From positions 115,690-179,689 of the forward strand of contig NZ_BBMB01000006.1 of NCBI RefSeq assembly GCF_000971235.1: a stretch of DNA of 64,000 nt, in the 5' to 3' direction. The notes under the pieces are model-generated. The model was not told where the DNA came from, searched no databases, and worked only from the letters and a program-made list of their open reading frames with translations. This stretch comes from Demequina subtropica (lineage in GTDB: Bacteria > Actinomycetota > Actinomycetes > Actinomycetales > Demequinaceae). Positions 1-64,000 of the stretch are shown one piece after another; the first letter of the stretch is position 1, and the number at the start of each line of letters is the position of its first letter. Position numbers and translations under genes: made by a program.

Positions 1-8
1 CCCCCGAC

Positions 9-41
9 AGCGGGGGCGCCGATCCCCCCGGCGCCCCCGCT
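9..41. terminator. Strong hairpin at the window edge, probable terminator of an upstream gene
   Basis: Positions 9-21 and 29-41 are perfect 13-bp complements around a 7-base loop, followed by GC-rich sequence with no long T tract. It lies upstream of the promoter of the GH43 gene, so it most likely ends a transcript that enters from outside the window. Direction cannot be fixed from what is visible. Confidence 0.5.
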
Positions 42-67
42 GCTCCTTGCGCGGGCTCGGGCGCGGT

Positions 68-97
68 TTGACGCGCCAATTTACATCGTTGTAGAGT
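68..97 (+). promoter_or_regulatory. Probable promoter of the GH43 gene with a dyad in the spacer
   Basis: TTGACG (68-73) and TAGAGT (92-97) are separated by 18 bases and lie about 60 bases before the GTG start. The spacer and -10 region hold an imperfect inverted repeat, TTTACATCGTTGTAGA (12 of 16 positions symmetric around a central CG), the format of a LacI-family operator. It differs from the two operators in front of the locus lacI gene, so the binding protein is unknown. Confidence 0.5.
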
Positions 98-158
98 CGC
101 GGGACCTTGGCGACATCCCTCGCCTAGCGAACTGTCCGACGACGCACAGGAGCCTTCC

Positions 159-1625
159 GTGACCCGCACCCGCGCCGCCGCTGCGGCCGCCACCCTCGCC
201 GCCGCCACCCTCTCGCTCAGCGCCTGCGGCGCATCGTCCGAGGGCGGCCTCCCCGACCTCGCGGCGCCCACCTTCACCGACGTGACCGTCCATGACCCGT
301 CCGTGGTGACCTCGGACGACCAGATCTGGGTGTTCGGCTCCCACGCCGCTTCGGCCTACACGACCGACCTCATGAGCTGGACGCAGAACTCCATGAGCGT
401 CGGCGACGCCGATGCCGCGGGCCTGTTCGACGACATCCGCACCGAGCTGGCCGAGACCTTCGAGTGGGCGCAGTCCGAGACGCTGTGGGCCGCGGACGTC
501 GTCGAGCTGCCGGACGGCCGCTACGCGATGTACTACAACGCCTGCGAGGGCAGCTCGGCACGCTCCGCGCTGGGCGTCGCCATCGCCGACGAGGTCGACG
601 GCCCGTACGTCAACCAGGAGATCCTCCTCAAGTCCGGGATGTGGGACGAGGAGTCCGAGAACCCCGGCGAGATCTACGACGCCACCCTCCACCCCAACAC
701 CGTCGACCCGGACGCGTTCTACGACGAGGACGGGAACCTCTGGATGGTCTACGGCTCGTACTCGGGCGGCATCTTCATCCTCGAGATGGACGAGGAGACC
801 GGCCTGCCCCTCGAGGGCCAGGGCTACGGCACGCACCTGGTCGGCGGCAACCACTCGCGCATCGAGGCGCCGAACATCCGCTTCGACGAGGAGACGGGCT
901 ACTACTACCTGTTCCTCTCGTTCGGCGGCCTGGACGCCTCGGGCGGCTACGAGCTGCGCGTCGCGCGCTCCGAGAGCCCCGACGGCCCGTACGTCGATGC
1001 CGAGGGCAACGACATGTCGACCGTCGCGGGCGCTCCCGGGACCGTGTTCGACGACGCGTCGATCGAGCCGTACGGCGTCAAGGTGATCGGCGGCTACGAG
1101 TGGGCGGACGGCCCTGGCATGGGCGGCGATGCCGGCTACGTCTCCCCCGGCCACAACACCTGGTACGACGACCCGGACACCGGCGAGACGTTCCTCATCT
1201 TCCACTCGCGCTTCATCGGCACCGAGGAGATGCACAACGTCCGCGTGCACCAGCTGTACATGAACGCCGACGGCTGGCCCGTGCTGTCGCCCGAGCGCTA
1301 CGCGGGCGAGAGCCTCGTCGCGGCCAGCGAGGACGATGCGGCGGGCACCTACCAGGTGGTGACCTTCGACAAGGTGATCTCGCCGCTGGTCCCCACCTCC
1401 GTCGAGGTGACGCTCGCCGAGGACGGGACCGTCGCGGGCGCGCTCGAGGGCACGTGGGAGCTGTCCGGCGACCAGGACCTCACGCTCACCGCCGGCGACG
1501 CGACCTACACGGGCGTGCTCGCGCCCGTGTGGAACCCGACCGCCGAGGCGTGGACGTGGGGCCTCACCGTGACCTCCGGGCAGGGCGTGCCCCTGTGGGG
1601 CCGCCAGGACGTCGACGCGGCCTGA
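159..1625 (+). CDS. GH43 endo-arabinanase-like lipoprotein
   Basis: Predicted extracellular, membrane-anchored glycoside hydrolase of family 43, most like the longer bacterial endo-1,5-alpha-L-arabinanases with a C-terminal beta domain (AbnB type, about 470 residues; this one is 488). A signal peptide ends in the lipobox LSAC with Cys23. The five-bladed propeller shows the usual triad: Asp46 in HDPSV (general base), Asp183 in VDPDAFYD (pKa modulator) and Glu236 in RIEAPNI (general acid). A downstream SPGHNTW motif fits the metal-binding His of the subfamily. About 120 C-terminal residues form a separate beta-rich domain. The GTG start is chosen because AGGAG (148-152) sits 6 bases upstream. 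It converges on the large glycosidase gene and is the only plus-strand gene of the arabinan locus. Family is secure; arabinan specificity is inferred from the subfamily and from the neighbouring GH127. Confidence 0.85.
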   Translation: MTRTRAAAAAATLAAATLSLSACGASSEGGLPDLAAPTFTDVTVHDPSVVTSDDQIWVFGSHAASAYTTDLMSWTQNSMSVGDADAAGLFDDIRTELAETFEWAQSETLWAADVVELPDGRYAMYYNACEGSSARSALGVAIADEVDGPYVNQEILLKSGMWDEESENPGEIYDATLHPNTVDPDAFYDEDGNLWMVYGSYSGGIFILEMDEETGLPLEGQGYGTHLVGGNHSRIEAPNIRFDEETGYYYLFLSFGGLDASGGYELRVARSESPDGPYVDAEGNDMSTVAGAPGTVFDDASIEPYGVKVIGGYEWADGPGMGGDAGYVSPGHNTWYDDPDTGETFLIFHSRFIGTEEMHNVRVHQLYMNADGWPVLSPERYAGESLVAASEDDAAGTYQVVTFDKVISPLVPTSVEVTLAEDGTVAGALEGTWELSGDQDLTLTAGDATYTGVLAPVWNPTAEAWTWGLTVTSGQGVPLWGRQDVDAA

Positions 1626-1638
1626 CGGACGCGGCACA

Positions 1639-1667
1639 GGGGCCGGGCACGCACCGTGCCCGGCCCC
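1639..1667. terminator. Bidirectional terminator between convergent glycosidase genes
   Basis: A perfect 13-bp stem (1639-1651 with 1655-1667) closes a 3-base loop. It lies 14 bases after the GH43 stop codon and 16 bases beyond the minus-strand glycosidase stop, so it can serve both transcripts. The T tract is poor, as is common in high-GC actinobacteria. Confidence 0.75.
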
Positions 1668-1683
1668 TGGCATGTCCGGGGTG

Positions 1684-4600
1684 CTATCCCCTGTCGGTGA
1701 GGCGCGACACCGTGATCCGATCGATGATCGGCGAGGTGTCGGCCCGGAGAGGGATGCCCGGCCAGTTGTCCTCGGCGTAGGTCGTTCCGTCGAAGTTGGG
1801 CTGCTCCTCCGAGCCGAAGGCGATGGTGTTCTCCCCCGCGACGAGGTCGAGCACCAGCGTCCGCTCCCAGAAGCTGTTCTCGTGGAACGTCGGCACGAAC
1901 AGCACCGACTCCGGCTCGCCCCCGTTCACCGAGATGAGCGCGCGGCGCGCCATCGGGTTGGGGTTGTAGTGCGTCGCCGGCACCTGCTCCGGGTTGGAGA
2001 AGCGCACCACCACCGCGTGCGGTCCCGCCTCGGCGGCGTCGACGGAGAAGGTCAACGTGCTGACGTTCCCCGGCGCCCCGCCGATGCCATCGACGGCCTG
2101 ACCGCCCTCGGCCAGCGAGAGATCCACCACATGGGCTTCGCCCTCGAGGGTCGCGTCCTCGGCCTGGTACGCGACCGCGCCGAGACGCCCCTTCGAGGCG
2201 CCCACGAGCAGGCGGTCGACCGTCGCCGGCCCCGTGACGACGACCTTGTTGACACCGCCCATGAGGTGGACGGCAGCCGAGGTCGAGGCCCGCAGATCCA
2301 TGACCTGCTCGCCGTTGACCGCCACGGAGCCCTTCGCGACGCCGCTCGTGTCGAGCGACAGCGAGTGCTCGCCGTCGACGTCGCCGTAGACCCAGAAGGT
2401 CGCGGTCTCGCCGAGCTTCAGCTGCACGGCGCCGGACCCGGAGACCCCGCCCCGGTACTTCGGCGTCACGGACGTGTCCGCGAGCTCGGCCTCGTAGGCG
2501 TCCACCGCATCGTCGCCCGCCGCGCGGGTGAGCGTGATGCGGTCGACGATGGCGTCGCCCTGGGTCGCACCCGTGCCGTCGAGGCTCCGCGCGGACAGCG
2601 TGAGCGTGTGCTCGCCCGCGGTGAGATCGACCGTGGTGTCGGCGTGGTCCCACACCACCCACTTGTAGCCGAGCGTGAGGAACAGCTCCTGCTCGTCGGC
2701 GCCGTCGACCGTGAGGAACACGTTGGTGGGTCCCTGCTCCGCGACCAGCCCGTAGGTGTTGAGGCTGTTGGCGAAGACCGAGAGGTCGTACGCCCCGTCG
2801 TCGGGCACGTCGACGGTGAAGTCGAGCGCGACGTCGGAGCCGGTCCGCAGGCCGCCGACGTTGTACGCCCCCGACGTGTAGAACAGGTCGACGCGCGCAG
2901 GCGTGCCCTCGGGGCCGTTGACGCTGTAGCCGGAGCCCGTGTGCGCGGCGTCCTCGGCCTCGTACGAGGCCGACCATGCCGGCGACGCGGAGCCCGCGGC
3001 CGCGGAACCCTGAGGCGTCACGACGATCTCGTATGCCGAGGACTCCTTCAGCGCGGGCAGCGCACCCTCGCCGAACTCGAACGAGGCCTTGCCGTCGACC
3101 ACGGGCAGCACCATCTCGGCGAGCGTCTCGGGCTGCGCCGAGTCGCCGATCTGACCGGTCCACGCGATCTCACGGACCCAGACGCGCACCTTGCCCGTGA
3201 AGCTCGCGGGCAGGCCGACCAGGTCCACCGGAGCGGCGCCGGCGGCCCCGCCGATGATCGCCCGCACCTGCTTCCTGCCGGTGTCGAGCGCGGCGACGCC
3301 CTGGAGCGTGTAGTTGTCGCCCGGCCATGGCGGGGTGACCTCGAGGGTCTGCCCCGTCATCTGTGCGTACTCGTGGTACAGCCACCACTGCCCGTTGCCG
3401 CGGTTGGACTGCACCGCGGAGTCGGAGAGGTTGCCGTCGATGTTCCAGAACGCGATCTGCGCGTCGACCTTGGAGTCCTCGATCGCGGAGATCCACTGGA
3501 TCATCTGGCCGGGAACCGACGTGTGGTAGTTGAACGCGTACTCGTTGATGTTGATCGGCAGCTCGGTGCCCTCGTACGAGGTGCCCGCGAATGCGGCCGC
3601 CTCCCAGCCCCGGAACCTCTCCACCGAGTCGCGGATCGCCTGCGGGTGCGACAGCTCGTGCCACGTGATGATGTCCGGGACGGTGTCCTCCTCGACCACG
3701 TGGGCGAGGTATCCCTGCATCTGCCCGAACAGCACCGAGGTTCCCGGTCCCGCGACCCGGAGGTCGGGGAACGCGGCCTTGATGGTGCGGTAGGACTCGT
3801 CCCAGGCGGCGAAGTAGTCCGTCGGGTCGCTGAGCCACGACGTGCCGTCGAGGCTCCACTGCCCGGTGCCGAACATGTTCCCCTCGGGCTCGTTGAACGG
3901 CTCGATCACCAGGTGGGCGCGCTGGTCCGCGGGGATCTGCGCGATCATCTCGAGCTGGTCCGCCAGGACCCCGCGGTAGGACTCGAGCTTCTCCTCGGGA
4001 GTGTCGCCCGGCCACTCGTAGGGGAACCCGCGATACCAGTCGGTGATGCGCAGGTAGACGTCGCCGCCGGTGGTCTCCGCCAAGGTCGGGAGGACCTCGA
4101 GCGCATCTGCTCCGGGTTGCTGCGCGCCGTCCTGCGCCTTGGTCGAGACGGTGCGGATGCCCATGCCCTCGATGAGGTTCTCCGTGGGCATGCCGTCCCC
4201 GTAGAGGCCGTAGAGCACGCCCGCGGCGCCGCCCATGAAGTCGCCCGTGGTCGTTCCCGCGTCGATGGCGATCTGGCCGCGGTGCACGGTGACCTCCGCG
4301 GTGACGGGGTAGCCGCCCGCGTCTCCCGACACGGTGAAGGTGCCCTCGGCCGTGTACGCGGCCTCGGGGACCTCGTCCCACGTGATCGGGACGTCGCGGT
4401 CGTAGCCGTCGGAGAAGGACGCCGATGCGGCGGCCGGGAGCGCGGGGGCCCCGCCCACGAGCGTGCGGACGGAGAACGCGTCCTCCGCGAGCGCCTCCAG
4501 CGTCGGGATGCCGCGGGTGACCAGCGACGCGACCTCCTCGGGCGTGAGCGCCGCGCGGTAGACGCGGAACTCGTCGATCGCGCCGTCGAAGGCAGGATCG

Positions 4601-6600
4601 GGGTAGAACGATCCTCCGATGCGACCCGCGTTCGCCGCGGTCGCGCTCAACAGCTCTCCCGCGGTGATGTCGGTGGCCACGGACGCGAGCGCGACACCGT
4701 CGAGGTACGTGGTCATGACGCCCGCCGTGGTGTCGAGCGTGGTCGTGACCGTCGCCCACTCCCCGGTGCGCAGCGCGCCGACGCCCGTGATCTGGTCCTC
4801 GGCGGAGCCCCCACCACCGGTAGTGATGGCGGTGCGCATGTTGCCGTCCGAGTTCGACGGCGTCCAGAACACGTATCGGGTCGTGCTGGTGCCCAGCCCG
4901 TAGAGCCACTGCCAGGCCGCACCGCCGTCCCACCGCAGGCGCGACGAGACGGTGAGGTCGGTCGCGCCGTCGAGGATGTCGCGGGGCACGGTCACCGCGC
5001 CGCCGGTGAGGTCGAGCGCGTCGCCCTCGACCCCCGCCACGATCCCCGTGGAGCCGACGATGGCGCCGTCGAGGTTGTTGCCCGAGGAGTCGGGCACGAT
5101 GCCGTCGGTGACGTCGTCCATCGTGTAGAGCAGGTCGGGCGCAGCGAGCGCGCCCGGCTCGAGCGACTCCACCTGGGCCGCGGTGAGCGCGCCGCGGTAG
5201 ATGCGGAAGTCGTCGACCTCGCCGTCGAAGGTGGGGTCCCACCAGAACACCGAGCCGCCCAGGTAGCCGCCCGTGTCGTTGCCAGGGTCGACCAGGGCGT
5301 CGGCCGTGATGGTGGTGCTCGCGCTGCCGACCGCGACGCCGTCGACATACGTGGTCAGGAGGTCCGCAGCGGAGTCGAGCGTGACCGTGACGGTGCTCCA
5401 CTCGTCCGTCGCGAGGGGCTCTGTCGCGAGCACCTGCGCCTCGGCGGCGTCGCCGCCGACCGTGATCCCCGTGCGCAGCGCCCCGCCGAACGCCTCACCC
5501 GTGCGCGGGATCGCATAGAGGTACCTCGAGAACGTGGTCCCGACCCCGAAGAGCCAGCCCCAGTCGTGGGTGCCGTCCCAGCGCACACGCGCCGCGACGG
5601 TGAGATCCGCGCTGCCGTCGATCACGCCGCGCGGGAACGTGACGTAGCCGCCGCTGAGGTCGAGCGCCGCGCCGTCGAGGCCCTCCGAGGCCTCGGCCGC
5701 GCCGGACAGCGTGCCGTCCCAGCCGTTGCCGGACACGTCGGCGACCACGCCGTCGGCGACGTCGTCCATCGTCCAGTGGAGGTCGGGAGCCGTCTCGTCG
5801 ACCGCGGGGGCCGGCTCCGGCTCGGGCTCCGGCGGGACGTACTCGACGCCCACGAGCGCGGCCACCTGCTCGCCGTCGAGCGCGGTGCGGAACAGCTGGA
5901 AGTCGTCGACCGCGCCCTTGAAGGTCGGGTCGTTGTAGAACGAGCCGCCGATCGAGCCGGACGATGCGGCGGCCGCGTCGACGAGCACACCCGCGGTGAT
6001 CTCGGTCGACGCGGAGGCGACGGTCACGCCGTCGAGGTACGTGGTGAGGCGGTCCGCCTCGGCGTCGAGGACCACGGTGACGGTGCTCCACTCCCCCGTG
6101 GCCATCGCCGCAGGGAAGTCGACGATCGCCTCGACCCCGGGCCCGCCGACGGTGACGGCGCTGCGCATCACCTGCGTGGTGCCGGCACGGGGCGTGGTGA
6201 ACAGATAGCGCGTGGTGTCCGTGCCGAGGCCGAACAGCCACTGCCAGTCTCCGGGCTCGTCCCAGCGCGCGCGGACCGACACCGTGAGGTCCGTCGCGCC
6301 CGCGAGGGGGCCTCCGGGGATCGTCACGGTGCCGCCGGTGAGCGCGAGCGCCGCACCGTCGTCGGCTCCATCGGTGACGCCGGTCGAGCCGACGATCACG
6401 CCGTCCCAGCCGTTCACCGACGAGTCCGGGACCGTCCCTCCCGCGACATCGTCCATCGTGTAGTGCAGGTCGGGGGCCGGTACGTCGACCGCCGCCGCCG
6501 GCGTGGCCGTCGCGACGCCGGCCGCTCCCAGCGCCAGCGCCGACGCCACCGCCGTCCATCGTGCCCATGACGGGCCTTGCCTGGTGAGCTCTCGCATCAT
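1684..6600 (-). CDS. Secreted 1638-residue multidomain glycosidase (3 LamG, Ig-like, clan-A barrel, C-terminal carbohydrate-binding modules)
   Basis: Very large secreted enzyme of uncertain substrate. A signal peptide ending in ATPAAA precedes three similar concanavalin-like LamG domains (roughly residues 41-245, 270-465 and 486-695). Each opens with PDLxxTMDDV and closes with DxFxxxRxALxxxxV. A Big_4-like Ig domain follows (about 696-775), then a TIM-barrel glycosidase with NEP and NEY motifs. Glu904 (PFNEPEG) and Glu1020 (NINEYAF) are the expected acid/base and nucleophile of clan GH-A, the fold of GH39, GH5 and relatives. The last 430 residues hold three beta-sandwich modules, two opening with the YEAEDA/YQAEDA signature of CBM6/35-like domains. 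The start at 6600 (MMREL) follows AGAGAGG. An upstream in-frame start would put 19 arginine-rich residues before the signal peptide. The last gene of the lacI-transporter-GH127 run, it probably acts on an arabinose-containing polymer; I cannot assign a GH family. Confidence 0.75.
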   Translation of the reverse strand: MMRELTRQGPSWARWTAVASALALGAAGVATATPAAAVDVPAPDLHYTMDDVAGGTVPDSSVNGWDGVIVGSTGVTDGADDGAALALTGGTVTIPGGPLAGATDLTVSVRARWDEPGDWQWLFGLGTDTTRYLFTTPRAGTTQVMRSAVTVGGPGVEAIVDFPAAMATGEWSTVTVVLDAEADRLTTYLDGVTVASASTEITAGVLVDAAAASSGSIGGSFYNDPTFKGAVDDFQLFRTALDGEQVAALVGVEYVPPEPEPEPAPAVDETAPDLHWTMDDVADGVVADVSGNGWDGTLSGAAEASEGLDGAALDLSGGYVTFPRGVIDGSADLTVAARVRWDGTHDWGWLFGVGTTFSRYLYAIPRTGEAFGGALRTGITVGGDAAEAQVLATEPLATDEWSTVTVTLDSAADLLTTYVDGVAVGSASTTITADALVDPGNDTGGYLGGSVFWWDPTFDGEVDDFRIYRGALTAAQVESLEPGALAAPDLLYTMDDVTDGIVPDSSGNNLDGAIVGSTGIVAGVEGDALDLTGGAVTVPRDILDGATDLTVSSRLRWDGGAAWQWLYGLGTSTTRYVFWTPSNSDGNMRTAITTGGGGSAEDQITGVGALRTGEWATVTTTLDTTAGVMTTYLDGVALASVATDITAGELLSATAANAGRIGGSFYPDPAFDGAIDEFRVYRAALTPEEVASLVTRGIPTLEALAEDAFSVRTLVGGAPALPAAASASFSDGYDRDVPITWDEVPEAAYTAEGTFTVSGDAGGYPVTAEVTVHRGQIAIDAGTTTGDFMGGAAGVLYGLYGDGMPTENLIEGMGIRTVSTKAQDGAQQPGADALEVLPTLAETTGGDVYLRITDWYRGFPYEWPGDTPEEKLESYRGVLADQLEMIAQIPADQRAHLVIEPFNEPEGNMFGTGQWSLDGTSWLSDPTDYFAAWDESYRTIKAAFPDLRVAGPGTSVLFGQMQGYLAHVVEEDTVPDIITWHELSHPQAIRDSVERFRGWEAAAFAGTSYEGTELPININEYAFNYHTSVPGQMIQWISAIEDSKVDAQIAFWNIDGNLSDSAVQSNRGNGQWWLYHEYAQMTGQTLEVTPPWPGDNYTLQGVAALDTGRKQVRAIIGGAAGAAPVDLVGLPASFTGKVRVWVREIAWTGQIGDSAQPETLAEMVLPVVDGKASFEFGEGALPALKESSAYEIVVTPQGSAAAGSASPAWSASYEAEDAAHTGSGYSVNGPEGTPARVDLFYTSGAYNVGGLRTGSDVALDFTVDVPDDGAYDLSVFANSLNTYGLVAEQGPTNVFLTVDGADEQELFLTLGYKWVVWDHADTTVDLTAGEHTLTLSARSLDGTGATQGDAIVDRITLTRAAGDDAVDAYEAELADTSVTPKYRGGVSGSGAVQLKLGETATFWVYGDVDGEHSLSLDTSGVAKGSVAVNGEQVMDLRASTSAAVHLMGGVNKVVVTGPATVDRLLVGASKGRLGAVAYQAEDATLEGEAHVVDLSLAEGGQAVDGIGGAPGNVSTLTFSVDAAEAGPHAVVVRFSNPEQVPATHYNPNPMARRALISVNGGEPESVLFVPTFHENSFWERTLVLDLVAGENTIAFGSEEQPNFDGTTYAEDNWPGIPLRADTSPIIDRITVSRLTDRG

Positions 6601-6687
6601 CGAGCACCTCTCTGTGACTCTTCGGGGATGCCGACGGCTGAGGGACGCCGGCCTCACGCGCCCGCCAGCGAGAAGCGGACGCGAGGT

Positions 6688-8634
6688 CTATCGGGGCGGG
6701 GCGACCTCCCAGACGGCAGGCAGCATCACGCGCATCTGCGACGGCGCGCGTTCACCCCAGCGGTGGTAGGGCACCAACGGGAGATCGAAGCCGACCTCGG
6801 ACGCCGGGTCCGTCGGCCGTCGCGACGCGAACGGGGGCGTCGCAGGGGCCGCCGCGGGCTCGCGACGGCGCGTGGCGGCGATGACGGCCCCGTCGCCCGC
6901 CGCGCGGGGCGCGCCGGTCGCGTCGACGCGCACGTCCTCGATCCCGACGCCCTCGGGAAGGTCGGTCGACTCGAGGCACAGCACGAGCGGGCCCCTCTCG
7001 ACCGCGACGGTGCCGCGCATCGCATCGATGCGGGGGTCGGGCCAGACGATGCGCGGGTCCAGGTCGAGGTCGAGCACCACGACGTCCCCGGCCGTCCAGG
7101 TGCGCCGCGCCTCCCACCAGCCCGGCGCCACCTCGGTACGGGTGCCCGTCGCGTCGGTCACGGTCGCGTGCCGCGCCCAGGCCGGGACGCGCAGCCGCAA
7201 CGCCACGGGCTCCTGCGGCGCCTCGACCACCGCGACGTCGACGCGACCGTCGTCCGGGTAGCGCGTCGCCACCTCGAGCCGCATCCGTCCCGACGACAGC
7301 GCGACGTCCACGGAGCCGGGCGAGTACAGCAGCAGGGTCAGGGCGTCGTCCTCGACCATCGCGGCGTAGGTGTGCAGCGCCGCGAAGGTGCGTGCCACGT
7401 TCGTCGGGCAGCACGACACGTCGAACCACGGCGCACGGACACCGCCCTCGGCACGGTGGTTCACCCCGTCGCCGGCGTACTCGGCACCTGCGACCCTGAC
7501 GTGCAGCGGGTTCGCATAGAAGAAGCGCGTGCCGCCCTGATCCGCAGCCGCGGCCACGACGTTGTAGAGCGTCCTCTCGATGAGGTCGGCGTACCGGACC
7601 TCCCCCGACGCGAGCAGGAGCCGCCACGACAGCATCACGGACCCGACGCCCGCGCAGGTCTCGCAGTAGGCGCGGTCGGGCGGCAGCTCCCAGTCCTCGC
7701 CGAAACCCTCGTCCTGATGCCGCGACCCCATGCCGCCTGTGATGTATGTGCGCCGCTCGACGGTGGTGGCCCACTGGCCCTCGAGCGCCGCGAGGAGCTC
7801 GCGGTCGCCGGTTTCGACCGCGACGTCGACGGCGCCCGCCGCGAGGTAGAGCGCACGCACCGCGTGGCCGCGGAGCACCGTGCCCTCGCGCACGGGCACG
7901 TCGTCCTGGAAGTACTCGTCCGAGAGCAGAGGACGGACCGGCAGGGTTCCCCGTCCGCGGCGCTCGACGAACACGCGCGCCTGGTCGAGGTAGCGCCGCT
8001 CCCCCATCGCACGGCCCAGCTCCGCGAGGCCGAGCTCGATCTCGGGATGGCCGCACAGGCCCTCGCGCGCGCCGGGCGCGAACTCGCGGCACACATGCTC
8101 GGCGGCTCGGCGCGCGGCCGCCACGAGGGCATCCTCGCCGGAGGTCCGCAGGCGGGCGACCGCGGCCTGCATGAGGTGGCCCATGTTGTAGAGCTCGTGG
8201 CCCATCGACAGGTCGGAGTACCGCGGCGGCAGGCCCGGATGCCCGAATGCCGTCCCCAGGTAGCCGTCCTCGTCCTGCGCGGCGACGACGCGCGCGACCA
8301 GGGCGCCGTACGCGGCGGCGAGCCGCGCATCGTCCCTGCGTCCCAGCTCCCAGGCGATGCCCTCGAGCAGCTTGTAGACCTCCGAGTCCGCGAACTCCCA
8401 GCCCGCGCGCTCATCGGTGACGTCGCCGCGCGCGACCCTGTCGAAGTTCTCGAGCCAGCCCAGGCGCTCCATCCAGTCGGCACAGTGCGCGAACGTCGCG
8501 GCGGCGTTCACCGCCTGACGCCTGCCCCAGAAGCCGTCCGGGCCCCAGACGACCTCCCGAAGCCCGGCTCCCCTGCGCGAGACGGCGCTCGGCCGGACGG
8601 GTGCGGCTGCGCCGCCGTCGCTCCTCTGGTCCAC
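6688..8634 (-). CDS. GH127 beta-L-arabinofuranosidase-like enzyme (cytoplasmic)
   Basis: Glycoside hydrolase of the GH127 (DUF1680) family, 648 residues, close to the length of bifidobacterial HypBA1. HypBA1 releases L-arabinose from beta-L-arabinofuranosides using a cysteine nucleophile beside a Zn site built from Glu338, Cys340, Cys417 and Cys418 (family knowledge). The equivalents are visible here as Glu325 and Cys327 in CETC and Cys408-Cys409 in SCCPTN, so the enzyme should be active. No signal peptide or transmembrane segment is seen, so it should work on oligosaccharides imported by the adjacent ABC transporter. The GTG start lies 3 bases after the permease stop codon, with AAGGA inside the permease end, so the genes are translationally coupled. 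GH146 relatives share much of this signature, so the exact family number is less certain than the chemistry. Confidence 0.88.
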   Translation of the reverse strand: MDQRSDGGAAAPVRPSAVSRRGAGLREVVWGPDGFWGRRQAVNAAATFAHCADWMERLGWLENFDRVARGDVTDERAGWEFADSEVYKLLEGIAWELGRRDDARLAAAYGALVARVVAAQDEDGYLGTAFGHPGLPPRYSDLSMGHELYNMGHLMQAAVARLRTSGEDALVAAARRAAEHVCREFAPGAREGLCGHPEIELGLAELGRAMGERRYLDQARVFVERRGRGTLPVRPLLSDEYFQDDVPVREGTVLRGHAVRALYLAAGAVDVAVETGDRELLAALEGQWATTVERRTYITGGMGSRHQDEGFGEDWELPPDRAYCETCAGVGSVMLSWRLLLASGEVRYADLIERTLYNVVAAAADQGGTRFFYANPLHVRVAGAEYAGDGVNHRAEGGVRAPWFDVSCCPTNVARTFAALHTYAAMVEDDALTLLLYSPGSVDVALSSGRMRLEVATRYPDDGRVDVAVVEAPQEPVALRLRVPAWARHATVTDATGTRTEVAPGWWEARRTWTAGDVVVLDLDLDPRIVWPDPRIDAMRGTVAVERGPLVLCLESTDLPEGVGIEDVRVDATGAPRAAGDGAVIAATRRREPAAAPATPPFASRRPTDPASEVGFDLPLVPYHRWGERAPSQMRVMLPAVWEVAPPR

Positions 8635-8637
8635 GTG

Positions 8638-9456
8638 TCAGTCCTTCACCGCTCCGGCGGTGACCCCCGCGGCGACGTACCGTTGGGCGAACACCAGGAG
8701 GAACGCGGCCGGGACGGACGCGACCACCGCGGTCGCCATGATCGCGTTCCAGTCCTGGGTGTTGTTGCCCAGGTAGCGGAAGATGCCGATCGTCACCGGT
8801 TGGAGGTCGCCTCCACGGTTGAGCGACGAGGCGAACAGGAAGTCGGACCAGGACCAGAGGAAGGCGAAGAGCGCCACCGTGACCACCGAGTTGCGCGAGA
8901 CAGGGATCACCACGGACCTGAACGTCCGCCACGCGTTCGCGCCGTCGATCCGCGCGGCCTGGATCAGCTCGTTCGGGATCCCCATCATGAACGCCGTGAA
9001 GATCAGCACACCGAACGGCACGGCCAGGGTCGAGTCGGCGATGATGAGGCCCGGGATCGTGTCCAGCAGACCCCATTCGTTGAAGACCAGGTAGAACCCC
9101 ATCGCCATGATGATCCCGGGGATCATCTGCGCGACCAGGAGGACGAAGTTCAGGGTGCTCCCGCCCCTCGGGAACAGCTTCGCGAGAGCGAACCCTGCCG
9201 GCGCGGCCACCACGAGCGTGAGGGCCACGGTGCCCAGACCGATGATGAGGCTCGTCCCCAGGTAGGGCAGCTGCTCGTGGATGACCTTGTCGTAGCCGGC
9301 GAAGGTCGCGTCGATCGGGACCAGGTTGGGCGGGTCCTTGCGCAGCAGATGAGGCGGCGTGAGGGAGACGTTGATCATCCAGTAGAGCGGGAACAGCATG
9401 ATGGCCGTGAGGATCAGCGCGATCACGGTGGTGACGGCGCGGCGTGACCGGGTCAT
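8638..9456 (-). CDS. ABC sugar transporter permease, MalG type
   Basis: Inner-membrane permease of a carbohydrate uptake ABC transporter (CUT1 class). Its 272 residues show six hydrophobic segments and the conserved cytoplasmic EAA-type loop GIPNELIQAARIDGANAWRT, which contacts the ATPase. The ATG start overlaps the stop of the upstream permease as ATGA (9453-9456), and GH127 begins 3 bases after its stop, so the set is one operon. Longer in-frame upstream extensions lie inside the other permease gene and are rejected. No ATPase gene is present in the locus. In actinobacteria such importers commonly share an MsiK-type ATPase encoded elsewhere. Confidence 0.88.
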   Translation of the reverse strand: MTRSRRAVTTVIALILTAIMLFPLYWMINVSLTPPHLLRKDPPNLVPIDATFAGYDKVIHEQLPYLGTSLIIGLGTVALTLVVAAPAGFALAKLFPRGGSTLNFVLLVAQMIPGIIMAMGFYLVFNEWGLLDTIPGLIIADSTLAVPFGVLIFTAFMMGIPNELIQAARIDGANAWRTFRSVVIPVSRNSVVTVALFAFLWSWSDFLFASSLNRGGDLQPVTIGIFRYLGNNTQDWNAIMATAVVASVPAAFLLVFAQRYVAAGVTAGAVKD

Positions 9457-10436
9457 GAGCGGAGCGCCTTCCTCTGGGCACGGATGTAGAACAGCCCGAA
9501 CACGAACGCGATGAGGATGAGCACGTTCGCCACGGCTGCCGCGAGGCTGAGCTCGGGCGATCCCCCTCCGAAGCCGAGGCGGTACGACCAGATCGCGAGC
9601 GTGGTCGACGAGTCGCCCGGCCCGCCGCGCGTCATGACCCAGATGATGTCGAACACCTTGAGCGTGTAGACCAGGCCCAGCAGCAGCGTGATGGCGCTGA
9701 CCGGGCGAAGCAGCGGGAACGTGATGTGCCAGAAGATCGACCAGCGGCCGGCACCGTCGAGCGCGGCCGCCTCGTAGACCTCTCCCGGGATCGCCTGCAG
9801 GCCCGCGTACAGCAGCACCAGGTTGAACGGGATCCCGATCCAGATGTTGGTGATGATGACCGACACGAGCGACCAGTCCGGCGAGGTGAGCCAGAAGACA
9901 GGGTCGAGGCCGAGCGTCTGCAGGAAGGAGTTGACGACGCCCGAGTCGGAGTTGAGCATCCAGGCCCAGACCGACGAGGACACGAGCAGCGGCAGGAGCC
10001 AGGGCACCAGGAAGAGCGCGCGCAGCGTCGCCGCAAGCGGGAACCGCCGGAAGAAGAAGACCGCGAGCGCGAGCCCGATGGAGTACTGGAACACCAGCGA
10101 GAGCCCGGTGAACAGGACGGTGTTCCACAGCGCGGTCGGGAAGGTGGGATCGGTGAAGATCTCGCGGTAGTTATCGAGCCCCACGAACTCGGCGCCGCCC
10201 GTGATGAACGAGCGCAGCGTGTAGTCGCGCAGGCTGAGGTCGACGTTGCGCCACAGCGGCAGCGCGTAGAACAGGACGAGGTACAGCGTGACGGGGGTGA
10301 GGAACAGCCACGCCACGAGCTGCTGCCGCCGCGCGGCGCGGCGCCGCTCGCCCGGCGAGGGGACGGCCGGAGCCGCCCCCTCGCCGTCGCGAGGACGGTC
10401 AGCTGACGCGGGGGTTCGTGTCGCCGACATGGTCAT
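9453..10436 (-). CDS. ABC sugar transporter permease, MalF type
   Basis: Partner permease of the CUT1 importer, 327 residues. A cytoplasmic Pro/Arg-rich N-terminus of about 35 residues precedes the transmembrane segments, and the EAA-type loop reads AIPGEVYEAAALDGAGRW. The start at 10436 follows GGAGG with about 7 bases of spacing. A second in-frame ATG lies two codons downstream. It follows the binding-protein gene after 49 bases that contain a small hairpin, and it overlaps the next permease by 4 bases. Substrate is inferred to be an arabino-oligosaccharide from the flanking GH43 and GH127 genes. Confidence 0.88.
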   Translation of the reverse strand: MTMSATRTPASADRPRDGEGAAPAVPSPGERRRAARRQQLVAWLFLTPVTLYLVLFYALPLWRNVDLSLRDYTLRSFITGGAEFVGLDNYREIFTDPTFPTALWNTVLFTGLSLVFQYSIGLALAVFFFRRFPLAATLRALFLVPWLLPLLVSSSVWAWMLNSDSGVVNSFLQTLGLDPVFWLTSPDWSLVSVIITNIWIGIPFNLVLLYAGLQAIPGEVYEAAALDGAGRWSIFWHITFPLLRPVSAITLLLGLVYTLKVFDIIWVMTRGGPGDSSTTLAIWSYRLGFGGGSPELSLAAAVANVLILIAFVFGLFYIRAQRKALRS

Positions 10437-10470
10437 CGAGGACCTCCACTAGGGGGATGTGCGAGACGAG

Positions 10471-10485
10471 GCCGTGGCTCACGGC
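10471..10485 (-). terminator. Small hairpin between binding-protein and permease genes
   Basis: GCCGTG and CACGGC pair across a 3-base loop immediately after the binding-protein stop codon on the minus strand. Such intercistronic hairpins often stabilise the binding-protein message relative to the downstream permeases. The stem is only 6 bp, so this is tentative. Confidence 0.35.
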
Positions 10486-11751
10486 TCAGCCCAGCTTGGA
10501 CGCGGCCTCCAACTGCGCGGTCGCGAGCGCGTCCTCAGGCGACGAGCCGCCGCTCAGCGCGACCTGGATCGCGGTGTAGAGCTGCTCCGAGATGATCGGG
10601 TACTTGATGCCCAGGTTGTCGGCGGTGCGGGGCTTCGCGTCCGCCACCGCCTGGACCCAGAACTCGTTGGCGCCGGCGGTGTCCGCCGCGGCCTGCGCCG
10701 AGGCGCCCTCGGCGGTCGGCGCGACGTAGCCGAGCGCGGTCGCGCCCGAGTCGCCGTTCGCGAGGCACTCGACGATCTGCGCGGACGTGGCGTAGCGCGA
10801 CTCGTCCTCCTGGATCGGCAGCGTCATGAACTCGCCTCCCGTGGGCGCCGGTGCGGCGCCGCCGTCCATCGCCGGGATCTGGATCACCTCGTAGCCGTTC
10901 TCGTCGGCCGCGCCCTGGAACCACGAGCCGTTCTCGGCGAATCCGAAGTCGCCCGTGAGGAACTCGTCCCACGAGGTCCCCTGCGTGTTGGTGAGCACGG
11001 ACTGCGGCGCGAGGCCGTCCGCGACCCAGTCGGTCCACAGCGTGAGCGCCGCGACCGACTGCTCGGAGTCGAGCGCGGTGAGGTCGGCATCGGCGCCCCA
11101 GAACCAGGGCAGGAACTGGAAGGAGCCCTCCTCCGTGCCGACCGCGGAGAACGTGATGCCCTTGTGTCCGGCGTCGACCACCTGCTGGATCGCCGCGGTG
11201 AGAGACTCCCAGTCCGTCACGGACGCGATGTCGACACCCGCCTCCTCGAGGACCGTCGGGTTGTAGTACAGGCCCAGCGTGTTCGCGCCGACGGGCACGC
11301 CGTACACCTCGCCGTCGATCTCGCCTGCGGTCAGGATGTTCTCCTGGATGCTCGACGTGTCGAGACCGTTCTCCGCGGCCGTGGTGAGCAGGCCGGCATC
11401 GGCGAGGGTCGACACCTTCGGGTTGTCGACCATCGCGATGTCGGGCAGGTTCGAGGCCGCGGTGGTGAGGTCCTTCACGGTGTCGCCCGTGTTGCCGGAG
11501 TTGCGCTCGATGGTGATGCCGAGCTCGTCGGCGCACGCGTCGATCGCCTGCGCCCAGGTGCTCTGGTCGTCGCGGTCCGGGTACGGGTCCCACAGCGTGA
11601 AGGTGCCGCCTGCTGCCGGGGCGTCCGTGCCCGCGCCCGTCGGGGCGTCCGACGAGCCGGGGGCGGTGTCGGACGAGCAGCCGGCGAGCGCGCCCGCTGC
11701 GATCGCCGCGGTCGCGAACGCGACGGCGGCCTTGGTGCTGGTGTTGCTCAT
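10486..11751 (-). CDS. Extracellular solute-binding lipoprotein of the sugar ABC transporter
   Basis: Family 1 sugar-binding protein, 421 residues, that captures the oligosaccharide outside the membrane and delivers it to the MalF/MalG pair. The signal peptide ends in LAGC with the lipid-acceptor Cys25, followed by a Ser/Ala/Pro/Gly-rich linker. FTLWDPYPD begins the first lobe, and aromatic residues such as FLPWFWG and GSWFQG are typical of ligand stacking positions. The start at 11751 is preceded by AAGGAGG, one of the strongest ribosome sites in the window. A longer frame would run back into lacI and is rejected. lacI lies 41 bases upstream on the same strand, so the regulator gene heads the transport operon. 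Ligand is inferred from context only. Confidence 0.9.
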   Translation of the reverse strand: MSNTSTKAAVAFATAAIAAGALAGCSSDTAPGSSDAPTGAGTDAPAAGGTFTLWDPYPDRDDQSTWAQAIDACADELGITIERNSGNTGDTVKDLTTAASNLPDIAMVDNPKVSTLADAGLLTTAAENGLDTSSIQENILTAGEIDGEVYGVPVGANTLGLYYNPTVLEEAGVDIASVTDWESLTAAIQQVVDAGHKGITFSAVGTEEGSFQFLPWFWGADADLTALDSEQSVAALTLWTDWVADGLAPQSVLTNTQGTSWDEFLTGDFGFAENGSWFQGAADENGYEVIQIPAMDGGAAPAPTGGEFMTLPIQEDESRYATSAQIVECLANGDSGATALGYVAPTAEGASAQAAADTAGANEFWVQAVADAKPRTADNLGIKYPIISEQLYTAIQVALSGGSSPEDALATAQLEAASKLG

Positions 11752-11792
11752 CGTTCCTCCTTGAACGTGAACCCGGGGACGGGTCGGTGGGG

Positions 11793-12821
11793 TCAGCCCC
11801 GCGAGGCTGGGGGTGGTGCGATGGATCCGCGGTCGTGGATGGTGGGCGGGATCAGCTCGACAAGATGAGGAGCCGCTCCCGCGGGATCGCCCTCGATTCG
11901 AGCGACGAGCTGCTCCACAGCCCGCCGCCCCAGCTCGTCCGCGGCGCTGTCGACCGCCGAGAACGGAAGCGAGAAGGTCCGTGCGAAGTCGTCCGAGTAG
12001 CGGCCGAGCACGGAGATGTCGGCGGGGCTCGACAGGCCCCTGGCGGCGAGCACCGACGGCAGCGCAGCCGCCGCGGCCTCGTTGTTCAGCAGCAGCCCCG
12101 TCGCGCCGGGATGGGTGTCGAGGTACCGGTTCAGGTCCTCGCCGATCGCGGGCTGGCTCGAGGCGCCGAAGTACCGATGCAGCTCGATGCCGCGTTCGTC
12201 TGCGCGCGCCTGCGCGCCGTCCGCCAGACGCCACACGTAGGCGCCTCCACGCGCGACCACATGCTCCGGCTGGGACACGAGGATGAGCTCGCGATGGCCG
12301 GCGTCCGCCATCGCGTCGACCATGATCCGCCCGCTCGCGACGAAGTCGAGGTCGAAGACGTCGATGCCGTCGCACTGCTCGGGCAGCCCGACGGTCGCGC
12401 CCGGCTGAAGCGCCTCGCGCAGGAAGCCGAGCCTGTCGTCGTGCTCCGCGACGTTGAGCAGCACGAAGCCGTCGACCATCCGGGACGTCGAGAGGCGCTT
12501 GAGCGCGTTGACCCCGTCCTCCTCCGAGACCAGGAGCGTGTCGTAGCCGAGCTCGCCGGCACGATTGGTGACGCCGAGGATGTACTGCAGCATCGCGGGT
12601 GCGAACTCGTCCGACAGGAACCGCCCGAGCAGTCCGATCACCTTCGTCTGCGAGGTCGCGAGCGCGCGCGCCCCGGCGTTCGGCGTGTACCCGAGCTCGT
12701 CGACCGCGTCGAGGACGCGCTGGACCACCGCGGGCGAGATGGTCCGCTTGCCGCTGAGCGCGTAGGACGCGGTCGAGCGGGACACCCCCGCCACCCTCGC
12801 GACGTCACCGATGGTCACCAT
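11793..12821 (-). CDS. LacI-family transcriptional regulator of the arabinan locus
   Basis: DNA-binding repressor of 342 residues. The N-terminal helix-turn-helix reads MVTIGDVARVAGVSRSTASY and is followed by the hinge helix PNAGARALATSQT and a periplasmic-binding-protein-like effector domain ending near residue 330. The start at 12821 is the usual LacI position and follows AAGGAG. Two copies of the palindrome CGAACCGGTTCG lie 46 and 82 bases upstream, suggesting autoregulation of the whole lacI-transporter-GH127 run. The inducer is probably a product of the adjacent glycosidases. Its paralogues in other sugar loci are similar, so the specific sugar cannot be read from sequence. Confidence 0.88.
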   Translation of the reverse strand: MVTIGDVARVAGVSRSTASYALSGKRTISPAVVQRVLDAVDELGYTPNAGARALATSQTKVIGLLGRFLSDEFAPAMLQYILGVTNRAGELGYDTLLVSEEDGVNALKRLSTSRMVDGFVLLNVAEHDDRLGFLREALQPGATVGLPEQCDGIDVFDLDFVASGRIMVDAMADAGHRELILVSQPEHVVARGGAYVWRLADGAQARADERGIELHRYFGASSQPAIGEDLNRYLDTHPGATGLLLNNEAAAAALPSVLAARGLSSPADISVLGRYSDDFARTFSLPFSAVDSAADELGRRAVEQLVARIEGDPAGAAPHLVELIPPTIHDRGSIAPPPASRG

Positions 12822-12865
12822 CGACGCTGACTCCTTCGTCGTTGAACGAGTGCTGCACACCTGTA

Positions 12866-12879
12866 TCGAACCGGTTCGA
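12866..12879. promoter_or_regulatory. LacI-type operator 1
   Basis: TCGAACCGGTTCGA is a perfect 14-base palindrome centred on CCGG. It lies 46 bases upstream of the lacI start and next to GATACA, which could be the -10 box on the minus strand. It shares the 12-base core CGAACCGGTTCG with operator 2. Confidence 0.7.
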
Positions 12880-12901
12880 CTCGACGCGACCGACGATATA
12901 G

Positions 12902-12913
12902 CGAACCGGTTCG
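12902..12913. promoter_or_regulatory. LacI-type operator 2
   Basis: Second perfect copy of CGAACCGGTTCG, centred 35 bp from operator 1, a spacing of a little over three helical turns. The pair is suited to cooperative binding by one dimeric or tetrameric LacI protein encoded immediately downstream. Confidence 0.7.
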
Positions 12914-12992
12914 ACAGCGCAATGGCGGATTCTCCCCGTGACCGAATCGTGATGTTCGTCCCGGTCGCGCCGATGCGACCGTCGACGCCGCC

Positions 12993-12998
12993 TAGGGT
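12993..12998 (+). promoter_or_regulatory. -10 box of a probable leaderless transcript (HAD gene)
   Basis: TAGGGT ends 7 bases before the GTG start at 13006, so transcription should begin at or next to the start codon. No convincing -35 is seen. Confidence 0.4.
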
Positions 12999-13005
12999 GA
13001 GGGGC

Positions 13006-13842
13006 GTGACCTCCCCCGCCCCCGCATCGTCCCGCCGCGCGATCTTCCTCGACGTCGACGGCACCTACGCCCACCACGGCGTCGTCCCCGAGGCCCACGC
13101 GGACGCGGTGCGCGCGGCGCGCGCCGCGGGCCACCTGGTGCTGCTGTGCACGGGACGCCCGGTGTCGCTCCTTCCCGAGCGCATCACGGCGGCCGGCTTC
13201 GACGGCTACGTGGCCGGCGCCGGCGCGTACGCGATCGTGGGCGAGCGGGTGCTGCTCGACACGCGCTTCCCCGCCGCGCTCGCCGCACGGTCCCTCGATG
13301 AGCTCGCCGCCGCCGGCGCGCTGTTCCTGCTCGAGGGCCCGCATGCGACCCACGCGCACCCCGCGACCGTCGACGCCATGGCGGCACACCTGCCCCAGCG
13401 CGGGGAGCAGGGCGCCGGCCGACGCGACCTCACCGCGGCGATCACGCGCACCGAGGACCTCACCGGCGTCCCGTTCGGCAAGATCACCACGTTCCACGCG
13501 GACGTCCCCGTCCACGCGATCGCCGAGGCCATCGGCCCCGAGGTGGCGGTGATCCCGAGCTCGATCCCCGACCTCGGCCCCGGCGCGGGCGAGATCTTCC
13601 TCGCCCACGTGCACAAGGCCGTGGGCGTCGCGGCCGTGGTCGAGCACCTGGGCCTCGCCCGCGAGCAGGTGATCGCGTTCGGGGACGGCCTCAACGACGT
13701 CGAGATGCTCCAGTACGCCGGCACCGGCGTGGCCATCGAGGGCGGGGACGACGCCGCGCTCGCCGTCGCCGACCGCACCGCCGCCGGGCCCCGCGAGGCC
13801 GGGCTCGCGAGGGCGTTCGCGGAGCTCGGGCTCCTCGGCTAG
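13006..13842 (+). CDS. Cof-type HAD-IIB phosphatase
   Basis: Cytoplasmic HAD-superfamily hydrolase of 278 residues, likely a sugar-phosphate or related phosphatase. The four HAD motifs are present: FLDVDGT (nucleophile Asp and acid Asp), CTGRP, a Lys in HKAVGVAAV, and FGDGLNDVEML, which binds Mg. The C2B-type cap between motifs II and III places it in the Cof/YwpJ group. The start at GTG 13006 gives the usual position of motif I near residue 13; longer frames run into the lacI promoter region. It is divergent from lacI and convergent with the GntR gene. Substrate cannot be predicted. Confidence 0.82.
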   Translation: MTSPAPASSRRAIFLDVDGTYAHHGVVPEAHADAVRAARAAGHLVLLCTGRPVSLLPERITAAGFDGYVAGAGAYAIVGERVLLDTRFPAALAARSLDELAAAGALFLLEGPHATHAHPATVDAMAAHLPQRGEQGAGRRDLTAAITRTEDLTGVPFGKITTFHADVPVHAIAEAIGPEVAVIPSSIPDLGPGAGEIFLAHVHKAVGVAAVVEHLGLAREQVIAFGDGLNDVEMLQYAGTGVAIEGGDDAALAVADRTAAGPREAGLARAFAELGLLG

Positions 13843-13845
13843 GCC

Positions 13846-14202
13846 TCAGGCCTCCTCGGCCGCCGTCCTCACGAGCGCGGCAAGTGCCTCGGGCCCCACC
13901 CCGAGCGCGTGCGCGCGTGCGGCGAGCGCCGACGCCTCGGCCCGCAGCTCGGTGAGGGCGTCGGCCCGCGCGGAGACCACGGCGCCGCGGCCGCGCCGCA
14001 TCTCCACCAGGCCCTCGTCACGCAGGAGCTGGTACGCCTTGAGCACCGTGTGGAGGTTGACGTCGAGCGCCTCCGCGACGTCGCGCGCGGACGGCAGCCG
14101 CTCCCCCGCGGCGAGCCTGCCGGCGGCCGCCTCGCGACGCACCGAGCCCGCGATCTGGTCGTAGAGCGGGGCGCTCGACTCGGGGTCAATCCTGAGCAGC
14201 AC
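13846..14202 (-). CDS. GntR-family regulator, YtrA type
   Basis: Short repressor of 118 residues with the N-terminal GntR winged helix (SAPLYDQIAGSVRREAAAG, then LPSARDVAEALDVNLHTV) and only a small C-terminal helical tail, the layout of the YtrA subfamily. The GTG start at 14202 has GGAGG 6 bases upstream and overlaps the end of the upstream membrane-protein gene by 17 bases. The pair is co-transcribed. The strong inverted repeat at 15203-15221 in front of the membrane gene is the likely operator. YtrA regulators usually control the membrane or transport gene beside them. Confidence 0.85.
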   Translation of the reverse strand: MLLRIDPESSAPLYDQIAGSVRREAAAGRLAAGERLPSARDVAEALDVNLHTVLKAYQLLRDEGLVEMRRGRGAVVSARADALTELRAEASALAARAHALGVGPEALAALVRTAAEEA

Positions 14203-15184
14203 GAGCGTCCTCCGCGACGGCGGCGAGCACGGCCGCGGCGGTGCCGGCATCGTCGAGCGTGACCACGAAGCGCCGGCCCGAACGGCGCGTCACCTCGAGC
14301 GCCTGCCCCGAGCGCAGCACCACGGCGGTCGCCCCGGGGATGTGGCGGATGCCGTAGCCGCCGTACTGGGAGAGTCCCGACACCTCGATCGCCGCGGCCG
14401 AGGCCACGTCCTCGACCGGCACCCGCATCCGGACCAGGCGCGCAGCGGAGCGCACGGTGAGCCCGGAGGAGTCCACGCGCACGTGGAAGACGGTGAACGA
14501 TGCGGCCGCGAACGCGAGCACCAGGGCGAGGATCGAGACGACGATCGCCACCGCGGCGTCGCCGACCACCCAGTTCGCGACGGCCGCCAGCGTCGCGACC
14601 ACCACTCCGGCGACGATCGCGGCGAGCGCGGCGGCACGCATCTCGGAGCGCCCCACCCACACGGCGCGCTCCCCCGGCGCGAGCGCGAGGGGCCGTGCAG
14701 GCGCGGCGGGCGCCGCGGTCGCCTCGTGCCGAGGCTGCGCGAACCACCCGACGAGCCCGAGCGCCAGCGCGGCGCCGAGGCCCCAGCCCAGGACCGGCAG
14801 GATCGACGGCGCATCGACCGCGTCCGACAGCCCGCGCTGGATCGCAAGCGATCCCACCATGAGGACGCCCATGAGCGTCGCGAGGCCGAGCGCCACGGCC
14901 GGCAGGAGACGGAGCACGAAGCCCCGCTCCCCGCGACGGATCGAGCGCAGCACGGAGGATCCGAGCGCGATCGGCAGGACGCCGCCGACCAGGCCCGTCA
15001 TGACCGGCACGAGCGTGGGCGAGGAGAAGCCGTCGGGACCGCTCGCGCCCCAGTGGGTGGCCGCCGGGTCGGGCACGTCGCCGAGCATCCCGAGCTCCGC
15101 GAGCACCGCCGCCACGCAGAGGACCGCGGGCGCGACCACGCCCACCGTCGCCGCCCTGCCGTACGCACCGTCGTTCGCCGCCAT
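14186..15184 (-). CDS. DUF1648-containing integral membrane protein
   Basis: Membrane protein of 332 residues with about seven hydrophobic segments. The region DPAATHWGASGPDGF near residue 40 is the DUF1648 signature found in SdpI-like and related proteins. The C-terminal 110 residues form a soluble, PH-like beta domain beginning VFHVRVDSSGLTVRS. ATG 15184 is preferred over the GTG one codon upstream because it leaves 5 bases from GAGGAG. It is first in a two-gene unit with the YtrA-type regulator, and the operator overlaps its promoter. Function is unknown; an envelope-stress or immunity-like role is only a suggestion from the family. Confidence 0.75.
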   Translation of the reverse strand: MAANDGAYGRAATVGVVAPAVLCVAAVLAELGMLGDVPDPAATHWGASGPDGFSSPTLVPVMTGLVGGVLPIALGSSVLRSIRRGERGFVLRLLPAVALGLATLMGVLMVGSLAIQRGLSDAVDAPSILPVLGWGLGAALALGLVGWFAQPRHEATAAPAAPARPLALAPGERAVWVGRSEMRAAALAAIVAGVVVATLAAVANWVVGDAAVAIVVSILALVLAFAAASFTVFHVRVDSSGLTVRSAARLVRMRVPVEDVASAAAIEVSGLSQYGGYGIRHIPGATAVVLRSGQALEVTRRSGRRFVVTLDDAGTAAAVLAAVAEDARAAQD

Positions 15185-15202
15185 CACCGCTCCTCGGTAG
15201 TT

Positions 15203-15221
15203 GTTATAGATTAACTATAAC
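15203..15221. promoter_or_regulatory. Probable GntR/YtrA operator
   Basis: GTTATAG and CTATAAC form a perfect 7-bp inverted repeat around ATTAA, very AT-rich for this genome. It lies 19 bases upstream of the DUF1648 gene and includes TATAAC, a plausible -10 on the minus strand. GT...AC dyads of this size are typical of YtrA-type regulators, one of which is encoded in the same unit. Confidence 0.7.
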
Positions 15222-15256
15222 ACTTCAGCGGGGCATGCCGCGGAGCCTGCCGCCGC

Positions 15257-15688
15257 TCAGGAGAGGCGCACCGCCTCCGCCGCCATCTCCGTGATCACCC
15301 CGAGGTCCACACCCTCGAGGCTGCGGAACGTGACGGCGGCCGCCCCGACCTTGACCCGCCCCAGGCGATCGGCGTAGCGGTGCGCGAGGTACGCCCCCTC
15401 CGCGACCGCGTTGACGTAGAGGCTCACATGGTTCTTCTGCTCGGCGAGCCCGATGAGGAACCACTCCACCGCCTCGCCCCGCGGGCGCGGCTGCACGATG
15501 TCGCCGTAGCCGACGATCGCCTGCTCGGTCCCGCCCCAGAACACGCCGCGCCAGAGCGCCCTCGGGATGCCGGGCATCCCGGCCCGGAGCGCGGCATCGA
15601 CGGCGGTCAGCAGCTCGGCCCGCGGACCGGCCGCCAGGAACGCGTCGACGTCCTCGTCGGTGCGCCGCACGGGGGTGGGATTGGTCAT
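15257..15688 (-). CDS. DUF1801 domain protein
   Basis: Cytoplasmic protein of 143 residues of the DUF1801 (YdhG-like) fold. Recognisable parts are the helical start DEDVDAFLAAGP, the central YGDIVQPRPRGEAVEWF strand region and EQKNHVSLYVNAV. The start at 15688 has AGGAGG 6 bases upstream; the longer frame would run through the tRNA terminator. It follows the tRNA-Ala unit on the same strand but is separated from it by the terminator at 15740-15769. Biochemical function of the family is not established. Confidence 0.75.
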   Translation of the reverse strand: MTNPTPVRRTDEDVDAFLAAGPRAELLTAVDAALRAGMPGIPRALWRGVFWGGTEQAIVGYGDIVQPRPRGEAVEWFLIGLAEQKNHVSLYVNAVAEGAYLAHRYADRLGRVKVGAAAVTFRSLEGVDLGVITEMAAEAVRLS

Positions 15689-15739
15689 CGCGGGCCTCCT
15701 CGGACATCGTGCCACGGCCGCGCATCGTCCCGGGAGACA

Positions 15740-15769
15740 CGAAAGGCCGCCCCGAAGGGCGGCCTTTCG
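15740..15769 (-). terminator. Terminator after tRNA-Ala
   Basis: A 13-bp perfect stem (15740-15752 with 15757-15769) closes the stable tetraloop TTCG (read on the minus strand). The 3' arm itself ends in CCTTTCG. It lies 24 bases downstream of the tRNA 3' end and looks like a true intrinsic terminator. Confidence 0.8.
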
Positions 15770-15793
15770 ATCAAGTGCTGTCTCAACACTTCG

Positions 15794-15866
15794 TGGAGCT
15801 GAGGGGACTCGAACCCCTGACCCCCTGCATGCCATGCAGGTGCGCTACCAGCTGCGCCACAGCCCC
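15794..15866 (-). tRNA. tRNA-Ala, anticodon GGC
   Basis: A 73-nt cloverleaf folds on the minus strand. The acceptor GGGGCTG pairs with CAGCTCC (one G-T pair), the anticodon stem CCTGC/GCAGG encloses ATGGCAT giving anticodon GGC for alanine GCC codons, and the T arm contains TTCGAGT. The discriminator base is A and no CCA is encoded. Confidence 0.95.
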
Positions 15867-15905
15867 GTCATCCTTGCGGATTCCGTGCTCCTGAGAGCAA
15901 GAAAG

Positions 15906-15936
15906 ATATTAGCCCAGATTCTTCGCCAAGTGTTAA
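15906..15936 (-). promoter_or_regulatory. Promoter of tRNA-Ala
   Basis: On the minus strand TTAACA (15931-15936) and TAATAT (15906-15911) are 19 bases apart, about 40 bases upstream of the tRNA. The -35 overlaps the stop codon of the histidine phosphatase gene. This AT-rich patch stands out from its surroundings. Confidence 0.55.
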
Positions 15937-16562
15937 TCGGCCTCGGGCAGGCTCTCTGCCAGGGACGATGCGGCGGAGTGGCCGTAGCGCGCGAGGGACC
16001 AGCGACCGGGCCCGCCCTCGAGGACGTTCCAGTGCGCGTGCGGGAGCTTGCCGAGCACCTGCGAGTGGACGTCGAGACCCAGCAGCGCGAGCGAGCCGAG
16101 CATGATCGCGGAGCCGTGGCTCACCACCACGACCAGGCGCGCGCCCTCGCACGCCGCGATCAGGCCCTCCGCCACCCGCTCCGCGACATCGCGGGCCCTG
16201 CCCCAGCCCTCGATCTCCGGGTCGAGGCCCCGCATGCGCCGCTCGTAGCCCTCAGGCCAGCGCGCCCGCACCTCGTCCCAGGTGAGCCCCTCCCACGCGC
16301 CGTAGGAGCGCTGCGTGAGGCGCGCGTCGGGCATCGCGGGCACCCCCGTGACGGCGGACAGCTCCGCCGCGGTGTCGGCCGCGCGCAGCAGGGGCGAGGA
16401 CACGATGCGGTCAGGGATCCCGTACTCACGCGCGAGCGCCTGGGCCGCGACCCTGGCATCGGCCCGCCCCTCGTCCCCGAGCGGCACGTCGAGCGAGCCC
16501 TGGAGGCGACCCTCGGCGTTGAAGCCGGTCCGGCCGTGACGCATCAGCACGAGGACGGTCAT
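15933..16562 (-). CDS. Histidine phosphatase (phosphoglycerate mutase-like) family protein
   Basis: Cytoplasmic phosphatase or mutase of the histidine phosphatase superfamily, 209 residues. The N-terminal MRHGRTGFNAEGRLQG carries the catalytic RHG histidine at position 9. The second conserved His is in VSHGSAIML, and Glu in SYGAWEGLTWDE is the family acid. The ATG overlaps the stop of the preceding paralogue as ATGA. In actinobacteria such a gene after rsfS is often annotated as a phosphoglycerate mutase or glucosyl-3-phosphoglycerate phosphatase (GpgP); sequence alone does not decide the substrate. Confidence 0.82.
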   Translation of the reverse strand: MTVLVLMRHGRTGFNAEGRLQGSLDVPLGDEGRADARVAAQALAREYGIPDRIVSSPLLRAADTAAELSAVTGVPAMPDARLTQRSYGAWEGLTWDEVRARWPEGYERRMRGLDPEIEGWGRARDVAERVAEGLIAACEGARLVVVVSHGSAIMLGSLALLGLDVHSQVLGKLPHAHWNVLEGGPGRWSLARYGHSAASSLAESLPEAD

Positions 16563-17179
16563 AGCGTCCTCCCCGGCGCGGGCGCTCCCACGTTGTGAGC
16601 CTCGAGCGACCACCCGCCGCCGGCGGCCGGGACCAGCCGCGACCACGCGGCGTTGTGGAGGCTGCCGAGCGTCCGTCCCTCGAAGGGCAGGCCGAGCAGC
16701 GCGAGGAGCAGCATGCGTCCCGAGGAGCCGTGCGCGACGAACACGAGGTCACCCGCCACGCTCGCGGTCCAGTCCTCGACCGCCGCGACCATGCGCACCG
16801 CCACCTCCGCGTGGCTCTCGTATCCGTCGAAATCCGGCTCGAAGCCGGCACGCCAGGCCGCGTCCTCATCGGGGTAGCGCTCGGCCCGCTCGTGGCCCAG
16901 GAGGCCCTCCCACGGCCCGTAGCGCCGCTCGGCGAGGCGCGCATCCCGATGCAGCGCGACCGGCCGGTCGCCCACGATGATCCGCGCGGTCTCGGCCGCG
17001 CGGTCCAGATGGGAGGACACGACCACGGCGTCGTCCGCGAGCTCCGGCCACAGGGACGATGCGGCGGCGTGCGCCTGCGCGCGACCCGTCGAGTTGAGCG
17101 GGATGTCGGTGGACCCCTGGAGCCGACCTTCGCGGTTCCAGTCGGTCTGGCCGTGACGGACCAGGAAGAGCCGCGTCAC
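16559..17179 (-). CDS. Histidine phosphatase family protein, tandem paralogue
   Basis: Second member of the same superfamily, 206 residues, with LVRHGQTDWNREGRLQGSTD at the N-terminus and AHGSSGRMLL holding the second His. It shares the GPWEGL acid motif with its neighbour. The GTG start overlaps the rsfS stop as GTGA, and its own stop overlaps the next gene as ATGA, so rsfS and the two phosphatases are translationally coupled. The two copies are clearly related but divergent, so this is an old duplication rather than a recent one. Confidence 0.82.
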   Translation of the reverse strand: MTRLFLVRHGQTDWNREGRLQGSTDIPLNSTGRAQAHAAASSLWPELADDAVVVSSHLDRAAETARIIVGDRPVALHRDARLAERRYGPWEGLLGHERAERYPDEDAAWRAGFEPDFDGYESHAEVAVRMVAAVEDWTASVAGDLVFVAHGSSGRMLLLALLGLPFEGRTLGSLHNAAWSRLVPAAGGGWSLEAHNVGAPAPGRTL

Positions 17180-17538
17180 TCCCCCAGCCCGAGGTCGATG
17201 ACCGGGCAGTCCTTCCAGAGCCGCTCGAGCTCGTAGTACCCGCGCTCTTCGTCGTGCATCACGTGGACGATCACGTCGTTGAAGTCGAGCAGCGCCCAGC
17301 GTCCCTCGCGGATGCCCTCGCGCCGCGCCGCCTTCGCCCCGAGCCCGTGCAGCGCCTCCTCGACGGCCTCGGCCACCGCGACCACCTGGCGCTCGTTCGA
17401 CGCCGATGCGATGACGAACGCGTCCGCGAGCGGCAGGTGCGCCGACACGTCCAGCGCGACGATGTCCTCGGCCTTCTTCGCATCGGCGGCACGCGCGGCG
17501 GCACGCACCAGCTCGAGCGCCCTCTCCGTGGCCGTCAT
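17176..17538 (-). CDS. rsfS: Ribosomal silencing factor RsfS
   Basis: RsfS (Iojap) binds ribosomal protein L14 and blocks joining of the 50S and 30S subunits when nutrients are short. The 120-residue length fits the family. Conserved pieces are [36 protein letters not shown], and the C-terminal [31 protein letters not shown] 17538 overlaps the stop of the upstream tail-anchored protein gene as ATGA. The order nadD ... rsfS is a widespread bacterial arrangement. Confidence 0.95.
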
Positions 17539-19136
17539 CCGGCGTTCCCCGTGAGGTGCCAGACCAGCACGCCGAGCAGGAAGGCCACCGCGCCGATCAC
17601 CGCGAGGTGCGCCCACGCGAAGTGGTGCGCGCCCTCCTCGGAGTCCTCGGGCATCGGGCGGCGCAGGTACTCGACCGCCGTGGTGTCCGTCTCGCGCGGG
17701 GCGTCGCCCACCTGACCGGACGGCGCGGTGCCGGCGGAGGTCGCCGACCCCGCGTAGCCATGCATGATCTTGGTGAAGTCGGGGACCGGGATGTCCTCGG
17801 ACGGCGCGTAGTCCGCGACCTCGCGCGGCTGAGCCTGCGCGAGCGGGTGCGAGTCCCACACCGTGGGAGCGGATGCGGCGGCCGGGGCCACGGGGCGCAG
17901 GCCGGCCGGCACGATCGCCGCTCCCCCGGTCGGGGTCGACAGCGCGGGCTCCGCCTGCGTCGCGACGGGTGCGACCGTCGGCTCGGGCGCCACCGGGGCC
18001 GCCACGGTCTCGCCATAGCCGGGCGTGATGTCCTCGTGCGCCGCGTGGGCGTACACCTCGGCCGGGTCGAGCACCTCGGTGGCCTGAGCGTCGGGGCCCT
18101 GCGCCGACGGGGCCCAGAACGGGTCGAAGGCGGTGGGCTCCTCGGGCTCCGCGTCCGGCTCGGCCTCGTGATCGGCCTCGGACTCGGCGGGCTCGGGCTC
18201 CTCGAGGTGCTCGTGGACCTCCTCGACCGTGCGCGCCTCGTCGGCGGCGTGCACCCGGTGGATCTGCTGCGTCGCGTTGATCCCGGCCATCGCCTGGGCG
18301 GTGAGCCTGCGGATCTCCGCGGCGGGGTCCTCCGGGGCCTCCGCGTAGGAGACCTCGTCCTCGGCGTGCTCCTGCTCGAGCGGACCGGCAGGGGCCTCCT
18401 CGGCGAAGGACTCGCCCTCGCCCTGCTGGCGCTCCTCGAGGCGCCGCGCCTGGAGCGAGCCGGGCGGGAACAGGTGGCGGTACTCCTCGGGGATCGCGTC
18501 GATCGCGCCGCTCGGCAGCGGCTCCTCCGACGGCGCCGGCTGCGCGTGCTCCTCCTCGGCCGGGGCGGGCTGCTGGGCCGCGGCGACCTCCGCCGCGAAG
18601 CCCTCCCACGGGGCCGCGAGCTGCACGGGCTCCGCCGGGGCCTCCGGCTCCGGCTCCTCGGCGGGCTCGGGCTCGATGATCGCTTCCGGCTCGGGCTCCG
18701 GCTCCTCCGCAACCGCGGGCTCGGGCTCCGGCTCCTCCGCAACCGCGGGCTCGGGCTCGGGCTCGGGCTCGATGATCGCTTCCGGCTCGGCCTCGACGAC
18801 GGTCTCCGGCTCGATCTCCGGCTCCGGCTCGACCTCGGGCTCGGGCTCCGCGACGCGGCGGCGAGCGATGAGCTCCTGCGCGTCGAGCATCTCGGGCGTC
18901 ATCGCGGGCAGCTGGCCCGTGGCGATGAGCTCCTCCTCGCGCGTCCAGGTCTCGAGGGGACGCGCGGCGCGCTCGAGCTCACGGCGCTCCTTGCGCGTGA
19001 GAGGCGTGCCGTCGGGGTGCGTGTCGGGACCCGCGACCTGGGCGGGGATGGGCGTGGTGGGCTGGTCCGGGGCGGCCTGCCTGGCCTCGGCCTCGCGGCG
19101 CTCTCTGCGCGACAAAGGCCTGCCCTGGTCAGTCAT
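17535..19136 (-). CDS. Acidic Pro-Glu-rich tail-anchored protein of unknown function
   Basis: Protein of 533 residues that I do not recognise as a family with known function. A basic N-terminus with two SRRERRE / [10 protein letters not shown] boxes is followed by a low-complexity region (about residues 95-195) rich in EPEPE repeats, a long acidic Ala/Pro-rich middle, and a single hydrophobic segment at the extreme C-terminus ([19 protein letters not shown]) that leaves five residues outside. There is no signal peptide, so the bulk is predicted cytoplasmic and tail-anchored. The start at 19136 has GGAGG upstream and overlaps the nadD end by 8 bases. Its stop overlaps rsfS as ATGA. Position in the nadD-rsfS operon hints at a housekeeping role; the sequence itself is poorly constrained. 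Confidence 0.7.
18691..18750. repeat. Perfect 30-bp tandem duplication in the Pro-Glu region
   Basis: Two identical 30-base units (18691-18720 and 18721-18750) encode ten residues each of the [10 protein letters not shown] type. A partial copy of the flanking stretch around GGCTCGATGATCGCTTCCGG occurs near 18667 and again near 18768. The in-frame length means slippage would change repeat number without a frameshift. Confidence 0.85.
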
Positions 19137-19725
19137 CAAGTCCTCCGTAGTAGAGCCCGTTCTCGGCGATGTAGTCGGCCACGGATCGGGGTACAAGGTA
19201 GCGGATCGGCAACCCGGCCCTCACCCGGCGACGCACATCGGTAGACGATATCGCCAGGGCGGGAGCCTCCACCAGGATATGCGGCGTGTCGCCCTCAGCC
19301 AATGAGTGACCTGGCCGTGTCACGCCCACGAATGTCGCGAGCTCGAGAAGCCTCTCCGGCTCCCTCCACTCCGCCAGCCGGGCGATCGCATCGGCCCCGG
19401 TGATGAAGAACAGCTCCGCGTCGGGCCGCTGCTCGCGCAGGTCCGTGAGCGTGTCCACCGTGTAGGTCACGCCGCCGCGCTCGATGTCGACGGGCGACAC
19501 GGCGAAGCGCTCGTCCTCGCGCGCCGCGAGCTCGCACATCGCGAGCCGATGCGCGGGCGTCTCGGTGTCGTACCCCTGCTTGAAGGGCTGCGAGTGCGCC
19601 GGCGTCAGCAGGATCTGATCAAGGCCCAACCGCGCGCACACCTCCGAGGCCGCGGCGAGATGTCCGTGATGGATCGGGTCGAACGTGCCGCCCAGCACGC
19701 CCACGCGAGCGAGGGGCGTGCTCAC
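19129..19725 (-). CDS. nadD: Nicotinate-nucleotide adenylyltransferase NadD
   Basis: Transfers AMP from ATP to nicotinate mononucleotide to make deamido-NAD, the shared step of NAD synthesis. The 198 residues begin with [16 protein letters not shown], the nucleotidyltransferase nucleotide-binding motif with the HxGH histidines. The C-terminal [13 protein letters not shown] is the second ATP-binding signature. GTG 19725 is used; a GTG seven codons downstream is a possible alternative because the ribosome site is weak. The gene is 1 base after the small membrane protein stop and overlaps the following gene by 8 bases. Confidence 0.95.
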
Positions 19726-19726
19726 C

Positions 19727-19873
19727 TCAGTGGCGCGTGCCGACGCTCCGGAACGCGTACGTCACGAACAGCAACCCCATGAGCGCGGTGAACGCGAGCA
19801 GACCGATCGCCTCGGCCGGGATGGGCAGCTCGTTGACGACGTGCGACGTGGTCTCGACGGCCTCGGTGATCAT
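19727..19873 (-). CDS. 48-residue single-pass membrane protein
   Basis: A small open frame translates to MITEAVETTSHVVNELPIPA followed by one hydrophobic helix (AIGLLAFTALMGLLFVTYAF) and a basic tail RSVGTRH. An excellent ribosome site, AGGAGGAG, sits 5 bases before the ATG, and the stop is 1 base before nadD. A small one-helix protein between proA and nadD is a recurring feature of actinobacterial genomes, to my recollection, though its role is unknown. Strong translation signals and exact packing in the operon argue for a real gene. Confidence 0.75.
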   Translation of the reverse strand: MITEAVETTSHVVNELPIPAEAIGLLAFTALMGLLFVTYAFRSVGTRH

Positions 19874-19904
19874 GGGGACTCCTCCTGTTGTCTTCCGCGA
19901 TTAT

Positions 19905-19923
19905 GGCACCGATGCTTGGTGCC
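19905..19923 (-). terminator. Weak hairpin between proA and the small membrane protein
   Basis: GGCACC and GGTGCC pair across a 7-base loop in the 67-base gap. It could be an attenuator or partial terminator after proA. A 6-bp stem and no T tract make this uncertain. Confidence 0.3.
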
Positions 19924-19940
19924 GGTCGCGCATCGTGCCG

Positions 19941-21224
19941 TCAGGGGCGGATGTGGCCCTCGCCGTATGCGACCCAGGTGGTCGTGGTGAGCTCGCCGAG
20001 GCCCATCGGGCCGCGCGCGTGGAGCTTCTGGGTCGAGATGCCGATCTCGGCGCCGAGCCCGAACTCGCCGCCGTCGGTGAAGCGTGTCGAGGCGTTGACC
20101 ATGACCGCCGCGGAGTCGATGTGCGCGACGAAGTGCTGCGCCGCGTCGATGTCGTTGGTGACGATCGCCTCCGTGTGCCCCGTCGAGTAGCGCGCGATGT
20201 GCTGGAGCGCCTCGTCCATCGAGTCGACGACCTTGACCGCGATGTCGAGCGACAGGTACTCGGTCGCCCAGTCCTCCTCGGTCGCGGGGACGGTGGGGAC
20301 GTTCGCGGGCGCGAGGTCAGCCGCCGCATCGTCGGCATGAAGCGTGACGCCGGCGTGGTGGAGCTCCTCGAGGATCACCGGAAGGTTGTCGGCGCAGTCC
20401 TTGTGGACCAGCAGCGTCTCCGCGGCGTTGCACACGCCCACGCGATGGGTCTTGGAGTTGAGCACGATCGCGACCGAGCGCTCGAGCGGCGCCGAGGCGT
20501 CGAGGTAGACGTGGCAGTTGCCCTCCCCCGTCTCGATCGCCGGCACCGTCGACTCGCGGACCACGGTCTGGATAAGGTCGCGGCCGCCGCGCGGGACGAG
20601 CACGTCGACCAGCCCTCGAGCGTTCATCAGCACCTTCGCGCCGGCGCGCCCGTACGCGTCGATCGACTGCACGGCGTCACGCGGAAGGCCCACGGACTCG
20701 AGCGCGTCCTGGAGCACCGCGACGATGACCTCGTTGGAGCTCGCCGCCGCCGAGCCGCCGCGCAGCACCGCCGCGTTGCCGGACTTGAGAGAGAGACCCG
20801 CGGCGTCGACGGTGACGTTGGGCCGCGCCTCGTAGATCATGCCGACCACGCCCATGGGCACGGCCTTCTGGATCAGGCGGATGCCGTTGGGCAACGTGGA
20901 TCCGCGCTTGATCTCGCCCACCGGGTCGGGCAGCGTCGCCACGTACCGCAGCGCCTCCGCGATCTTGCCGATGCGGCCCTCGTCGAGCGCGAGGCGGTCG
21001 AGCAGGCCCGGGCTCATGTCGTTCGCGCGGCCTCGCTCGAGGTCCTGGGCGTTCGCCTCGACGATGCGCGCCGCCTGGGCGACCAGCGCATCGGCCATCG
21101 CGTGAAGGGCGTCGTTCTTGACGGTGGTGGTCGCAGTCGCGAGCGCGCGCGACGCGAGCTTCGCGCGGCGGCAGGCCTCGAGGACGGCGGACTCGATGTC
21201 GGTGGGGATCGCGGTCTCGGTCAT
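19941..21224 (-). CDS. proA: Gamma-glutamyl phosphate reductase ProA
   Basis: Second step of proline synthesis: NADPH-dependent reduction of glutamyl 5-phosphate to the semialdehyde. The 427 residues fit the family. Conserved stretches include [34 protein letters not shown] and the active-site cysteine in [18 protein letters not shown], with [28 protein letters not shown] near the end. The start at 21224 lies 8 bases after a TACACT box, so the message may be leaderless. proB is 4.4 kb upstream, separated by the ATPase and DUF2252 genes, which breaks the usual proB-proA neighbourhood. Confidence 0.96.
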
Positions 21225-21232
21225 GTCTGTCG

Positions 21233-21238
21233 AGTGTA
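21233..21238 (-). promoter_or_regulatory. -10 box of proA (probable leaderless)
   Basis: TACACT on the minus strand lies 8 bases before the proA ATG; TGGGCA 17 bases further upstream is a weak -35. No Shine-Dalgarno fits in the gap. Confidence 0.45.
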
Positions 21239-21294
21239 GGAGCCCGGAAGGCGCCTGCCCAGGGCGAGCTGGCACCACGTGCGGACCCACTCCC

Positions 21295-21412
21295 GGCTCC
21301 GCCACACATGACAGGCTCCCGACGCCACCGAGACACTCGAAGCGGCACGACACGCCCACGACACGCGGACCGCTGTGTGGCGGAGCCGCAGATCGGTGTG
21401 GCGGAGCCGCAG
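21295..21412. repeat. Direct and inverted copies of a 14-17 bp repeat between proA and the ATPase gene
   Basis: GTGTGGCGGAGCCGCAG occurs at 21375-21391 and again at 21396-21412. Its 14-base part TGTGTGGCGGAGCC (21374-21387) has an inverted copy, GGCTCCGCCACACA, at 21295-21308. The copies fill the 191-base gap after the ATPase stop codon. They could fold as a large hairpin or be protein-binding sites. Confidence 0.6.
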
Positions 21413-21415
21413 GAG

Positions 21416-24163
21416 CTAGCGACCCCGCGCGGGCGCGACCGCCTCGGCGACCGTGGGCGCGACGCGCTCCACGCGCGTCCGGCGGTACGCCTTGTCGATC
21501 TCGACCACCACCATGAGCGCGGCCGTCAGCCCGAGGCACGCGAGCCACTCCCACCCCGTGAGCGACGAGGTCTGGAGCCAGCTCTGCATGAACCCGAGCT
21601 CGGTGGCGAGGACGATGAACGCGACCGGCCACAGCAGCAGCCGCGTGCCGTGCTCCCACGGCCCGGTGAGCCCCGACTCGGGGTCGCGGCGCAGCTGGAG
21701 CCCCGTGGTGAGGGTGCCGAACGCGACGATGACGAAGGCCATGGTCATCGGCTGCGACGCCTCGTCAGGCGAGAGCTCGTCCTGCCCCGCGAGAAGCGGC
21801 ACCAGGGCCGCGACGAAGAGCGCGCCGCCGTAGATCAGCCACCTCACGACGTTGCGCGGCGACGCGATGCCGGCCGAGGGATCGCGCGGCGGGCGCTGCA
21901 TGAGGCCCGGCTGCTCGGGCTCCAGGAGGATCACGAGCACCGCGAAGATCGCGACCGCGAAGTTGAGCACCAGCACCATGACGGGCGTGAGGGCGACGCC
22001 CTCGTTGAGGTTCATGAGGCTCGCGACCACGAAGAGGAGCAGCAGAGCGATGAGCTGCGACATCTGGAACGTGAGGTAGGACGTGATCTTCGCGTAGACC
22101 ACGCGGCCGAGCCGCACCGCCTTCACCAGGGTCGCGAAGTTGTCGTCGGTGAGCACCAGCTTGGCGGCCTGCTTGGTGACCTCGGAGCCCGACCCCATCG
22201 CGACGCCGATGTCCGCCTGCTTGATGGCCGCCGCATCGTTCACCGCGTCGCCGGTCATGGCGACCACCTCGCCGCGCGCCTGGAGCCGCTGGACCAGACG
22301 GAGCTTGTCCTGCGGGGTGACGCGCCCGAACACCGAGAGGTCGTCGAGCCGCGCGTCGAGCTCGTCGTCCGTGAGGGCCGCGAGCGCGGCGCCGGAGAGC
22401 CCGTCCCCCGGGAGGTCGAGCTCGCGCCCGATCGCGGCCGCGGTGACGACGTGGTCCCCGGTGATCATCCGGACGTCGATGCCGGCCGCGTGCGCCTCGT
22501 CGACCGCGACCTTCGCCTCGGGACGGAGGGGATCCACGATGCCGACCACGCCGACGAAGCCCAGCTCGCTCACCGCCGCCATGGGGTCCGCGAGCACGGC
22601 CTCCTCCTCGGTGGGCTCGTAGACCCGCAGCGCGAGCGCGAGCGTGCGCAGGCCCTGGGACGAGCGGTACTCGATCTCCCCGGTGACGTCGTCCGCGAGC
22701 TCCTCGACGGGAACGGTCTCGCGGGTGGGCAGGATCGCGCGGGTGGAGCGCGCGAGCAGAACGTCCGGTGCCCCCTTGACCACGCCGATGAGCCGCCGCT
22801 CGCCGCCCCACGCGACGTGATGGAACGTCGCCATGAACTTGTAGTCGGAGTCGAACGGCACCTCGGCCTCGCGCGGGAAGCGCCGCTTGACCTCGGGCAC
22901 GTCGACGCCGAGCTTCTCGGCCAGCACCACGAAGGCCGCCTCGGTGGGATCGCCGACCACGACGCCGTCGGCGCTCACGGTCGCGTCGTTGGGCAGCGCG
23001 AGCGCGTAGGCGATCGGGGCGCCGAGCGGGACCTCGTCGCCCTGAGAGCGGCGCACGCGACCGTCGAACGAGTAGCCGGAGCCGTCGACGGTGAACGTCT
23101 CGCCGCCCACCCACACGCTGCGGGCCATCATCTGGTTCATCGTGAGGGTGCCGGTCTTGTCGGAGCAGATCGCGCTGGTCGCGCCGAGCGTCTCGACGTC
23201 GTTGAGCGAGGCGACCACGGCCTTGGCCTCGGTGAGCCGCGAGGCGCCCCACGAGAGCATCCCCTGGACGAAGGTCGGCAGACCCGTCGGGATCGCGGAG
23301 ATCGCCACCGCGGTGCCGAGGAACATGAGCTCCGAGAACGACTGGCCGCGCGCGATGCCGAGCCCGACGATCACCACCACGGCGCCCCACGCGACGGCGC
23401 CGATGATGCGGGTGAGCGCGGACAGCTCGCGCTGCAGCGGCGACTGGACACGCTCGACCGTGGCGAGCATCGTCGCGATCGCGCCCATCTCGGTGTCCAT
23501 GCCGGTCGCGACCACGAGCGCCGTCGCGGTGCCGCGCGTGACGGACGTGTTCTGGAAGAGCATCGACCGCCGGTCGCCCAACGCGGTGTCGGGATCGGGC
23601 AGCGCGTCGGCGGACTTCTCGATGGGCGCGCTCTCCCCCGTGAGCGCCGCCTCCTGCGTCTCGAGCGTGGTCGCGCGGACGATGCGGGCATCGGCGGGCA
23701 CGATGTCCCCCGCCTCGAGCTCGATGACGTCGCCGGGGACCAGGTCGGGGGCGGGCACCTGGACCACCGCGCCGTCGCGGCGCACACGCACCTGCGGCAC
23801 CTGCATCGTCGCGAGCGCGTCGACGCTCGCCTGCGCCTTGCGCTCCTGACTCGCGCCGGACCACACGTTGAACACCACGAGCAGGCCCACCATGATCGCG
23901 GTCGACACCTCGCCGATGGCCGCGGAGATCGCGGTGACGGCGACGAGCATGAGGTTCATCGGGTCCACGAGCTGGCGCAAGGCGAGCTGCCAGAGCGTGG
24001 CCGCCTTCGCCGCGGTGAGCGCGTTGGGCCCGTAGCGCGCGAGCCGCTCCGCCGCCTCGCCGCCGGTCAGCCCGTCGAGCCCCGTCCCCAGCTCGGCGGC
24101 CACCGTCGCTGCCTCCATCGACCACCACGCGGTGCCGGTCTTCTCTGCCGAATCCGTGCTCAT
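21416..24163 (-). CDS. P-type cation-transporting ATPase with atypical ion-site motifs
   Basis: Membrane ion pump of 915 residues related to the P2 (Ca/PMR1-like) ATPases. It has an N-terminal cation-ATPase domain ([17 protein letters not shown]), the actuator TGES loop, phosphorylation Asp335 in SDKTGTLT, the hinge [20 protein letters not shown], and about ten membrane segments. The fourth-helix motif reads IPTGLP with Thr293 where Ca pumps have the ion-binding Glu of PEGLP. Helix 6 ([17 protein letters not shown]) also lacks the usual N..D. So the transported ion is unclear. The start at ATG 24163 is preceded by a G-rich AGGGGG. It lies downstream of the DUF2252 gene and interrupts proB-proA. 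Prediction of ATP-driven cation transport is safe; specificity is not. Confidence 0.85.
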
Positions 24164-24274
24164 ACCAGGCCCCCTGCCTCGCTCACCTGAGTCTAGGGGC
24201 GGCTTGCCCGCCGCCGCGAGGCGAGCAGAGGGCCCAGAGACGCCGCGTTCTCGCGACCGCCTGTGCGTGCCGGA

Positions 24275-25597
24275 TCACAGTCCGGGCGTCGACGGGACCC
24301 GCCCCGAGGCGATACCCGCCTCGTGCCGCGCGAAGTCTGCGTCGTTGAGCTTCGCGTAGCCGCTCGCGAAGTGCTCGAACACGTGATCGGCGGTGTCGTC
24401 GGCGCCCAGGTAGGCGGAGATCTCGGCGGCCGCGCCGCTCCGGGCGTGCCCGAGCGCGAGCGCCGCGCCGCAGTGCCACGCGTAGCGCGCGAGGTGGGCC
24501 ACGTCCATCTCGTCGATCTCCAAGGACGCCTTGCCGTCCCAGAGCTGGCGCACGTAGAAGTCCACCCCGCTCCCATCGCCGCGCTCGTAGCGCGACCAGC
24601 CGAGGAGGATATCGCCGGCGGTCTGCATGAGCTGCTGCCCACGCACCACCCGCTCGCCCGCGTTGCTCCCACCCGTGCCGCCCTGCTCGTGCTCCAGCAC
24701 CGACGCGGTCGCCTCCTTGAACTGGAGGAAGAGCGGCTCTCCCTGCGGTGACTCCAGCAGCACCAGCAGGCAGCGCGTTCCCACGCTCCCCACCCCGACG
24801 ACCTTCATCGCGAGGTCCGTGAAGCGGTAGTCGCGGAGCACGGCGGCGTAGTGAGGCGGCAGCGAGGCGCGGTACCGCTCGAAGAACTCTGCGGTGCGCT
24901 CTCGGTTCATGCCGTCGAGCGCCTCGTCGATCCTGCTCACCACCGGCGGATGCGGAACGATGCGCCGGCGCCCGTCCTCCACGGCGGTGAGGCGCTTGAG
25001 CGCGCGCAGGCTGTCACGCCGCGTCGCCTTCGACAAGAACGCCTCCGACCGTCTCCGGGAGGCCGCACCGCCCCCGGAGGCGAGCGCCTCCGCGTCGAGG
25101 CGCCGGTACCGCAGCGCGAGCGGGCTCAGCGCGGCGACCTCGCGCATCGTCTCCCTGTAGCCCCGGGTCGCCTCCCGCGTCGCGTGACGCGTCCCCTGGT
25201 GCGGGAGACCGCTGACGCGGCCGGCCACCGTCACGCTCGCGGCAAGCCTCTTGAGATCCCACTCGAACGGGCCTGGGGCGGTCTCGTCGAAGTCGTTGAG
25301 ATCGAACACCAGCCGTCGGTCGGGCGCCTTGAAGAACCCGAAGTTGGACAGGTGCGCGTCCCCCGCGAGCTGCACCGTGAGCCCCGAGCGCGGGAGCCTC
25401 GCCAGGTCCGCCGCCATGATCGCCGCGGCGCCGCGGTAGAACGCGAACGGCGATACGCCCATGCGCCCATGGCGGATCGGCACGAGCGACGCGACGCGGT
25501 GCGCATCCTGTTCCGCGAGGATCGCGATCGGATCGGCGCGATCGCCCTCGCCCGGCACCGCCCTGTGCGCCTCGAGCGGCACCTCGGTCGCGGCCAT
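24275..25597 (-). CDS. DUF2252 family protein
   Basis: Cytoplasmic protein of 440 residues of the DUF2252 family, which is thought to have a kinase/APH-like fold but no established substrate. Recognisable stretches are the N-terminal PIRHGRMGVSPFAFYRGAA, GDAHLSNFG, LVFDLNDFDETAPGPFEWDLKRLA and the C-terminal HCGAALALGHARSG. GDAHxxNFG and DxxDFDE resemble the catalytic and metal loops of aminoglycoside-phosphotransferase-like kinases. ATG 25597 is chosen because conservation starts soon after. The ribosome site is a run of nine G on the coding strand (25602-25610). Upstream of the P-type ATPase on the same strand; no functional link is evident. Confidence 0.8.
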   Translation of the reverse strand: MAATEVPLEAHRAVPGEGDRADPIAILAEQDAHRVASLVPIRHGRMGVSPFAFYRGAAAIMAADLARLPRSGLTVQLAGDAHLSNFGFFKAPDRRLVFDLNDFDETAPGPFEWDLKRLAASVTVAGRVSGLPHQGTRHATREATRGYRETMREVAALSPLALRYRRLDAEALASGGGAASRRRSEAFLSKATRRDSLRALKRLTAVEDGRRRIVPHPPVVSRIDEALDGMNRERTAEFFERYRASLPPHYAAVLRDYRFTDLAMKVVGVGSVGTRCLLVLLESPQGEPLFLQFKEATASVLEHEQGGTGGSNAGERVVRGQQLMQTAGDILLGWSRYERGDGSGVDFYVRQLWDGKASLEIDEMDVAHLARYAWHCGAALALGHARSGAAAEISAYLGADDTADHVFEHFASGYAKLNDADFARHEAGIASGRVPSTPGL

Positions 25598-25665
25598 CGC
25601 ACCCCCCCCCTGCCTCGAGCTCCCCCGCCGTCGAGTGTAGGAAGCGCGCGCGACGCCCGCGCGGG

Positions 25666-26781
25666 CTACAGCACCACGAGGTGGTCGATGTGGATGAGCT
25701 CGCGCGCGTACGCCTCGCCCAGCACCTCGCCCAGGGCCTCTGTGGAGAGCCCCTTCATGCGGTCCGCCTCGTCCGAGGAGAAGCCGGCGAAGCCGCGCGC
25801 GACGAGCGCGCCGTCGAGCGCGAGCAGGTCCACGGGCTCCCCCGCCTCGAAGTCGCCCCGGATCTCCACCACGCCTGCCGCGAGCAGCGATGCCTGACGG
25901 CCGCGCAGCGCGCGCACCGCGCCGTCGTCGAGGACGATGCCTCCGCGCGTCTTCGCGGCGTCGGCGAGCCACTGCAGGCGCGTGGTCTCGGCCTTGCCCG
26001 TGGGGTGGAACAGCGTGCCCACGTCCTCACCCGCGACGGCGCGCGCCGCATCGTGCGCCCCGGCGAGGACCACCCGGACGCCCGACGCGGTCGCAAGCGA
26101 CGCCGCCTCGATCTTGGTGATCATGCCGCCCGTGCCCACGGCTGAGCCTCGCCGCGAGATGTCGATGCCGTGAAGGTCGTCCGCGCCACGGACCTCGGAG
26201 ATCCGCCTCGCTCCGGGGCTGTCAGGAGCCGCCGTGTACAGCGCGTCGACGTCGGTGAGCAGCACCAGCGCGTCCGCGCGCACGGCGGTCGCGACGAGCG
26301 CGGCGAGCCGATCGTTGTCGCCGAACCGGATCTCGTCCGTCGCGACCGTGTCGTTCTCGTTGATGATGGGCACCACGCCGAGCGCGAGCAGCGACTCGAG
26401 CGCGCGCCGCGCGTTGCCGTAGTGGGCGCGGCGGACCATGTCGTCCGCCGTGAGCAGCACCTGGCCGACCGTGAGGCCGTAGCGCGCGAACGCGACCGTG
26501 TACGCGTGGACCAGCTTGCCCTGTCCCACGGACGCGGCGGCCTGCTGCAGCTCGAGGTTCGTCGGCCGCGCGCCCAGACCCAGCGGGCCGATGCCCGCCG
26601 CGATGGAGCCCGACGTCACCAGCAGCACCTCGCGGCCGCCGACCCGGGCCTCGCCCAGCACGTCCACGAGCGCGCCCAGGCGGGCCTCGTCGAGCTGTCC
26701 CCCCGGCCCCGTGAGCGACGACGAACCGACCTTGACGACGATGCGCCGTGCCTGCGCCACAGCGGTGCGCGCCTCGCTCAC
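25666..26781 (-). CDS. proB: Glutamate 5-kinase ProB
   Basis: First enzyme of proline synthesis, phosphorylating glutamate. The kinase domain shows RRIVVKVGSSSLT, VTSGSIAAG, INENDTVATDEIRFGDNDRLAALVA and GTGGMITKIEAA. A C-terminal PUA domain follows from about residue 280, as in the 370-residue family standard (371 here). The GTG start has GGAGG 5 bases upstream. It follows obg after 34 bases on the same strand, a common actinobacterial pairing. Confidence 0.96.
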   Translation of the reverse strand: MSEARTAVAQARRIVVKVGSSSLTGPGGQLDEARLGALVDVLGEARVGGREVLLVTSGSIAAGIGPLGLGARPTNLELQQAAASVGQGKLVHAYTVAFARYGLTVGQVLLTADDMVRRAHYGNARRALESLLALGVVPIINENDTVATDEIRFGDNDRLAALVATAVRADALVLLTDVDALYTAAPDSPGARRISEVRGADDLHGIDISRRGSAVGTGGMITKIEAASLATASGVRVVLAGAHDAARAVAGEDVGTLFHPTGKAETTRLQWLADAAKTRGGIVLDDGAVRALRGRQASLLAAGVVEIRGDFEAGEPVDLLALDGALVARGFAGFSSDEADRMKGLSTEALGEVLGEAYARELIHIDHLVVL

Positions 26782-26815
26782 GTGACCTCCCGGGGGACGG
26801 ATACCTGCGAGAAGG

Positions 26816-28342
26816 CTACTCGTCGTCCTGGGACGGATCGGTCCAGTGACCCGCGTCGCGCTCGGTCCACAGCTCCTTGCGGGCCTCCGCGCGGGCGTCC
26901 ATCTTCTCCTTGAACTCCTGGCGCTTCTCCGCGCGCGTGGCGCGGTGGTGGCGCTCGTGCTGCTCGATGCGCAGGTCGGAGCCGCGCTGGCCCAGCAGCT
27001 CCGCGCCGGCCATCATCGTGGGCTCCCAGTCGAACATGATGCCGCCGACGCGCGGGCCGATGACGACCTCGCAGCCCGGGGTCGCGCCGGCCTTGAACAG
27101 CCGCTCCTCGACGCCGGCCTTCGCGAGCCGGTCGGCCAGGTAGCCCACCGCCTCGTCGTTGGCGAAGTTGGTCTGCTTGACCCAGCGCTCGACCTTGGCG
27201 CCGCGCACCTGGTAGTAGTCCTCGGCGCCGTCGCGCACGTGCGTCACGGTGAAGCCGGACTCGTCGACCGCCTTGGGGCGGATGACGATGGGCGCCTTCT
27301 CGAGGACGGGCACCTTCGCGCGCTCCTCCGCCACCATGGCGGCGAGCGCGAAGCCCAGCTCGCGGAGGCCCTCGTGGCTCACGGCGCTCACCTCGAAGAT
27401 GGGCATCCCGCGCTCCTCGAGGTCGGGTCGCACGATCTCGGCGAGGTCCTTGCCGTCGGGGATGTCGACCTTGTTGAGGATCACGATCTGCGGGCGCTCG
27501 GCGAGCGGCACGCCGCTGATCGCCTCGTCGCCCGAGTACGCGCGCAGCTCCTTCGAGATGATGTCGAGGTCGCGCAGCGGGTCGCGCTCGGTCTCGAGGG
27601 TCGCCGTGTCGAGCACGTGCGCGATCACGGAGCAGCGCTCGATGTGGCGCAGGAAGTCGTGTCCCAGGCCCTTGCCCTCGGAGGCGCCCTCGATCAGGCC
27701 GGGAACGTCGGCGATCGTGTACTTGGTGCCGCCGGACTCGACCACGCCCAGGTTCGGCACGAGCGTGGTGAACGGGTAGTCCGCGATCTTGGGGCGCACG
27801 CGGCTCATCGCGGCGATGATCGAGGACTTGCCCGCGCTCGGGAAGCCCACGAGCGCCACGTCGGCGATCGACTTGAGCTCGAGGACGGCCGTCGCCTCCT
27901 CGCCGGGCTCGCCCAGCAGCGCGAAGCCGGGGGCCTTGCGCTTCTGCGTGGCCAGGGCCGCGTTGCCGAGGCCACCGCGGCCGCCCTGGGCGAGGACGTA
28001 CTCGGCTCCCTCGCCCACGAGGTCAGCGAGGACCTCGCCGTCCTTCGTCTTGACGATGGTGCCGCTGGGGACGCCCAGGCGCAGGTCGGCGGCGTTCGCG
28101 CCATGGCGCATGTCGCCCGCGCCCTGCTTGCCGTTCTCCGCCGTGCGGTGCGGCGCGTGGTGGTAGTCGAGCAGCGTGGTGACCTGCGGGTCCACCACGA
28201 GCACGACCGAGCCGCCGCGGCCGCCGTTGCCGCCGTCGGGGCCGCCGAGCGGCTTGAACTTCTCGCGGTGCACGGAGGCGACGCCGTGGCCACCGTTGCC
28301 CGCCGTGACGTGAAGCGTCACGCGGTCGACGAACGATGCCAT
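26816..28342 (-). CDS. obg: GTPase Obg (CgtA)
   Basis: Ribosome-associated GTPase for 50S assembly and stress control, 508 residues. The glycine-rich Obg domain occupies the first 160 residues ([16 protein letters not shown]). The G domain has GFPSAGKSS, the switch DYPFTTL, DVPG and NKVD. The OCT domain typical of Gram-positives follows, then a charged C-terminal tail rich in Arg/Lys/Glu. ATG 28342 has AGGAGG 5 bases upstream. It lies downstream of rplU-rpmA but is separated from them by a terminator-like stem, and it precedes proB. Confidence 0.96.
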
Positions 28343-28364
28343 GGGTGCCTCCTGAGACGTGGCC

Positions 28365-28399
28365 GGACGATGCGCGCTCGAGCGAGCGCCGCATCGTCC
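28365..28399. repeat. Inverted pair of the 10-mer GGACGATGCG upstream of obg
   Basis: GGACGATGCG (28365-28374) and its complement CGCATCGTCC (28390-28399) face each other across 15 bases, giving a potential 10-bp hairpin in the 130-base gap between rpmA and obg. It is one of two inverted pairs of this interspersed motif in the window; the other is inside the GH5 gene at 45842-45866. Confidence 0.85.
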
Positions 28400-28413
28400 T
28401 CAGCCTAGATATG

Positions 28414-28449
28414 AGTCAGGGGCGTCGCCTCGCGGCGCCGCCCCTGACT
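28414..28449 (-). terminator. Terminator-like stem after rpmA
   Basis: AGTCAGGGGCG and CGCCCCTGACT pair perfectly (11 bp), with a secondary GCC/GGC stem inside the loop. Located 24 bases after the rpmA stop codon; the following CATATCT is only mildly T-rich. It would separate the ribosomal protein operon from obg. Confidence 0.65.
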
Positions 28450-28472
28450 GGAAAAGCTCTGTGGTCGAGTGC

Positions 28473-28724
28473 TTACGCCTCGACGATGTCGATGACCTTG
28501 CGGCCACGACGCTGACCGAACTGCACCGCACCGGCGGTCAGCGCGAACAGGGTGTCATCCTTGCCGCGACCGACGTTGAGGCCGGGGTGGAAGTGGGTGC
28601 CACGCTGGCGGACGATGATCTCGCCGGCGTTGACGACCTGACCACCGAAGCGCTTCACGCCCAGGTACTGGGCGTTCGAGTCACGACCGTTGCGCGAGGA
28701 GCTCGCGCCCTTCTTGTGTGCCAT
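28473..28724 (-). CDS. rpmA: 50S ribosomal protein L27
   Basis: L27 (83 residues) reaches toward the peptidyl-transferase centre of the large subunit. The N-terminus [20 protein letters not shown] and [17 protein letters not shown] are the family signature; there is no Firmicutes-type cleavable extension. The start has GAGGAG 6-7 bases upstream. It follows rplU by 14 bases. Confidence 0.98.
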
Positions 28725-28738
28725 GAGTGTCTCCTCGC

Positions 28739-29047
28739 TTACTTGATGCCGGTGACCTTGAGGCGCGTGAGGTCCTGGCGGTGACCAATGCGCTTGCGGT
28801 AACCAGTCTTGTTCTTGTACTTGAGGATGGTGATCTTCGGGCCGCGCTCGTCGCGCACCACCTCAGCGGTCACCTTCACCTTGGAGAGCGCCTTCGCGTC
28901 GGCGGTGACCTTGTCACCGTCGACGAGCAGCACCGGAGCGAGCTCGACGGTCGAACCGGCGTCTGCCTTCAGACGGTCGACCACGACGATGTCGCCCACG
29001 GAGACCTTCTCCTGGCGGCCACCGGCCTTCACAATCGCGTACACCAT
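28739..29047 (-). CDS. rplU: 50S ribosomal protein L21
   Basis: L21 (102 residues) binds 23S rRNA with L20. [19 protein letters not shown] and the C-terminal [26 protein letters not shown] are diagnostic. CGAGGA lies about 8 bases before the ATG. A near-consensus promoter sits about 115 bases upstream, leaving a leader of roughly 100 nt that contains two short stems. Confidence 0.98.
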
Positions 29048-29159
29048 GATTTTTCCTCGTGAAACTCGTTGATGAACCCCAGACGGGGTCAGATTTCCTG
29101 CCGCAGCCGCTCCCCAGAGGGCGCAGGCAGGGCCTCAGCGCTCGGCGCGCCGACGTACA

Positions 29160-29189
29160 AATGTACCCGCTTCACCACGGCCCGGTCAA
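29160..29189 (-). promoter_or_regulatory. Promoter and structured leader of rplU-rpmA
   Basis: On the minus strand TTGACC (29184-29189) and TACATT (29160-29165) are 18 bases apart. Transcription from about 29153 gives a leader of about 105 nt in which CCTGCC can pair with GGCAGG and CCCC with GGGG around GTCT just before rplU. Autogenous control by an L21-type leader is possible but not shown. Confidence 0.65.
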
Positions 29190-29340
29190 ACCGAGAGCCA
29201 TGATCGGCGAGTCGCTCCCCCGACCGTGTTGACGGCCTCCAAGGAGCTCGCTGCGACCTGCCGTTCCCGGCAGGTCCGCAGATCATTCTACCGGGCCTGC
29301 CGGGCCCCGGAACGCCACGTAGGGCGCAAGCCGCCCAGAA

Positions 29341-29380
29341 GCGAACGAGGCGCGCCCCTCGCGGGACGCGCCTCGTTCGC
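29341..29380 (-). terminator. Terminator of the RNase E/G gene
   Basis: A perfect 14-bp stem (29341-29354 with 29367-29380) lies 16 bases after the rne stop codon. The 12-base loop contains a further CCC/GGG pair. With the rplU promoter it accounts for most of the 348-base gene-free stretch 29048-29395; I see no gene in the rest. Confidence 0.75.
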
Positions 29381-29395
29381 GATGCTGGTGCGGGC

Positions 29396-31804
<2,409 letters not shown>

Positions 31805-32253
31805 GCGGGTACCTCGAATCGAGACCGCCCACACGCGGTCCCGACATCATCGTCGTTCGCGGCTCACGGTTGGTGGCCACGGAAGTCTGCTGGTCGCGGC
31901 GGACAGCGGCGATGGTGAGCGCCTATCCCCGATTTCCCACCTGCGGCCTGTAGGCCGGCGAGATCGGTCGAGACTGGCTGCTACGTCCTTGCTGCGTCTG
32001 TCGCGCGGTTGGCGTCCGGTGTGGCTGGACGTCTGACCTGCCCGCCATTGTGTCACAGGCCGCTCGGATCCCGGGCATCCGCGGGCCCGCGCGCCGCATT
32101 TTCCGGTCCGGCACAACGCCGTGATCCCTGACATCGGGCGCCCGGTGAGCGACGATGCTGGTGGAGGCAGGTCGGGCGGGACCATCGTCCCGATGCGACG
32201 AAGGTCCCTGCGCACTAGTTTCTCTGCTTAAGTAACCAAGGAGGTCCCCGCCC
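31805..32253. other. 449-base gene-free region between rne and cydA (two 5' leaders)
   Basis: No credible gene is seen on either strand. The rne side (minus) holds a small stem GACCGC/GCGGTC at 31823-31840 and is probably the rne leader. The middle has TTGTGTCACA (32048-32057) and the 12-base palindrome CGCGGGCCCGCG near 32079. The cydA side has the inverted repeat described at 32178 and the ribosome site AAGGAGGT shortly before the cydA ATG. Confidence 0.5.
32178..32191. promoter_or_regulatory. DevR/DosR-like inverted repeat upstream of cydA
   Basis: GGGAC-CATC-GTCCC is a perfect 5-bp inverted repeat with a 4-base spacer, extended to CGGGAC/GTCCCG at 32177-32192 apart from one flanking base. 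The mycobacterial DosR/DevR box consensus (TTSGGGACTWWAGTCCCSAA) has the same core spacing; about 14 of 20 positions agree. It lies 62 bases upstream of cydA, and a DevR-like regulator is encoded at the end of the cyd operon. Caution: part of it resembles the common 10-mer CGCATCGTCC. Confidence 0.5.
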
Positions 32254-33726
32254 ATGGAAGCGCTCGAGCTTGCGCGCTGGCAGTTCGGCATCACGACTGT
32301 CTATCACTTCATCCTGGTGCCGCTCACCATCGGACTCTCGGTCCTCGTCGCGATCATGCAGACGGCCTGGGTGCGCACCGGCAACGAGAAGTGGCTCCGC
32401 CTGACGAAGTTCTACGGGAAGCTGCTGCTCATCAACTTCTCGCTGGGCATCGCCACCGGCATCGTCCAGGAGTTCCAGTTCGGCATGAGCTGGTCCGAGT
32501 ACTCGCGCTTCGTGGGCGACGTGTTCGGCGCGCCGCTCGCGATGGAGGCGCTGCTCGCGTTCTTCCTCGAGTCGACGTTCCTGGGCCTGTGGATCTTCGG
32601 CTGGGACCGCCTCCCCAAGAAGCTGCACCTGCTCACGGTGTGGGCGTTCGCGATCGGCTCGACGCTCTCGGCCTACTTCATCATCGCCGCCAACTCGTGG
32701 ATGCAGCACCCGGTGGGCGCGGAGTACAACCCCGAGACGGGTCGTGCCGAGATGACCGACATCGGCGCGGTGCTCACCAACAACACGACGCTCGTCGCGT
32801 TCCCGCACGTCATCGCCACGGCGTTCCTGGTGGCCGGCACGTTCGTGGCCGGCATCGCGGTGTACTGGATGTTCCGCCGTCAGCGCGAGGACGCGGGCCA
32901 CGCCGACCTCCCCATGTACCGCACCGCAGCGCGGTTCGGCGCGCTCGTCATGATCATCTCGGGCATCGCGGTGATCGTCACCGGCGACCTCCAGGCGAAG
33001 CTCATGTTCAAGCAGCAGCCGATCAAGATGGCCGCGGCCGAGGGCCTGTGCGAGTCGGAGCAGCCGGCCGCGTTCTCGATCCTCACGATCGGCAACCTCG
33101 CGGGTGACGACTGCGACTCGGTCAACCACATCATCACCATCCCCGGCCTGCTGTCGTACATGGCTACGGGCGACTGGAACGCGGAGGTCACCGGCCTCGA
33201 CGAGCTCCAGGAGCAGTACGCCGAGCGCTACGGCGCGACGACGGCGGACGGCGAGGAGATCACCTACCAGCCCAACCTCGCGGTGACCTACTGGTCGTTC
33301 CGCCTCATGATCGGGCTCGCGGCCTTCTCCGCCGCGCTCGCGCTCGGGATCTTCTGGTACACCCGGAAGAAGGGCGCCGCCCTCCCCAAGTGGATGAGCA
33401 CGCTCGCGATCGTGTCGCTACCGATGCCGTTCGCCGCGGCGAGCTTCGGCTGGATATTCACGGAGATGGGCCGCCAGCCGTTCGTGGTGGCGCCGAACCC
33501 GACCGGGTCCGACCAGGTCATGCTCATGACGCAGTTCGGCGTCTCGTCGTCGGTCAGCGCCGGCGAGATCCTCACCTCGATGATCACCTTCACCGTGGTC
33601 TACGCCGTGCTCGCCGTGTTCTGGTTCCGCCTCATGCAGCGGTACGCCGTCGAGGGCGCGCCGCAGGTCGAGGAGCCCACCGTCCGATCCGACGACGACG
33701 CGACCCCGCTGTCGTTCGCGTACTGA
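32254..33726 (+). CDS. cydA: Cytochrome bd ubiquinol oxidase subunit I
   Basis: Heme-bearing subunit of the high-affinity quinol oxidase that reduces O2 to water at low oxygen; in actinobacteria the donor is menaquinol. The 490 residues hold about nine membrane helices. Expected heme ligands are visible: His18 (TTVYHF), His185 (FPHVIATA) and Met352 (FRLMIG), with the GWIFTEMGRQPF motif. The Q loop is of the short type. The start is preceded by AAGGAGGT. It heads the plus-strand run cydA-cydB-cydD-cydC-kinase with gaps of 13 and 8 bases and then overlaps, so it is one operon. Confidence 0.97.
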   Translation: MEALELARWQFGITTVYHFILVPLTIGLSVLVAIMQTAWVRTGNEKWLRLTKFYGKLLLINFSLGIATGIVQEFQFGMSWSEYSRFVGDVFGAPLAMEALLAFFLESTFLGLWIFGWDRLPKKLHLLTVWAFAIGSTLSAYFIIAANSWMQHPVGAEYNPETGRAEMTDIGAVLTNNTTLVAFPHVIATAFLVAGTFVAGIAVYWMFRRQREDAGHADLPMYRTAARFGALVMIISGIAVIVTGDLQAKLMFKQQPIKMAAAEGLCESEQPAAFSILTIGNLAGDDCDSVNHIITIPGLLSYMATGDWNAEVTGLDELQEQYAERYGATTADGEEITYQPNLAVTYWSFRLMIGLAAFSAALALGIFWYTRKKGAALPKWMSTLAIVSLPMPFAAASFGWIFTEMGRQPFVVAPNPTGSDQVMLMTQFGVSSSVSAGEILTSMITFTVVYAVLAVFWFRLMQRYAVEGAPQVEEPTVRSDDDATPLSFAY

Positions 33727-33739
33727 GGAGTCCCCGCTC

Positions 33740-34762
33740 ATGTCTCTTCCTGAGTTCTGGTTCATCCTGATCGCCGTCCTGTGGACGGGCTACCTGGTCC
33801 TCGAGGGCTTCGACTTCGGCGTCGGCATGCTCATGCCGATCATCGGCCGGTCCAACAAGGGCCGCCGCGTGGTGCTCAACACCATCGGCCCCGTGTGGGA
33901 CGGCAACGAGGTGTGGCTGCTCACCGCGGGCGGCGCGATGTTCGCGGCCTTCCCCGAGTGGTACGCGACCCTGTTCTCCGGCTTCTACCTGCCGCTGCTG
34001 CTCATCCTGGTCGCGCTCATCGTCCGCGCGGTCGCGATCGAGTACCGCGGCAAGATCAACGACCAGACCTGGCGCACCCGCTGGGACTACGTGATCATCG
34101 GCTCGGCGTGGGTGCCCTCGATCCTCTGGGGCGTCGCGTTCGCGAACCTGGTCCGCGGCGTCAACCTCGACGCGGACCACCAGTACGCCGGCAACTTCTT
34201 CGACCTGCTCAACCCGTTCGCGCTGCTCGGTGGCCTGGTCACCCTCGCGATCTTCCTGTCCCACGGCGCGATCTTCCTGTCGCTCAAGACCGACGGCGAG
34301 ATCCGTGAGCGTTCGGAGGCGTTCGCCCGCAAGGCGTCGCTCGTGGCCATCGTGGTGGCAGGCGTGTGGGCCGTGTGGGCGCAGCTCGCCTACTCGCGCA
34401 ACACCTGGACCTGGGCGGCCGTCGCGCTCGCCGCGGTCGCGCTCGTGGGCGCATGGTTCGCCACGCTCAAGGGCCGCTTCGGCTGGGCGTTCGTCTCGAA
34501 CGCGATCGCGATCGTGGGCGCCGTGGTGCTGATCTTCGGCGCGATGTTCCCGAACGTCATGCCGGCGCTCGACGAGGCGAACTCGCTCACCATCGACAAC
34601 GCCTCGTCCACCGACTACACGCTCACGGTGATGACCTGGGTCGCGGTCGTGATGACGCCCGTGGTGCTCGCCTACCAGGCCTGGACCTACTGGGTGTTCC
34701 GCAAGCGCCTGTCGATGGAGCACATCCCCGAGCACAACGAGCTCACCTTCACGAAGGGCTGA
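33740..34762 (+). CDS. cydB: Cytochrome bd ubiquinol oxidase subunit II
   Basis: Structural subunit of bd oxidase, 340 residues with eight to nine membrane helices. The start LPEFWFILIAVLWTGYLVLEGFDFGVGMLMP and GPVWDGNEVWLLTAGGAMFAAFPEWYAT are family hallmarks. GAGGAG lies 10 bases upstream of the ATG. No CydX-like small gene is visible between cydB and cydD, which are 8 bases apart. Confidence 0.97.
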   Translation: MSLPEFWFILIAVLWTGYLVLEGFDFGVGMLMPIIGRSNKGRRVVLNTIGPVWDGNEVWLLTAGGAMFAAFPEWYATLFSGFYLPLLLILVALIVRAVAIEYRGKINDQTWRTRWDYVIIGSAWVPSILWGVAFANLVRGVNLDADHQYAGNFFDLLNPFALLGGLVTLAIFLSHGAIFLSLKTDGEIRERSEAFARKASLVAIVVAGVWAVWAQLAYSRNTWTWAAVALAAVALVGAWFATLKGRFGWAFVSNAIAIVGAVVLIFGAMFPNVMPALDEANSLTIDNASSTDYTLTVMTWVAVVMTPVVLAYQAWTYWVFRKRLSMEHIPEHNELTFTKG

Positions 34763-34770
34763 CCCGCTCG

Positions 34771-36363
34771 ATGAAGCCCATCGATCCGAGGCTCATCCGT
34801 CGGATCGGCCCGGCCCGCCGTTACATCCTCGTGACGGCGGGTCTGGGCTTTCTGACGGCGCTGCTGATCCTTGCCCAGGCGCTGCTCATCGCGCGCCTGC
34901 TCGCGCCCGTCCTCTCCCCCACCGATCTCGCCGAGGACGGCCTGCACTGGTGGGGCCGCCTCATGCCGGAAGGCACACGGACGCTCGCGACCGGGCTCAG
35001 CTTGCTGGCGCTCGTGGTGCTCTCGCGCACCGCGGTGGCGTGGCTCCAGGAGCGGCTCGCCCACCGGGCCGGCGTGCGCGTCATCTCGCAGCTGCGCGAG
35101 ATGGTCGTCGACCACGTCGCCTCGCGCGGGCCCCGCTGGGACTCGGGCGGTCGCACGGCACAGGTCGCGACGCTCGTCACGCGCGGGCTCGACGACCTGC
35201 TGCCCTACTTCGTGCGCTACCTCCCCCAGCTCGCGCTCGCGCTCACCGTGACGCCCGTGATGCTCGTGGTGCTGCTGGGCCTCGATTGGCTCTCGGCCGT
35301 GATCGCCGCCGCCACCCTGCCGCTCGTGCCGATGTTCATGATCCTGGTCGGTCTGGTGACGCAGGAGCGCTCGGCACGTCACCTCGAGGCGATGCAGCGG
35401 CTCGGCGCCCGCACGCTCGACCTCATCGAGGGCCTGCCCACGCTCAAGGCGCTCGGGCGCGAGCGCGGCCCCGCCACGCGCGTCCGGGAGCTGGGCGAGG
35501 CGCAGCGTCGCGCCACCATGGGCTCGCTGAGGGTCGCGTTCCTCTCCGGCATGGTCCTCGAGCTGCTCACCACGCTCGCGGTCGCGATCATCGCGGTCAC
35601 CATGGGCTTCCGGCTCATCGCGGGCGGCATCGGCATCGAGACCGCGCTCGCGGTGCTGGTGCTCGCGCCCGAGGTCTACCTGCCCCTGCGCAACGTCGGC
35701 ATGCACTTCCACGCGTCCGCGGACGGCCTCGCGGCCGCCGACGCCGCCTTCGCGCTGCTCGACGAGGACGCCGATGCCCCGGCGCGTGCCTCCCTCGGCG
35801 TCGCGCCCGACCCCCGTGGGAAGGTGCTTGACGTGGCCGGGCTCGCCGTCGCGACCCCCGACGGCTCGCGTCGCGCGCCCGCGGACCTCTCCTTCACGGC
35901 CGCGCCGGGCCGGATCACCGCGCTGCGGGGCCCGAACGGCGAGGGCAAGTCCACCGCTCTGCTCGCCCTTACGGGGCTGCTGACGCCCTCCGCCGGCACC
36001 GTGGCCGTCGGGGGCACGCCCGTCGTCACGGACGCCGCGGCCGTCGACGAGGCCTCGTGGCTCGCTCACGTCGCGTGGGTGCCCCAGCGCCCGGACCTCG
36101 GGCCCGCGGGGCGCACGCTGTCGCTGGGTCAGCGTCAGCGCACCGCGCTGGCACGCGCATTCGACTCGGACCGCGCGCTCGTCCTTCTCGACGAGCCGAC
36201 CTCGCACCTCGACCGCGCGTCGCGCGCGGACGTCATCGCACGGATGCGCGCGCTCGCCGACGCGGGCGCGACGGTCGTGGTCGCCACGCACGAGGCCGAG
36301 GTGCTCGACGCCGCCGACGCCGTCGTCGAGGTCACCGCCGCGAGGACGGGGCCCGCCGCATGA
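34771..36363 (+). CDS. cydD: Heterodimeric ABC exporter subunit CydD
   Basis: Half of the CydDC exporter needed for cytochrome bd assembly; in E. coli it is linked to cysteine/glutathione export and heme. The 530 residues comprise a six-helix membrane domain and an ATPase domain with Walker A GPNGEGKST, Q-loop VPQRPDL, Walker B LVLLDEPTSHLD and the H-loop VVATHEAE. The signature reads LSLGQ instead of LSGGQ, a mild deviation. ATG 34771 lies 8 bases after cydB; longer frames overlap cydB and are rejected. Its stop overlaps the cydC start as ATGA. Confidence 0.93.
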   Translation: MKPIDPRLIRRIGPARRYILVTAGLGFLTALLILAQALLIARLLAPVLSPTDLAEDGLHWWGRLMPEGTRTLATGLSLLALVVLSRTAVAWLQERLAHRAGVRVISQLREMVVDHVASRGPRWDSGGRTAQVATLVTRGLDDLLPYFVRYLPQLALALTVTPVMLVVLLGLDWLSAVIAAATLPLVPMFMILVGLVTQERSARHLEAMQRLGARTLDLIEGLPTLKALGRERGPATRVRELGEAQRRATMGSLRVAFLSGMVLELLTTLAVAIIAVTMGFRLIAGGIGIETALAVLVLAPEVYLPLRNVGMHFHASADGLAAADAAFALLDEDADAPARASLGVAPDPRGKVLDVAGLAVATPDGSRRAPADLSFTAAPGRITALRGPNGEGKSTALLALTGLLTPSAGTVAVGGTPVVTDAAAVDEASWLAHVAWVPQRPDLGPAGRTLSLGQRQRTALARAFDSDRALVLLDEPTSHLDRASRADVIARMRALADAGATVVVATHEAEVLDAADAVVEVTAARTGPAA

Positions 36364-38003
36364 GCGCGCGCGAGCTCACCGACATGGCGGCGCTGCGCGC
36401 GGCGATCCGCGACACGGGCGTGACCCGCTGGGCCATTGCGCGCGCTGTGCTCGCGGGGACGCTGGCGCTCGGCTCGGCCGTCGGGCTCGCGGCGGTGTCC
36501 GCGTGGCTCATCGCCAAGGCCGCGCAGATGCCCTCCCCCGCGGACGTCGCGCTCGCGGCGACCGTGGTGCGCCTCTTCGGCATCTCACGGGGCCTGTTCC
36601 GCTACCTCGAGCGGCTCGCGAGCCACGACGCGGCGCTGCGCGGCGTGGTGACGTTGCGGGAACGCACGTACGAACGGCTCGCCGGCTCGGGCGCACGCGT
36701 GGTCCTCGGCCTGCGCCGGGGCGACATCGTGGCGCGCATGGGCGCGGACCTCGACGCCATCGGCGACGCCGTGGTGCGGGCCCTCATCCCCCTGGCGGTC
36801 GCGGGCACGGTCTCCGCGATCTCGGTCGCGATCGTCGCGGTGATCATGCCCGTCGCGGGCGTGATCCTCGCGCTCTGCGTGGTGCTCGCGGGCGCCGTCC
36901 CCGCGGTGCTCACCGCGCGGTCCGCGCGGATCGCGGCGGTCGAGGGCACGCGTGCGCGCGCCGAGGTGAGCGCCGCGGCGCTGTCCGCGATGGACGGCGC
37001 GACCGAGCACCGCGTGTGGGGCACGCTCGGCGAGGCATCGGGGGCGCTGCGCACCGCCGATGCCGAGGCCGAGCACGCGCACGAGCTCGCCTCGCGTCCC
37101 GCGGCGTGGGCCGCCGGTGCGCAGACCTTCTTCACGGGCGTCGCGCTCGTCGCGCTGCTCGCGCTCGGGGTGCTCGCCGCGGACGCGGGAGACCTCGACG
37201 GGCCGTTCGCCGCCGTCGTCGCGCTGCTGCCGCTCGCGGCCTTCGAGGCGGTGGGCGCCGTCCCGCCCGCGGTCCAGCAGTACTTCCGCTCCGCCGCCGC
37301 CGCGCGCCGCCTCGCCGAGCTCACCGAGGTCGAGGACCGGACGGATGCCGGGCCGGCCCCGGCGCCCCGCGCATCGTCGCTCGAGCTGGACCACCTGAGC
37401 GTCGCCTGGCCCGGCATGGAGCCGACCCGGCCCGTGAGCGCCTCGGTCGCGCCGGGCGGCGTGCTGGCCGTGGTGGGGCGCTCGGGCGTGGGCAAGACGA
37501 CGCTGCTGGCGACGCTCGCGGGAGCGCTGCCGCCGGCGGCGGGCCACGCGACCGTGGGAGGCGCCCCCTCCTCCCCCGCGCTCACGGGCACCACGGTCGC
37601 CATGACGGCGGAGGACGCCCACGTCTTCGGCACCACGGTGCTCGAGAACCTGCGCGTCGCTCGCGGAGACGTCGACGAGGCTCAGGCGTGGGACGTCCTC
37701 GCCCTCGTGGGGCTCGATCCCTGGGTGCGGGGCCTGCCGTCAGGGCTCCACACCGAGCTCGGCGCGGGCGGGCGCACCGTCTCGGGCGGCGAGCGACGCC
37801 GCCTCCTGCTCGCGCGCACCGCGCTGACGAGCGCGCCCGTGGTGCTCATCGATGAGCCCGCGGAGCATCTGGACGACGCGGGCGCGGACGCGTTGCGCGC
37901 GATGGTGACACGGATGCGCGGCGAGGGCCGTACGGTTGTCCTCGTCACCCATGACCTCTCGCTCCTCGACCTTGCGGATTCGGTGGTGACCCTCGATGAC
38001 TGA
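36360..38003 (+). CDS. cydC: Heterodimeric ABC exporter subunit CydC
   Basis: Partner of CydD, 547 residues. The membrane domain includes LFGISRGLFRYLERLASHDAALR, a conserved CydC stretch. The ATPase has Walker A GRSGVGKTT, signature VSGGE, Walker B VVLIDEPAEHLD and switch VTHD. The first 20 residues before the first helix are cytoplasmic. ATGA coupling at the start and an 8-base overlap with the kinase gene at the end show co-translation across the operon. In many actinobacteria cydD and cydC are fused; here they remain separate. Confidence 0.93.
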   Translation: MSARELTDMAALRAAIRDTGVTRWAIARAVLAGTLALGSAVGLAAVSAWLIAKAAQMPSPADVALAATVVRLFGISRGLFRYLERLASHDAALRGVVTLRERTYERLAGSGARVVLGLRRGDIVARMGADLDAIGDAVVRALIPLAVAGTVSAISVAIVAVIMPVAGVILALCVVLAGAVPAVLTARSARIAAVEGTRARAEVSAAALSAMDGATEHRVWGTLGEASGALRTADAEAEHAHELASRPAAWAAGAQTFFTGVALVALLALGVLAADAGDLDGPFAAVVALLPLAAFEAVGAVPPAVQQYFRSAAAARRLAELTEVEDRTDAGPAPAPRASSLELDHLSVAWPGMEPTRPVSASVAPGGVLAVVGRSGVGKTTLLATLAGALPPAAGHATVGGAPSSPALTGTTVAMTAEDAHVFGTTVLENLRVARGDVDEAQAWDVLALVGLDPWVRGLPSGLHTELGAGGRTVSGGERRRLLLARTALTSAPVVLIDEPAEHLDDAGADALRAMVTRMRGEGRTVVLVTHDLSLLDLADSVVTLDD

Positions 38004-39624
38004 CCCGTCCCCCCCGAAGGAGTCCCGCTTGTCGGACGCCATGACCGACGCGATCGTGTCGCTCAACCTCGAGCTCGACCTCGATCACACGCTCGACATG
38101 CTGCTCACCGCGCTCGTCGACCAGACCGGCGCGAAGTTCGCGGCGATCAACGTGCTCGATGACGAGGGCATCAGCGTCGACTTCCACTACAAGGGCATGC
38201 CCGAGGGTGTGTGGGAGCACATCAGGCGCGCCCCGAACGCCGTGGGCGTGCTCGGACAGATCCCCGACGAGGGCACGCTGGTGCTCGCGGACCTCACGCA
38301 GCACCCCGCGTTCCAGGGCATGCCCAAGCACCACCCGCCGATGGGGTCCTTCCTGGGGACCGCGCTCCGGGTGCGCGGCAGCGTCTTCGGCTACCTCTAC
38401 CTCGCGAGCAAGCCGGGCGAGTTCACGCCCGAGGACGAGGCCGCCGTCGAGGCTCTCGCGGCCGCCGCGTCCGTCGCGATCGACAACGCAGTGCTGTACG
38501 AGAAGGCTCTTGCGCGCGAGCGGTGGCTGACGGCCTCGCAGGACATCACCACGGCGCTGCTCGCGGACCCGGGCGACGAGGAGGTCTTCGAGACCATCGT
38601 CCAGTCCGCGAAAGACCTCGCCGGGGCGGTCAACGTCGCGCTCGTGCTGCCCGGCGTCGATGAGAACTGGACCATGGAGATCACCGCGGGCCCGCGCTCT
38701 CTCGAGCTGCTGGGCCTCGAGCTGCCGGCGCAGGGGCGCGCGATCGAGGCGATCCGCTCGGGCGAGGGCGTCATCGCGACGGAGCCTCCGGGGTCGATCG
38801 TGCTCGAGGCCGTCCAGGAGTTCGGTCCCACGATGTACGCGCCGCTGTCCGCCGAGCACAAGCCCGTGGGCCTGCTCATGCTGTGGCGCGACCGAGGCAT
38901 GCCGTCGTTCACGTTCGAGGACCTCGAGATCGCGCAGCGCTTCGCGACGCAGGCCGCCATGGCGTTGTCCGTCGCGGAGCTGTCGCACGTGAAGAACATG
39001 ACGACTCTCCTCGAGGAGCGCCAGCGCCTCGCGGACGACCTCCACGACTTCGTGTCGCAGGAGCTCTTCGCGACCGCGATGCAGATCGAGTCGATCGCCG
39101 CGGACTCCGAGCCGCGGCTCTCCGCGCGCCTGCTGCGCACGCTCGATCACGTCAAGCGCGCGCAGCGCGAGGTCCGCGGCGTCATGAGCTCCCTGGCCGG
39201 GCACCGCACGTCCGAGCCCATCTCCGAGCGCATCCGGCGCGAGATCGTCATGGGCACGGACTCGCTCGGCTTCGCCCCGCGCGTCCAGGTCGACTGGGCG
39301 CAGCTGTCCCACGCCATCGCGGGCGATCCGTCGCTCTCGGACGACGTGGTCGCGGTGGTACGCGAGCTGCTCTCGAACGTCGCACGGCACTCCGAGGCGT
39401 CCGAGGTCTACATGGCGATCTCGGGCGCGGACGGGCGCGTCGCCGTCACCGTCTCAGACGACGGCATCGGTCCCGGCGGCGCGACCAACCGCCACTCGGG
39501 CACGTCGAACCTGGCCAACCGCGCGCTGCGCCGCAACGGCACCTTCACGCTCGCTCCCTCGCGACCGGGAGCGGTCCGCCCCGGCACGGTCGCCGAGTGG
39601 AACGTCGAGGCCGCGGGCCGCTAG
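37996..39624 (+). CDS. DosS/DosT-like histidine kinase with two GAF domains
   Basis: Cytoplasmic sensor kinase of 542 residues: GAF-A (about 30-155), GAF-B (about 165-320), a HisKA_3 helix pair with phospho-acceptor His350 in DDLHDFVSQELFA, and an ATPase domain with ELLSNVARHSEA (N box) and SDDGIGPGG. GAF-A aligns without gaps to mycobacterial DosS from memory: His113 in KHHPPM matches heme ligand His149, and Tyr135 in FGYLYL matches distal Tyr171. So it may bind heme and sense O2, NO, CO or redox state. ATG 37996 overlaps cydC by 8 bases but has a poor ribosome site. TTG 38029, in frame, has AAGGAG 6 bases upstream and is a serious alternative. Co-transcribed with cydABDC; its partner is the regulator converging from the other strand. 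Confidence 0.88.
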   Translation: MTDPSPPKESRLSDAMTDAIVSLNLELDLDHTLDMLLTALVDQTGAKFAAINVLDDEGISVDFHYKGMPEGVWEHIRRAPNAVGVLGQIPDEGTLVLADLTQHPAFQGMPKHHPPMGSFLGTALRVRGSVFGYLYLASKPGEFTPEDEAAVEALAAAASVAIDNAVLYEKALARERWLTASQDITTALLADPGDEEVFETIVQSAKDLAGAVNVALVLPGVDENWTMEITAGPRSLELLGLELPAQGRAIEAIRSGEGVIATEPPGSIVLEAVQEFGPTMYAPLSAEHKPVGLLMLWRDRGMPSFTFEDLEIAQRFATQAAMALSVAELSHVKNMTTLLEERQRLADDLHDFVSQELFATAMQIESIAADSEPRLSARLLRTLDHVKRAQREVRGVMSSLAGHRTSEPISERIRREIVMGTDSLGFAPRVQVDWAQLSHAIAGDPSLSDDVVAVVRELLSNVARHSEASEVYMAISGADGRVAVTVSDDGIGPGGATNRHSGTSNLANRALRRNGTFTLAPSRPGAVRPGTVAEWNVEAAGR

Positions 39625-40238
39625 CCGCGGAACGAGTGCGCGCGCTTGGCGGTCGCCCACGCGACCACCTGCGTGCGACGCTGCAGGCCCATCTTCGCGA
39701 GGACGCTCGTGACGTGGTTCTTCACGGTCTTCTCGGCGATGCCGAGCTTCTCCGCGATCTCGCGGTTCGCGAGCCCGGCGCCGACCAGGTCGAGCACACG
39801 ACGCTCCATCGGGGTGAGGCGCGCGACCACATCGTCCTCGTGGACCGAGATGTGCTGGCCGTGCTCGCGGCCCGAGGCCGCGTCGCGCACGGCCTTGAGG
39901 ACCTCGTGCGAGTCGGCGGTCTTGGCGAGGAACACGTCGGCGCCCGCGTTGCGCGCGGCGGCGCGTGCCTCGTCGTCGTCGTAGGAGGTCAGCACCACGA
40001 TGTGGGTCTCGGGCAGCTTCGCGCGCACGTGGTTGATGACGTCGAGCCCCGTCCCGTCGGGGAGGCGGAGGTCGGAGAGGATCACCTGCGGACGCACGGC
40101 CTCGGCACGGCGCACGGCCTGCGCCACAGTCGAGGCCTCGGCGACGACGGCGATGCCGTCGGCGCGCTCGAGGATGTCGCAGATTCCGCGTCGGACGACC
40201 TCGTGGTCGTCGAGCACCAGCACCGTGATGTCAGACAT
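39621..40238 (-). CDS. NarL/DevR-type response regulator
   Basis: DNA-binding regulator of 205 residues. The receiver domain has the acidic pocket LVLDDHE, phospho-acceptor Asp56 in ILSDLRLPDG, and Lys in FLAKT. The LuxR helix-turn-helix is LTPMERRVLDLVGAGLANREIAEKLGIAEKTVKNHV. It faces the DosS-like kinase tail to tail. The stop codons of both genes are the same CTAG (39621-39624), each TAG on its own strand. The ATG lies 7 bases after TATCAT, suggesting a leaderless message. Expected to act on cydA and other hypoxia genes, by analogy with DevR. Confidence 0.92.
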   Translation of the reverse strand: MSDITVLVLDDHEVVRRGICDILERADGIAVVAEASTVAQAVRRAEAVRPQVILSDLRLPDGTGLDVINHVRAKLPETHIVVLTSYDDDEARAAARNAGADVFLAKTADSHEVLKAVRDAASGREHGQHISVHEDDVVARLTPMERRVLDLVGAGLANREIAEKLGIAEKTVKNHVTSVLAKMGLQRRTQVVAWATAKRAHSFRG

Positions 40239-40245
40239 AGGGGAA

Positions 40246-40251
40246 ATGATA
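40246..40251 (-). promoter_or_regulatory. -10 box of the response regulator gene (probable leaderless)
   Basis: TATCAT on the minus strand is a near-consensus -10, 7 bases before the ATG. No ribosome site is present in the gap. Confidence 0.5.
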
Positions 40252-40259
40252 CTGCGGTC

Positions 40260-41189
40260 CTAGGACCCGGGACCTGCGCGACGCGCTGACCAACGGCGCT
40301 GGCAGCGCGCGCACCAGTGCGTGGACCTGCCGCCGATGGTCGCCCGGCGGATCAGGGACCCGCACCTCGAGCACTGCTCGCCCGCACGCCCGTAGGCCTC
40401 GAGCGAACGTGAGAAGTAGCCCGACTCGCCGTTCACGTTGACGTAGAGCGCATCGAAGCTGGTGCCGCCCTGGGCGAGCGCGCGGCCCATGACCTCCCGG
40501 GCCGCCGCGAGGACCGCGCGGGACTGTGACGCGGTGACCGCGTGAGCGGGACGCTCGGGATGGACGCGCGCGAGCCACAACGCCTCGTCCGCGTAGATGT
40601 TGCCGATGCCGCTCACCGCCGTCTGATCGAGCAGCACCTGCTTGATCCCCCGCGAGCCCCGTCGGAGAGCGCGGATGGCTGACCGCTCGTCCAGTTCGGG
40701 GTCGAGCGCGTCACGACCGATGTGCGCGACGGACGCCGGCAGCAGCGGGAGCGGCGTGCCCTCTCCCCCGGGCCCGCCGTCGGGCGTCGGCACCAGCGCC
40801 TCGACATGGAGGTAGCCGAACGTGCGCTGGTCGAGGAAGTCGAGCACGAGCGCCGGCGACGAGAGCATGAGCCGGGCGCGGCAGTGCCGGTGCGGGTCCG
40901 GCGTGTCGGTATGGACGCGGAACTGGCCCGACATCCCCAGGTGCGCCGACAGCGCGAGGACGGGCGCATCGTCCGCGGGTTCGGGTGCGAGCTCGCACCA
41001 CAGGAACTTGCCGCGCCGCACGATGCGCGACAGCGTGAGGCCCGTGACCTCGGCGGTGAACTCGGCGGGGCCGCCCGGGAGCAGGCGCACGCACGAGTCG
41101 CGGTAGATCTCGACGGCTTCGATGCGCGTCCCGGCGACGAGCGCGTCGAGGCCTCGGCGGACCACCTCGACCTCGGGCAGCTCGGGCAA
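40260..41189 (-). CDS. mutM: Formamidopyrimidine-DNA glycosylase MutM
   Basis: Base-excision repair enzyme that removes 8-oxoguanine and formamidopyrimidines and cleaves the strand. The TTG start is dictated by chemistry: the mature protein must begin PELPEVE with the catalytic N-terminal Pro. AAGGA lies 5 bases upstream. The catalytic Lys is in RRGKFLW, DxxxxSGIGNIYADE is the helix-two-turn-helix, and the C-terminal Zn finger CSRCG...CARC closes the 309 residues. It follows rnc after 24 bases. Confidence 0.96.
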   Translation of the reverse strand: MPELPEVEVVRRGLDALVAGTRIEAVEIYRDSCVRLLPGGPAEFTAEVTGLTLSRIVRRGKFLWCELAPEPADDAPVLALSAHLGMSGQFRVHTDTPDPHRHCRARLMLSSPALVLDFLDQRTFGYLHVEALVPTPDGGPGGEGTPLPLLPASVAHIGRDALDPELDERSAIRALRRGSRGIKQVLLDQTAVSGIGNIYADEALWLARVHPERPAHAVTASQSRAVLAAAREVMGRALAQGGTSFDALYVNVNGESGYFSRSLEAYGRAGEQCSRCGSLIRRATIGGRSTHWCARCQRRWSARRAGPGS

Positions 41190-41213
41190 CGCGATCCTTG
41201 GACGCCGACGGCG

Positions 41214-41912
41214 TCAGTCGACCGTGGTGATGGCGGCGTACGCCTCGGCGGCCGCGTCCTGCTCGGCGTGCTTCTTGGCGGTGCCGGTGCCGGAGCCCTT
41301 CGGCTCGCCGGCGATGAGGACGGTGGCGGTGAAGCGGCGCGCGTGGTCCGGTCCCTCACCGGTGACGGCGTAGACGGGGCTGCCGAGGCCGCGCTCGGCG
41401 CAGGCCTCCTGCAGGGAGGTCTTCCAGTCGAGAGCCACGCCGGACGTGGCGGCGGCCTCGAGGCTCGGCCCCAGGAGGCGCAGGATCGCCTCGCGGGTGA
41501 CGTCGATGCCGTGCGAGAGGTAGATCGCGCCGAGGATCGCCTCGAAGGCGTCGCACAGGATCGAGTCCTTGTCGTTCCCGCCGGTGGCGCGCTCGCCCTT
41601 GCCCAGCAGGATGCACGGGCCCAGGCCGATCTCGCGGGCCACGACGGCGAGGGCACGCTGCGAGACGCATGCGGCCCGCATCTTCGCGAGCTCGCCCTCG
41701 GGCAGGTCGGGGTGGGCGTGGTAGAGGCGGTCCGTCACGACCACCCCGAGGACGGAGTCGCCCAGGAACTCCAGACGCTCGTTCGTCGGGAGGCCGCCGG
41801 CCTCGTACGCGAACGAGCGGTGGGTGAGCGCGAGCACCAGCAGGTCGGGGTCCACGAGGACACCCAACCTGCTGATCAGGGCGTCAGCTGACTGCTGCCC
41901 TGGAATGCTCAT
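41214..41912 (-). CDS. rnc: Ribonuclease III
   Basis: Double-strand RNA endonuclease for rRNA processing, 232 residues. The signature NERLEFLGDSVLG carries catalytic Glu and Asp, with the second acidic pair in DKDSILCDAFEAILGAIYL. A dsRNA-binding domain begins near residue 160 and includes GSGTGTAKKHAEQDAA. The start at 41912 is 29 bases after the rpmF stop. The order DUF177-rpmF-rnc-mutM is standard for actinobacteria. Confidence 0.97.
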   Translation of the reverse strand: MSIPGQQSADALISRLGVLVDPDLLVLALTHRSFAYEAGGLPTNERLEFLGDSVLGVVVTDRLYHAHPDLPEGELAKMRAACVSQRALAVVAREIGLGPCILLGKGERATGGNDKDSILCDAFEAILGAIYLSHGIDVTREAILRLLGPSLEAAATSGVALDWKTSLQEACAERGLGSPVYAVTGEGPDHARRFTATVLIAGEPKGSGTGTAKKHAEQDAAAEAYAAITTVD

Positions 41913-41941
41913 ACGCTCGCGTCACGCCACCGCGCGCGGGC

Positions 41942-42136
41942 TCAGCCCGCGTGCTCGGTGCGCAGCGCCTCGACGTACTGGCGCCCGTTGTAGGCACCGC
42001 ACGACGGGCACGCGGTGTGCTGCAGCTTGTCGGCCTTGCACTGGGGGCACGTCGAAAGGTCGGCAGCGGTCGTCTTCCACTGCGAGCGACGTGCACGCGT
42101 GTTGCTGCGCGACATCTTGCGCTTCGGAACAGCCAC
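41942..42136 (-). CDS. rpmF: 50S ribosomal protein L32
   Basis: L32, 64 residues, of the Zn-binding form with CPQC and CPSC. The GTG start at 42136 gives the canonical [18 protein letters not shown]-terminus (initiator read as Met); the longer frame would begin inside the DUF177 gene. It follows that gene by 2 bases. Retention of both Cys pairs means this is the zinc-dependent C+ version. Confidence 0.97.
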
Positions 42137-42138
42137 GG

Positions 42139-42696
42139 CTAACTCTCTTTCTCGTCGGTAAAGCTCTGGAGTGCGGCCCACCTCGGGTCCAGCACCTCGT
42201 GCGCGTGATCGGGATCATCCGCGAGCCGCGCGCCACACTGGTCGCACAGCCCCGGGCAAGCCGGGTCACACAGCGGTGTGAACGGGAGGCTTGTCACCAC
42301 CGCGTCCCTCACCACCTGCTCGAGCTCGAGGTTCTCACCGTCGAACTCGAACACGTCCTCTGAAGCCTCGTCCTCGCCCGCGGTGCGCGAGTCGGGGTGC
42401 TCGAACAGTCCCTGGACCGGCGCCGCAATCTCTTGCCGCACCTCGTCCAGGCATCGTCCGCACTCCCCGATCGCCGTCCCGTGGACGGTTCCGGAGACCC
42501 AGATGCCCTCCTGCACGGATTCGAGGCTCAGCCCGAGCCTCACCTCCGCACCTTCGGGCACTCCGATCAGATCGGTGCCGAGGACCGCGGGGGCCGGGAA
42601 GCCTTCGGAGACGATGCGCTGCGCGCCTGGGCGCCGCACGATGTCTCGAACAGAGAAGGTGTACGGCGAGGCGGCAGGGCGTGAAGTGTGAGCCAC
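42139..42696 (-). CDS. YceD/DUF177 family protein
   Basis: Protein of 185 residues of the DUF177 family, found next to rpmF across bacteria and linked to 23S rRNA metabolism in plants and E. coli. [10 protein letters not shown] and the C-terminal [13 protein letters not shown] are the conserved Cys clusters; the acidic stretch [19 protein letters not shown] sits between them. GTG 42696 has GGAGG 5 bases upstream; the longer frame lacks one. First gene of the rpmF-rnc-mutM operon. Confidence 0.9.
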
Positions 42697-42763
42697 ACGC
42701 GCCTCCTGGTCGTTCCGGTCCGCGGGGACCTCGGCCCGCGCCTGTCGGCAGGGCCAGCCCACA

Positions 42764-42793
42764 ACTGTACGCGATGCGGGCGGATTCGGCCAA
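42764..42793 (-). promoter_or_regulatory. Promoter of the DUF177-rpmF-rnc-mutM operon
   Basis: TTGGCC (42788-42793) and TACAGT (42764-42769) on the minus strand are 18 bases apart and about 70 bases before the DUF177 start, which has its own ribosome site. Confidence 0.6.
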
Positions 42794-42871
42794 CCCGGGT
42801 GGGCGGCCGAGGCACCATCCTCCCATGCGCGGGCGACCCGGCGGGACGGCGAGCCCAGCCGAGCGGCCCCG

Positions 42872-43351
42872 CTACTGGCGCGAGAGCGCCTCGGTGACCG
42901 CGTCGACCACGCCGTCGGGCACGTAGCGGCCGATGGCGCCGCCGTGGCGCGCGACGTCCCTCACCAGGGACGATGCGACGTGGCTCAGCGCATTGTCGCC
43001 CGTGATGAAGACGGTCTCGATGCCCGTGAGCGAGCGGTTCATGAGCGCCATGGGGCGCTCGTAGTCGTAGTCCGCGCCGCCGCGCAGCCCCTTGACGATG
43101 ACCCCGGCGCCGATGTCCTTGCAGAAGTCGACGAGCAGCCCGTCGACCGGCGTCACCTCGACGCCGTCGATCGGCTGCACCGCACGCCGGGCCAGCTCGA
43201 CGCGCGTGTCGAGGTCGAGCAGCGGCGTCTTGGTCGAGTTGTGGGCGACGGCGATGACGACCCTGGAGAACATCGAGCGCGCACGCGTGGCGATGTCGAC
43301 GTGGCCCCACGTCACCGGGTCGAACGTGCCGGGGAAGACTGCGGTGGTCAT
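42872..43351 (-). CDS. coaD: Phosphopantetheine adenylyltransferase CoaD
   Basis: Makes dephospho-CoA from 4'-phosphopantetheine and ATP. Exactly the family length at 159 residues, with AVFPGTFDPVTWGHVDIATRA (HxGH motif), GLRGGADYDYERPMALMNRSL and the ISS-like ALSHVASSLVRDVA region. The ATG overlaps the rsmD stop as ATGA, the usual rsmD-coaD coupling. Confidence 0.97.
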   Translation of the reverse strand: MTTAVFPGTFDPVTWGHVDIATRARSMFSRVVIAVAHNSTKTPLLDLDTRVELARRAVQPIDGVEVTPVDGLLVDFCKDIGAGVIVKGLRGGADYDYERPMALMNRSLTGIETVFITGDNALSHVASSLVRDVARHGGAIGRYVPDGVVDAVTEALSRQ

Positions 43352-43929
43352 GCCTCGACGCTACCGCCCTCGCGGACCGCCTCCAACCGTTCCGCGTAGT
43401 GGATCGCGGTCTCGCCGTAGGCCTTCGACCGCACCCCCTCGAGGCCCTCCGGCCACGGCGGATCGCCGGCCCGGGAGGCCCACTCGAGCACCACGACCCC
43501 GCCGTCGGCGAGCCGCGCCTCGACGCCCTCGAGGACCGCCGCGAGGTCCTCGCGGACGATGTCGTAGGGAGGGTCGAGCAGTATCACGTCGTACGGCTCC
43601 CCGGGGCGCGACAGGAACGGCCGCACGCGCTCCTTCACCACGGTCGCGGACCCGGCGGCCCCGAGGTCGCGCACGTTGCCGCGCAGCACGGACACGGCCT
43701 TCGCATCCGCCTCGACGAGCGTGGCCGATGCGGCGCCGCGGCTCAGCGCCTCGAGCCCGAGCGCGCCGGAGCCCGCGAACAGGTCGAGCACGCGCGCCCC
43801 GCGCAGGTGGTCCTGGTGGTCGAGCCGGCTGAACACCGCCTCGCGCACGCGGTCCGTGGTCGGGCGTGTGCCGCGCGGCGGCACGGCGAGCCTGCGACCG
43901 CCCCAACGGCCGGCGATGATCCTGGTCAC
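43348..43929 (-). CDS. rsmD: 16S rRNA (guanine966-N2)-methyltransferase RsmD
   Basis: Methylates G966 of 16S rRNA using S-adenosylmethionine. The 193 residues contain RIIAGRWGGRRLAVP, the SAM loop VLDLFAGSGALGLEALSRGA and the catalytic DPPY in ILLDPPYD. The GTG start lies 6 bases after TAGGCT (43936-43941), so the message is probably leaderless. Overlaps coaD by 4 bases. Confidence 0.95.
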   Translation of the reverse strand: MTRIIAGRWGGRRLAVPPRGTRPTTDRVREAVFSRLDHQDHLRGARVLDLFAGSGALGLEALSRGAASATLVEADAKAVSVLRGNVRDLGAAGSATVVKERVRPFLSRPGEPYDVILLDPPYDIVREDLAAVLEGVEARLADGGVVVLEWASRAGDPPWPEGLEGVRSKAYGETAIHYAERLEAVREGGSVEA

Positions 43930-43935
43930 CGCACC

Positions 43936-43941
43936 AGCCTA
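43936..43941 (-). promoter_or_regulatory. -10 box of rsmD-coaD (probable leaderless)
   Basis: TAGGCT on the minus strand is 6 bases before the rsmD GTG. The same hexamer and spacing occur in front of the DUF3515 gene at 59107. Confidence 0.45.
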
Positions 43942-43957
43942 CGGGGCCGGTCGGACC

Positions 43958-45202
43958 TCACGGCTCGATGCGACGCAGCACCTCGAGGCACGCACGGGCG
44001 TTGTGATACGGGCACTTCCACGGCCCCATCTTGAGGTCGCCCGTGCCGCCCGCGAGCGGACGGTTGCTCGCGTCGAGCCTCGCGTGCCACTCGCCGTGAG
44101 CGCGGTCCACCACATGCTGCTCGATGAAGTCCCACGCACGGATCGCCGCGCGGCGGTCCTCGGCGCGGCCGCCCAGCTGGAAGGCGTTGAGCCACCCCAC
44201 CACGCCCTCGGCCTGCGGCCACCAGTGGCGATCCCGATCGGTGGGCCCGTCCGCCGTGCCGGCGTACAGCACGGCGCCGTCGCCGTCGACGCCGTGGAGG
44301 CGCACCGCCTCCGCGAGCGCGAGGGAGGCCTCGCGCGTGCGCCACTCGAGGTCCGCATCGTCCACGCCGTGGGCCGTGAGCGCCTCCCACGCGTCCCACA
44401 GCAGCCACGAGGTCTCGATGTCGTGCCCGTAGGAGACGCCATCGGAGCAGCGGTCCCAGGCCTCGTCGAAGTACAGAGCGCAGTGGGCGAAGGGCGCCTC
44501 GACCACGATGCAGTCGAGGGTGGTGCGCAGCAGCGTCTCGAGCGCCTCGCGCGCCGCGAGATCCGCGGACGCGCGGAGCAGCTCGGTGAGCGCCTCGAGC
44601 ACGTGGAGGTTGGTGTTCATCGACTTGGGCACGTCGGGGTCGAGCTCGGACAGCGCGGTGCGGTCGGTGGGCGTCCAGTCGCGCGCACGGGCCTCGACGT
44701 AGCCGCCGTACTCGCGATCGCGCGCCTCGGAGTCGAGCGTGCCGGCGAGCCACAGCGCGCGCTCGAGGGCGTCCTCGTCACCGGTGACGCGCGCCCAGCA
44801 GGCGAGCGCGTAGACGGTGAAGGCCTGCGCGTAGATCTGCTTGCGGTCGTCGATCACCGCGCCCTGCGCGTCGATCGACCAGAAGACGCCGCCCGCCTGC
44901 GGGTCCCACATCGGGCCGGTGAGCTGCGCCAGCGCGCGCCTAGCCGTCGCGAGGTGACGCTCGCGGTCCGCGGGGACCGCCTCGGCCGCTGCGGAGAAGG
45001 TCCAGAGGATGCGTGCCGCGAGCACGGCATGGCGCGGCAGGTCGTCGAGGTAGTCCAGATCGTCGCTCACCCCGCCGCGCAGGGAGCCGTCCTCCGCGAA
45101 GGCGTGCGCCTCCCAGAACGGCAGGATCCCTTGCGACAGCTCGCGCGACGCGAGGTCGCGCAGGGCGGACAGCTGACGATCGGCGCTGATGGCTTCCGTC
45201 AT
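43958..45202 (-). CDS. Cellobiose 2-epimerase (AGE family)
   Basis: Epimerises the reducing-end glucose of cellobiose to mannose (4-O-beta-glucosyl-mannose), or the reverse on mannobiose. The 414-residue (alpha/alpha)6 barrel carries the motifs that separate cellobiose epimerases from other AGE proteins: LAARILWTFSAA, QIYAQAFTVYAL, NTNLHVLEALTEL, YGHDIETSWLLWDA, HWWPQAEGVVGWLNAFQ and KMGPWKCPYHNARACLE. Active-site His residues lie in GHDIE and PYHN. Start 45202 is chosen because homology begins there and a -10 box lies 7 bases upstream; the much longer open frame is antisense noise into the GH5 gene. Divergent from a cellulase with a shared CebR-like operator, which supports cellobiose as substrate. 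A mannobiose role cannot be excluded. Confidence 0.88.
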   Translation of the reverse strand: MTEAISADRQLSALRDLASRELSQGILPFWEAHAFAEDGSLRGGVSDDLDYLDDLPRHAVLAARILWTFSAAAEAVPADRERHLATARRALAQLTGPMWDPQAGGVFWSIDAQGAVIDDRKQIYAQAFTVYALACWARVTGDEDALERALWLAGTLDSEARDREYGGYVEARARDWTPTDRTALSELDPDVPKSMNTNLHVLEALTELLRASADLAAREALETLLRTTLDCIVVEAPFAHCALYFDEAWDRCSDGVSYGHDIETSWLLWDAWEALTAHGVDDADLEWRTREASLALAEAVRLHGVDGDGAVLYAGTADGPTDRDRHWWPQAEGVVGWLNAFQLGGRAEDRRAAIRAWDFIEQHVVDRAHGEWHARLDASNRPLAGGTGDLKMGPWKCPYHNARACLEVLRRIEP

Positions 45203-45209
45203 ACGCAGA

Positions 45210-45225
45210 ACTGTAAGCGCTCTCA
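45210..45225. promoter_or_regulatory. CebR-like operator overlapping the epimerase -10 box
   Basis: TGTAAGCGCTCTCA (45212-45225) matches the streptomycete CebR consensus TGGGAGCGCTCCCA at 11 of 14 positions and keeps the AGCGCT core. It overlaps TACAGT (45210-45215 on the minus strand), the probable -10 of the epimerase gene, so a bound repressor would block transcription. It lies 105 bases before the GH5 start and may control both. Confidence 0.6.
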
Positions 45226-45329
45226 CGCGGGACCTCGGACACCGTGTGACGGAGGCCTCATCCTCTTCCGCGGGCGCGTCTGAGGGCGCCGCTAGGCTGA
45301 CGTCAGTCGAGGGACCAGGAGGTTTGTGC

Positions 45330-47117
45330 GTGGACGCGAGGAAGCAGCTGGCACGGGTGCCGCTCTGGGGATGGGTCGCGGCCGGCGTGCTGGTCGCGGT
45401 CATCGTCACGGCCGCGGTGGCGAGCGCGACGGGCGGCGACGATGAGCCGCCGGCCGCCGAGGCCTCCCCCGCCACGAGCGCATCGACGGTGGCGACGGCG
45501 ACCAGAGAGGCCCCGGCGCCCACCGCCTCGGCCTGTTCCGCAACGGCCACCGTCACCGGCTCGTGGGAAGGCGGCTTCCAGAGCGACGTCACCGTCACCG
45601 CCGAGGCGCCGATCATGGGGTGGACCGTCACGCTCGAGCTCGCCGAAGCGACCGTCACCGGCTCGTGGAGCTCGACGCTCGCGATCGGGTCCACGGGCGG
45701 CGTCACGGTCGGCCCCGTCGACTACAACACCGAGCTCGCCGAGGGCGCGAGCACCGTCTTCGGCTTCACCGCCGACGGCGAGGCGCCCGAGTCGATCACC
45801 GTGACCTGTCAGGCCGAGGGCTCCGGCGCGGCCGCGCCCGCCGCATCGTCCACCCCGGACGATGCGCCCGCGGGGGACGTCCCGGCCGCGAGGGGCGGCG
45901 ACGGCGACGACTGGCTGCGCGCCGACAGCGCGAGCATCGTCGACCTCGACGGCAACCCGGTGTGGCTCACCGGCGCGAACTGGTTCGGCTTCAACACCGC
46001 GGAGCGCGTGCTGCACGGCCTGTGGACCGCGGACATGGAGGCGGTGCTGGACCAGGTCGCGCAGCGCGGCATCAACGTGCTCCGCGTGCCGATCTCGACC
46101 GAGCTGCTGCTCGAGTGGAAGGACGGCCAGGCGGAGATCTCGGGGAGCGTCAACCAGGCCGGGCCGCAGGCGGGCCTGGACACGCTCGAGGTCTTCGACG
46201 CGTTCCTCGCGGGATGCAAGGAGCGCGGGGTCAAGGTGATCCTCGACGTGCACTCCGCGCTCGCCGACAACTCGGGCCACCTCGCCCCGGTGTGGTTCGC
46301 GGGCGGTGTCACCGCGGAGGACTTCGTCGCGGGCTGGGAGTGGGTCGCCAAGCGCTACCGCGACGACGACACGATCCTCGCCTTCGACCTCGAGAACGAG
46401 CCTCACGGGCTGCCGAGCGAGAGCCCTCGCGCCACCTGGGGCGGGGGTGACGCCGCGACCGACTGGCAGGCCGTGTCGCAGGATCTCGCCCTGAGGATCC
46501 TCGCGATCCACCCGGATGTGCTCGTCATGGTGGAGGGCATCGAGGCCTATCCCAAGGCCGGGGCCTCGTGGTCCTCGACGAACGCCGCGGACTACGACAT
46601 CACGTGGTGGGGCGGCAACCTCCGGGGCGTCGCCGATGCGCCGGTCGACCTCGGCTCCTTCCAGGACCGGCTGGTGTACTCCCCCCATGAGTACGGGCCG
46701 CTCGTCTACGAGCAGCCGTGGTTCACGTCCTCCTTCTCCAAGGCGAGCCTCGAGCGCGACGTCTGGGAGCCCAACTGGCTGTACCTCGACTCCGAGGGCA
46801 TCGCGCCGCTGCTCATCGGCGAGTGGGGCGGGCGCCTGGGTCAGGACGAGCGCCAGGACCGCTGGATGGCCGCGGTGCGCGACCTCATCGTCGAGCGCCG
46901 CCTGGCGCACACCTTCTGGTGCGTCAACCCCAACTCGGGAGACACGGGCGGGCTGCTGCTCGACGACTGGGCGACGTGGGACGAGGAGAAGTACGCGCTG
47001 CTCGAGCCGGCGCTGTGGCAGGACGACGACGGGCGGTTCGTCTCGCTCGACCACCAGGTGCCGCTCCCGGGTGGGATCACCGTGACCGAGTTCTACGCGG
47101 ACGGCGGGAGCCTGTAG
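45330..47117 (+). CDS. CBM2-GH5 subfamily 1 endoglucanase, secreted or membrane-anchored
   Basis: Endo-1,4-beta-glucanase of 595 residues. A short basic N-terminus and one hydrophobic segment (WGWVAAGVLVAVIVTAAVAS) direct export. An N-terminal cellulose-binding CBM2 follows (about 58-155: VTGSWEGGFQSDVTVTAEAP ... FGFTADG ... VTCQ, with Cys at both ends), then a linker and the GH5 barrel from about 195. Catalytic residues are Glu357 in LENEPHG and Glu498 in LIGEWGG. NWFGFNTAERVLHGLW and WWGGNLRG ... VYSPHEYGP match Acidothermus E1-type GH5_1 enzymes. The usual order in related actinobacterial cellulases is catalytic domain then CBM2, so the N-terminal CBM is slightly unusual. The GTG start has AGGAGG (45317-45322) 7 bases upstream. 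Products would feed the divergent cellobiose epimerase. Confidence 0.92.
   Translation: MDARKQLARVPLWGWVAAGVLVAVIVTAAVASATGGDDEPPAAEASPATSASTVATATREAPAPTASACSATATVTGSWEGGFQSDVTVTAEAPIMGWTVTLELAEATVTGSWSSTLAIGSTGGVTVGPVDYNTELAEGASTVFGFTADGEAPESITVTCQAEGSGAAAPAASSTPDDAPAGDVPAARGGDGDDWLRADSASIVDLDGNPVWLTGANWFGFNTAERVLHGLWTADMEAVLDQVAQRGINVLRVPISTELLLEWKDGQAEISGSVNQAGPQAGLDTLEVFDAFLAGCKERGVKVILDVHSALADNSGHLAPVWFAGGVTAEDFVAGWEWVAKRYRDDDTILAFDLENEPHGLPSESPRATWGGGDAATDWQAVSQDLALRILAIHPDVLVMVEGIEAYPKAGASWSSTNAADYDITWWGGNLRGVADAPVDLGSFQDRLVYSPHEYGPLVYEQPWFTSSFSKASLERDVWEPNWLYLDSEGIAPLLIGEWGGRLGQDERQDRWMAAVRDLIVERRLAHTFWCVNPNSGDTGGLLLDDWATWDEEKYALLEPALWQDDDGRFVSLDHQVPLPGGITVTEFYADGGSL
45842..45866. repeat. 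Inverted pair of the 10-mer inside the GH5 linker
   Basis: CGCATCGTCC (45842-45851) and GGACGATGCG (45857-45866) are perfect complements around a 5-base loop, so the linker codons Ala-Ser-Ser ... Asp-Asp-Ala are written as a 10-bp hairpin. Confidence 0.9.
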
Positions 47118-47337
47118 CCCCAGCGCGTCCCCTCCTGGAAAGGGGCATCCACGGTCGCCTTCCGGCCGACGATGCGCGCCATGGGGCGCCCGTGGTCGTC
47201 ACCGCGCGAAGGGCGCGAGGATCGCGCGCAGAAGCACGGTCGCCGCCGCTCTGCCCTCCGCTGACGACGCGGAGCCCGCGCGCGACATCGCGCCGCCCGA
47301 CCCGGTGAGGCATCCGCATGCCAGCGACGCTCGGCGG

Positions 47338-49575
47338 TCACGAGCGGGTGAGGAAGTCCTCGCGCTCCGGGTCGAGCAGCTCCGCGATCGCGACCGCGAG
47401 CTCGGGGTGTCCCGACAGCGCCGGGTCCGCCTCGACCAGGGCCGTCGCCTCCTCGCGCGCCTCCTCGATGACCCTCGCGTCGCGCACCACCCGCAGCAGC
47501 CGGAGGGAGTTGCGCCCGCCCGACTGCGCCGCGCCCAGCACATCGCCCTCGCGCCGCAGCTCGAGGTCCTTCTCGGCGAGCTCGAAGCCGTCGGTGGTGG
47601 CCGCGAGCGCGGACAGCCGCTCGTGCGCGAGGGTCCCCTGCTCGGAGTGCGAGACCAGCAGGCAGATGCTCGCCTTGTCGCCGCGGCCCACGCGCCCGCG
47701 CAGCTGGTGGAGCTGCGAGATCCCGAAGTGCTGCGCGTCGAGGATCACCATCGCCGTGGCCTCGGGGACGTCGACGCCGACCTCGATCACGGTGGTCGCC
47801 ACGAGCACCGGCGCCTCACCGGAGGCGAAGCGCGCCATCGCGGCGTCCTTCTCCTCCGGGGCGAGCCGGCCGTGCATGACCGAGACGCCGACGCCCGCGA
47901 GCGCATCCGTGGCACGCAGCTGCTCCGCGACCTCCATGACGGCCGCGAGCGGCGGGCGCTCGGCGCCGGAGCCCTCGCCCGCATCGTCCGCCTCGAGGGC
48001 GTCCAGGGGCACGTCCTCGGCCTCCTCCTCGCTGTCGCCGTCGATACGGGGGCAGACCACGTAGGCCCGCCCGCCACGATCGACCTCCTCGCGCACGCGC
48101 GCCCAGACGCGGTCGATCCACGCCGCGTTGCCCGCCGGGACCAGGTGCGTCACGGTCTCCTGCCGGCCCGCCGGGCGGTCGCTGAGCACCGAGGTCTCGA
48201 GGTCCCCGAACACGGTCATCGCGACGGTGCGCGGGATCGGGGTCGCCGTCATCACGAGCGTGTGCGGGACCCGCTCGCCGCGCGAGCGCAGCGCGTCGCG
48301 CTGCTCGACCCCGAACCGGTGCTGCTCGTCGACCACCACGAGGCCCAGGTCCGCGAACTGGACCGTCTCGCTCAGGAGCGCATGGGTCCCGACCACGATG
48401 CCCGCGGCCCCCGAGGCCGCCTCCGCAAGCGCCGCTCGCCGCTCGCGCGAGCCCTGCGAGCCCGTGAGCAGCACCACGCGCGTCGCATCGTCCGCCGCGG
48501 TGAGCATCCCGCCGTGGGCGAGCGGTCCCATAAGCGCGCGCAGCGAGCGCGCGTGCTGAGCCGCCAGCACCTCGGTGGGCGCGAGCAGCGCCGCCTGCCC
48601 TCCCGCGTCGACCACCTGGAGCATCGCGCGCAGCGCGACCACCGTCTTGCCGGCGCCCACATCGCCCTGGAGCAGGCGGAGCATCGGGGTGTCGCGCGCG
48701 AGGTCGGACGCGACGGCCTCGCCCACCGCGACCTGACCCGCCGTGAGCGCGTACGGCAGCCGGGCGTCGAGCGCGGCCACCAGGCCGCCGTCGCGTGCAG
48801 GGCGCGGCGTGGCCGACAGCGCCTCATGGTCCGCGCGGCGCCTGGCGAGCGCGGTCTGCAGGACCAGCGCCTCCTCGAAGCGCAGCCGCTCGCGCCCACG
48901 AGCGAAGTCCGCCTCGGTGTCGGGGACGTGGACGAGCCGCAACGCCTCGAGGAGCGTCGGCAATCCGCGACGCTCCCGCAGCTCCACCGGCAGCGGGTCA
49001 GGCACGTCCGCCTCGGTGAGCGGGTCGAGCACCGCGCGCACCGCGCGGCCGATGCGCCACGTGGGCACGCTCGCGACGGCCGGATAGATCGGGATGGGGC
49101 GGGAGGCCTCGGCCAGGGCGGCGTCCTCGTCGGCGGCGTCGACCCCGACCAGGACGTAGTCGGGATGGGTGAGCTGACGGCGTCCGCGGTAGTCGCCGAC
49201 CGTGCCGGTGAACAGGCCGCGACGTCCCGCGCGGAGCTTGTCCTCGTGCATGCGCAGCACCCCGGCGCGCTTGGCGAAGAACGTGAGCTGGAGGCTGTCG
49301 CGCCCGTCGGTGACGATCGCCTCGAGCATGGCCCCGCCGCGCGAGCGCATCTGCCGCACGGTCGTCGTCCGGACCTGCGCCATGACCGTGACGTGCTCGC
49401 CGACCCGCAGCTCGGCGAGGGGGGTCATCTCGCCCGGCGCGCCGTAGCGACGCGGGTAGTGGCGCAGCAGGTCTCCCGTGGTGGCCAGCCCGAGCTTCTC
49501 GAGCGAGCCCGCGGTGCGCGCGCCGAGGACCTTCGCGAGCGGCTCGGCCAGCCGTCCGGGCTCGCTCCCAGTCAC
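47338..49575 (-). CDS. recG: ATP-dependent DNA helicase RecG
   Basis: Branch-migrating helicase that remodels stalled forks and Holliday junctions, 745 residues. The wedge/OB domain spans about 60-150. The helicase motifs are GDVGAGKTVVALRAML (Walker A), APTEVLA, DEQHRFGVEQR (DEQH box), TATPIPRT, and in the second lobe ATTVIEVGVDVP and QLHQLRGRVGRG. GTG 49575 overlaps the stop of the upstream DAK2 gene as GTGA. A 60-residue acidic insert (DGDSEEEAEDVPLDALEADD) in the second helicase lobe is also common in actinobacterial RecG. The 220 bases downstream to GH5 hold no convincing gene. Confidence 0.95.
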   Translation of the reverse strand: MTGSEPGRLAEPLAKVLGARTAGSLEKLGLATTGDLLRHYPRRYGAPGEMTPLAELRVGEHVTVMAQVRTTTVRQMRSRGGAMLEAIVTDGRDSLQLTFFAKRAGVLRMHEDKLRAGRRGLFTGTVGDYRGRRQLTHPDYVLVGVDAADEDAALAEASRPIPIYPAVASVPTWRIGRAVRAVLDPLTEADVPDPLPVELRERRGLPTLLEALRLVHVPDTEADFARGRERLRFEEALVLQTALARRRADHEALSATPRPARDGGLVAALDARLPYALTAGQVAVGEAVASDLARDTPMLRLLQGDVGAGKTVVALRAMLQVVDAGGQAALLAPTEVLAAQHARSLRALMGPLAHGGMLTAADDATRVVLLTGSQGSRERRAALAEAASGAAGIVVGTHALLSETVQFADLGLVVVDEQHRFGVEQRDALRSRGERVPHTLVMTATPIPRTVAMTVFGDLETSVLSDRPAGRQETVTHLVPAGNAAWIDRVWARVREEVDRGGRAYVVCPRIDGDSEEEAEDVPLDALEADDAGEGSGAERPPLAAVMEVAEQLRATDALAGVGVSVMHGRLAPEEKDAAMARFASGEAPVLVATTVIEVGVDVPEATAMVILDAQHFGISQLHQLRGRVGRGDKASICLLVSHSEQGTLAHERLSALAATTDGFELAEKDLELRREGDVLGAAQSGGRNSLRLLRVVRDARVIEEAREEATALVEADPALSGHPELAVAIAELLDPEREDFLTRS

Positions 49576-51086
49576 GCGGGCGCCCGCTCGACGCCGATGA
49601 GGATGGGCGGCCACTCCTGGCCGCCGCGATAGACCGCGACCTCCGCTCCGGGTGAGCGTGCCTCGACGGACGCACGGGCCTCGTCGCCCACCGCGGGGTC
49701 GATGCCGCGCGCGAGCACGAGCGTCACCACCTCGGTGTCGGGGCCGATGAGGCCGTCCAGGTCCTCGTCGAGAGCATCGCCGGTGCTCTCCCCCACCGTC
49801 GTTGTCGCGACGGCCGCGCGCATGAGCTGTTCGACGTCCTCGCCCGGCGTCGCGAGCGCCGAGGCGGCGACGCCTGCGATCACGTGCGCCTCGTGGCTCG
49901 TGTCGACGATCACCAGGTCGGGCTTGCCTCGCTTGTCGGCGAGCTCGTGGGCGGCGCCGAGCAGCGCACCGTCACCCGCGATGACGATGGCCTCCGCGCC
50001 CGAGGCATCGCGGACCGCGCGCTTGAGGTCGCGCTTGCGAAGCGCGCCCGGATCGGGGACCACGAGCACCACGGCGCCGGCGTCGGCGAGCGGCTCCGCC
50101 AGCCCGGGGCAGGTGGTGAGCGCGACCACGCCGGTCGCGGCACGGTCCTGCACCACACTCATCGCGATCGACCGCACCACGATCTGGTGCGCTTCGACGC
50201 TCTCGGCGATCGCGACCGCGTCCGCGGGGTGGTCGGTGTGGACGTGGGCGTGCAGCAGGCCCATGCCGGCGGTCACGGTGGTGGAGTCGCCGACCTCCCC
50301 CAGCCTCGTCACCAGGCCGGCGCGCGAGTCCTCGTCGCGATCGGCCACGAACATCACCTCGTAGGCGCCGCCGTGCGCCTCACCGTGGCCCGGGTGACCC
50401 GGCTGCACCACCTGGTGACGATGCCCCGGGATCCCCCACGCGACCTCGGGATGATGGGCGAGGGCATCGGCTCCCGCGATGGTCTCGGCGAGCATCTCGA
50501 GCTGGAGCACCAGCGCGGCCGCCCCGGCGTCCACCACGCCCGCGGCCCGCGCGCTCGGGAGCTGCTCGGTGGTGAGACGCAGCCCCTCGCGTGCGCCGTC
50601 GACGGCGGCCACGATGGCGTCCTCGCGGGTGCCCGCGCGCGCCGCGACGGCGGTCGACGCTCGCGCGGCCGCGCGAGCGACGGTCAGGATGGTGCCCTCG
50701 ACGGGAGTGCCGACGGCGGCGTATGCGGCCTCCGACGCGCGCGAGAGGGCGTCGGCGATCCCGGCGGCGTCGATGGACTCGAGACCGCCCTTCGCGTCGA
50801 CCACCCGCAGCAGCGCCGACAGGTACTGGCTCACGATCACGCCCGAGTTCCCGCGGGCACCGAGCAACGCGCCGCGGGCGAAGGCCGCGGCCACGTCACG
50901 ATGCGAGGCGTCGGCGGGGAGACGCGCGATCGCCCGGTTGCCCTCCTGGAGGGTGAGGTACACGTTGGTGCCGGTGTCGGCATCGGCGACCGGGAAGACG
51001 TTGATGGCGTCGAGGGTGCCGCGCGAACGGCGCACGGCGTCCAAGCCGGACCCGAGCCAGCGGCGCAGGGCATGCGCTTCGCTCAC
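49572..51086 (-). CDS. DAK2 domain protein, FakA-like
   Basis: Cytoplasmic kinase-like protein of 504 residues. The N-terminal DAK2 (DhaL-like) domain has [18 protein letters not shown], which binds ATP-Mg, and [16 protein letters not shown]. The C-terminal half is the DegV-like/DAK1_2 region (MAMSV-type [35 protein letters not shown]). In Firmicutes the orthologue FakA phosphorylates fatty acids held by FakB. Here no fakB is adjacent, so the lipid role is inferred. GTG 51086 has GGAGG upstream. It is coupled to recG by GTGA and diverges from rpmB, the conserved actinobacterial rpmB-DAK2-recG order. Confidence 0.88.
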
Positions 51087-51198
51087 GGGTCACCTCCGAC
51101 TGTCGAGCCGCGTGGGGTCGCCGCTCGCGTACTATCGTGGCACGGCCCACCGACGCCGCGGACATCCCTCCCGGTACACGCCGCGCTAGTCGTCGGGT

Positions 51199-51228
51199 TT
51201 GCCGCAATCCCGGTTCTTCGGTTAACCT
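51199..51228 (+). promoter_or_regulatory. Promoter of rpmB
   Basis: TTGCCG (51199-51204) and TAACCT (51223-51228) are 18 bases apart. The -10 is part of GGTTAACCT, also found in front of both diguanylate cyclase genes. A leader of about 75 nt ends in AGGAG before the GTG. Confidence 0.6.
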
Positions 51229-51308
51229 ATTGCGGTTGCCCGAGCACCCGGGCCCCCAAGCTTTGCCGGTCGAATCGTCGACCTGCGCCAGAAACTAGGA
51301 GAACTATC

Positions 51309-51500
51309 GTGGCTGCCACCTGCGACGTCTGCGCCAAGGGACCGTCCTTCGGTCACAGCATCTCGCACTCGCACCGCCGCACCAAGCGTCGCTGGAACCC
51401 GAACATCCAGCGCGTGCGTGCCGTGGTCGCGGGTACCCCCAAGCGACTCAACGTGTGCACCTCGTGCCTCAAGGCCGGCAAGGTCCAGCGCGCCATCTGA
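51309..51500 (+). CDS. rpmB: 50S ribosomal protein L28
   Basis: L28, 63 residues, with two CxxC pairs (CDVC and CTSC), so it is the zinc-ribbon C+ type. [17 protein letters not shown] is the family core. The GTG start follows AGGAG by 6-7 bases; longer upstream frames are antisense to the DAK2 gene. A monocistronic unit with its own promoter and terminator. Confidence 0.97.
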
Positions 51501-51554
51501 TGGATCCGCGCCTTGGCGCGGTTCGGCGCGGCTGACAGCCGACCTCATCCCGAG

Positions 51555-51587
51555 ACGGACGTCCTCTCCTCCGAGGACGTCCGTTTT
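51555..51587. terminator. Strong terminator between rpmB and thiL
   Basis: A perfect 12-bp stem (51555-51566 with 51573-51584) and 6-base loop are followed by TTTT on the plus strand, the best intrinsic terminator in the window. It lies 55 bases after rpmB and 46 bases beyond the convergent thiL stop. A smaller stem CCGCGCC/GGCGCGG at 51506-51521 precedes it. Confidence 0.9.
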
Positions 51588-51632
51588 CGTATGCCCGGAC
51601 GGCCGCGCAGGGCGCACACGTCGGCGCCCCAC

Positions 51633-52574
51633 TCAGCCCCCGAAGTGGTCCCAGCCCAGCGTGCCGGGCACCTCGCCGTCGACGCGCACGCCCGCGAACG
51701 CGTCGGTGGTCTCCCCCACCACGGTCCAGCCGGCAGGCACGGCCGACTCCCGGGGGAAGACCGCGAGCATGTGATGGTCCTCGCCGCCGGTGAGCGCCCA
51801 CGGCCGCGGGTCGACCTGGAGCTCGATCGCGGCGAAGCGGGCGCCCTCGTGGAGGGGCACGTCCTCGGCTCGGATGTCGATACCGACGTCCGAGCGGCGG
51901 GCGATGCGCGATGCGTCCCGCAGCAGACCGTCGGAGATGTCCATGAGCGCGGTCGCGCCATGCAGCGCGGCCTCGAGCCCGGCGCCGATGCGGGGGCGCG
52001 GGCGGAGGAACAGCCCGATCGACTCCTCGTCGATCCGGCGCCCCTCGGTCAGCTGGACGTAGCCGGCGGCGGCCGCGCCGAGCGGTGACGAGACCGCGAC
52101 GACCTGACCGGGGAGCGCATCGTCCCTGGTGATCGGCTCGGTGCCGTGGGTCTCGCCCAGCACCGTGACGCACACGGAGACCTCGCTGGCCCCCGACAGG
52201 TCACCGCCGACCACGCCGACGCCATGCGGCTCGCACGCCTCCCGAAGGCCGTCGGCGAAGCGCATCACCCAGTCGGCCTCGAGCGATGCGGGCGCCGCGA
52301 GCGTGATCTGCAGCGCGGTCGGCACCGCGCCCATCGCGTCGATGTCGGCGAGGTTCTGCATCGCCGCGCGCCAGCCCACGTCCTCGGGCGTCGACCAGTC
52401 CATGCGGAAGTGGCGCCCCTCGACGAGGATGTCCGACGACACCACGAGGTCGCCGTCGACCGCGACCACCGCCGCATCGTCACCCGGGCCGAGGATCTCG
52501 GCGTCGGACACGGGCAGCCGCGGGGCGAAGGCCGCGATGAGCGCGTCCTCCCCCATCTCGCCGATCGTCGTCAT
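51633..52574 (-). CDS. thiL: Thiamine-monophosphate kinase ThiL
   Basis: Phosphorylates thiamine monophosphate to the active diphosphate cofactor. The 313 residues have the PurM-like fold with GPGDDAAVVAVDGD, SSDILVEGRHF, AMQNLADIDAMGAVP, GGDLSGASE and DISDGLLRDASRIA. ATG 52574 lies 7 bases after TACGCT (52582-52587), a probable leaderless start. In many relatives thiL follows DUF3515 directly; here about 6.5 kb of accessory genes intervene. Confidence 0.95.
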   Translation of the reverse strand: MTTIGEMGEDALIAAFAPRLPVSDAEILGPGDDAAVVAVDGDLVVSSDILVEGRHFRMDWSTPEDVGWRAAMQNLADIDAMGAVPTALQITLAAPASLEADWVMRFADGLREACEPHGVGVVGGDLSGASEVSVCVTVLGETHGTEPITRDDALPGQVVAVSSPLGAAAAGYVQLTEGRRIDEESIGLFLRPRPRIGAGLEAALHGATALMDISDGLLRDASRIARRSDVGIDIRAEDVPLHEGARFAAIELQVDPRPWALTGGEDHHMLAVFPRESAVPAGWTVVGETTDAFAGVRVDGEVPGTLGWDHFGG

Positions 52575-52581
52575 GGCGTCA

Positions 52582-52587
52582 AGCGTA
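52582..52587 (-). promoter_or_regulatory. -10 box of thiL (probable leaderless)
   Basis: TACGCT on the minus strand is 7 bases before the thiL ATG. The same hexamer precedes the PfkB-family gene at 63880. Confidence 0.45.
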
Positions 52588-52661
52588 GGGCGGGACGATG
52601 CAGGACCTCGCCAGGCGCGGGACGCCCGGCCGGGCGGGGACCCGGCGGGGCATCGGGCGCG

Positions 52662-53636
52662 TCACGCGACCTGCACCACGAGCTTGCCGGCGACGTGCTG
52701 CGCCTCGAGCCGCGCGAACGCCTCCGCGGTGCGCTCCAACGGATACGTCGCGGCGATGACGGGGCGCACCCGCCCGGCCTCGATCCAGGCTGCGACCCGA
52801 CCGAGGTTCTCGGTCGACGGCTCGGTCCCGACCACCGCCACGCGGCGCCGCGCGAACGGGCCGGACAGCTTCGCGCGGAAGATGGCCCACGCGGGACCCA
52901 GCACCGGCCCGCCACCGAGCCCTCCGGCGGCGAGGTAGACGCCGTCGCGGGCGAGGATGCGCCGCAGTCGGGGCACCGACGTGGTGCCCACCGTGTCGTA
53001 CACGACGTCGAATACCTCGCCGCACTCGCGCACGTCCTCCCGCGTGTAGTCGATCACCCGGTCCGCGCCGAGCAACGACACCATCGCGGCGTTGGCGCCC
53101 GAGCACACCGCCACGACCCGGCTGGCACCGAGGACGCGGGCGATCTGCACCGCCATGTGACCCACCCCTCCCGAGGCGCCGATCACCAGGACGCGCTTGC
53201 CCTCGCACCCTCCGCCGTCCTCGAGACCGCCGAGCGCCGTGATCGCGGCGATCGGCACCGCGGCCGCCTCCGCGTCGGTGGCGCCGCCGGGCGTGCGCGC
53301 GATCTTCGACGACTCGGCCACCGCGAAGTCGGCGCAGCCGCCGAAGCCGAGGAAGCCGAACACGCGGTCGCCGACGGCGAAGCCCTCGACGCCCGGACCG
53401 ACCGCGTCGACCTCGCCCGCCGCATCGGCGCCGACCACGCGCGTGCCCGGCGACCGCAGGCCGAAGCTGAACCGCGCGAGCCACGGGTCGCCGCGGTAGA
53501 TGTGCCAGTCCCACGGGTTGAGCCCGGCCGCCGTCACCCGGATGCGCACCTGGCCTTCGCCGGGTTCGGGGATGGGGATCTCGCGCAGCTCGTGCGTCTC
53601 GGGTCCTGCGTACGTGGAGTAGGTCACCGCCTTCAT
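52662..53636 (-). CDS. MDR-family NAD(P)-dependent oxidoreductase (quinone oxidoreductase-like)
   Basis: Medium-chain reductase of 324 residues without the structural or catalytic Zn ligands, so it belongs to the quinone oxidoreductase/enoyl-reductase-like group. The GroES-like half runs to about residue 125 (AAGLNPWDWHIYRGDP, GADAAGEVDAVG), then the Rossmann motif VLVIGASGGVGHMAVQIARVLGA and the C-terminal AGKLVVQV. The ATG overlaps the DUF4386 stop as ATGA, so the two genes are coupled. Substrate unknown. Confidence 0.85.
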   Translation of the reverse strand: MKAVTYSTYAGPETHELREIPIPEPGEGQVRIRVTAAGLNPWDWHIYRGDPWLARFSFGLRSPGTRVVGADAAGEVDAVGPGVEGFAVGDRVFGFLGFGGCADFAVAESSKIARTPGGATDAEAAAVPIAAITALGGLEDGGGCEGKRVLVIGASGGVGHMAVQIARVLGASRVVAVCSGANAAMVSLLGADRVIDYTREDVRECGEVFDVVYDTVGTTSVPRLRRILARDGVYLAAGGLGGGPVLGPAWAIFRAKLSGPFARRRVAVVGTEPSTENLGRVAAWIEAGRVRPVIAATYPLERTAEAFARLEAQHVAGKLVVQVA

Positions 53637-54349
53637 GGCACGACCACCACCTTTCCATTCGGGGCCGCTGGAGCGGCGACGGAGGTGTCGGGCCTGATCC
53701 CGACGATGAGGAGGTAGGCGATGATCCAGAGCTCGCCCGCCGTCGCCGGGAACGTGAGGCCCTCGACCAGCGCCGCCGGGGCGTCGGCCCACCCGTAGCC
53801 GACGAAAGCCGACGCGACGTACCCGACGCCGCCGACCGTGAGCAGCCAGCCCAGGATCGCGGGCATGCGGCCGGTCGTGAGGACCGCCCAGCCCATCGGG
53901 ATGAGCCACAGCCCGAAGAACACCGCGCCGACGCCCCAGGCGTGGTCGCTGATCTCGTACAGGAGCTGGACCGTGCCGGCCGCGTCCCCGGCAGGGGCCA
54001 GGGCAGGGTCCGCGGCGACCGCGTTCGCCGTCGCCATCGCGGCGGCAGAGGTCATGATCGCGGCCGAGTTGAGCAGGCCGTAGGCGGCGATCGATGCGCC
54101 TGCCACGGGCGCCTCACGGCGCCACAGGGCCAGGAACCCGATCGCGGCGAGCGCCTGCGTCAGCACGATGCCCAGCTCGAGCACCACCAGCGCGTGCGCT
54201 GCGCCGGCGTCGTCGGTCAGGTGGGCGAGGGTGGTCGCCGGGTCGTCGGCGACGATCTCGGGACGCAGCCACAGGAACCCGATCATGCCGGTGACGGCGA
54301 GACCGAGGTAGGCGGCGCCCGTGAGGCGGGCGGTGCGGATGAGGGACAT
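53633..54349 (-). CDS. DUF4386 family membrane protein
   Basis: Integral membrane protein of 238 residues with about six helices, beginning MSLIRTARLTGAAYLGLAVTGMIGF, the usual start of the DUF4386 family. LWRREAPVAGASIAAYGLLNSA and EISDHAWGVGAVFFGLWLIPMG are conserved pieces. ATG 54349 has GGAGA 8 bases upstream; the longer frame adds an unlikely Arg-rich leader. Often found beside oxidoreductases or regulators; function unknown. Confidence 0.8.
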   Translation of the reverse strand: MSLIRTARLTGAAYLGLAVTGMIGFLWLRPEIVADDPATTLAHLTDDAGAAHALVVLELGIVLTQALAAIGFLALWRREAPVAGASIAAYGLLNSAAIMTSAAAMATANAVAADPALAPAGDAAGTVQLLYEISDHAWGVGAVFFGLWLIPMGWAVLTTGRMPAILGWLLTVGGVGYVASAFVGYGWADAPAALVEGLTFPATAGELWIIAYLLIVGIRPDTSVAAPAAPNGKVVVVP

Positions 54350-54428
54350 GGTGGGTCTCCATCGTCGAGAAGGCGCGCTCAGGCGTCCGCGTCGCACCTG
54401 GTGCGCGCGGGGAGGGTCTCCACGAGGG

Positions 54429-54653
54429 CTAGGCGGCCTCGTCGGGGTACTGGAAGACCGCGTCGAGCGGGACCTCGAGGGCCCGCGCGATCTGGAAGGC
54501 CATCTCGAGCGAGGGCGAGTAGCGGCCCTGCTCGATGGCGATGACCGTCTGGCGGGTGACGCCGATGCGCGCCGCCAGATCGGCCTGGGTCATCTCTCCG
54601 TGCGCGAACCGCAGCGCGCGGATCGCGTTGGTGACCTTGGTGGACCGTCCCAT
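54429..54653 (-). CDS. XRE-family regulator (YozG-like)
   Basis: Compact 74-residue Cro/CI-type DNA-binding protein: TKVTNAIRALRFAHGEMTQADLAARIGVTRQTVIAIEQGRYSPSL is the complete five-helix domain. Its ATG overlaps the stop of the upstream membrane-protein gene as TGATG. It is expected to bind the TGTCAA-N6-TTGACA repeats in front of that gene and so regulate its own unit. Such mini-regulators pair with small four-helix membrane proteins in many Gram-positives. Confidence 0.88.
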   Translation of the reverse strand: MGRSTKVTNAIRALRFAHGEMTQADLAARIGVTRQTVIAIEQGRYSPSLEMAFQIARALEVPLDAVFQYPDEAA

Positions 54654-55099
54654 CAGAGCCCGGTCCGGTAGGCGTGGATGCGGCTGCCCGCCGCGATGAC
54701 GCCGGCGAGCAGCCCGGCGAGGAACAGGGTGTTGGCCGGCCAGAACCGGTCGACGTCGAGCATGAGCAGGATGGTCGCGACGAAGCCGCCGAGCGAGGAC
54801 ATCGTGTACGCGCGTGCGTTCCCGAAGCGCTCGATCAGCTTGTCGCGCTCGTCGCCGTCCTCGAAGTCGGGCTTCTCCCCCGCGACCTCCGCCTTGATGC
54901 CGGTGGCGATCGCGGACGCGATGACGCCGAGGATGATGAACACGATGAGCGAGCCCCAGGCCCACAGCATCGGCGTGACCCACGAGACCTCCTCGAGAGG
55001 ACGGTCGGCGGCCTGCGTGAGGATGACGGTGAAGTAGACGAGGCCGACGAGCGGGAACACGACGAGCGTGGCCCACACGGTGCGTTCGGTCATGGTCAT
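54653..55099 (-). CDS. Small membrane protein paired with the XRE regulator (DUF2178-like)
   Basis: Protein of 148 residues with four hydrophobic helices: two N-terminal, a cytoplasmic loop rich in charged residues (KPDFEDGDERDKLIERFGNA), then two more. The loop motif EDGDERDKLIERFGNARAY resembles DUF2178-type proteins that accompany YozG-like regulators. ATG 55099 is used; a second in-frame ATG two codons later is possible. GGGGGGAT lies upstream. Function unknown. Confidence 0.75.
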   Translation of the reverse strand: MTMTERTVWATLVVFPLVGLVYFTVILTQAADRPLEEVSWVTPMLWAWGSLIVFIILGVIASAIATGIKAEVAGEKPDFEDGDERDKLIERFGNARAYTMSSLGGFVATILLMLDVDRFWPANTLFLAGLLAGVIAAGSRIHAYRTGL

Positions 55100-55113
55100 G
55101 GCATCCCCCCGGA

Positions 55114-55131
55114 TGTCAAAGGTTCTTGACA
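55114..55131. promoter_or_regulatory. Operator 1 of the XRE/membrane protein unit
   Basis: TGTCAAAGGTTCTTGACA is TGTCAA and its complement around six bases. It lies 15 bases upstream of the first gene, where it would block initiation. Confidence 0.7.
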
Positions 55132-55150
55132 CCTCGAAGGTAAGCCTGGC

Positions 55151-55177
55151 TTGACACGGTGTCAAGAGTTCTTGACA
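55151..55177. promoter_or_regulatory. Operator 2 of the XRE/membrane protein unit
   Basis: TGTCAAGAGTTCTTGACA (55160-55177) repeats operator 1 with 16 of 18 identities, centred 46 bp away. An extra TTGACA (55151-55156) makes a second dyad, TTGACACGGTGTCAA. TTGACA and its complement here may double as the -35 element of the promoter. Confidence 0.7.
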
Positions 55178-55192
55178 TTGTTCGTGACAGGA

Positions 55193-56563
55193 TCAGGCGT
55201 GGGCCGTCGCGAGCCACGCGCCCCGGCGCGTGACGCGAAGGTACGAGAACCCGAGGAATACCCCGCGCGCGACGTTGAACAGCAGGAACGCGCGCCAGAG
55301 GTCGTCGTTGCGGGGGTCCCCGACCCACGCGATTCCCGCGAGGAGCGTCGGCACGAAGACCAGCGCGGCGGAGGCGGCCATGGTGGTGACCATCGAGCGC
55401 GTCCTCCCCGAGCCGAGGAAGACGCCGTCGAACAGGTACGCGAGCGACGACGCGAGCGGGAGCCACACGACCCAGCCGATGTATGCGTCCGCGGCCTCGG
55501 TCACCGAGGGGATCGACGTGAGCACCGCGATGAAGGGCCCCGACGCGACCAGGTACAGGAGCGTGAAGACCGCGCCGATCGCCACGGCGGGCAACGCCGA
55601 CGCGACCACCGCGCGGTGGAAGGCCGGCACGTCGCGGCGGCCGATCTCGCGCGACACCATCGCCTCGGCGGCGTGCGCGTACCCGTCCTGGCCGTAGCTC
55701 GACAGCAGCATGAGCTGCATGAGGATCGCGTTGGCGGCCAGGATGTCGGGCCCCAGCCGCGCACCGTACGCCGTCACGAAGGTCAGCACCGAGTACAGGA
55801 TCGCGGTGCGCACGAAGAGGTCGCCGTTCATCGCCGCGAGGCGCCGCCACCCGCTCCGCAGCCCACGTCCGCGCCAGCGCCGCACGGCCGCTCGCACGGG
55901 GGCGGAGACGGCCCTCCACCACAGCACGACCGCGAGCGCGAGCCCGAGCCACTCCGCGATCACCGTCGCCGCGGCCGCCCCCGCGGAACCCCATCCGAGG
56001 CCGCCGACGAACGCGATGTCGAGCACCAGGTTGACGACGTTGACGGTCGCGACGATCGCCAGGGGCCGCCGCGTGTCACCCGAGCCGACGAACCACCCCG
56101 AGACCACCAGCGTGAGCAGCGCGGCGGGCACGGACGCCATCCGGATCCAGGCGTACTGGATCGCGAGGTCGCGCACGTCGCCCGCGGGCGCGAGGACGGC
56201 CATGATCGCGGGGATCGCGACCCATTGCGCCAGGACGGCACCTCCGCCGATCGCGAGCGCGAGGATCGCGGCACGCTGCGCATGGGCGACCGCCGCATCG
56301 TCCTGGCCGGCGCCGAGCGCACGGCCCACGAGCGAGGTGGTCCCCGTGCGCAGGAACCCGACGAGCCACATGACCGCGCTCAGGACGGTCGAGCCGAGCG
56401 CCACCGCGCCGATGTGCGTCGCGTCCGAGAAGTGCCCCAGCATGGCGGTGTCGACGAGCCCGACGAGGGGCACCGTGACGTTGCCGACGATCGCCGGCCA
56501 CGCGAGCGCGAAGGCGCGCCGATGCGGCAACGGGCGGAGCGCGATCACCAGGTGACGGTACAC
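55193..56563 (-). CDS. MATE-family efflux transporter (DinF type)
   Basis: Multidrug/toxin extrusion transporter of 456 residues with 12 predicted helices in two homologous halves. AWPAIVGNVTVPLVGLVDTAMLGHF is the N-terminal MATE start, GFLRTGTTSLVGRALGAG follows, and the second half has AYGARLGPDILAANAILMQ. Sequence is of the DinF branch, usually H- or Na-coupled drug or redox-compound exporters. The GTG start at 56563 lacks a clear ribosome site; GTG 56548 is an alternative. Divergent from the first diguanylate cyclase gene. Confidence 0.88.
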   Translation of the reverse strand: MYRHLVIALRPLPHRRAFALAWPAIVGNVTVPLVGLVDTAMLGHFSDATHIGAVALGSTVLSAVMWLVGFLRTGTTSLVGRALGAGQDDAAVAHAQRAAILALAIGGGAVLAQWVAIPAIMAVLAPAGDVRDLAIQYAWIRMASVPAALLTLVVSGWFVGSGDTRRPLAIVATVNVVNLVLDIAFVGGLGWGSAGAAAATVIAEWLGLALAVVLWWRAVSAPVRAAVRRWRGRGLRSGWRRLAAMNGDLFVRTAILYSVLTFVTAYGARLGPDILAANAILMQLMLLSSYGQDGYAHAAEAMVSREIGRRDVPAFHRAVVASALPAVAIGAVFTLLYLVASGPFIAVLTSIPSVTEAADAYIGWVVWLPLASSLAYLFDGVFLGSGRTRSMVTTMAASAALVFVPTLLAGIAWVGDPRNDDLWRAFLLFNVARGVFLGFSYLRVTRRGAWLATAHA

Positions 56564-56635
56564 CGATGCGCGCCGCGCGAGCTCCGCGCGTCAAGTCCTG
56601 GCCAAATCCCCTGTACGTGGGCATGATCCGAGCGG

Positions 56636-56641
56636 TAACCT
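56636..56641 (+). promoter_or_regulatory. -10 box of the first diguanylate cyclase gene (probable leaderless)
   Basis: TAACCT in CGGTAACCT ends 6 bases before the GTG start. Confidence 0.45.
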
Positions 56642-56647
56642 GCCTCG

Positions 56648-57814
56648 GTGCTCGATCCGCTGACCCTGCGCGTCGCCATGACCGCGGTGGCGGCGACGCT
56701 GCTCGTGCTGTCCTACACCGGCGTCTACCTCCGCCACCGCTCCCGCTTCGCTGCATGGTGGTCCGCGGCGCTCATCGCGGTCGCGGCCAGCACCACGCTG
56801 TACCTGTTCAACGGTAGCGAGGCGCAGACGTTCAGCGTGCCCATCGCCAACGCCCTCGGCGTGCTCGGCGCGGTCTGCACGTGGGCCGCCGCCCGATCGC
56901 TCCGCGGTCGCGCGACCGGCTGGGGCCCGGTGCTCGTCGGCCCCGCCGCCACGATGCTCGTGACGCAGCTCGACTCCCCCACCACCGATACGTGGGCGGG
57001 CGGCGCCGCCTTCCTCACCGCGATGGCCGTCTACTTCGGCCTCGCCGCGCACGCCATGCGCGAGGTCCGGATCGAGCACCGAGACTCGAGCGGCCGCTAC
57101 TCGTCGGCGAGCGCGGACCGGGCCACCACGGTGCTCGGCACGACGGTGGGCGCGCTGAGCGCGGTCTACGCGCTCCGCGCCGCGCTGTTCGTGTCCGTCG
57201 GGCCCGACGCGCGGCTCTTCGAGACCCTGGTCGGCACCGTCCCCGTCACCATCGCCCTGATCGTGGCGCTCGTGGTGGTGACGTTCACCATGACCGAGCT
57301 GAGCCAGGCCGAAAGGGTCTTCGACCTCGAGCTCCGCGCCACCCGCGACAGCCTCACCCGGCTCTGGAACCGCGCCGAGTTCGTCCGCCGTGCCGCGCTG
57401 CGCGTCGCGCAGCGCAACGAGCTCACCGCGATCGTCGTGGCGGACCTCGACCACTTCAAGGCGCTCAACGACGCGCACGGCCATGCGGCCGGGGACCGCG
57501 CGCTCGCCGCCTTCGGCGCCGCGGTCCGCCATGCGCTCGGACCCCGGGACCTCGCCGGCCGGCTGGGCGGCGAGGAGTTCGCGCTGCTCATCGCCACGAG
57601 CGACGTCGGCACGGCCCGGGCCCGCGTCGAGGCCCTCCGGCTCGAGTACACGGTCGCCACATCCGATCAGGACGCCACGCCCACCGTGAGCTGCGGCGTG
57701 GCCTTCGCGAGCGCGCGCGAGCCGCTCTCGGAAGCGCTGCAGCGCGCCGACGCGGCCATGTACCAGGCGAAGCGCGAAGGCCGCGACCGAGTGGTGGTCG
57801 ACTCCGTCGCGTGA
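56648..57814 (+). CDS. Membrane-bound diguanylate cyclase 1
   Basis: Makes cyclic di-GMP from GTP. Seven hydrophobic segments occupy the first 220 residues, with an extracytoplasmic start. The GGDEF domain (about 230-388) has DSLTRLWNRAEF, DLDHFKALNDAHGHAAGDRALAAFG and the active site GRLGGEEFALL. The inhibitory RxxD site is not intact: the position three residues before the conserved Asp is Gly instead of Arg. The GTG start lies 6 bases after TAACCT. It is a paralogue of the next gene with the same membrane layout, 98 bases away. Confidence 0.9.
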   Translation: MLDPLTLRVAMTAVAATLLVLSYTGVYLRHRSRFAAWWSAALIAVAASTTLYLFNGSEAQTFSVPIANALGVLGAVCTWAAARSLRGRATGWGPVLVGPAATMLVTQLDSPTTDTWAGGAAFLTAMAVYFGLAAHAMREVRIEHRDSSGRYSSASADRATTVLGTTVGALSAVYALRAALFVSVGPDARLFETLVGTVPVTIALIVALVVVTFTMTELSQAERVFDLELRATRDSLTRLWNRAEFVRRAALRVAQRNELTAIVVADLDHFKALNDAHGHAAGDRALAAFGAAVRHALGPRDLAGRLGGEEFALLIATSDVGTARARVEALRLEYTVATSDQDATPTVSCGVAFASAREPLSEALQRADAAMYQAKREGRDRVVVDSVA

Positions 57815-57897
57815 CGGCGAAACGATGCCCCCCAGGGTGTGACCAAACCCATACCCCGGGAGGTCCGAATCGTCGCAACCAGCGCTCGCGCGGAGGT

Positions 57898-57903
57898 TAA
57901 CCT
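57898..57903 (+). promoter_or_regulatory. -10 box of the second diguanylate cyclase gene
   Basis: TAACCT in GAGGTTAACCT, 9 bases before the ATG. GGAGG just upstream is too far from the start to serve as a ribosome site. Confidence 0.4.
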
Positions 57904-57912
57904 GACACCGCT

Positions 57913-59109
57913 ATGGATGAAATGACACTTAATGTCGCGCTGACCCTCGTGTCGTTGACGGTATTGGTGCTCTCGATCTTCGCGGTGTATCTCCGCGACC
58001 GTAGCCGGTACGCCGCCTGGTGGATCGGCCTGCTCATCTCGGCGGCGCTCAGCAACGCCATGAGCCTGGTGATCACCGACCAGAACGCGCTCATCACGGT
58101 GCCCCCTGCCAACGCGGCGGGAGTGTACTCCGCCGCGTGCGCGTGGGCCGCCTCCAGGGCCCTGCGCGGCGCACGCACCGGTTGGCGCCTCACGCTCCCG
58201 GGCGTGGCAGCAGCGTCCGTCGCATCCGCCATCGAGGCGCACGAGCTCGGCTACTGGGCCGGCAGCACCGTCACGCTGCTGTGCATGACCGTGTACTTCG
58301 TGCTCTCCGCTCGGGACCTGTGGATGCTCCGAGACTCGCACGCGCGAGCAGAGGGCGACGTGTCCGCCTCGGCCGGGACCATGGCCATCACAGGGCTCGC
58401 CGTCGGAGCCTCGGCCCTCGCCACCTTCTACGTGTGGCGCACCGTGCTCTTCGTCGCGTTGGGGCCGGAGGACCCGTTCTTCGCCGCCTACGCCGGCGTG
58501 AGCGCGAATGCGCTCGCGGTGCTGTTCCTCCTCATCATCATCACGTTCACCTTGAGCGAGCTGAGCCAGGTCGAGCGCGTCGTCGACCTGCAGATGCGCG
58601 CGACGCTCGACACGCTCACCGGTCTGTGGAACCGCGACGAGTTCACGCGACGCGCGGCCGTCCGGCTCCGCGGGCATGCCGGCGGCGCGACCGTGGTGGT
58701 CGCCGACGTCGACCGCTTCAAGCAGCTCAACGACACGTGCGGCCACGCGGCCGGGGACCGCGCCCTCGCCGCGTTCGGGGCGACCCTGCGCGATGGCATC
58801 GGCGCACGGGACCTTGCGGGGCGGATCGGTGGCGAGGAGTTCGGGATCGTGTTCGCGACCGGCGACACGCAGTCCGTTCTCACTCACCTCTCCGAGATCC
58901 GCGGGGCGTACGCTCGCGCCACGGCGGCCGATGTCGAGACCATGCCCACGGTGAGCTACGGCGTGGCGGTGGTCGAGCCTGGAGAGCGCCTGGATTCGGC
59001 GATCCACCGCGCCGACGCCGCGATGTACCGCGCGAAGCGCGAGGGGCGCGACCGGATCGTGGTCGCCGAGCGGCCACGCACGGACGGCGCATCGTCCCAG
59101 GCCGCCTAG
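57913..59109 (+). CDS. Membrane-bound diguanylate cyclase 2
   Basis: Paralogue of the preceding gene, 398 residues, with the same seven-helix sensor part (VALTLVSLTVLVLSIFAVYLRDRSRYAAWW) and a C-terminal GGDEF domain: DTLTGLWNRDEF, DVDRFKQLNDTCGHAAGDRALAAFG, GRIGGEEFGIVF. As in copy 1 the RxxD inhibitory site lacks its Arg. The chain ends in Ala-Ser-Ser-Gln-Ala-Ala, where the Ala-Ser-Ser codons are one copy of the 10-mer CGCATCGTCC. The ligand sensed by the membrane part is unknown. Confidence 0.9.
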   Translation: MDEMTLNVALTLVSLTVLVLSIFAVYLRDRSRYAAWWIGLLISAALSNAMSLVITDQNALITVPPANAAGVYSAACAWAASRALRGARTGWRLTLPGVAAASVASAIEAHELGYWAGSTVTLLCMTVYFVLSARDLWMLRDSHARAEGDVSASAGTMAITGLAVGASALATFYVWRTVLFVALGPEDPFFAAYAGVSANALAVLFLLIIITFTLSELSQVERVVDLQMRATLDTLTGLWNRDEFTRRAAVRLRGHAGGATVVVADVDRFKQLNDTCGHAAGDRALAAFGATLRDGIGARDLAGRIGGEEFGIVFATGDTQSVLTHLSEIRGAYARATAADVETMPTVSYGVAVVEPGERLDSAIHRADAAMYRAKREGRDRIVVAERPRTDGASSQAA

Positions 59110-59112
59110 GCT
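59107..59112 (+). promoter_or_regulatory. -10 box of the DUF3515 gene (probable leaderless)
   Basis: TAGGCT overlaps the stop codon of the second cyclase gene and ends 6 bases before the ATG. Confidence 0.45.
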
Positions 59113-59118
59113 CGGTGC

Positions 59119-59580
59119 ATGGTCCGCCGTCCTCAACTGCTCACGCTCGCACTGCTGACGGTCCCCCTCGCGGCCTGCACCGCCCCGCTCACGGTCGAGC
59201 CGGCGCCGTACGCCGCCGATCCCGACTGCGCACGGATCATGCTCGCCGTGCCCGACGTGGTCGGCGGCCTCGAGTATCGCGAGACCACGTCGCAGGCCAC
59301 CGCGTCGTGGGGCGAGGAGTTCCCGCTCGTCATGCGGTGCGGCGTCGAGCCGCCAGGGCCGACCACCGAGCAGTGCATCGCGGTCGAGACCTCGAGCGGC
59401 ACCGTCGACTGGCTCGTGATCGACGAGGACACGCGGTGGCGGACCGTGACCTTCGGCCGCTCCCCCGCCGTCGAGCTGCTCGTGCCCAAGGAGCGGGCGC
59501 AGGACGCGATCGGGGACGTGCTCGCCGAGGTCTCTCCCGCGGCGTCGCGCGCGCCGTCCAACGGCCTCGAGTGCCGCTGA
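59119..59580 (+). CDS. DUF3515 family lipoprotein
   Basis: Predicted lipoprotein of 153 residues with lipobox LAAC (Cys20). The body shows the DUF3515 pattern: a Cys in ADPDCARIMLAVPDVVGG, a central ASWGEEFPLVMRCGVEPPGP, a later Cys in TEQCIAV, and VDWLVIDED. DUF3515 genes are an actinobacterial speciality and usually sit beside ddl, as here, where the two converge. Function unknown; an envelope role is suggested by the murein-gene neighbours. Confidence 0.82.
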   Translation: MVRRPQLLTLALLTVPLAACTAPLTVEPAPYAADPDCARIMLAVPDVVGGLEYRETTSQATASWGEEFPLVMRCGVEPPGPTTEQCIAVETSSGTVDWLVIDEDTRWRTVTFGRSPAVELLVPKERAQDAIGDVLAEVSPAASRAPSNGLECR

Positions 59581-59622
59581 CCGCCGACCGCCCACATCTG
59601 ACAGAGCGAACGGAATCGGCTG

Positions 59623-59671
59623 CGACACGCCGCGCGCATGCGGATGTGAAGGAGTCCAGGACGGCGTGTCG
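59623..59671. terminator. Inverted repeat between DUF3515 and ddl
   Basis: CGACACGCCG (59623-59632) and CGGCGTGTCG (59662-59671) are perfect 10-bp complements across 29 bases. CACATC/GATGTG lie nearby at 59593 and 59643. A bidirectional terminator for the convergent genes is possible, but the loop is long. Confidence 0.4.
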
Positions 59672-59704
59672 AGCCCAGATCCGTTGGGGGTGTCGGGACG
59701 GGCG

Positions 59705-60793
59705 TCAGCGCAGACCGACCGGGCGCTCGAGCGCCACGGTCAGCAGGGTCTCGATGAGCTCGCCGTACGGGATCCCTGCGGCGGCCGCCATGCGCGGGTA
59801 CATCGAGGTGGTGGTGAATCCGGGCATCGTGTTGATCTCGTTGACCACCACGCCGCCCGCGTCCGTCACGAACACGTCCACACGGGCGAGCGACTCCGCG
59901 CCGATCGCCCGGAAGGCGCGCTTGGCGAAGTCCGCGACCGTCGCGGCGACCGCGGGCTCGAGCGAGGTCGGGCACAGCAGCGTCACGGCGGCCTCGTCGA
60001 GGTACTTCGCGTCGAAGTCGTAGAAGTCGTGATCGCCGCCCGTGATGATCTCTCCCGGGGGCGAGGTCAGCAGGCCCGACGCGGTCGCGAGCACCGCGGT
60101 CTCGATCTCGCGTCCCACCACGGCCGCCTCGATGAGCACCTTCGGGTCGTGCTTCTGCGCCCCGGCGACGGCCGCGTCGAGCGCGTCCCAGGACGACACC
60201 TTCGAGATGCCCATCGACGATCCGGCACGCGCGGGCTTGACGAACACGGGCAGGCCCAGCGCCTCGATCGCCTCGCGCTGCGCCTCGATGCCGCGCTCGG
60301 GGGTGACCACCACATCGGGCGTCACGGGCAGGCCGGCGTCCGCGAAGATCGTCTTCATGAACTGCTTGTCCATCCCTGCCGCCGAGGCGAGCACGCCCGA
60401 CCCGACGTAGCGGACGTCGACCAGCTCGAGCGCGCCCTGGACCGTGCCGTCCTCGCCCCACGGCCCGTGCAGGAGCGGGAACACGACGTCGATCTCGCCC
60501 AGCGAGCGCAGCGCGCCGTCCTCGACCACGCGCCACTCGCGTGATCCCGCCTCGAACGGGGGGATCACCACGGCATCGGACGCGGGGACGTCCGGCATCT
60601 CGCCGTCGACGATGCGCCAGTCGGCGGCGTCGTCCGACACGAGCGTCCAGCGGCCCTCGCGGGTGATGCCGATCGCGATCACGTCCCAGCGGCCGCGGTC
60701 GATCGCGCCGAGCACGCCTCCCGCGGTCACGCAGGACACGCCGTGCTCGGTCGAGCGCCCGCCGAAGACCACGGCGACGGTCGGGTTGCCCAT
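59705..60793 (-). CDS. ddl: D-alanine--D-alanine ligase
   Basis: Forms the D-Ala-D-Ala dipeptide of peptidoglycan with ATP. The 362-residue ATP-grasp enzyme shows VFGGRSTEHGVSC, LLHGPWGEDGTVQG, VFVKPARAGSSMGISKV, the Mg-binding VNEINTMPG and the Tyr-bearing DFDAKYL, typical of D-Ala rather than D-Lac ligases. The ATG overlaps the gpsA stop as TGATG. It ends the run murA-plsC-gpsA-ddl. Confidence 0.96.
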   Translation of the reverse strand: MGNPTVAVVFGGRSTEHGVSCVTAGGVLGAIDRGRWDVIAIGITREGRWTLVSDDAADWRIVDGEMPDVPASDAVVIPPFEAGSREWRVVEDGALRSLGEIDVVFPLLHGPWGEDGTVQGALELVDVRYVGSGVLASAAGMDKQFMKTIFADAGLPVTPDVVVTPERGIEAQREAIEALGLPVFVKPARAGSSMGISKVSSWDALDAAVAGAQKHDPKVLIEAAVVGREIETAVLATASGLLTSPPGEIITGGDHDFYDFDAKYLDEAAVTLLCPTSLEPAVAATVADFAKRAFRAIGAESLARVDVFVTDAGGVVVNEINTMPGFTTTSMYPRMAAAAGIPYGELIETLLTVALERPVGLR

Positions 60794-61794
60794 CAGTCGA
60801 CCTCCGCCTTGCGCGGGCGCGTGATGAGCGCCTCGATCACCGCGTGCACCGGCGCCTCTCCCTCGAGCATCGTCACCACCCCGTCGCAGATCGGGACGTC
60901 CACGCCCGCCCCGGCGGCGAGCTCCTGGACGGCCGCCGCGGTCTTGACGCCCTCAGCGGTGCCGCGCGTCAGCGAGATCGCCTCGTCGAGCGTGCTCCCC
61001 CGCCCCAGGTGAGCCCCGAGCGTGTGGTTGCGCGACAGCGGCGAGGCGCACGTCGCGATGAGGTCGCCCATGCCCGCGAGGCCGGAGAAGGTCTCCGGGC
61101 GCGCGCCGATCGCGAGACCCAGGCGCGTGATCTCCGCGAGCCCTCGCGTGATGACGGTCGCGGTGGTGTTGTGGCCGAAGCCCAGCCCGTCGGTGATGCC
61201 CACACCCACCGCGATGACGTTCTTGTACGCGCCGCACAGCTCGACGCCCACGACATCGTCGTTCGTGTAGGGGCGGAAGTAGGACGATGCGGTCGACGCC
61301 GCCACCAGCTCGGCCGCCTCCGCGTCGGCGGAGGCCACGACCGTCGCGGTCGGCTGGCGCTGCGCGATCTCGCGCGCCAGGTTGGGCCCGGAGACCACGG
61401 CGATGCGCTCGGGCGCGAGCGCCCAGACCTCGGAGAGCACCTCGGACATGCGCTCGTGGGTGCCCTGCTCGATGCCCTTCATGAGCGACACGGCGACGGC
61501 GCCGTCGGGCACCAGGTCACGGAACGGCGCGACGATGCCTCGGACGTGCTGCGCCGGCACCGCGACCGCCACGATGTCCGCGCCCGCGAGCGCCTCCTCG
61601 ACGTCCGTGGTGGCGTGGATGCCCGCGGGCAGCTCGACGCCGGGGATCGAGCCCTCGTGGCGACGGTCGTCTCGCACGGAGCGGATCACCTCGGGATCGC
61701 GCCCCCACAGGGTCACGTCGGTCCCCGCATCGGCGAGCACGGCCGCGAAGGTGGTGCCCCAGGCGCCGGCGCCGAGCACCGCCGCACGGGTCAT
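60793..61794 (-). CDS. gpsA: NAD(P)-dependent glycerol-3-phosphate dehydrogenase GpsA
   Basis: Reduces dihydroxyacetone phosphate to sn-glycerol 3-phosphate for phospholipid synthesis. The 333 residues have the Rossmann motif AVLGAGAWGTTFAAVLADAG, AVSLMKGIEQGTHERMSE, SGPNLAREIAQRQPTATV, the catalytic Lys in ELCGAYKNVIAVGVGI and GLAGMGDLIATCASPLSRNH. ATGA overlap with the acyltransferase stop upstream. Confidence 0.96.
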   Translation of the reverse strand: MTRAAVLGAGAWGTTFAAVLADAGTDVTLWGRDPEVIRSVRDDRRHEGSIPGVELPAGIHATTDVEEALAGADIVAVAVPAQHVRGIVAPFRDLVPDGAVAVSLMKGIEQGTHERMSEVLSEVWALAPERIAVVSGPNLAREIAQRQPTATVVASADAEAAELVAASTASSYFRPYTNDDVVGVELCGAYKNVIAVGVGITDGLGFGHNTTATVITRGLAEITRLGLAIGARPETFSGLAGMGDLIATCASPLSRNHTLGAHLGRGSTLDEAISLTRGTAEGVKTAAAVQELAAGAGVDVPICDGVVTMLEGEAPVHAVIEALITRPRKAEVD

Positions 61795-62513
61795 CGGGCG
61801 GGCCGCCCGTCGCCCTTGGCACGCATGTCGTAGGGCTCGTCCGGCGGCGTCTCGCCTCGAATCTCCGCGACCATGCCTGTCAGCGTAGTCATGATGCGAT
61901 CCGTGGCCTCGCGCAGCGTCGCGGTGTCGAGGTCCCCGCCGCGCAGGTCGTCGAGGTCGACGGGCGGACCCGCGACCACGGTGATGGTCTTGCGCGGGAA
62001 CGGGTGGATCATCTTGCCGTAGCGCGGGAGCAGACGATGCGCTCCCCACTGGGCGATGGGCACCACGGGGACGCCGGTCGAGAGCGCCATGCGCGCGACA
62101 CCGGTGCGCGCCGCCATGGGCCACAGCTCGGGGTCGCGGGTGAGCGTGCCCTCGGGGAACATCGCGATCATGTCGCCGCGCTCGAGCACCTCGACCGCGG
62201 CGTCGACGGCCTCAGCGGCACGCGACGTGCCGCGGTGCACCGGGATCTGGTCGAAGCCGCGCAGCAGCCAGCCGATGAACGACGCGCGGAACAGGCTCTC
62301 CTTCGCGAGGATGCGCGGCGGATGCCCGTTGTTGTAGAGGAAGTGCGCCAGCGTGAGCGGGTCAGCATAGGACACGTGGTTGGACACCGCGATGAACCCG
62401 CTGTCCATCGGCAGGTGCTCGGCGCCGTGCCAGTCCTTGCGGGTGGCCGAGGTGAGCAGCGCCTGCAGCGGGCGCGCCGCGTTGCGGTAGAAGCGTGACG
62501 GAGGCGTGGGCAC
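61791..62513 (-). CDS. 1-acyl-glycerol-3-phosphate acyltransferase (PlsC family)
   Basis: Membrane-associated acyltransferase of 240 residues that makes phosphatidic acid. The catalytic NHVSYAD (HX4D), the glycerophosphate-binding FPEGT and VPIAQWG are the PlsC motifs in order. The GTG start is 3 bases after the murA stop, with GGAGG somewhat far upstream inside murA. Grouped with gpsA, it gives a compact glycerolipid pair inside a murein gene cluster. Confidence 0.88.
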   Translation of the reverse strand: MPTPPSRFYRNAARPLQALLTSATRKDWHGAEHLPMDSGFIAVSNHVSYADPLTLAHFLYNNGHPPRILAKESLFRASFIGWLLRGFDQIPVHRGTSRAAEAVDAAVEVLERGDMIAMFPEGTLTRDPELWPMAARTGVARMALSTGVPVVPIAQWGAHRLLPRYGKMIHPFPRKTITVVAGPPVDLDDLRGGDLDTATLREATDRIMTTLTGMVAEIRGETPPDEPYDMRAKGDGRPAR

Positions 62514-62516
62514 GGC

Positions 62517-63827
62517 CTACTCGACCTCCGCCCCGAGGGCTGCGAGCTTGCCTCGGAAGTTCTCGTAGCCGCGGTCGATGATCCCGATGCCGCGCACGGT
62601 GGACGTGCCCTCGGCCGTGAGCGCCGCGATGAGGTGCGAGAAGCCTCCGCGCAGGTCCGGCACCTCGATGTCCGCCGCCTTGAGCGGCGTCGGGCCCGAG
62701 ATTACGGCCGAGTGCTGGAAGTTGCGCGCGCCGAACCGGCACGCGACGTCGCCCAGGCACTCGCGGAACAGCTGGACCTGCGCACCCATCTGGTTGAGCG
62801 CGTCGGTGAAGCCGAAGCGGTTCTCGTAGACCGTCTCGTGGACGATGCTGAGGCCCTTGGCCTGCGTGAGCGCGACGACGAGCGGCTGCTGCCAGTCGGT
62901 CATGAAGCCCGGGTGGACGTCCGTCTGGAGGGCGATCGGCTTGAGGTCGCAGCCCGGGTGGTAGAAGCGGATGCCGTCCCGCACCACCTCGAACTCGCCT
63001 CCCACCTTGCGGAAGACGTTGAGGAACATGCCCATGGTGCGCTGCTGCGCGCCGTGGACGAAGATGTCGCCCTTGGTCGCGAGCGCGGCGGCGGCCCACG
63101 AGCCCACCTCGATGCGGTCGGTGAGCGCGACGTGGTCGTAGCCGCGCAGCCGCTCGACACCCTCGATGGTGATGGACCGGTCGGTGGACACCGAGATGAT
63201 CGCGCCCATCTTCTGGAGCGTGTCGATGAGGTCCTTGATCTCGGGCTCGACGGCGGCACCCTCGAGGTGCGTGATGCCCTCGGCCATCACCGCGGTGAGC
63301 AGCAGCTGCTCGGTCGCGCCCACCGACGGGTACTCGAGCCTGTGCTTGATGCCCTTGAGCCCGTGGGGCGCCGTGAGATAGAGGCCGTCCTCCATCTGCG
63401 TGACGGTCGCGCCGAACTTCTGGAGGATCTCCAGGTGGAAGTCGATCGGGCGGTCGCCGATGCGGCATCCGCCCAGGTCCGGGATGACCGCCTCGCCCAG
63501 GCGGTGCAGCAGCGGCCCGCACAGGAGGATCGGGATGCGGGACGAGCCCGCGTGGGCGGCGATCTGCGCCGCGTCCGCGCGCACCAGGCTCGAGGTGTCC
63601 ATCGCGAGGACCCCCGAGTCGACGTCGTAGTCCACGCCCACGCCGTGCAGGCGGAGCAGCGAGGAGACGACGGCGACGTCGCGGATATCAGGCACATTGC
63701 GCAGGGTCGACGGGGTCGATCCCAGCAACGCGGCCACCATGGCCTTGGAGACGAAGTTCTTCGCGCCGCGGACGGAGATCTCGCCCGTGAGGGGGCGCCC
63801 GCCGGTCACCCGGATGGAGTCGGTCAT
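62517..63827 (-). CDS. murA: UDP-N-acetylglucosamine 1-carboxyvinyltransferase MurA
   Basis: First committed step of peptidoglycan synthesis: transfers enolpyruvate from PEP to UDP-GlcNAc. The 436 residues begin TDSIRVTGGRPLTGEISVRGAKNFVSKAM with the essential Lys of GAKN. The loop DLGGCRIGDRPIDFH keeps the Cys that fosfomycin alkylates; in mycobacteria this is Asp, so this enzyme is of the sensitive type by that criterion. GSSRIPILLCGPLL and ALTAEGTSTVRGIGIIDRGYENF are further family motifs. ATG 63827 chosen by homology; longer frame rejected. Confidence 0.96.
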   Translation of the reverse strand: MTDSIRVTGGRPLTGEISVRGAKNFVSKAMVAALLGSTPSTLRNVPDIRDVAVVSSLLRLHGVGVDYDVDSGVLAMDTSSLVRADAAQIAAHAGSSRIPILLCGPLLHRLGEAVIPDLGGCRIGDRPIDFHLEILQKFGATVTQMEDGLYLTAPHGLKGIKHRLEYPSVGATEQLLLTAVMAEGITHLEGAAVEPEIKDLIDTLQKMGAIISVSTDRSITIEGVERLRGYDHVALTDRIEVGSWAAAALATKGDIFVHGAQQRTMGMFLNVFRKVGGEFEVVRDGIRFYHPGCDLKPIALQTDVHPGFMTDWQQPLVVALTQAKGLSIVHETVYENRFGFTDALNQMGAQVQLFRECLGDVACRFGARNFQHSAVISGPTPLKAADIEVPDLRGGFSHLIAALTAEGTSTVRGIGIIDRGYENFRGKLAALGAEVE

Positions 63828-63879
63828 GGCGCCTATCTTCCCCCATGCCCGCCCCGAGGTCTGCATCGGCAGGTGTCGC

Positions 63880-63885
63880 TACGCT
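63880..63885 (+). promoter_or_regulatory. -10 box of the PfkB-family gene (probable leaderless)
   Basis: TACGCT ends 6 bases before the GTG at 63892. Confidence 0.4.
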
Positions 63886-63891
63886 GTCGGC

Positions 63892-64000
63892 GTGACCGCC
63901 GCCGCACTGTTCGCCGGGCTCGCGACGCTCGACATCGTCCAGCTGGTCGAGCGCCTCCCCGCGCCCAACGAGAAGGTCGCGGCGCTCGAGTTCTCGGTCT
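63892..64000 (+). CDS. PfkB-family carbohydrate kinase, 5' part only
   Basis: The first 36 codons are visible before the window ends. ALFAGLATLDIVQLVERLP followed by APNEKVAAL matches the N-terminus of the ribokinase/PfkB superfamily, where the first strand and the NEKV region form the start of the sugar site. It diverges from murA across 64 bases. The substrate cannot be told from this fragment. Confidence 0.7.
   Translation, partial: MTAAALFAGLATLDIVQLVERLPAPNEKVAALEFSV

Follow-up and report, generated by a model that had tools for sequence, protein, structure and literature searches.

An Arg-type clade of GH39 with a neighboring GH127: a predicted arabinose-disaccharide-releasing enzyme from Demequina subtropica

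The locus and its multi-domain enzyme

The window, that is, the whole 64,000-nucleotide stretch of Demequina subtropica DNA that was analyzed, encodes a multi-domain enzyme of 1638 residues (P0001; 1684..6600, minus strand). In the list of open reading frames, the stop-to-stop frame spans 1684..6657 (minus strand), and the ATG at 6600 gives the 1638 residues; this frame passes the codon-GC screen (GC of 0.68, 0.53, and 0.94 by codon position), whereas a rival plus-strand frame of similar length (1672..6570) fails it. Across 50 aligned relatives, the barrel region is 61–95% identical in 44 and 27–42% identical in six distant ones, and the C-terminal tail is 46–94% identical to that of the window protein across 45 relatives; because barrel and tail are both conserved, the alignments indicate that the minus frame is no chance frame. 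The protein is the sole match to itself at an e-value of 0.001 in the source genome (3.08 Mb, 23 contigs). A hydrophobic stretch followed by an Ala-rich end, seen by eye, forms a putative signal peptide (about residues 1–38; 6487..6600, minus strand), and inspection of the last 60 residues by eye shows neither a sortase motif nor a membrane helix; the protein is probably secreted and, given the latter observation, probably released.

Away from this gene, and in the same direction (minus strand), follow genes for a GH127 enzyme (6688..8634), two ABC sugar permeases (8638..9456, start codon tentative; 9453..10436), an extracellular solute-binding protein (10486..11793, start codon tentative), and a LacI-type regulator (11793..13064, start codon tentative). 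The catalytic, middle, and C-terminal domains of the GH127 protein score 266.4, 51.8, and 58.7 bits, above the Pfam cut-off, and the conserved CETC and CCP motifs are seen in the alignment; the PDB entry that it matches best, 6ex6, carries just the name six-hairpin glycosidase and ranks ahead of named β-L-arabinofuranosidases, and its best NCBIfam model is aceric acid hydrolase (346.8 bits vs a cut-off of 950). Its proposed activity is that of a β-L-arabinofuranosidase; the protein has no signal peptide by eye, and we propose it as a cytosolic partner of the secreted enzyme. The genome encodes three GH127-type genes and an L-arabinose isomerase domain.

Convergent with the main gene lies a GH43 gene with a GH43_C domain (159..1625, plus strand) that domain and PDB searches place close to endo-α-1,5-L-arabinanases (e-value 7.5e-157). 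A second endo-arabinanase-like GH43 is encoded to the left of the window (L118:14947-17349, plus strand); that enzyme bears a LamG of its own at the C terminus and an atrophied Big domain. Among window frames of at least 100 codons, no homologue of the GH31, GH36, or MGH1-like candidate partners discussed below was found at an e-value of 10−10.

Assignment of the barrel to GH39

Domain search and alignment confirm the protein outlined in the original prediction, with its 1638 residues, three LamG domains, clan-A barrel, and catalytic Glu904 (NEP) and Glu1020 (NEY). In that prediction the barrel could not be placed in a known GH family; comparisons with the PDB by sequence, profile, and fold agree that it can. 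The barrel and a small β domain occupy residues 774–1197 (3010..4281, minus strand). The best match in a single-sequence search of the PDB is 5u22 (molecule N2152, NF2152; e-value 1.8e-30), the second is the Ig-like part of a β-galactosidase, and the third is the GH39-like 8uwt (2.7e-21); with a profile of 51 aligned members, the e-values for 5u22 and 8uwt become 1.6e-84 and 4e-80. The predicted barrel model, for which a structure search had been proposed, can likewise be placed: with the AlphaFold2 model (pLDDT 89.4), the search (VIA) returns 8uwt (Z 45.1, rmsd 2.2 over 388 residues) and 5u22 (Z 44.7, rmsd 2.3 over 391 residues), the next entry listed having a Z of 24.9. Because these three comparisons agree, and because NF2152 serves as the reference for GAfase and AAfase (PMC10688797), we regard it as close to certain that the barrel is a GH39 of the NF2152/GAfase/AAfase branch, and an unassigned or new GH family was rejected.

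NF2152, from Neocallimastix frontalis, is a GH39 α-L-(β-1,2)-arabinofuranobiosidase (PMC10688797). It shares the barrel and small β domain over its whole solved chain (26% identity) as well as both catalytic Glu; it differs in having Glu110 where Arg851 stands here, and its solved 423-residue chain is without LamG or tail modules. The fold of 8uwt is nearly identical to that of our model, and the sequences are 25% identical; a search for a paper describing 8uwt found none. A profile alignment pairs Glu904 and Glu1020 with the NEP and NEY motifs of 5u22, and both columns hold Glu in 92 of 92 aligned rows (the window protein and 91 frames from 80 loci); they are the predicted acid/base (3889..3891, minus strand) and nucleophile (3541..3543, minus strand), respectively.

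The Pfam model for GH39 (PF01229) scores 11.3 bits on the full protein and 13.4 bits on the core alone, below the gathering score of 26. It matches 15 of 51 aligned members at an e-value of 0.1 (best, 3.3e-4) and does not match the AAfase-like protein of locus L112 at 0.001; PF01229 thus seems not to cover the NF2152/GAfase/AAfase branch. NCBIfam has nothing over the barrel, and nothing at 0.1 for one Streptomyces relative or for L112. The barrel had seemed unassigned because the Pfam GH39 model matches the clade just weakly.

Accessory modules

The Pfam model Laminin_G_3 finds three stretches (e-value 4.4e-56) that, together with a custom profile, define LamG 1 (residues 43–250; 5851..6474), LamG 2 (residues 272–481; 5158..5787), and LamG 3 (residues 488–694; 4519..5139), followed by a Big_4 Ig-like domain found by Pfam (residues 710–764; 4309..4473), all on the minus strand. 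The three C-terminal modules that had been claimed are present in the AlphaFold2 model (mean pLDDT 85.7; all minus strand): module 1 (about residues 1209–1361; 2518..2976) is galactose-binding-like and resembles CBM35/CBM6-type domains in a structure search (Z up to 17.7); module 2 (about residues 1365–1469; 2194..2508) is a small β module of tentative fold; and module 3 (about residues 1474–1633; 1702..2181) is CBM35-type by Pfam, PDB sequence, and structure search (best 2wz8, Z 21.0).

By the custom profile, the three LamGs are 50–59% identical to each other, and among 81 proteins one LamG occurs in 74, none in four (one of which, L014, is cut by a contig end), and three in three, namely this protein and its counterparts in D. 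gelatinilytica and D. mangrovi, all Demequina. A FastTree of the LamGs of 19 of the 81 proteins places LamG 3 in one group (support 0.95) with the only LamG of another Demequina protein, so LamG 1 and LamG 2 are probably later additions. The protein had been called an unusual build; the triple LamG is real, but it is a small expansion of a one-LamG plan within the Demequina lineage, and for AAfase itself three galactose-binding-like domains have been reported besides the GH39 domain (PMC10688797). We therefore rejected the triple LamG as a strongly unusual build. As a separate observation on relatives, some main frames at L037, L008, and L011 exceed 2000 codons stop-to-stop, with at least 800 codons before the LamG.

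The profile of the tail still matches L103–L106 (e-values of 4e-27 to 2e-36) and finds no match in the AAfase-like proteins of L112 and L113 or in the distant barrels of L048 and L107. As for the LamGs, such a domain on a bifidobacterial GH146 is reported to raise its activity towards larch arabinogalactan (5.8-fold), sugar beet arabinan (1.7-fold), and gum arabic (1.1-fold; PMC10850190); by analogy, this suggests a substrate-holding role here. Bll3HypBA1, a GH146 β-L-arabinofuranosidase of Bifidobacterium longum that acts on terminal β-L-Araf, is described with an N-terminal LamG like those of this protein; it differs in belonging to another catalytic family and in releasing free arabinose.

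The specificity position and the Arg-type clade

According to the study of the bifidobacterial enzymes, Asn119 of GAfase, Tyr116 of AAfase, and Glu110 of NF2152 are equivalent residues at the −2 subsite, and the Asn119Tyr mutation converts GAfase-type to AAfase-type activity (PMC10688797). The aligned residue here is Arg851 (4048..4050, minus strand), that is, neither the Tyr or Asn that is the hallmark of AAfase and GAfase nor the Glu of NF2152; also, Phe859 stands where AAfase has Trp124. The alignment was anchored with the AAfase-like proteins of L112 and L113, both encoded in genomes of the same order. Numbered from where its open frame begins, L113 has Tyr115, Trp123, Tyr125, Glu189, and Glu315 vs positions 116, 124, 126, 190, and 315 in AAfase, L113 having one residue more between the two Glu. 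A GH36 gene adjoins both L112 and L113; the best model for that of L112 is β-L-arabinopyranosidase (553 bits vs a cut-off of 1100). The barrel of L112 is 34% identical to that of the window protein.

Among the 91 closest rows of the alignment (one pair identical), residue 851 is Tyr in 54 and Arg in 37. In a quick tree of 113 rows (SH-aLRT support only, midpoint-rooted for drawing, L120–L122 lying outside), the 37 Arg rows of the clade form one group with support of 100, nested within Tyr-type rows; the tree program flags long branches, those of L112 and L113 among them. Given this nesting, and because the two nearest outer groups (three and seven rows) also have Tyr at 851, Tyr looks older within the clade and Arg looks to have arisen once. 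Beyond the clade, 11 rows from distant barrels also have Arg at this position, so the residue is not peculiar to the clade. In Nonomuraea and others, a further GH39-like barrel that is distant (27–30% identical) and has the motif ELWNEPD and Arg at the specificity position is encoded close to the main gene, at L048 (785-2863, minus strand) and once each at L041, L049, L058, L044, and L021.

Fourteen columns separate Arg-type from Tyr-type rows at more than 85% on both sides, and four besides 851 do so nearly cleanly: column 856 (His in 53 of 54 Tyr-type rows, Tyr in 37 of 37 Arg-type rows), column 883 (Val in 54 of 54, Leu in 37 of 37), column 900 (Val in 54 of 54, Glu in 37 of 37), and column 1051 (Tyr in 53 of 54, Phe in 37 of 37). 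Glu900 (3901..3903, minus strand), which is Val in the Tyr-type relatives, thus changed together with residue 851. The AlphaFold2 secondary structure puts 851 and 900 at the ends of two strands of the barrel, 856 and 1051 after strands, and 883 in a helix; given this placement, all of them except 883 are likely to face the pocket.

Genome neighborhoods of the relatives

Relatives were taken as the best 80 of 345 stretches encoding one (61–96% identical); all of these 80 are from Actinomycetota, and the nearest named relative is that of Demequina gelatinilytica (96% identical in the barrel). At an e-value of 10−10, and with distant matches and the source genome included, matches occur in 46 of 396 genomes of the same order and in seven of 396 genomes of a phylum sample, three of the latter having a match of at least 60%; with so few genomes matching, the clade is scattered, not universal. 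Searches of the open-licence literature found no study of the clade and no reported activity for any member at least 58% identical.

Neighbors were counted in single-sequence searches with one query per family at an e-value of 10−20, so distant GH36, GH31, or GH43 may escape, and contig ends cut some of the 80 loci. With those limits, LacI is found near 69 of the best 80 of 345 relatives, ABC genes near 64, GH127 near 48, an MGH1-like gene near 24, GH31 near 19, and GH36 near two; a GH43 like that of the window accompanies two of the 80, both Demequina. Among loci flanked by 5 kb or more on each side, GH127 is present at 21 of the 23 that are Arg-type and at 21 of the 41 that are Tyr-type (Fisher p 0.001), an excess that is confounded by descent because the clade's Arg arose once and the loci are not independent. 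GH127 accompanies both types, and residue 851 as a predictor of the partner enzyme was not supported.

The MGH1-like gene is present at 17 of the 29 Streptomyces loci, always right beside a permease, and GH127 is present at two. It encodes a six-hairpin enzyme (PF22422; L055:2582-4390, minus strand, and 23 other loci) and stands in Streptomyces where other genera have GH127; for the L055 protein, the nearest solved structure is a partial match (e-value 2.3e-10). Several loci hold more than one candidate partner enzyme, and because 19 of the 80 loci carry GH31 and 17 of the 29 Streptomyces loci an MGH1-like gene, the partner may be an imperfect guide to the product.

One genome carries both an Arg-type copy with GH127 (L016) and, at 58% identity, a Tyr-type copy (L120) whose neighbor is a GH31 closest to the α-xylosidase MeXyl31 (e-value 2.8e-248); the L120 locus has its own LacI, solute-binding protein, and permeases. 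Tyr-type GH39 and GH31 genes are paired at L120 (6579-10811 with 4252-6306) and at L121 (5093-10525 with 10561-12840); the closeness of the L120 GH31 to MeXyl31 hints at a version of GH39 that would release an α-xylosyl-arabinose.

Discussion

Taken with the characterized relatives, the neighboring GH127 and endo-arabinanase-like GH43 make a branched, arabinose-rich substrate plausible, as the original prediction had suggested. The bifidobacterial GAfase (BLGA_00340, B. longum) and AAfase (MCC10289_0425, B. pseudocatenulatum) are reported to release Gal- or Arap-(1→3)-Ara disaccharides and to be encoded in clusters with GH36, a solute-binding protein, two permeases, and LacI (PMC10688797). In the logic set out there, which is partly hypothesis, the GH39 outside the cell frees the disaccharide, an ABC transporter imports it, and an intracellular GH splits it. 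GH39, solute-binding protein, two permeases, LacI, and a partner GH are shared with the locus described here; the differences are Arg in place of Tyr or Asn, GH127 in the place of GH36, and three LamGs, a domain that goes unmentioned in the available portions of that account. By analogy, the bifidobacterial plan fits here with GH127 replacing GH36.

We propose a secreted, retaining exo-acting GH39 that would release an L-arabinose disaccharide, most likely β-L-Araf-(1→2 or 3)-L-Ara, from arabinan-type side chains, a reading for and against which we find the balance roughly equal. The LamG, CBM35-type, and Ig-like modules would hold the enzyme on plant polysaccharide; the pocket would take a terminal disaccharide with α-L-Araf as the −1 sugar and the capping sugar at the −2 subsite, next to Arg851; and cleavage, with Glu904 as acid/base and Glu1020 as nucleophile, would clip the disaccharide off decorated arabinan. 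The adjacent ABC transporter would import it, GH127 would split it to L-arabinose inside the cell, and the neighboring GH43 endo-arabinanases would open the stripped backbone. Disaccharide release is predicted from the activities of branch members; the identity of the disaccharide is proposed because the GH127 family includes β-L-arabinofuranosidases and arabinans bear terminal β-Araf on their side chains (PMC9655821, PMC10850190). We give this product about an even chance and word it as a prediction because the state of residue 851 does not predict the partner, Arg recurs in distant barrels, the GH127 specificity is itself predicted, and several loci hold multiple candidate partners.

Other products would follow if GH127 served another substrate. 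The enzyme might then release β-L-Arap-(1→3)-L-Ara, as AAfase does, or α-D-Gal-(1→3)-L-Ara, as GAfase does, from arabinogalactan proteins: the neighboring group in the tree, on branches flagged as long, holds L112 and L113 with their GH36 partners, Tyr, the AAfase residue, is found in 54 of the 91 close rows, and CBM35 module 3 resembles that of an exo-β-1,3-galactanase (7bys, Z 20.3). However, this protein has Arg851 instead of Tyr or Asn and Phe859 instead of Trp124, and the window holds no GH36 homologue, which is also near just two of 80 relatives; we consider such release unlikely. Slightly less likely again is release of a single sugar by an exo α-L-arabinofuranosidase or other clan-A exo-glycosidase that leaves the −2 space unused; classical GH39 β-xylosidases and GH51 arabinofuranosidases also have this fold, with lower Z, but the characterized members of the branch (NF2152, GAfase, and AAfase) free disaccharides, and within the clade the stretch around residue 851 shows strong conservation.

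A GH31 α-xylosidase partner would fit release of α-D-Xyl-(1→3)-L-Ara from xylan side chains. The Tyr-type paralogues L120 and L121 (58% identical) adjoin GH31, that of L120 being very close to MeXyl31, a related GH31 is found at 19 of 80 loci, and the visible part of the title of 8uwt mentions a 'Xylan Ut...' locus; against these stands the window itself, with GH127 and an arabinanase-like GH43 and no homologue of that GH31, and for D. subtropica we judge this product quite improbable. Action of the cluster on rhamnogalacturonan-II, with GH127 as an aceric acid hydrolase, would agree with the best NCBIfam model (346.8 bits) and with a best PDB match (6ex6) named only six-hairpin glycosidase, but the score is far under the 950-bit cut-off of that model and the GH43 neighbor fits arabinan; to this reading we assign very little weight.

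Returning to β-L-Araf-(1→2 or 3)-L-Ara as the preferred product, the neighborhoods can be read more broadly as a plug-in system, in which a cassette of barrel, importer, and partner changes the capping sugar that is handled by a swap of the partner (GH36, GH127, GH31, or MGH1-like); we put this forward tentatively, as a reading that, taken whole, we find somewhat doubtful.

The original prediction spoke of a possible new subfamily. The sequences describe a distinct Arg-type clade for which no characterized member was found, which agrees with that idea in part; the clade lies inside a GH39 branch that is already known, which does not. By sequence, a different partner (GH127, not GH36) and an altered specificity residue set the protein apart from the characterized members of the branch. 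Enzymes that break down arabinan and arabinogalactan are hindered where the arabinose side chains are capped, and the authors of a 2024 paper were aware of no enzyme yet discovered that releases Araf-β-1,3-Araf (PMC10850190); the clade, spread across many actinobacterial genera, offers candidates for such enzymes together with a defined specificity residue.
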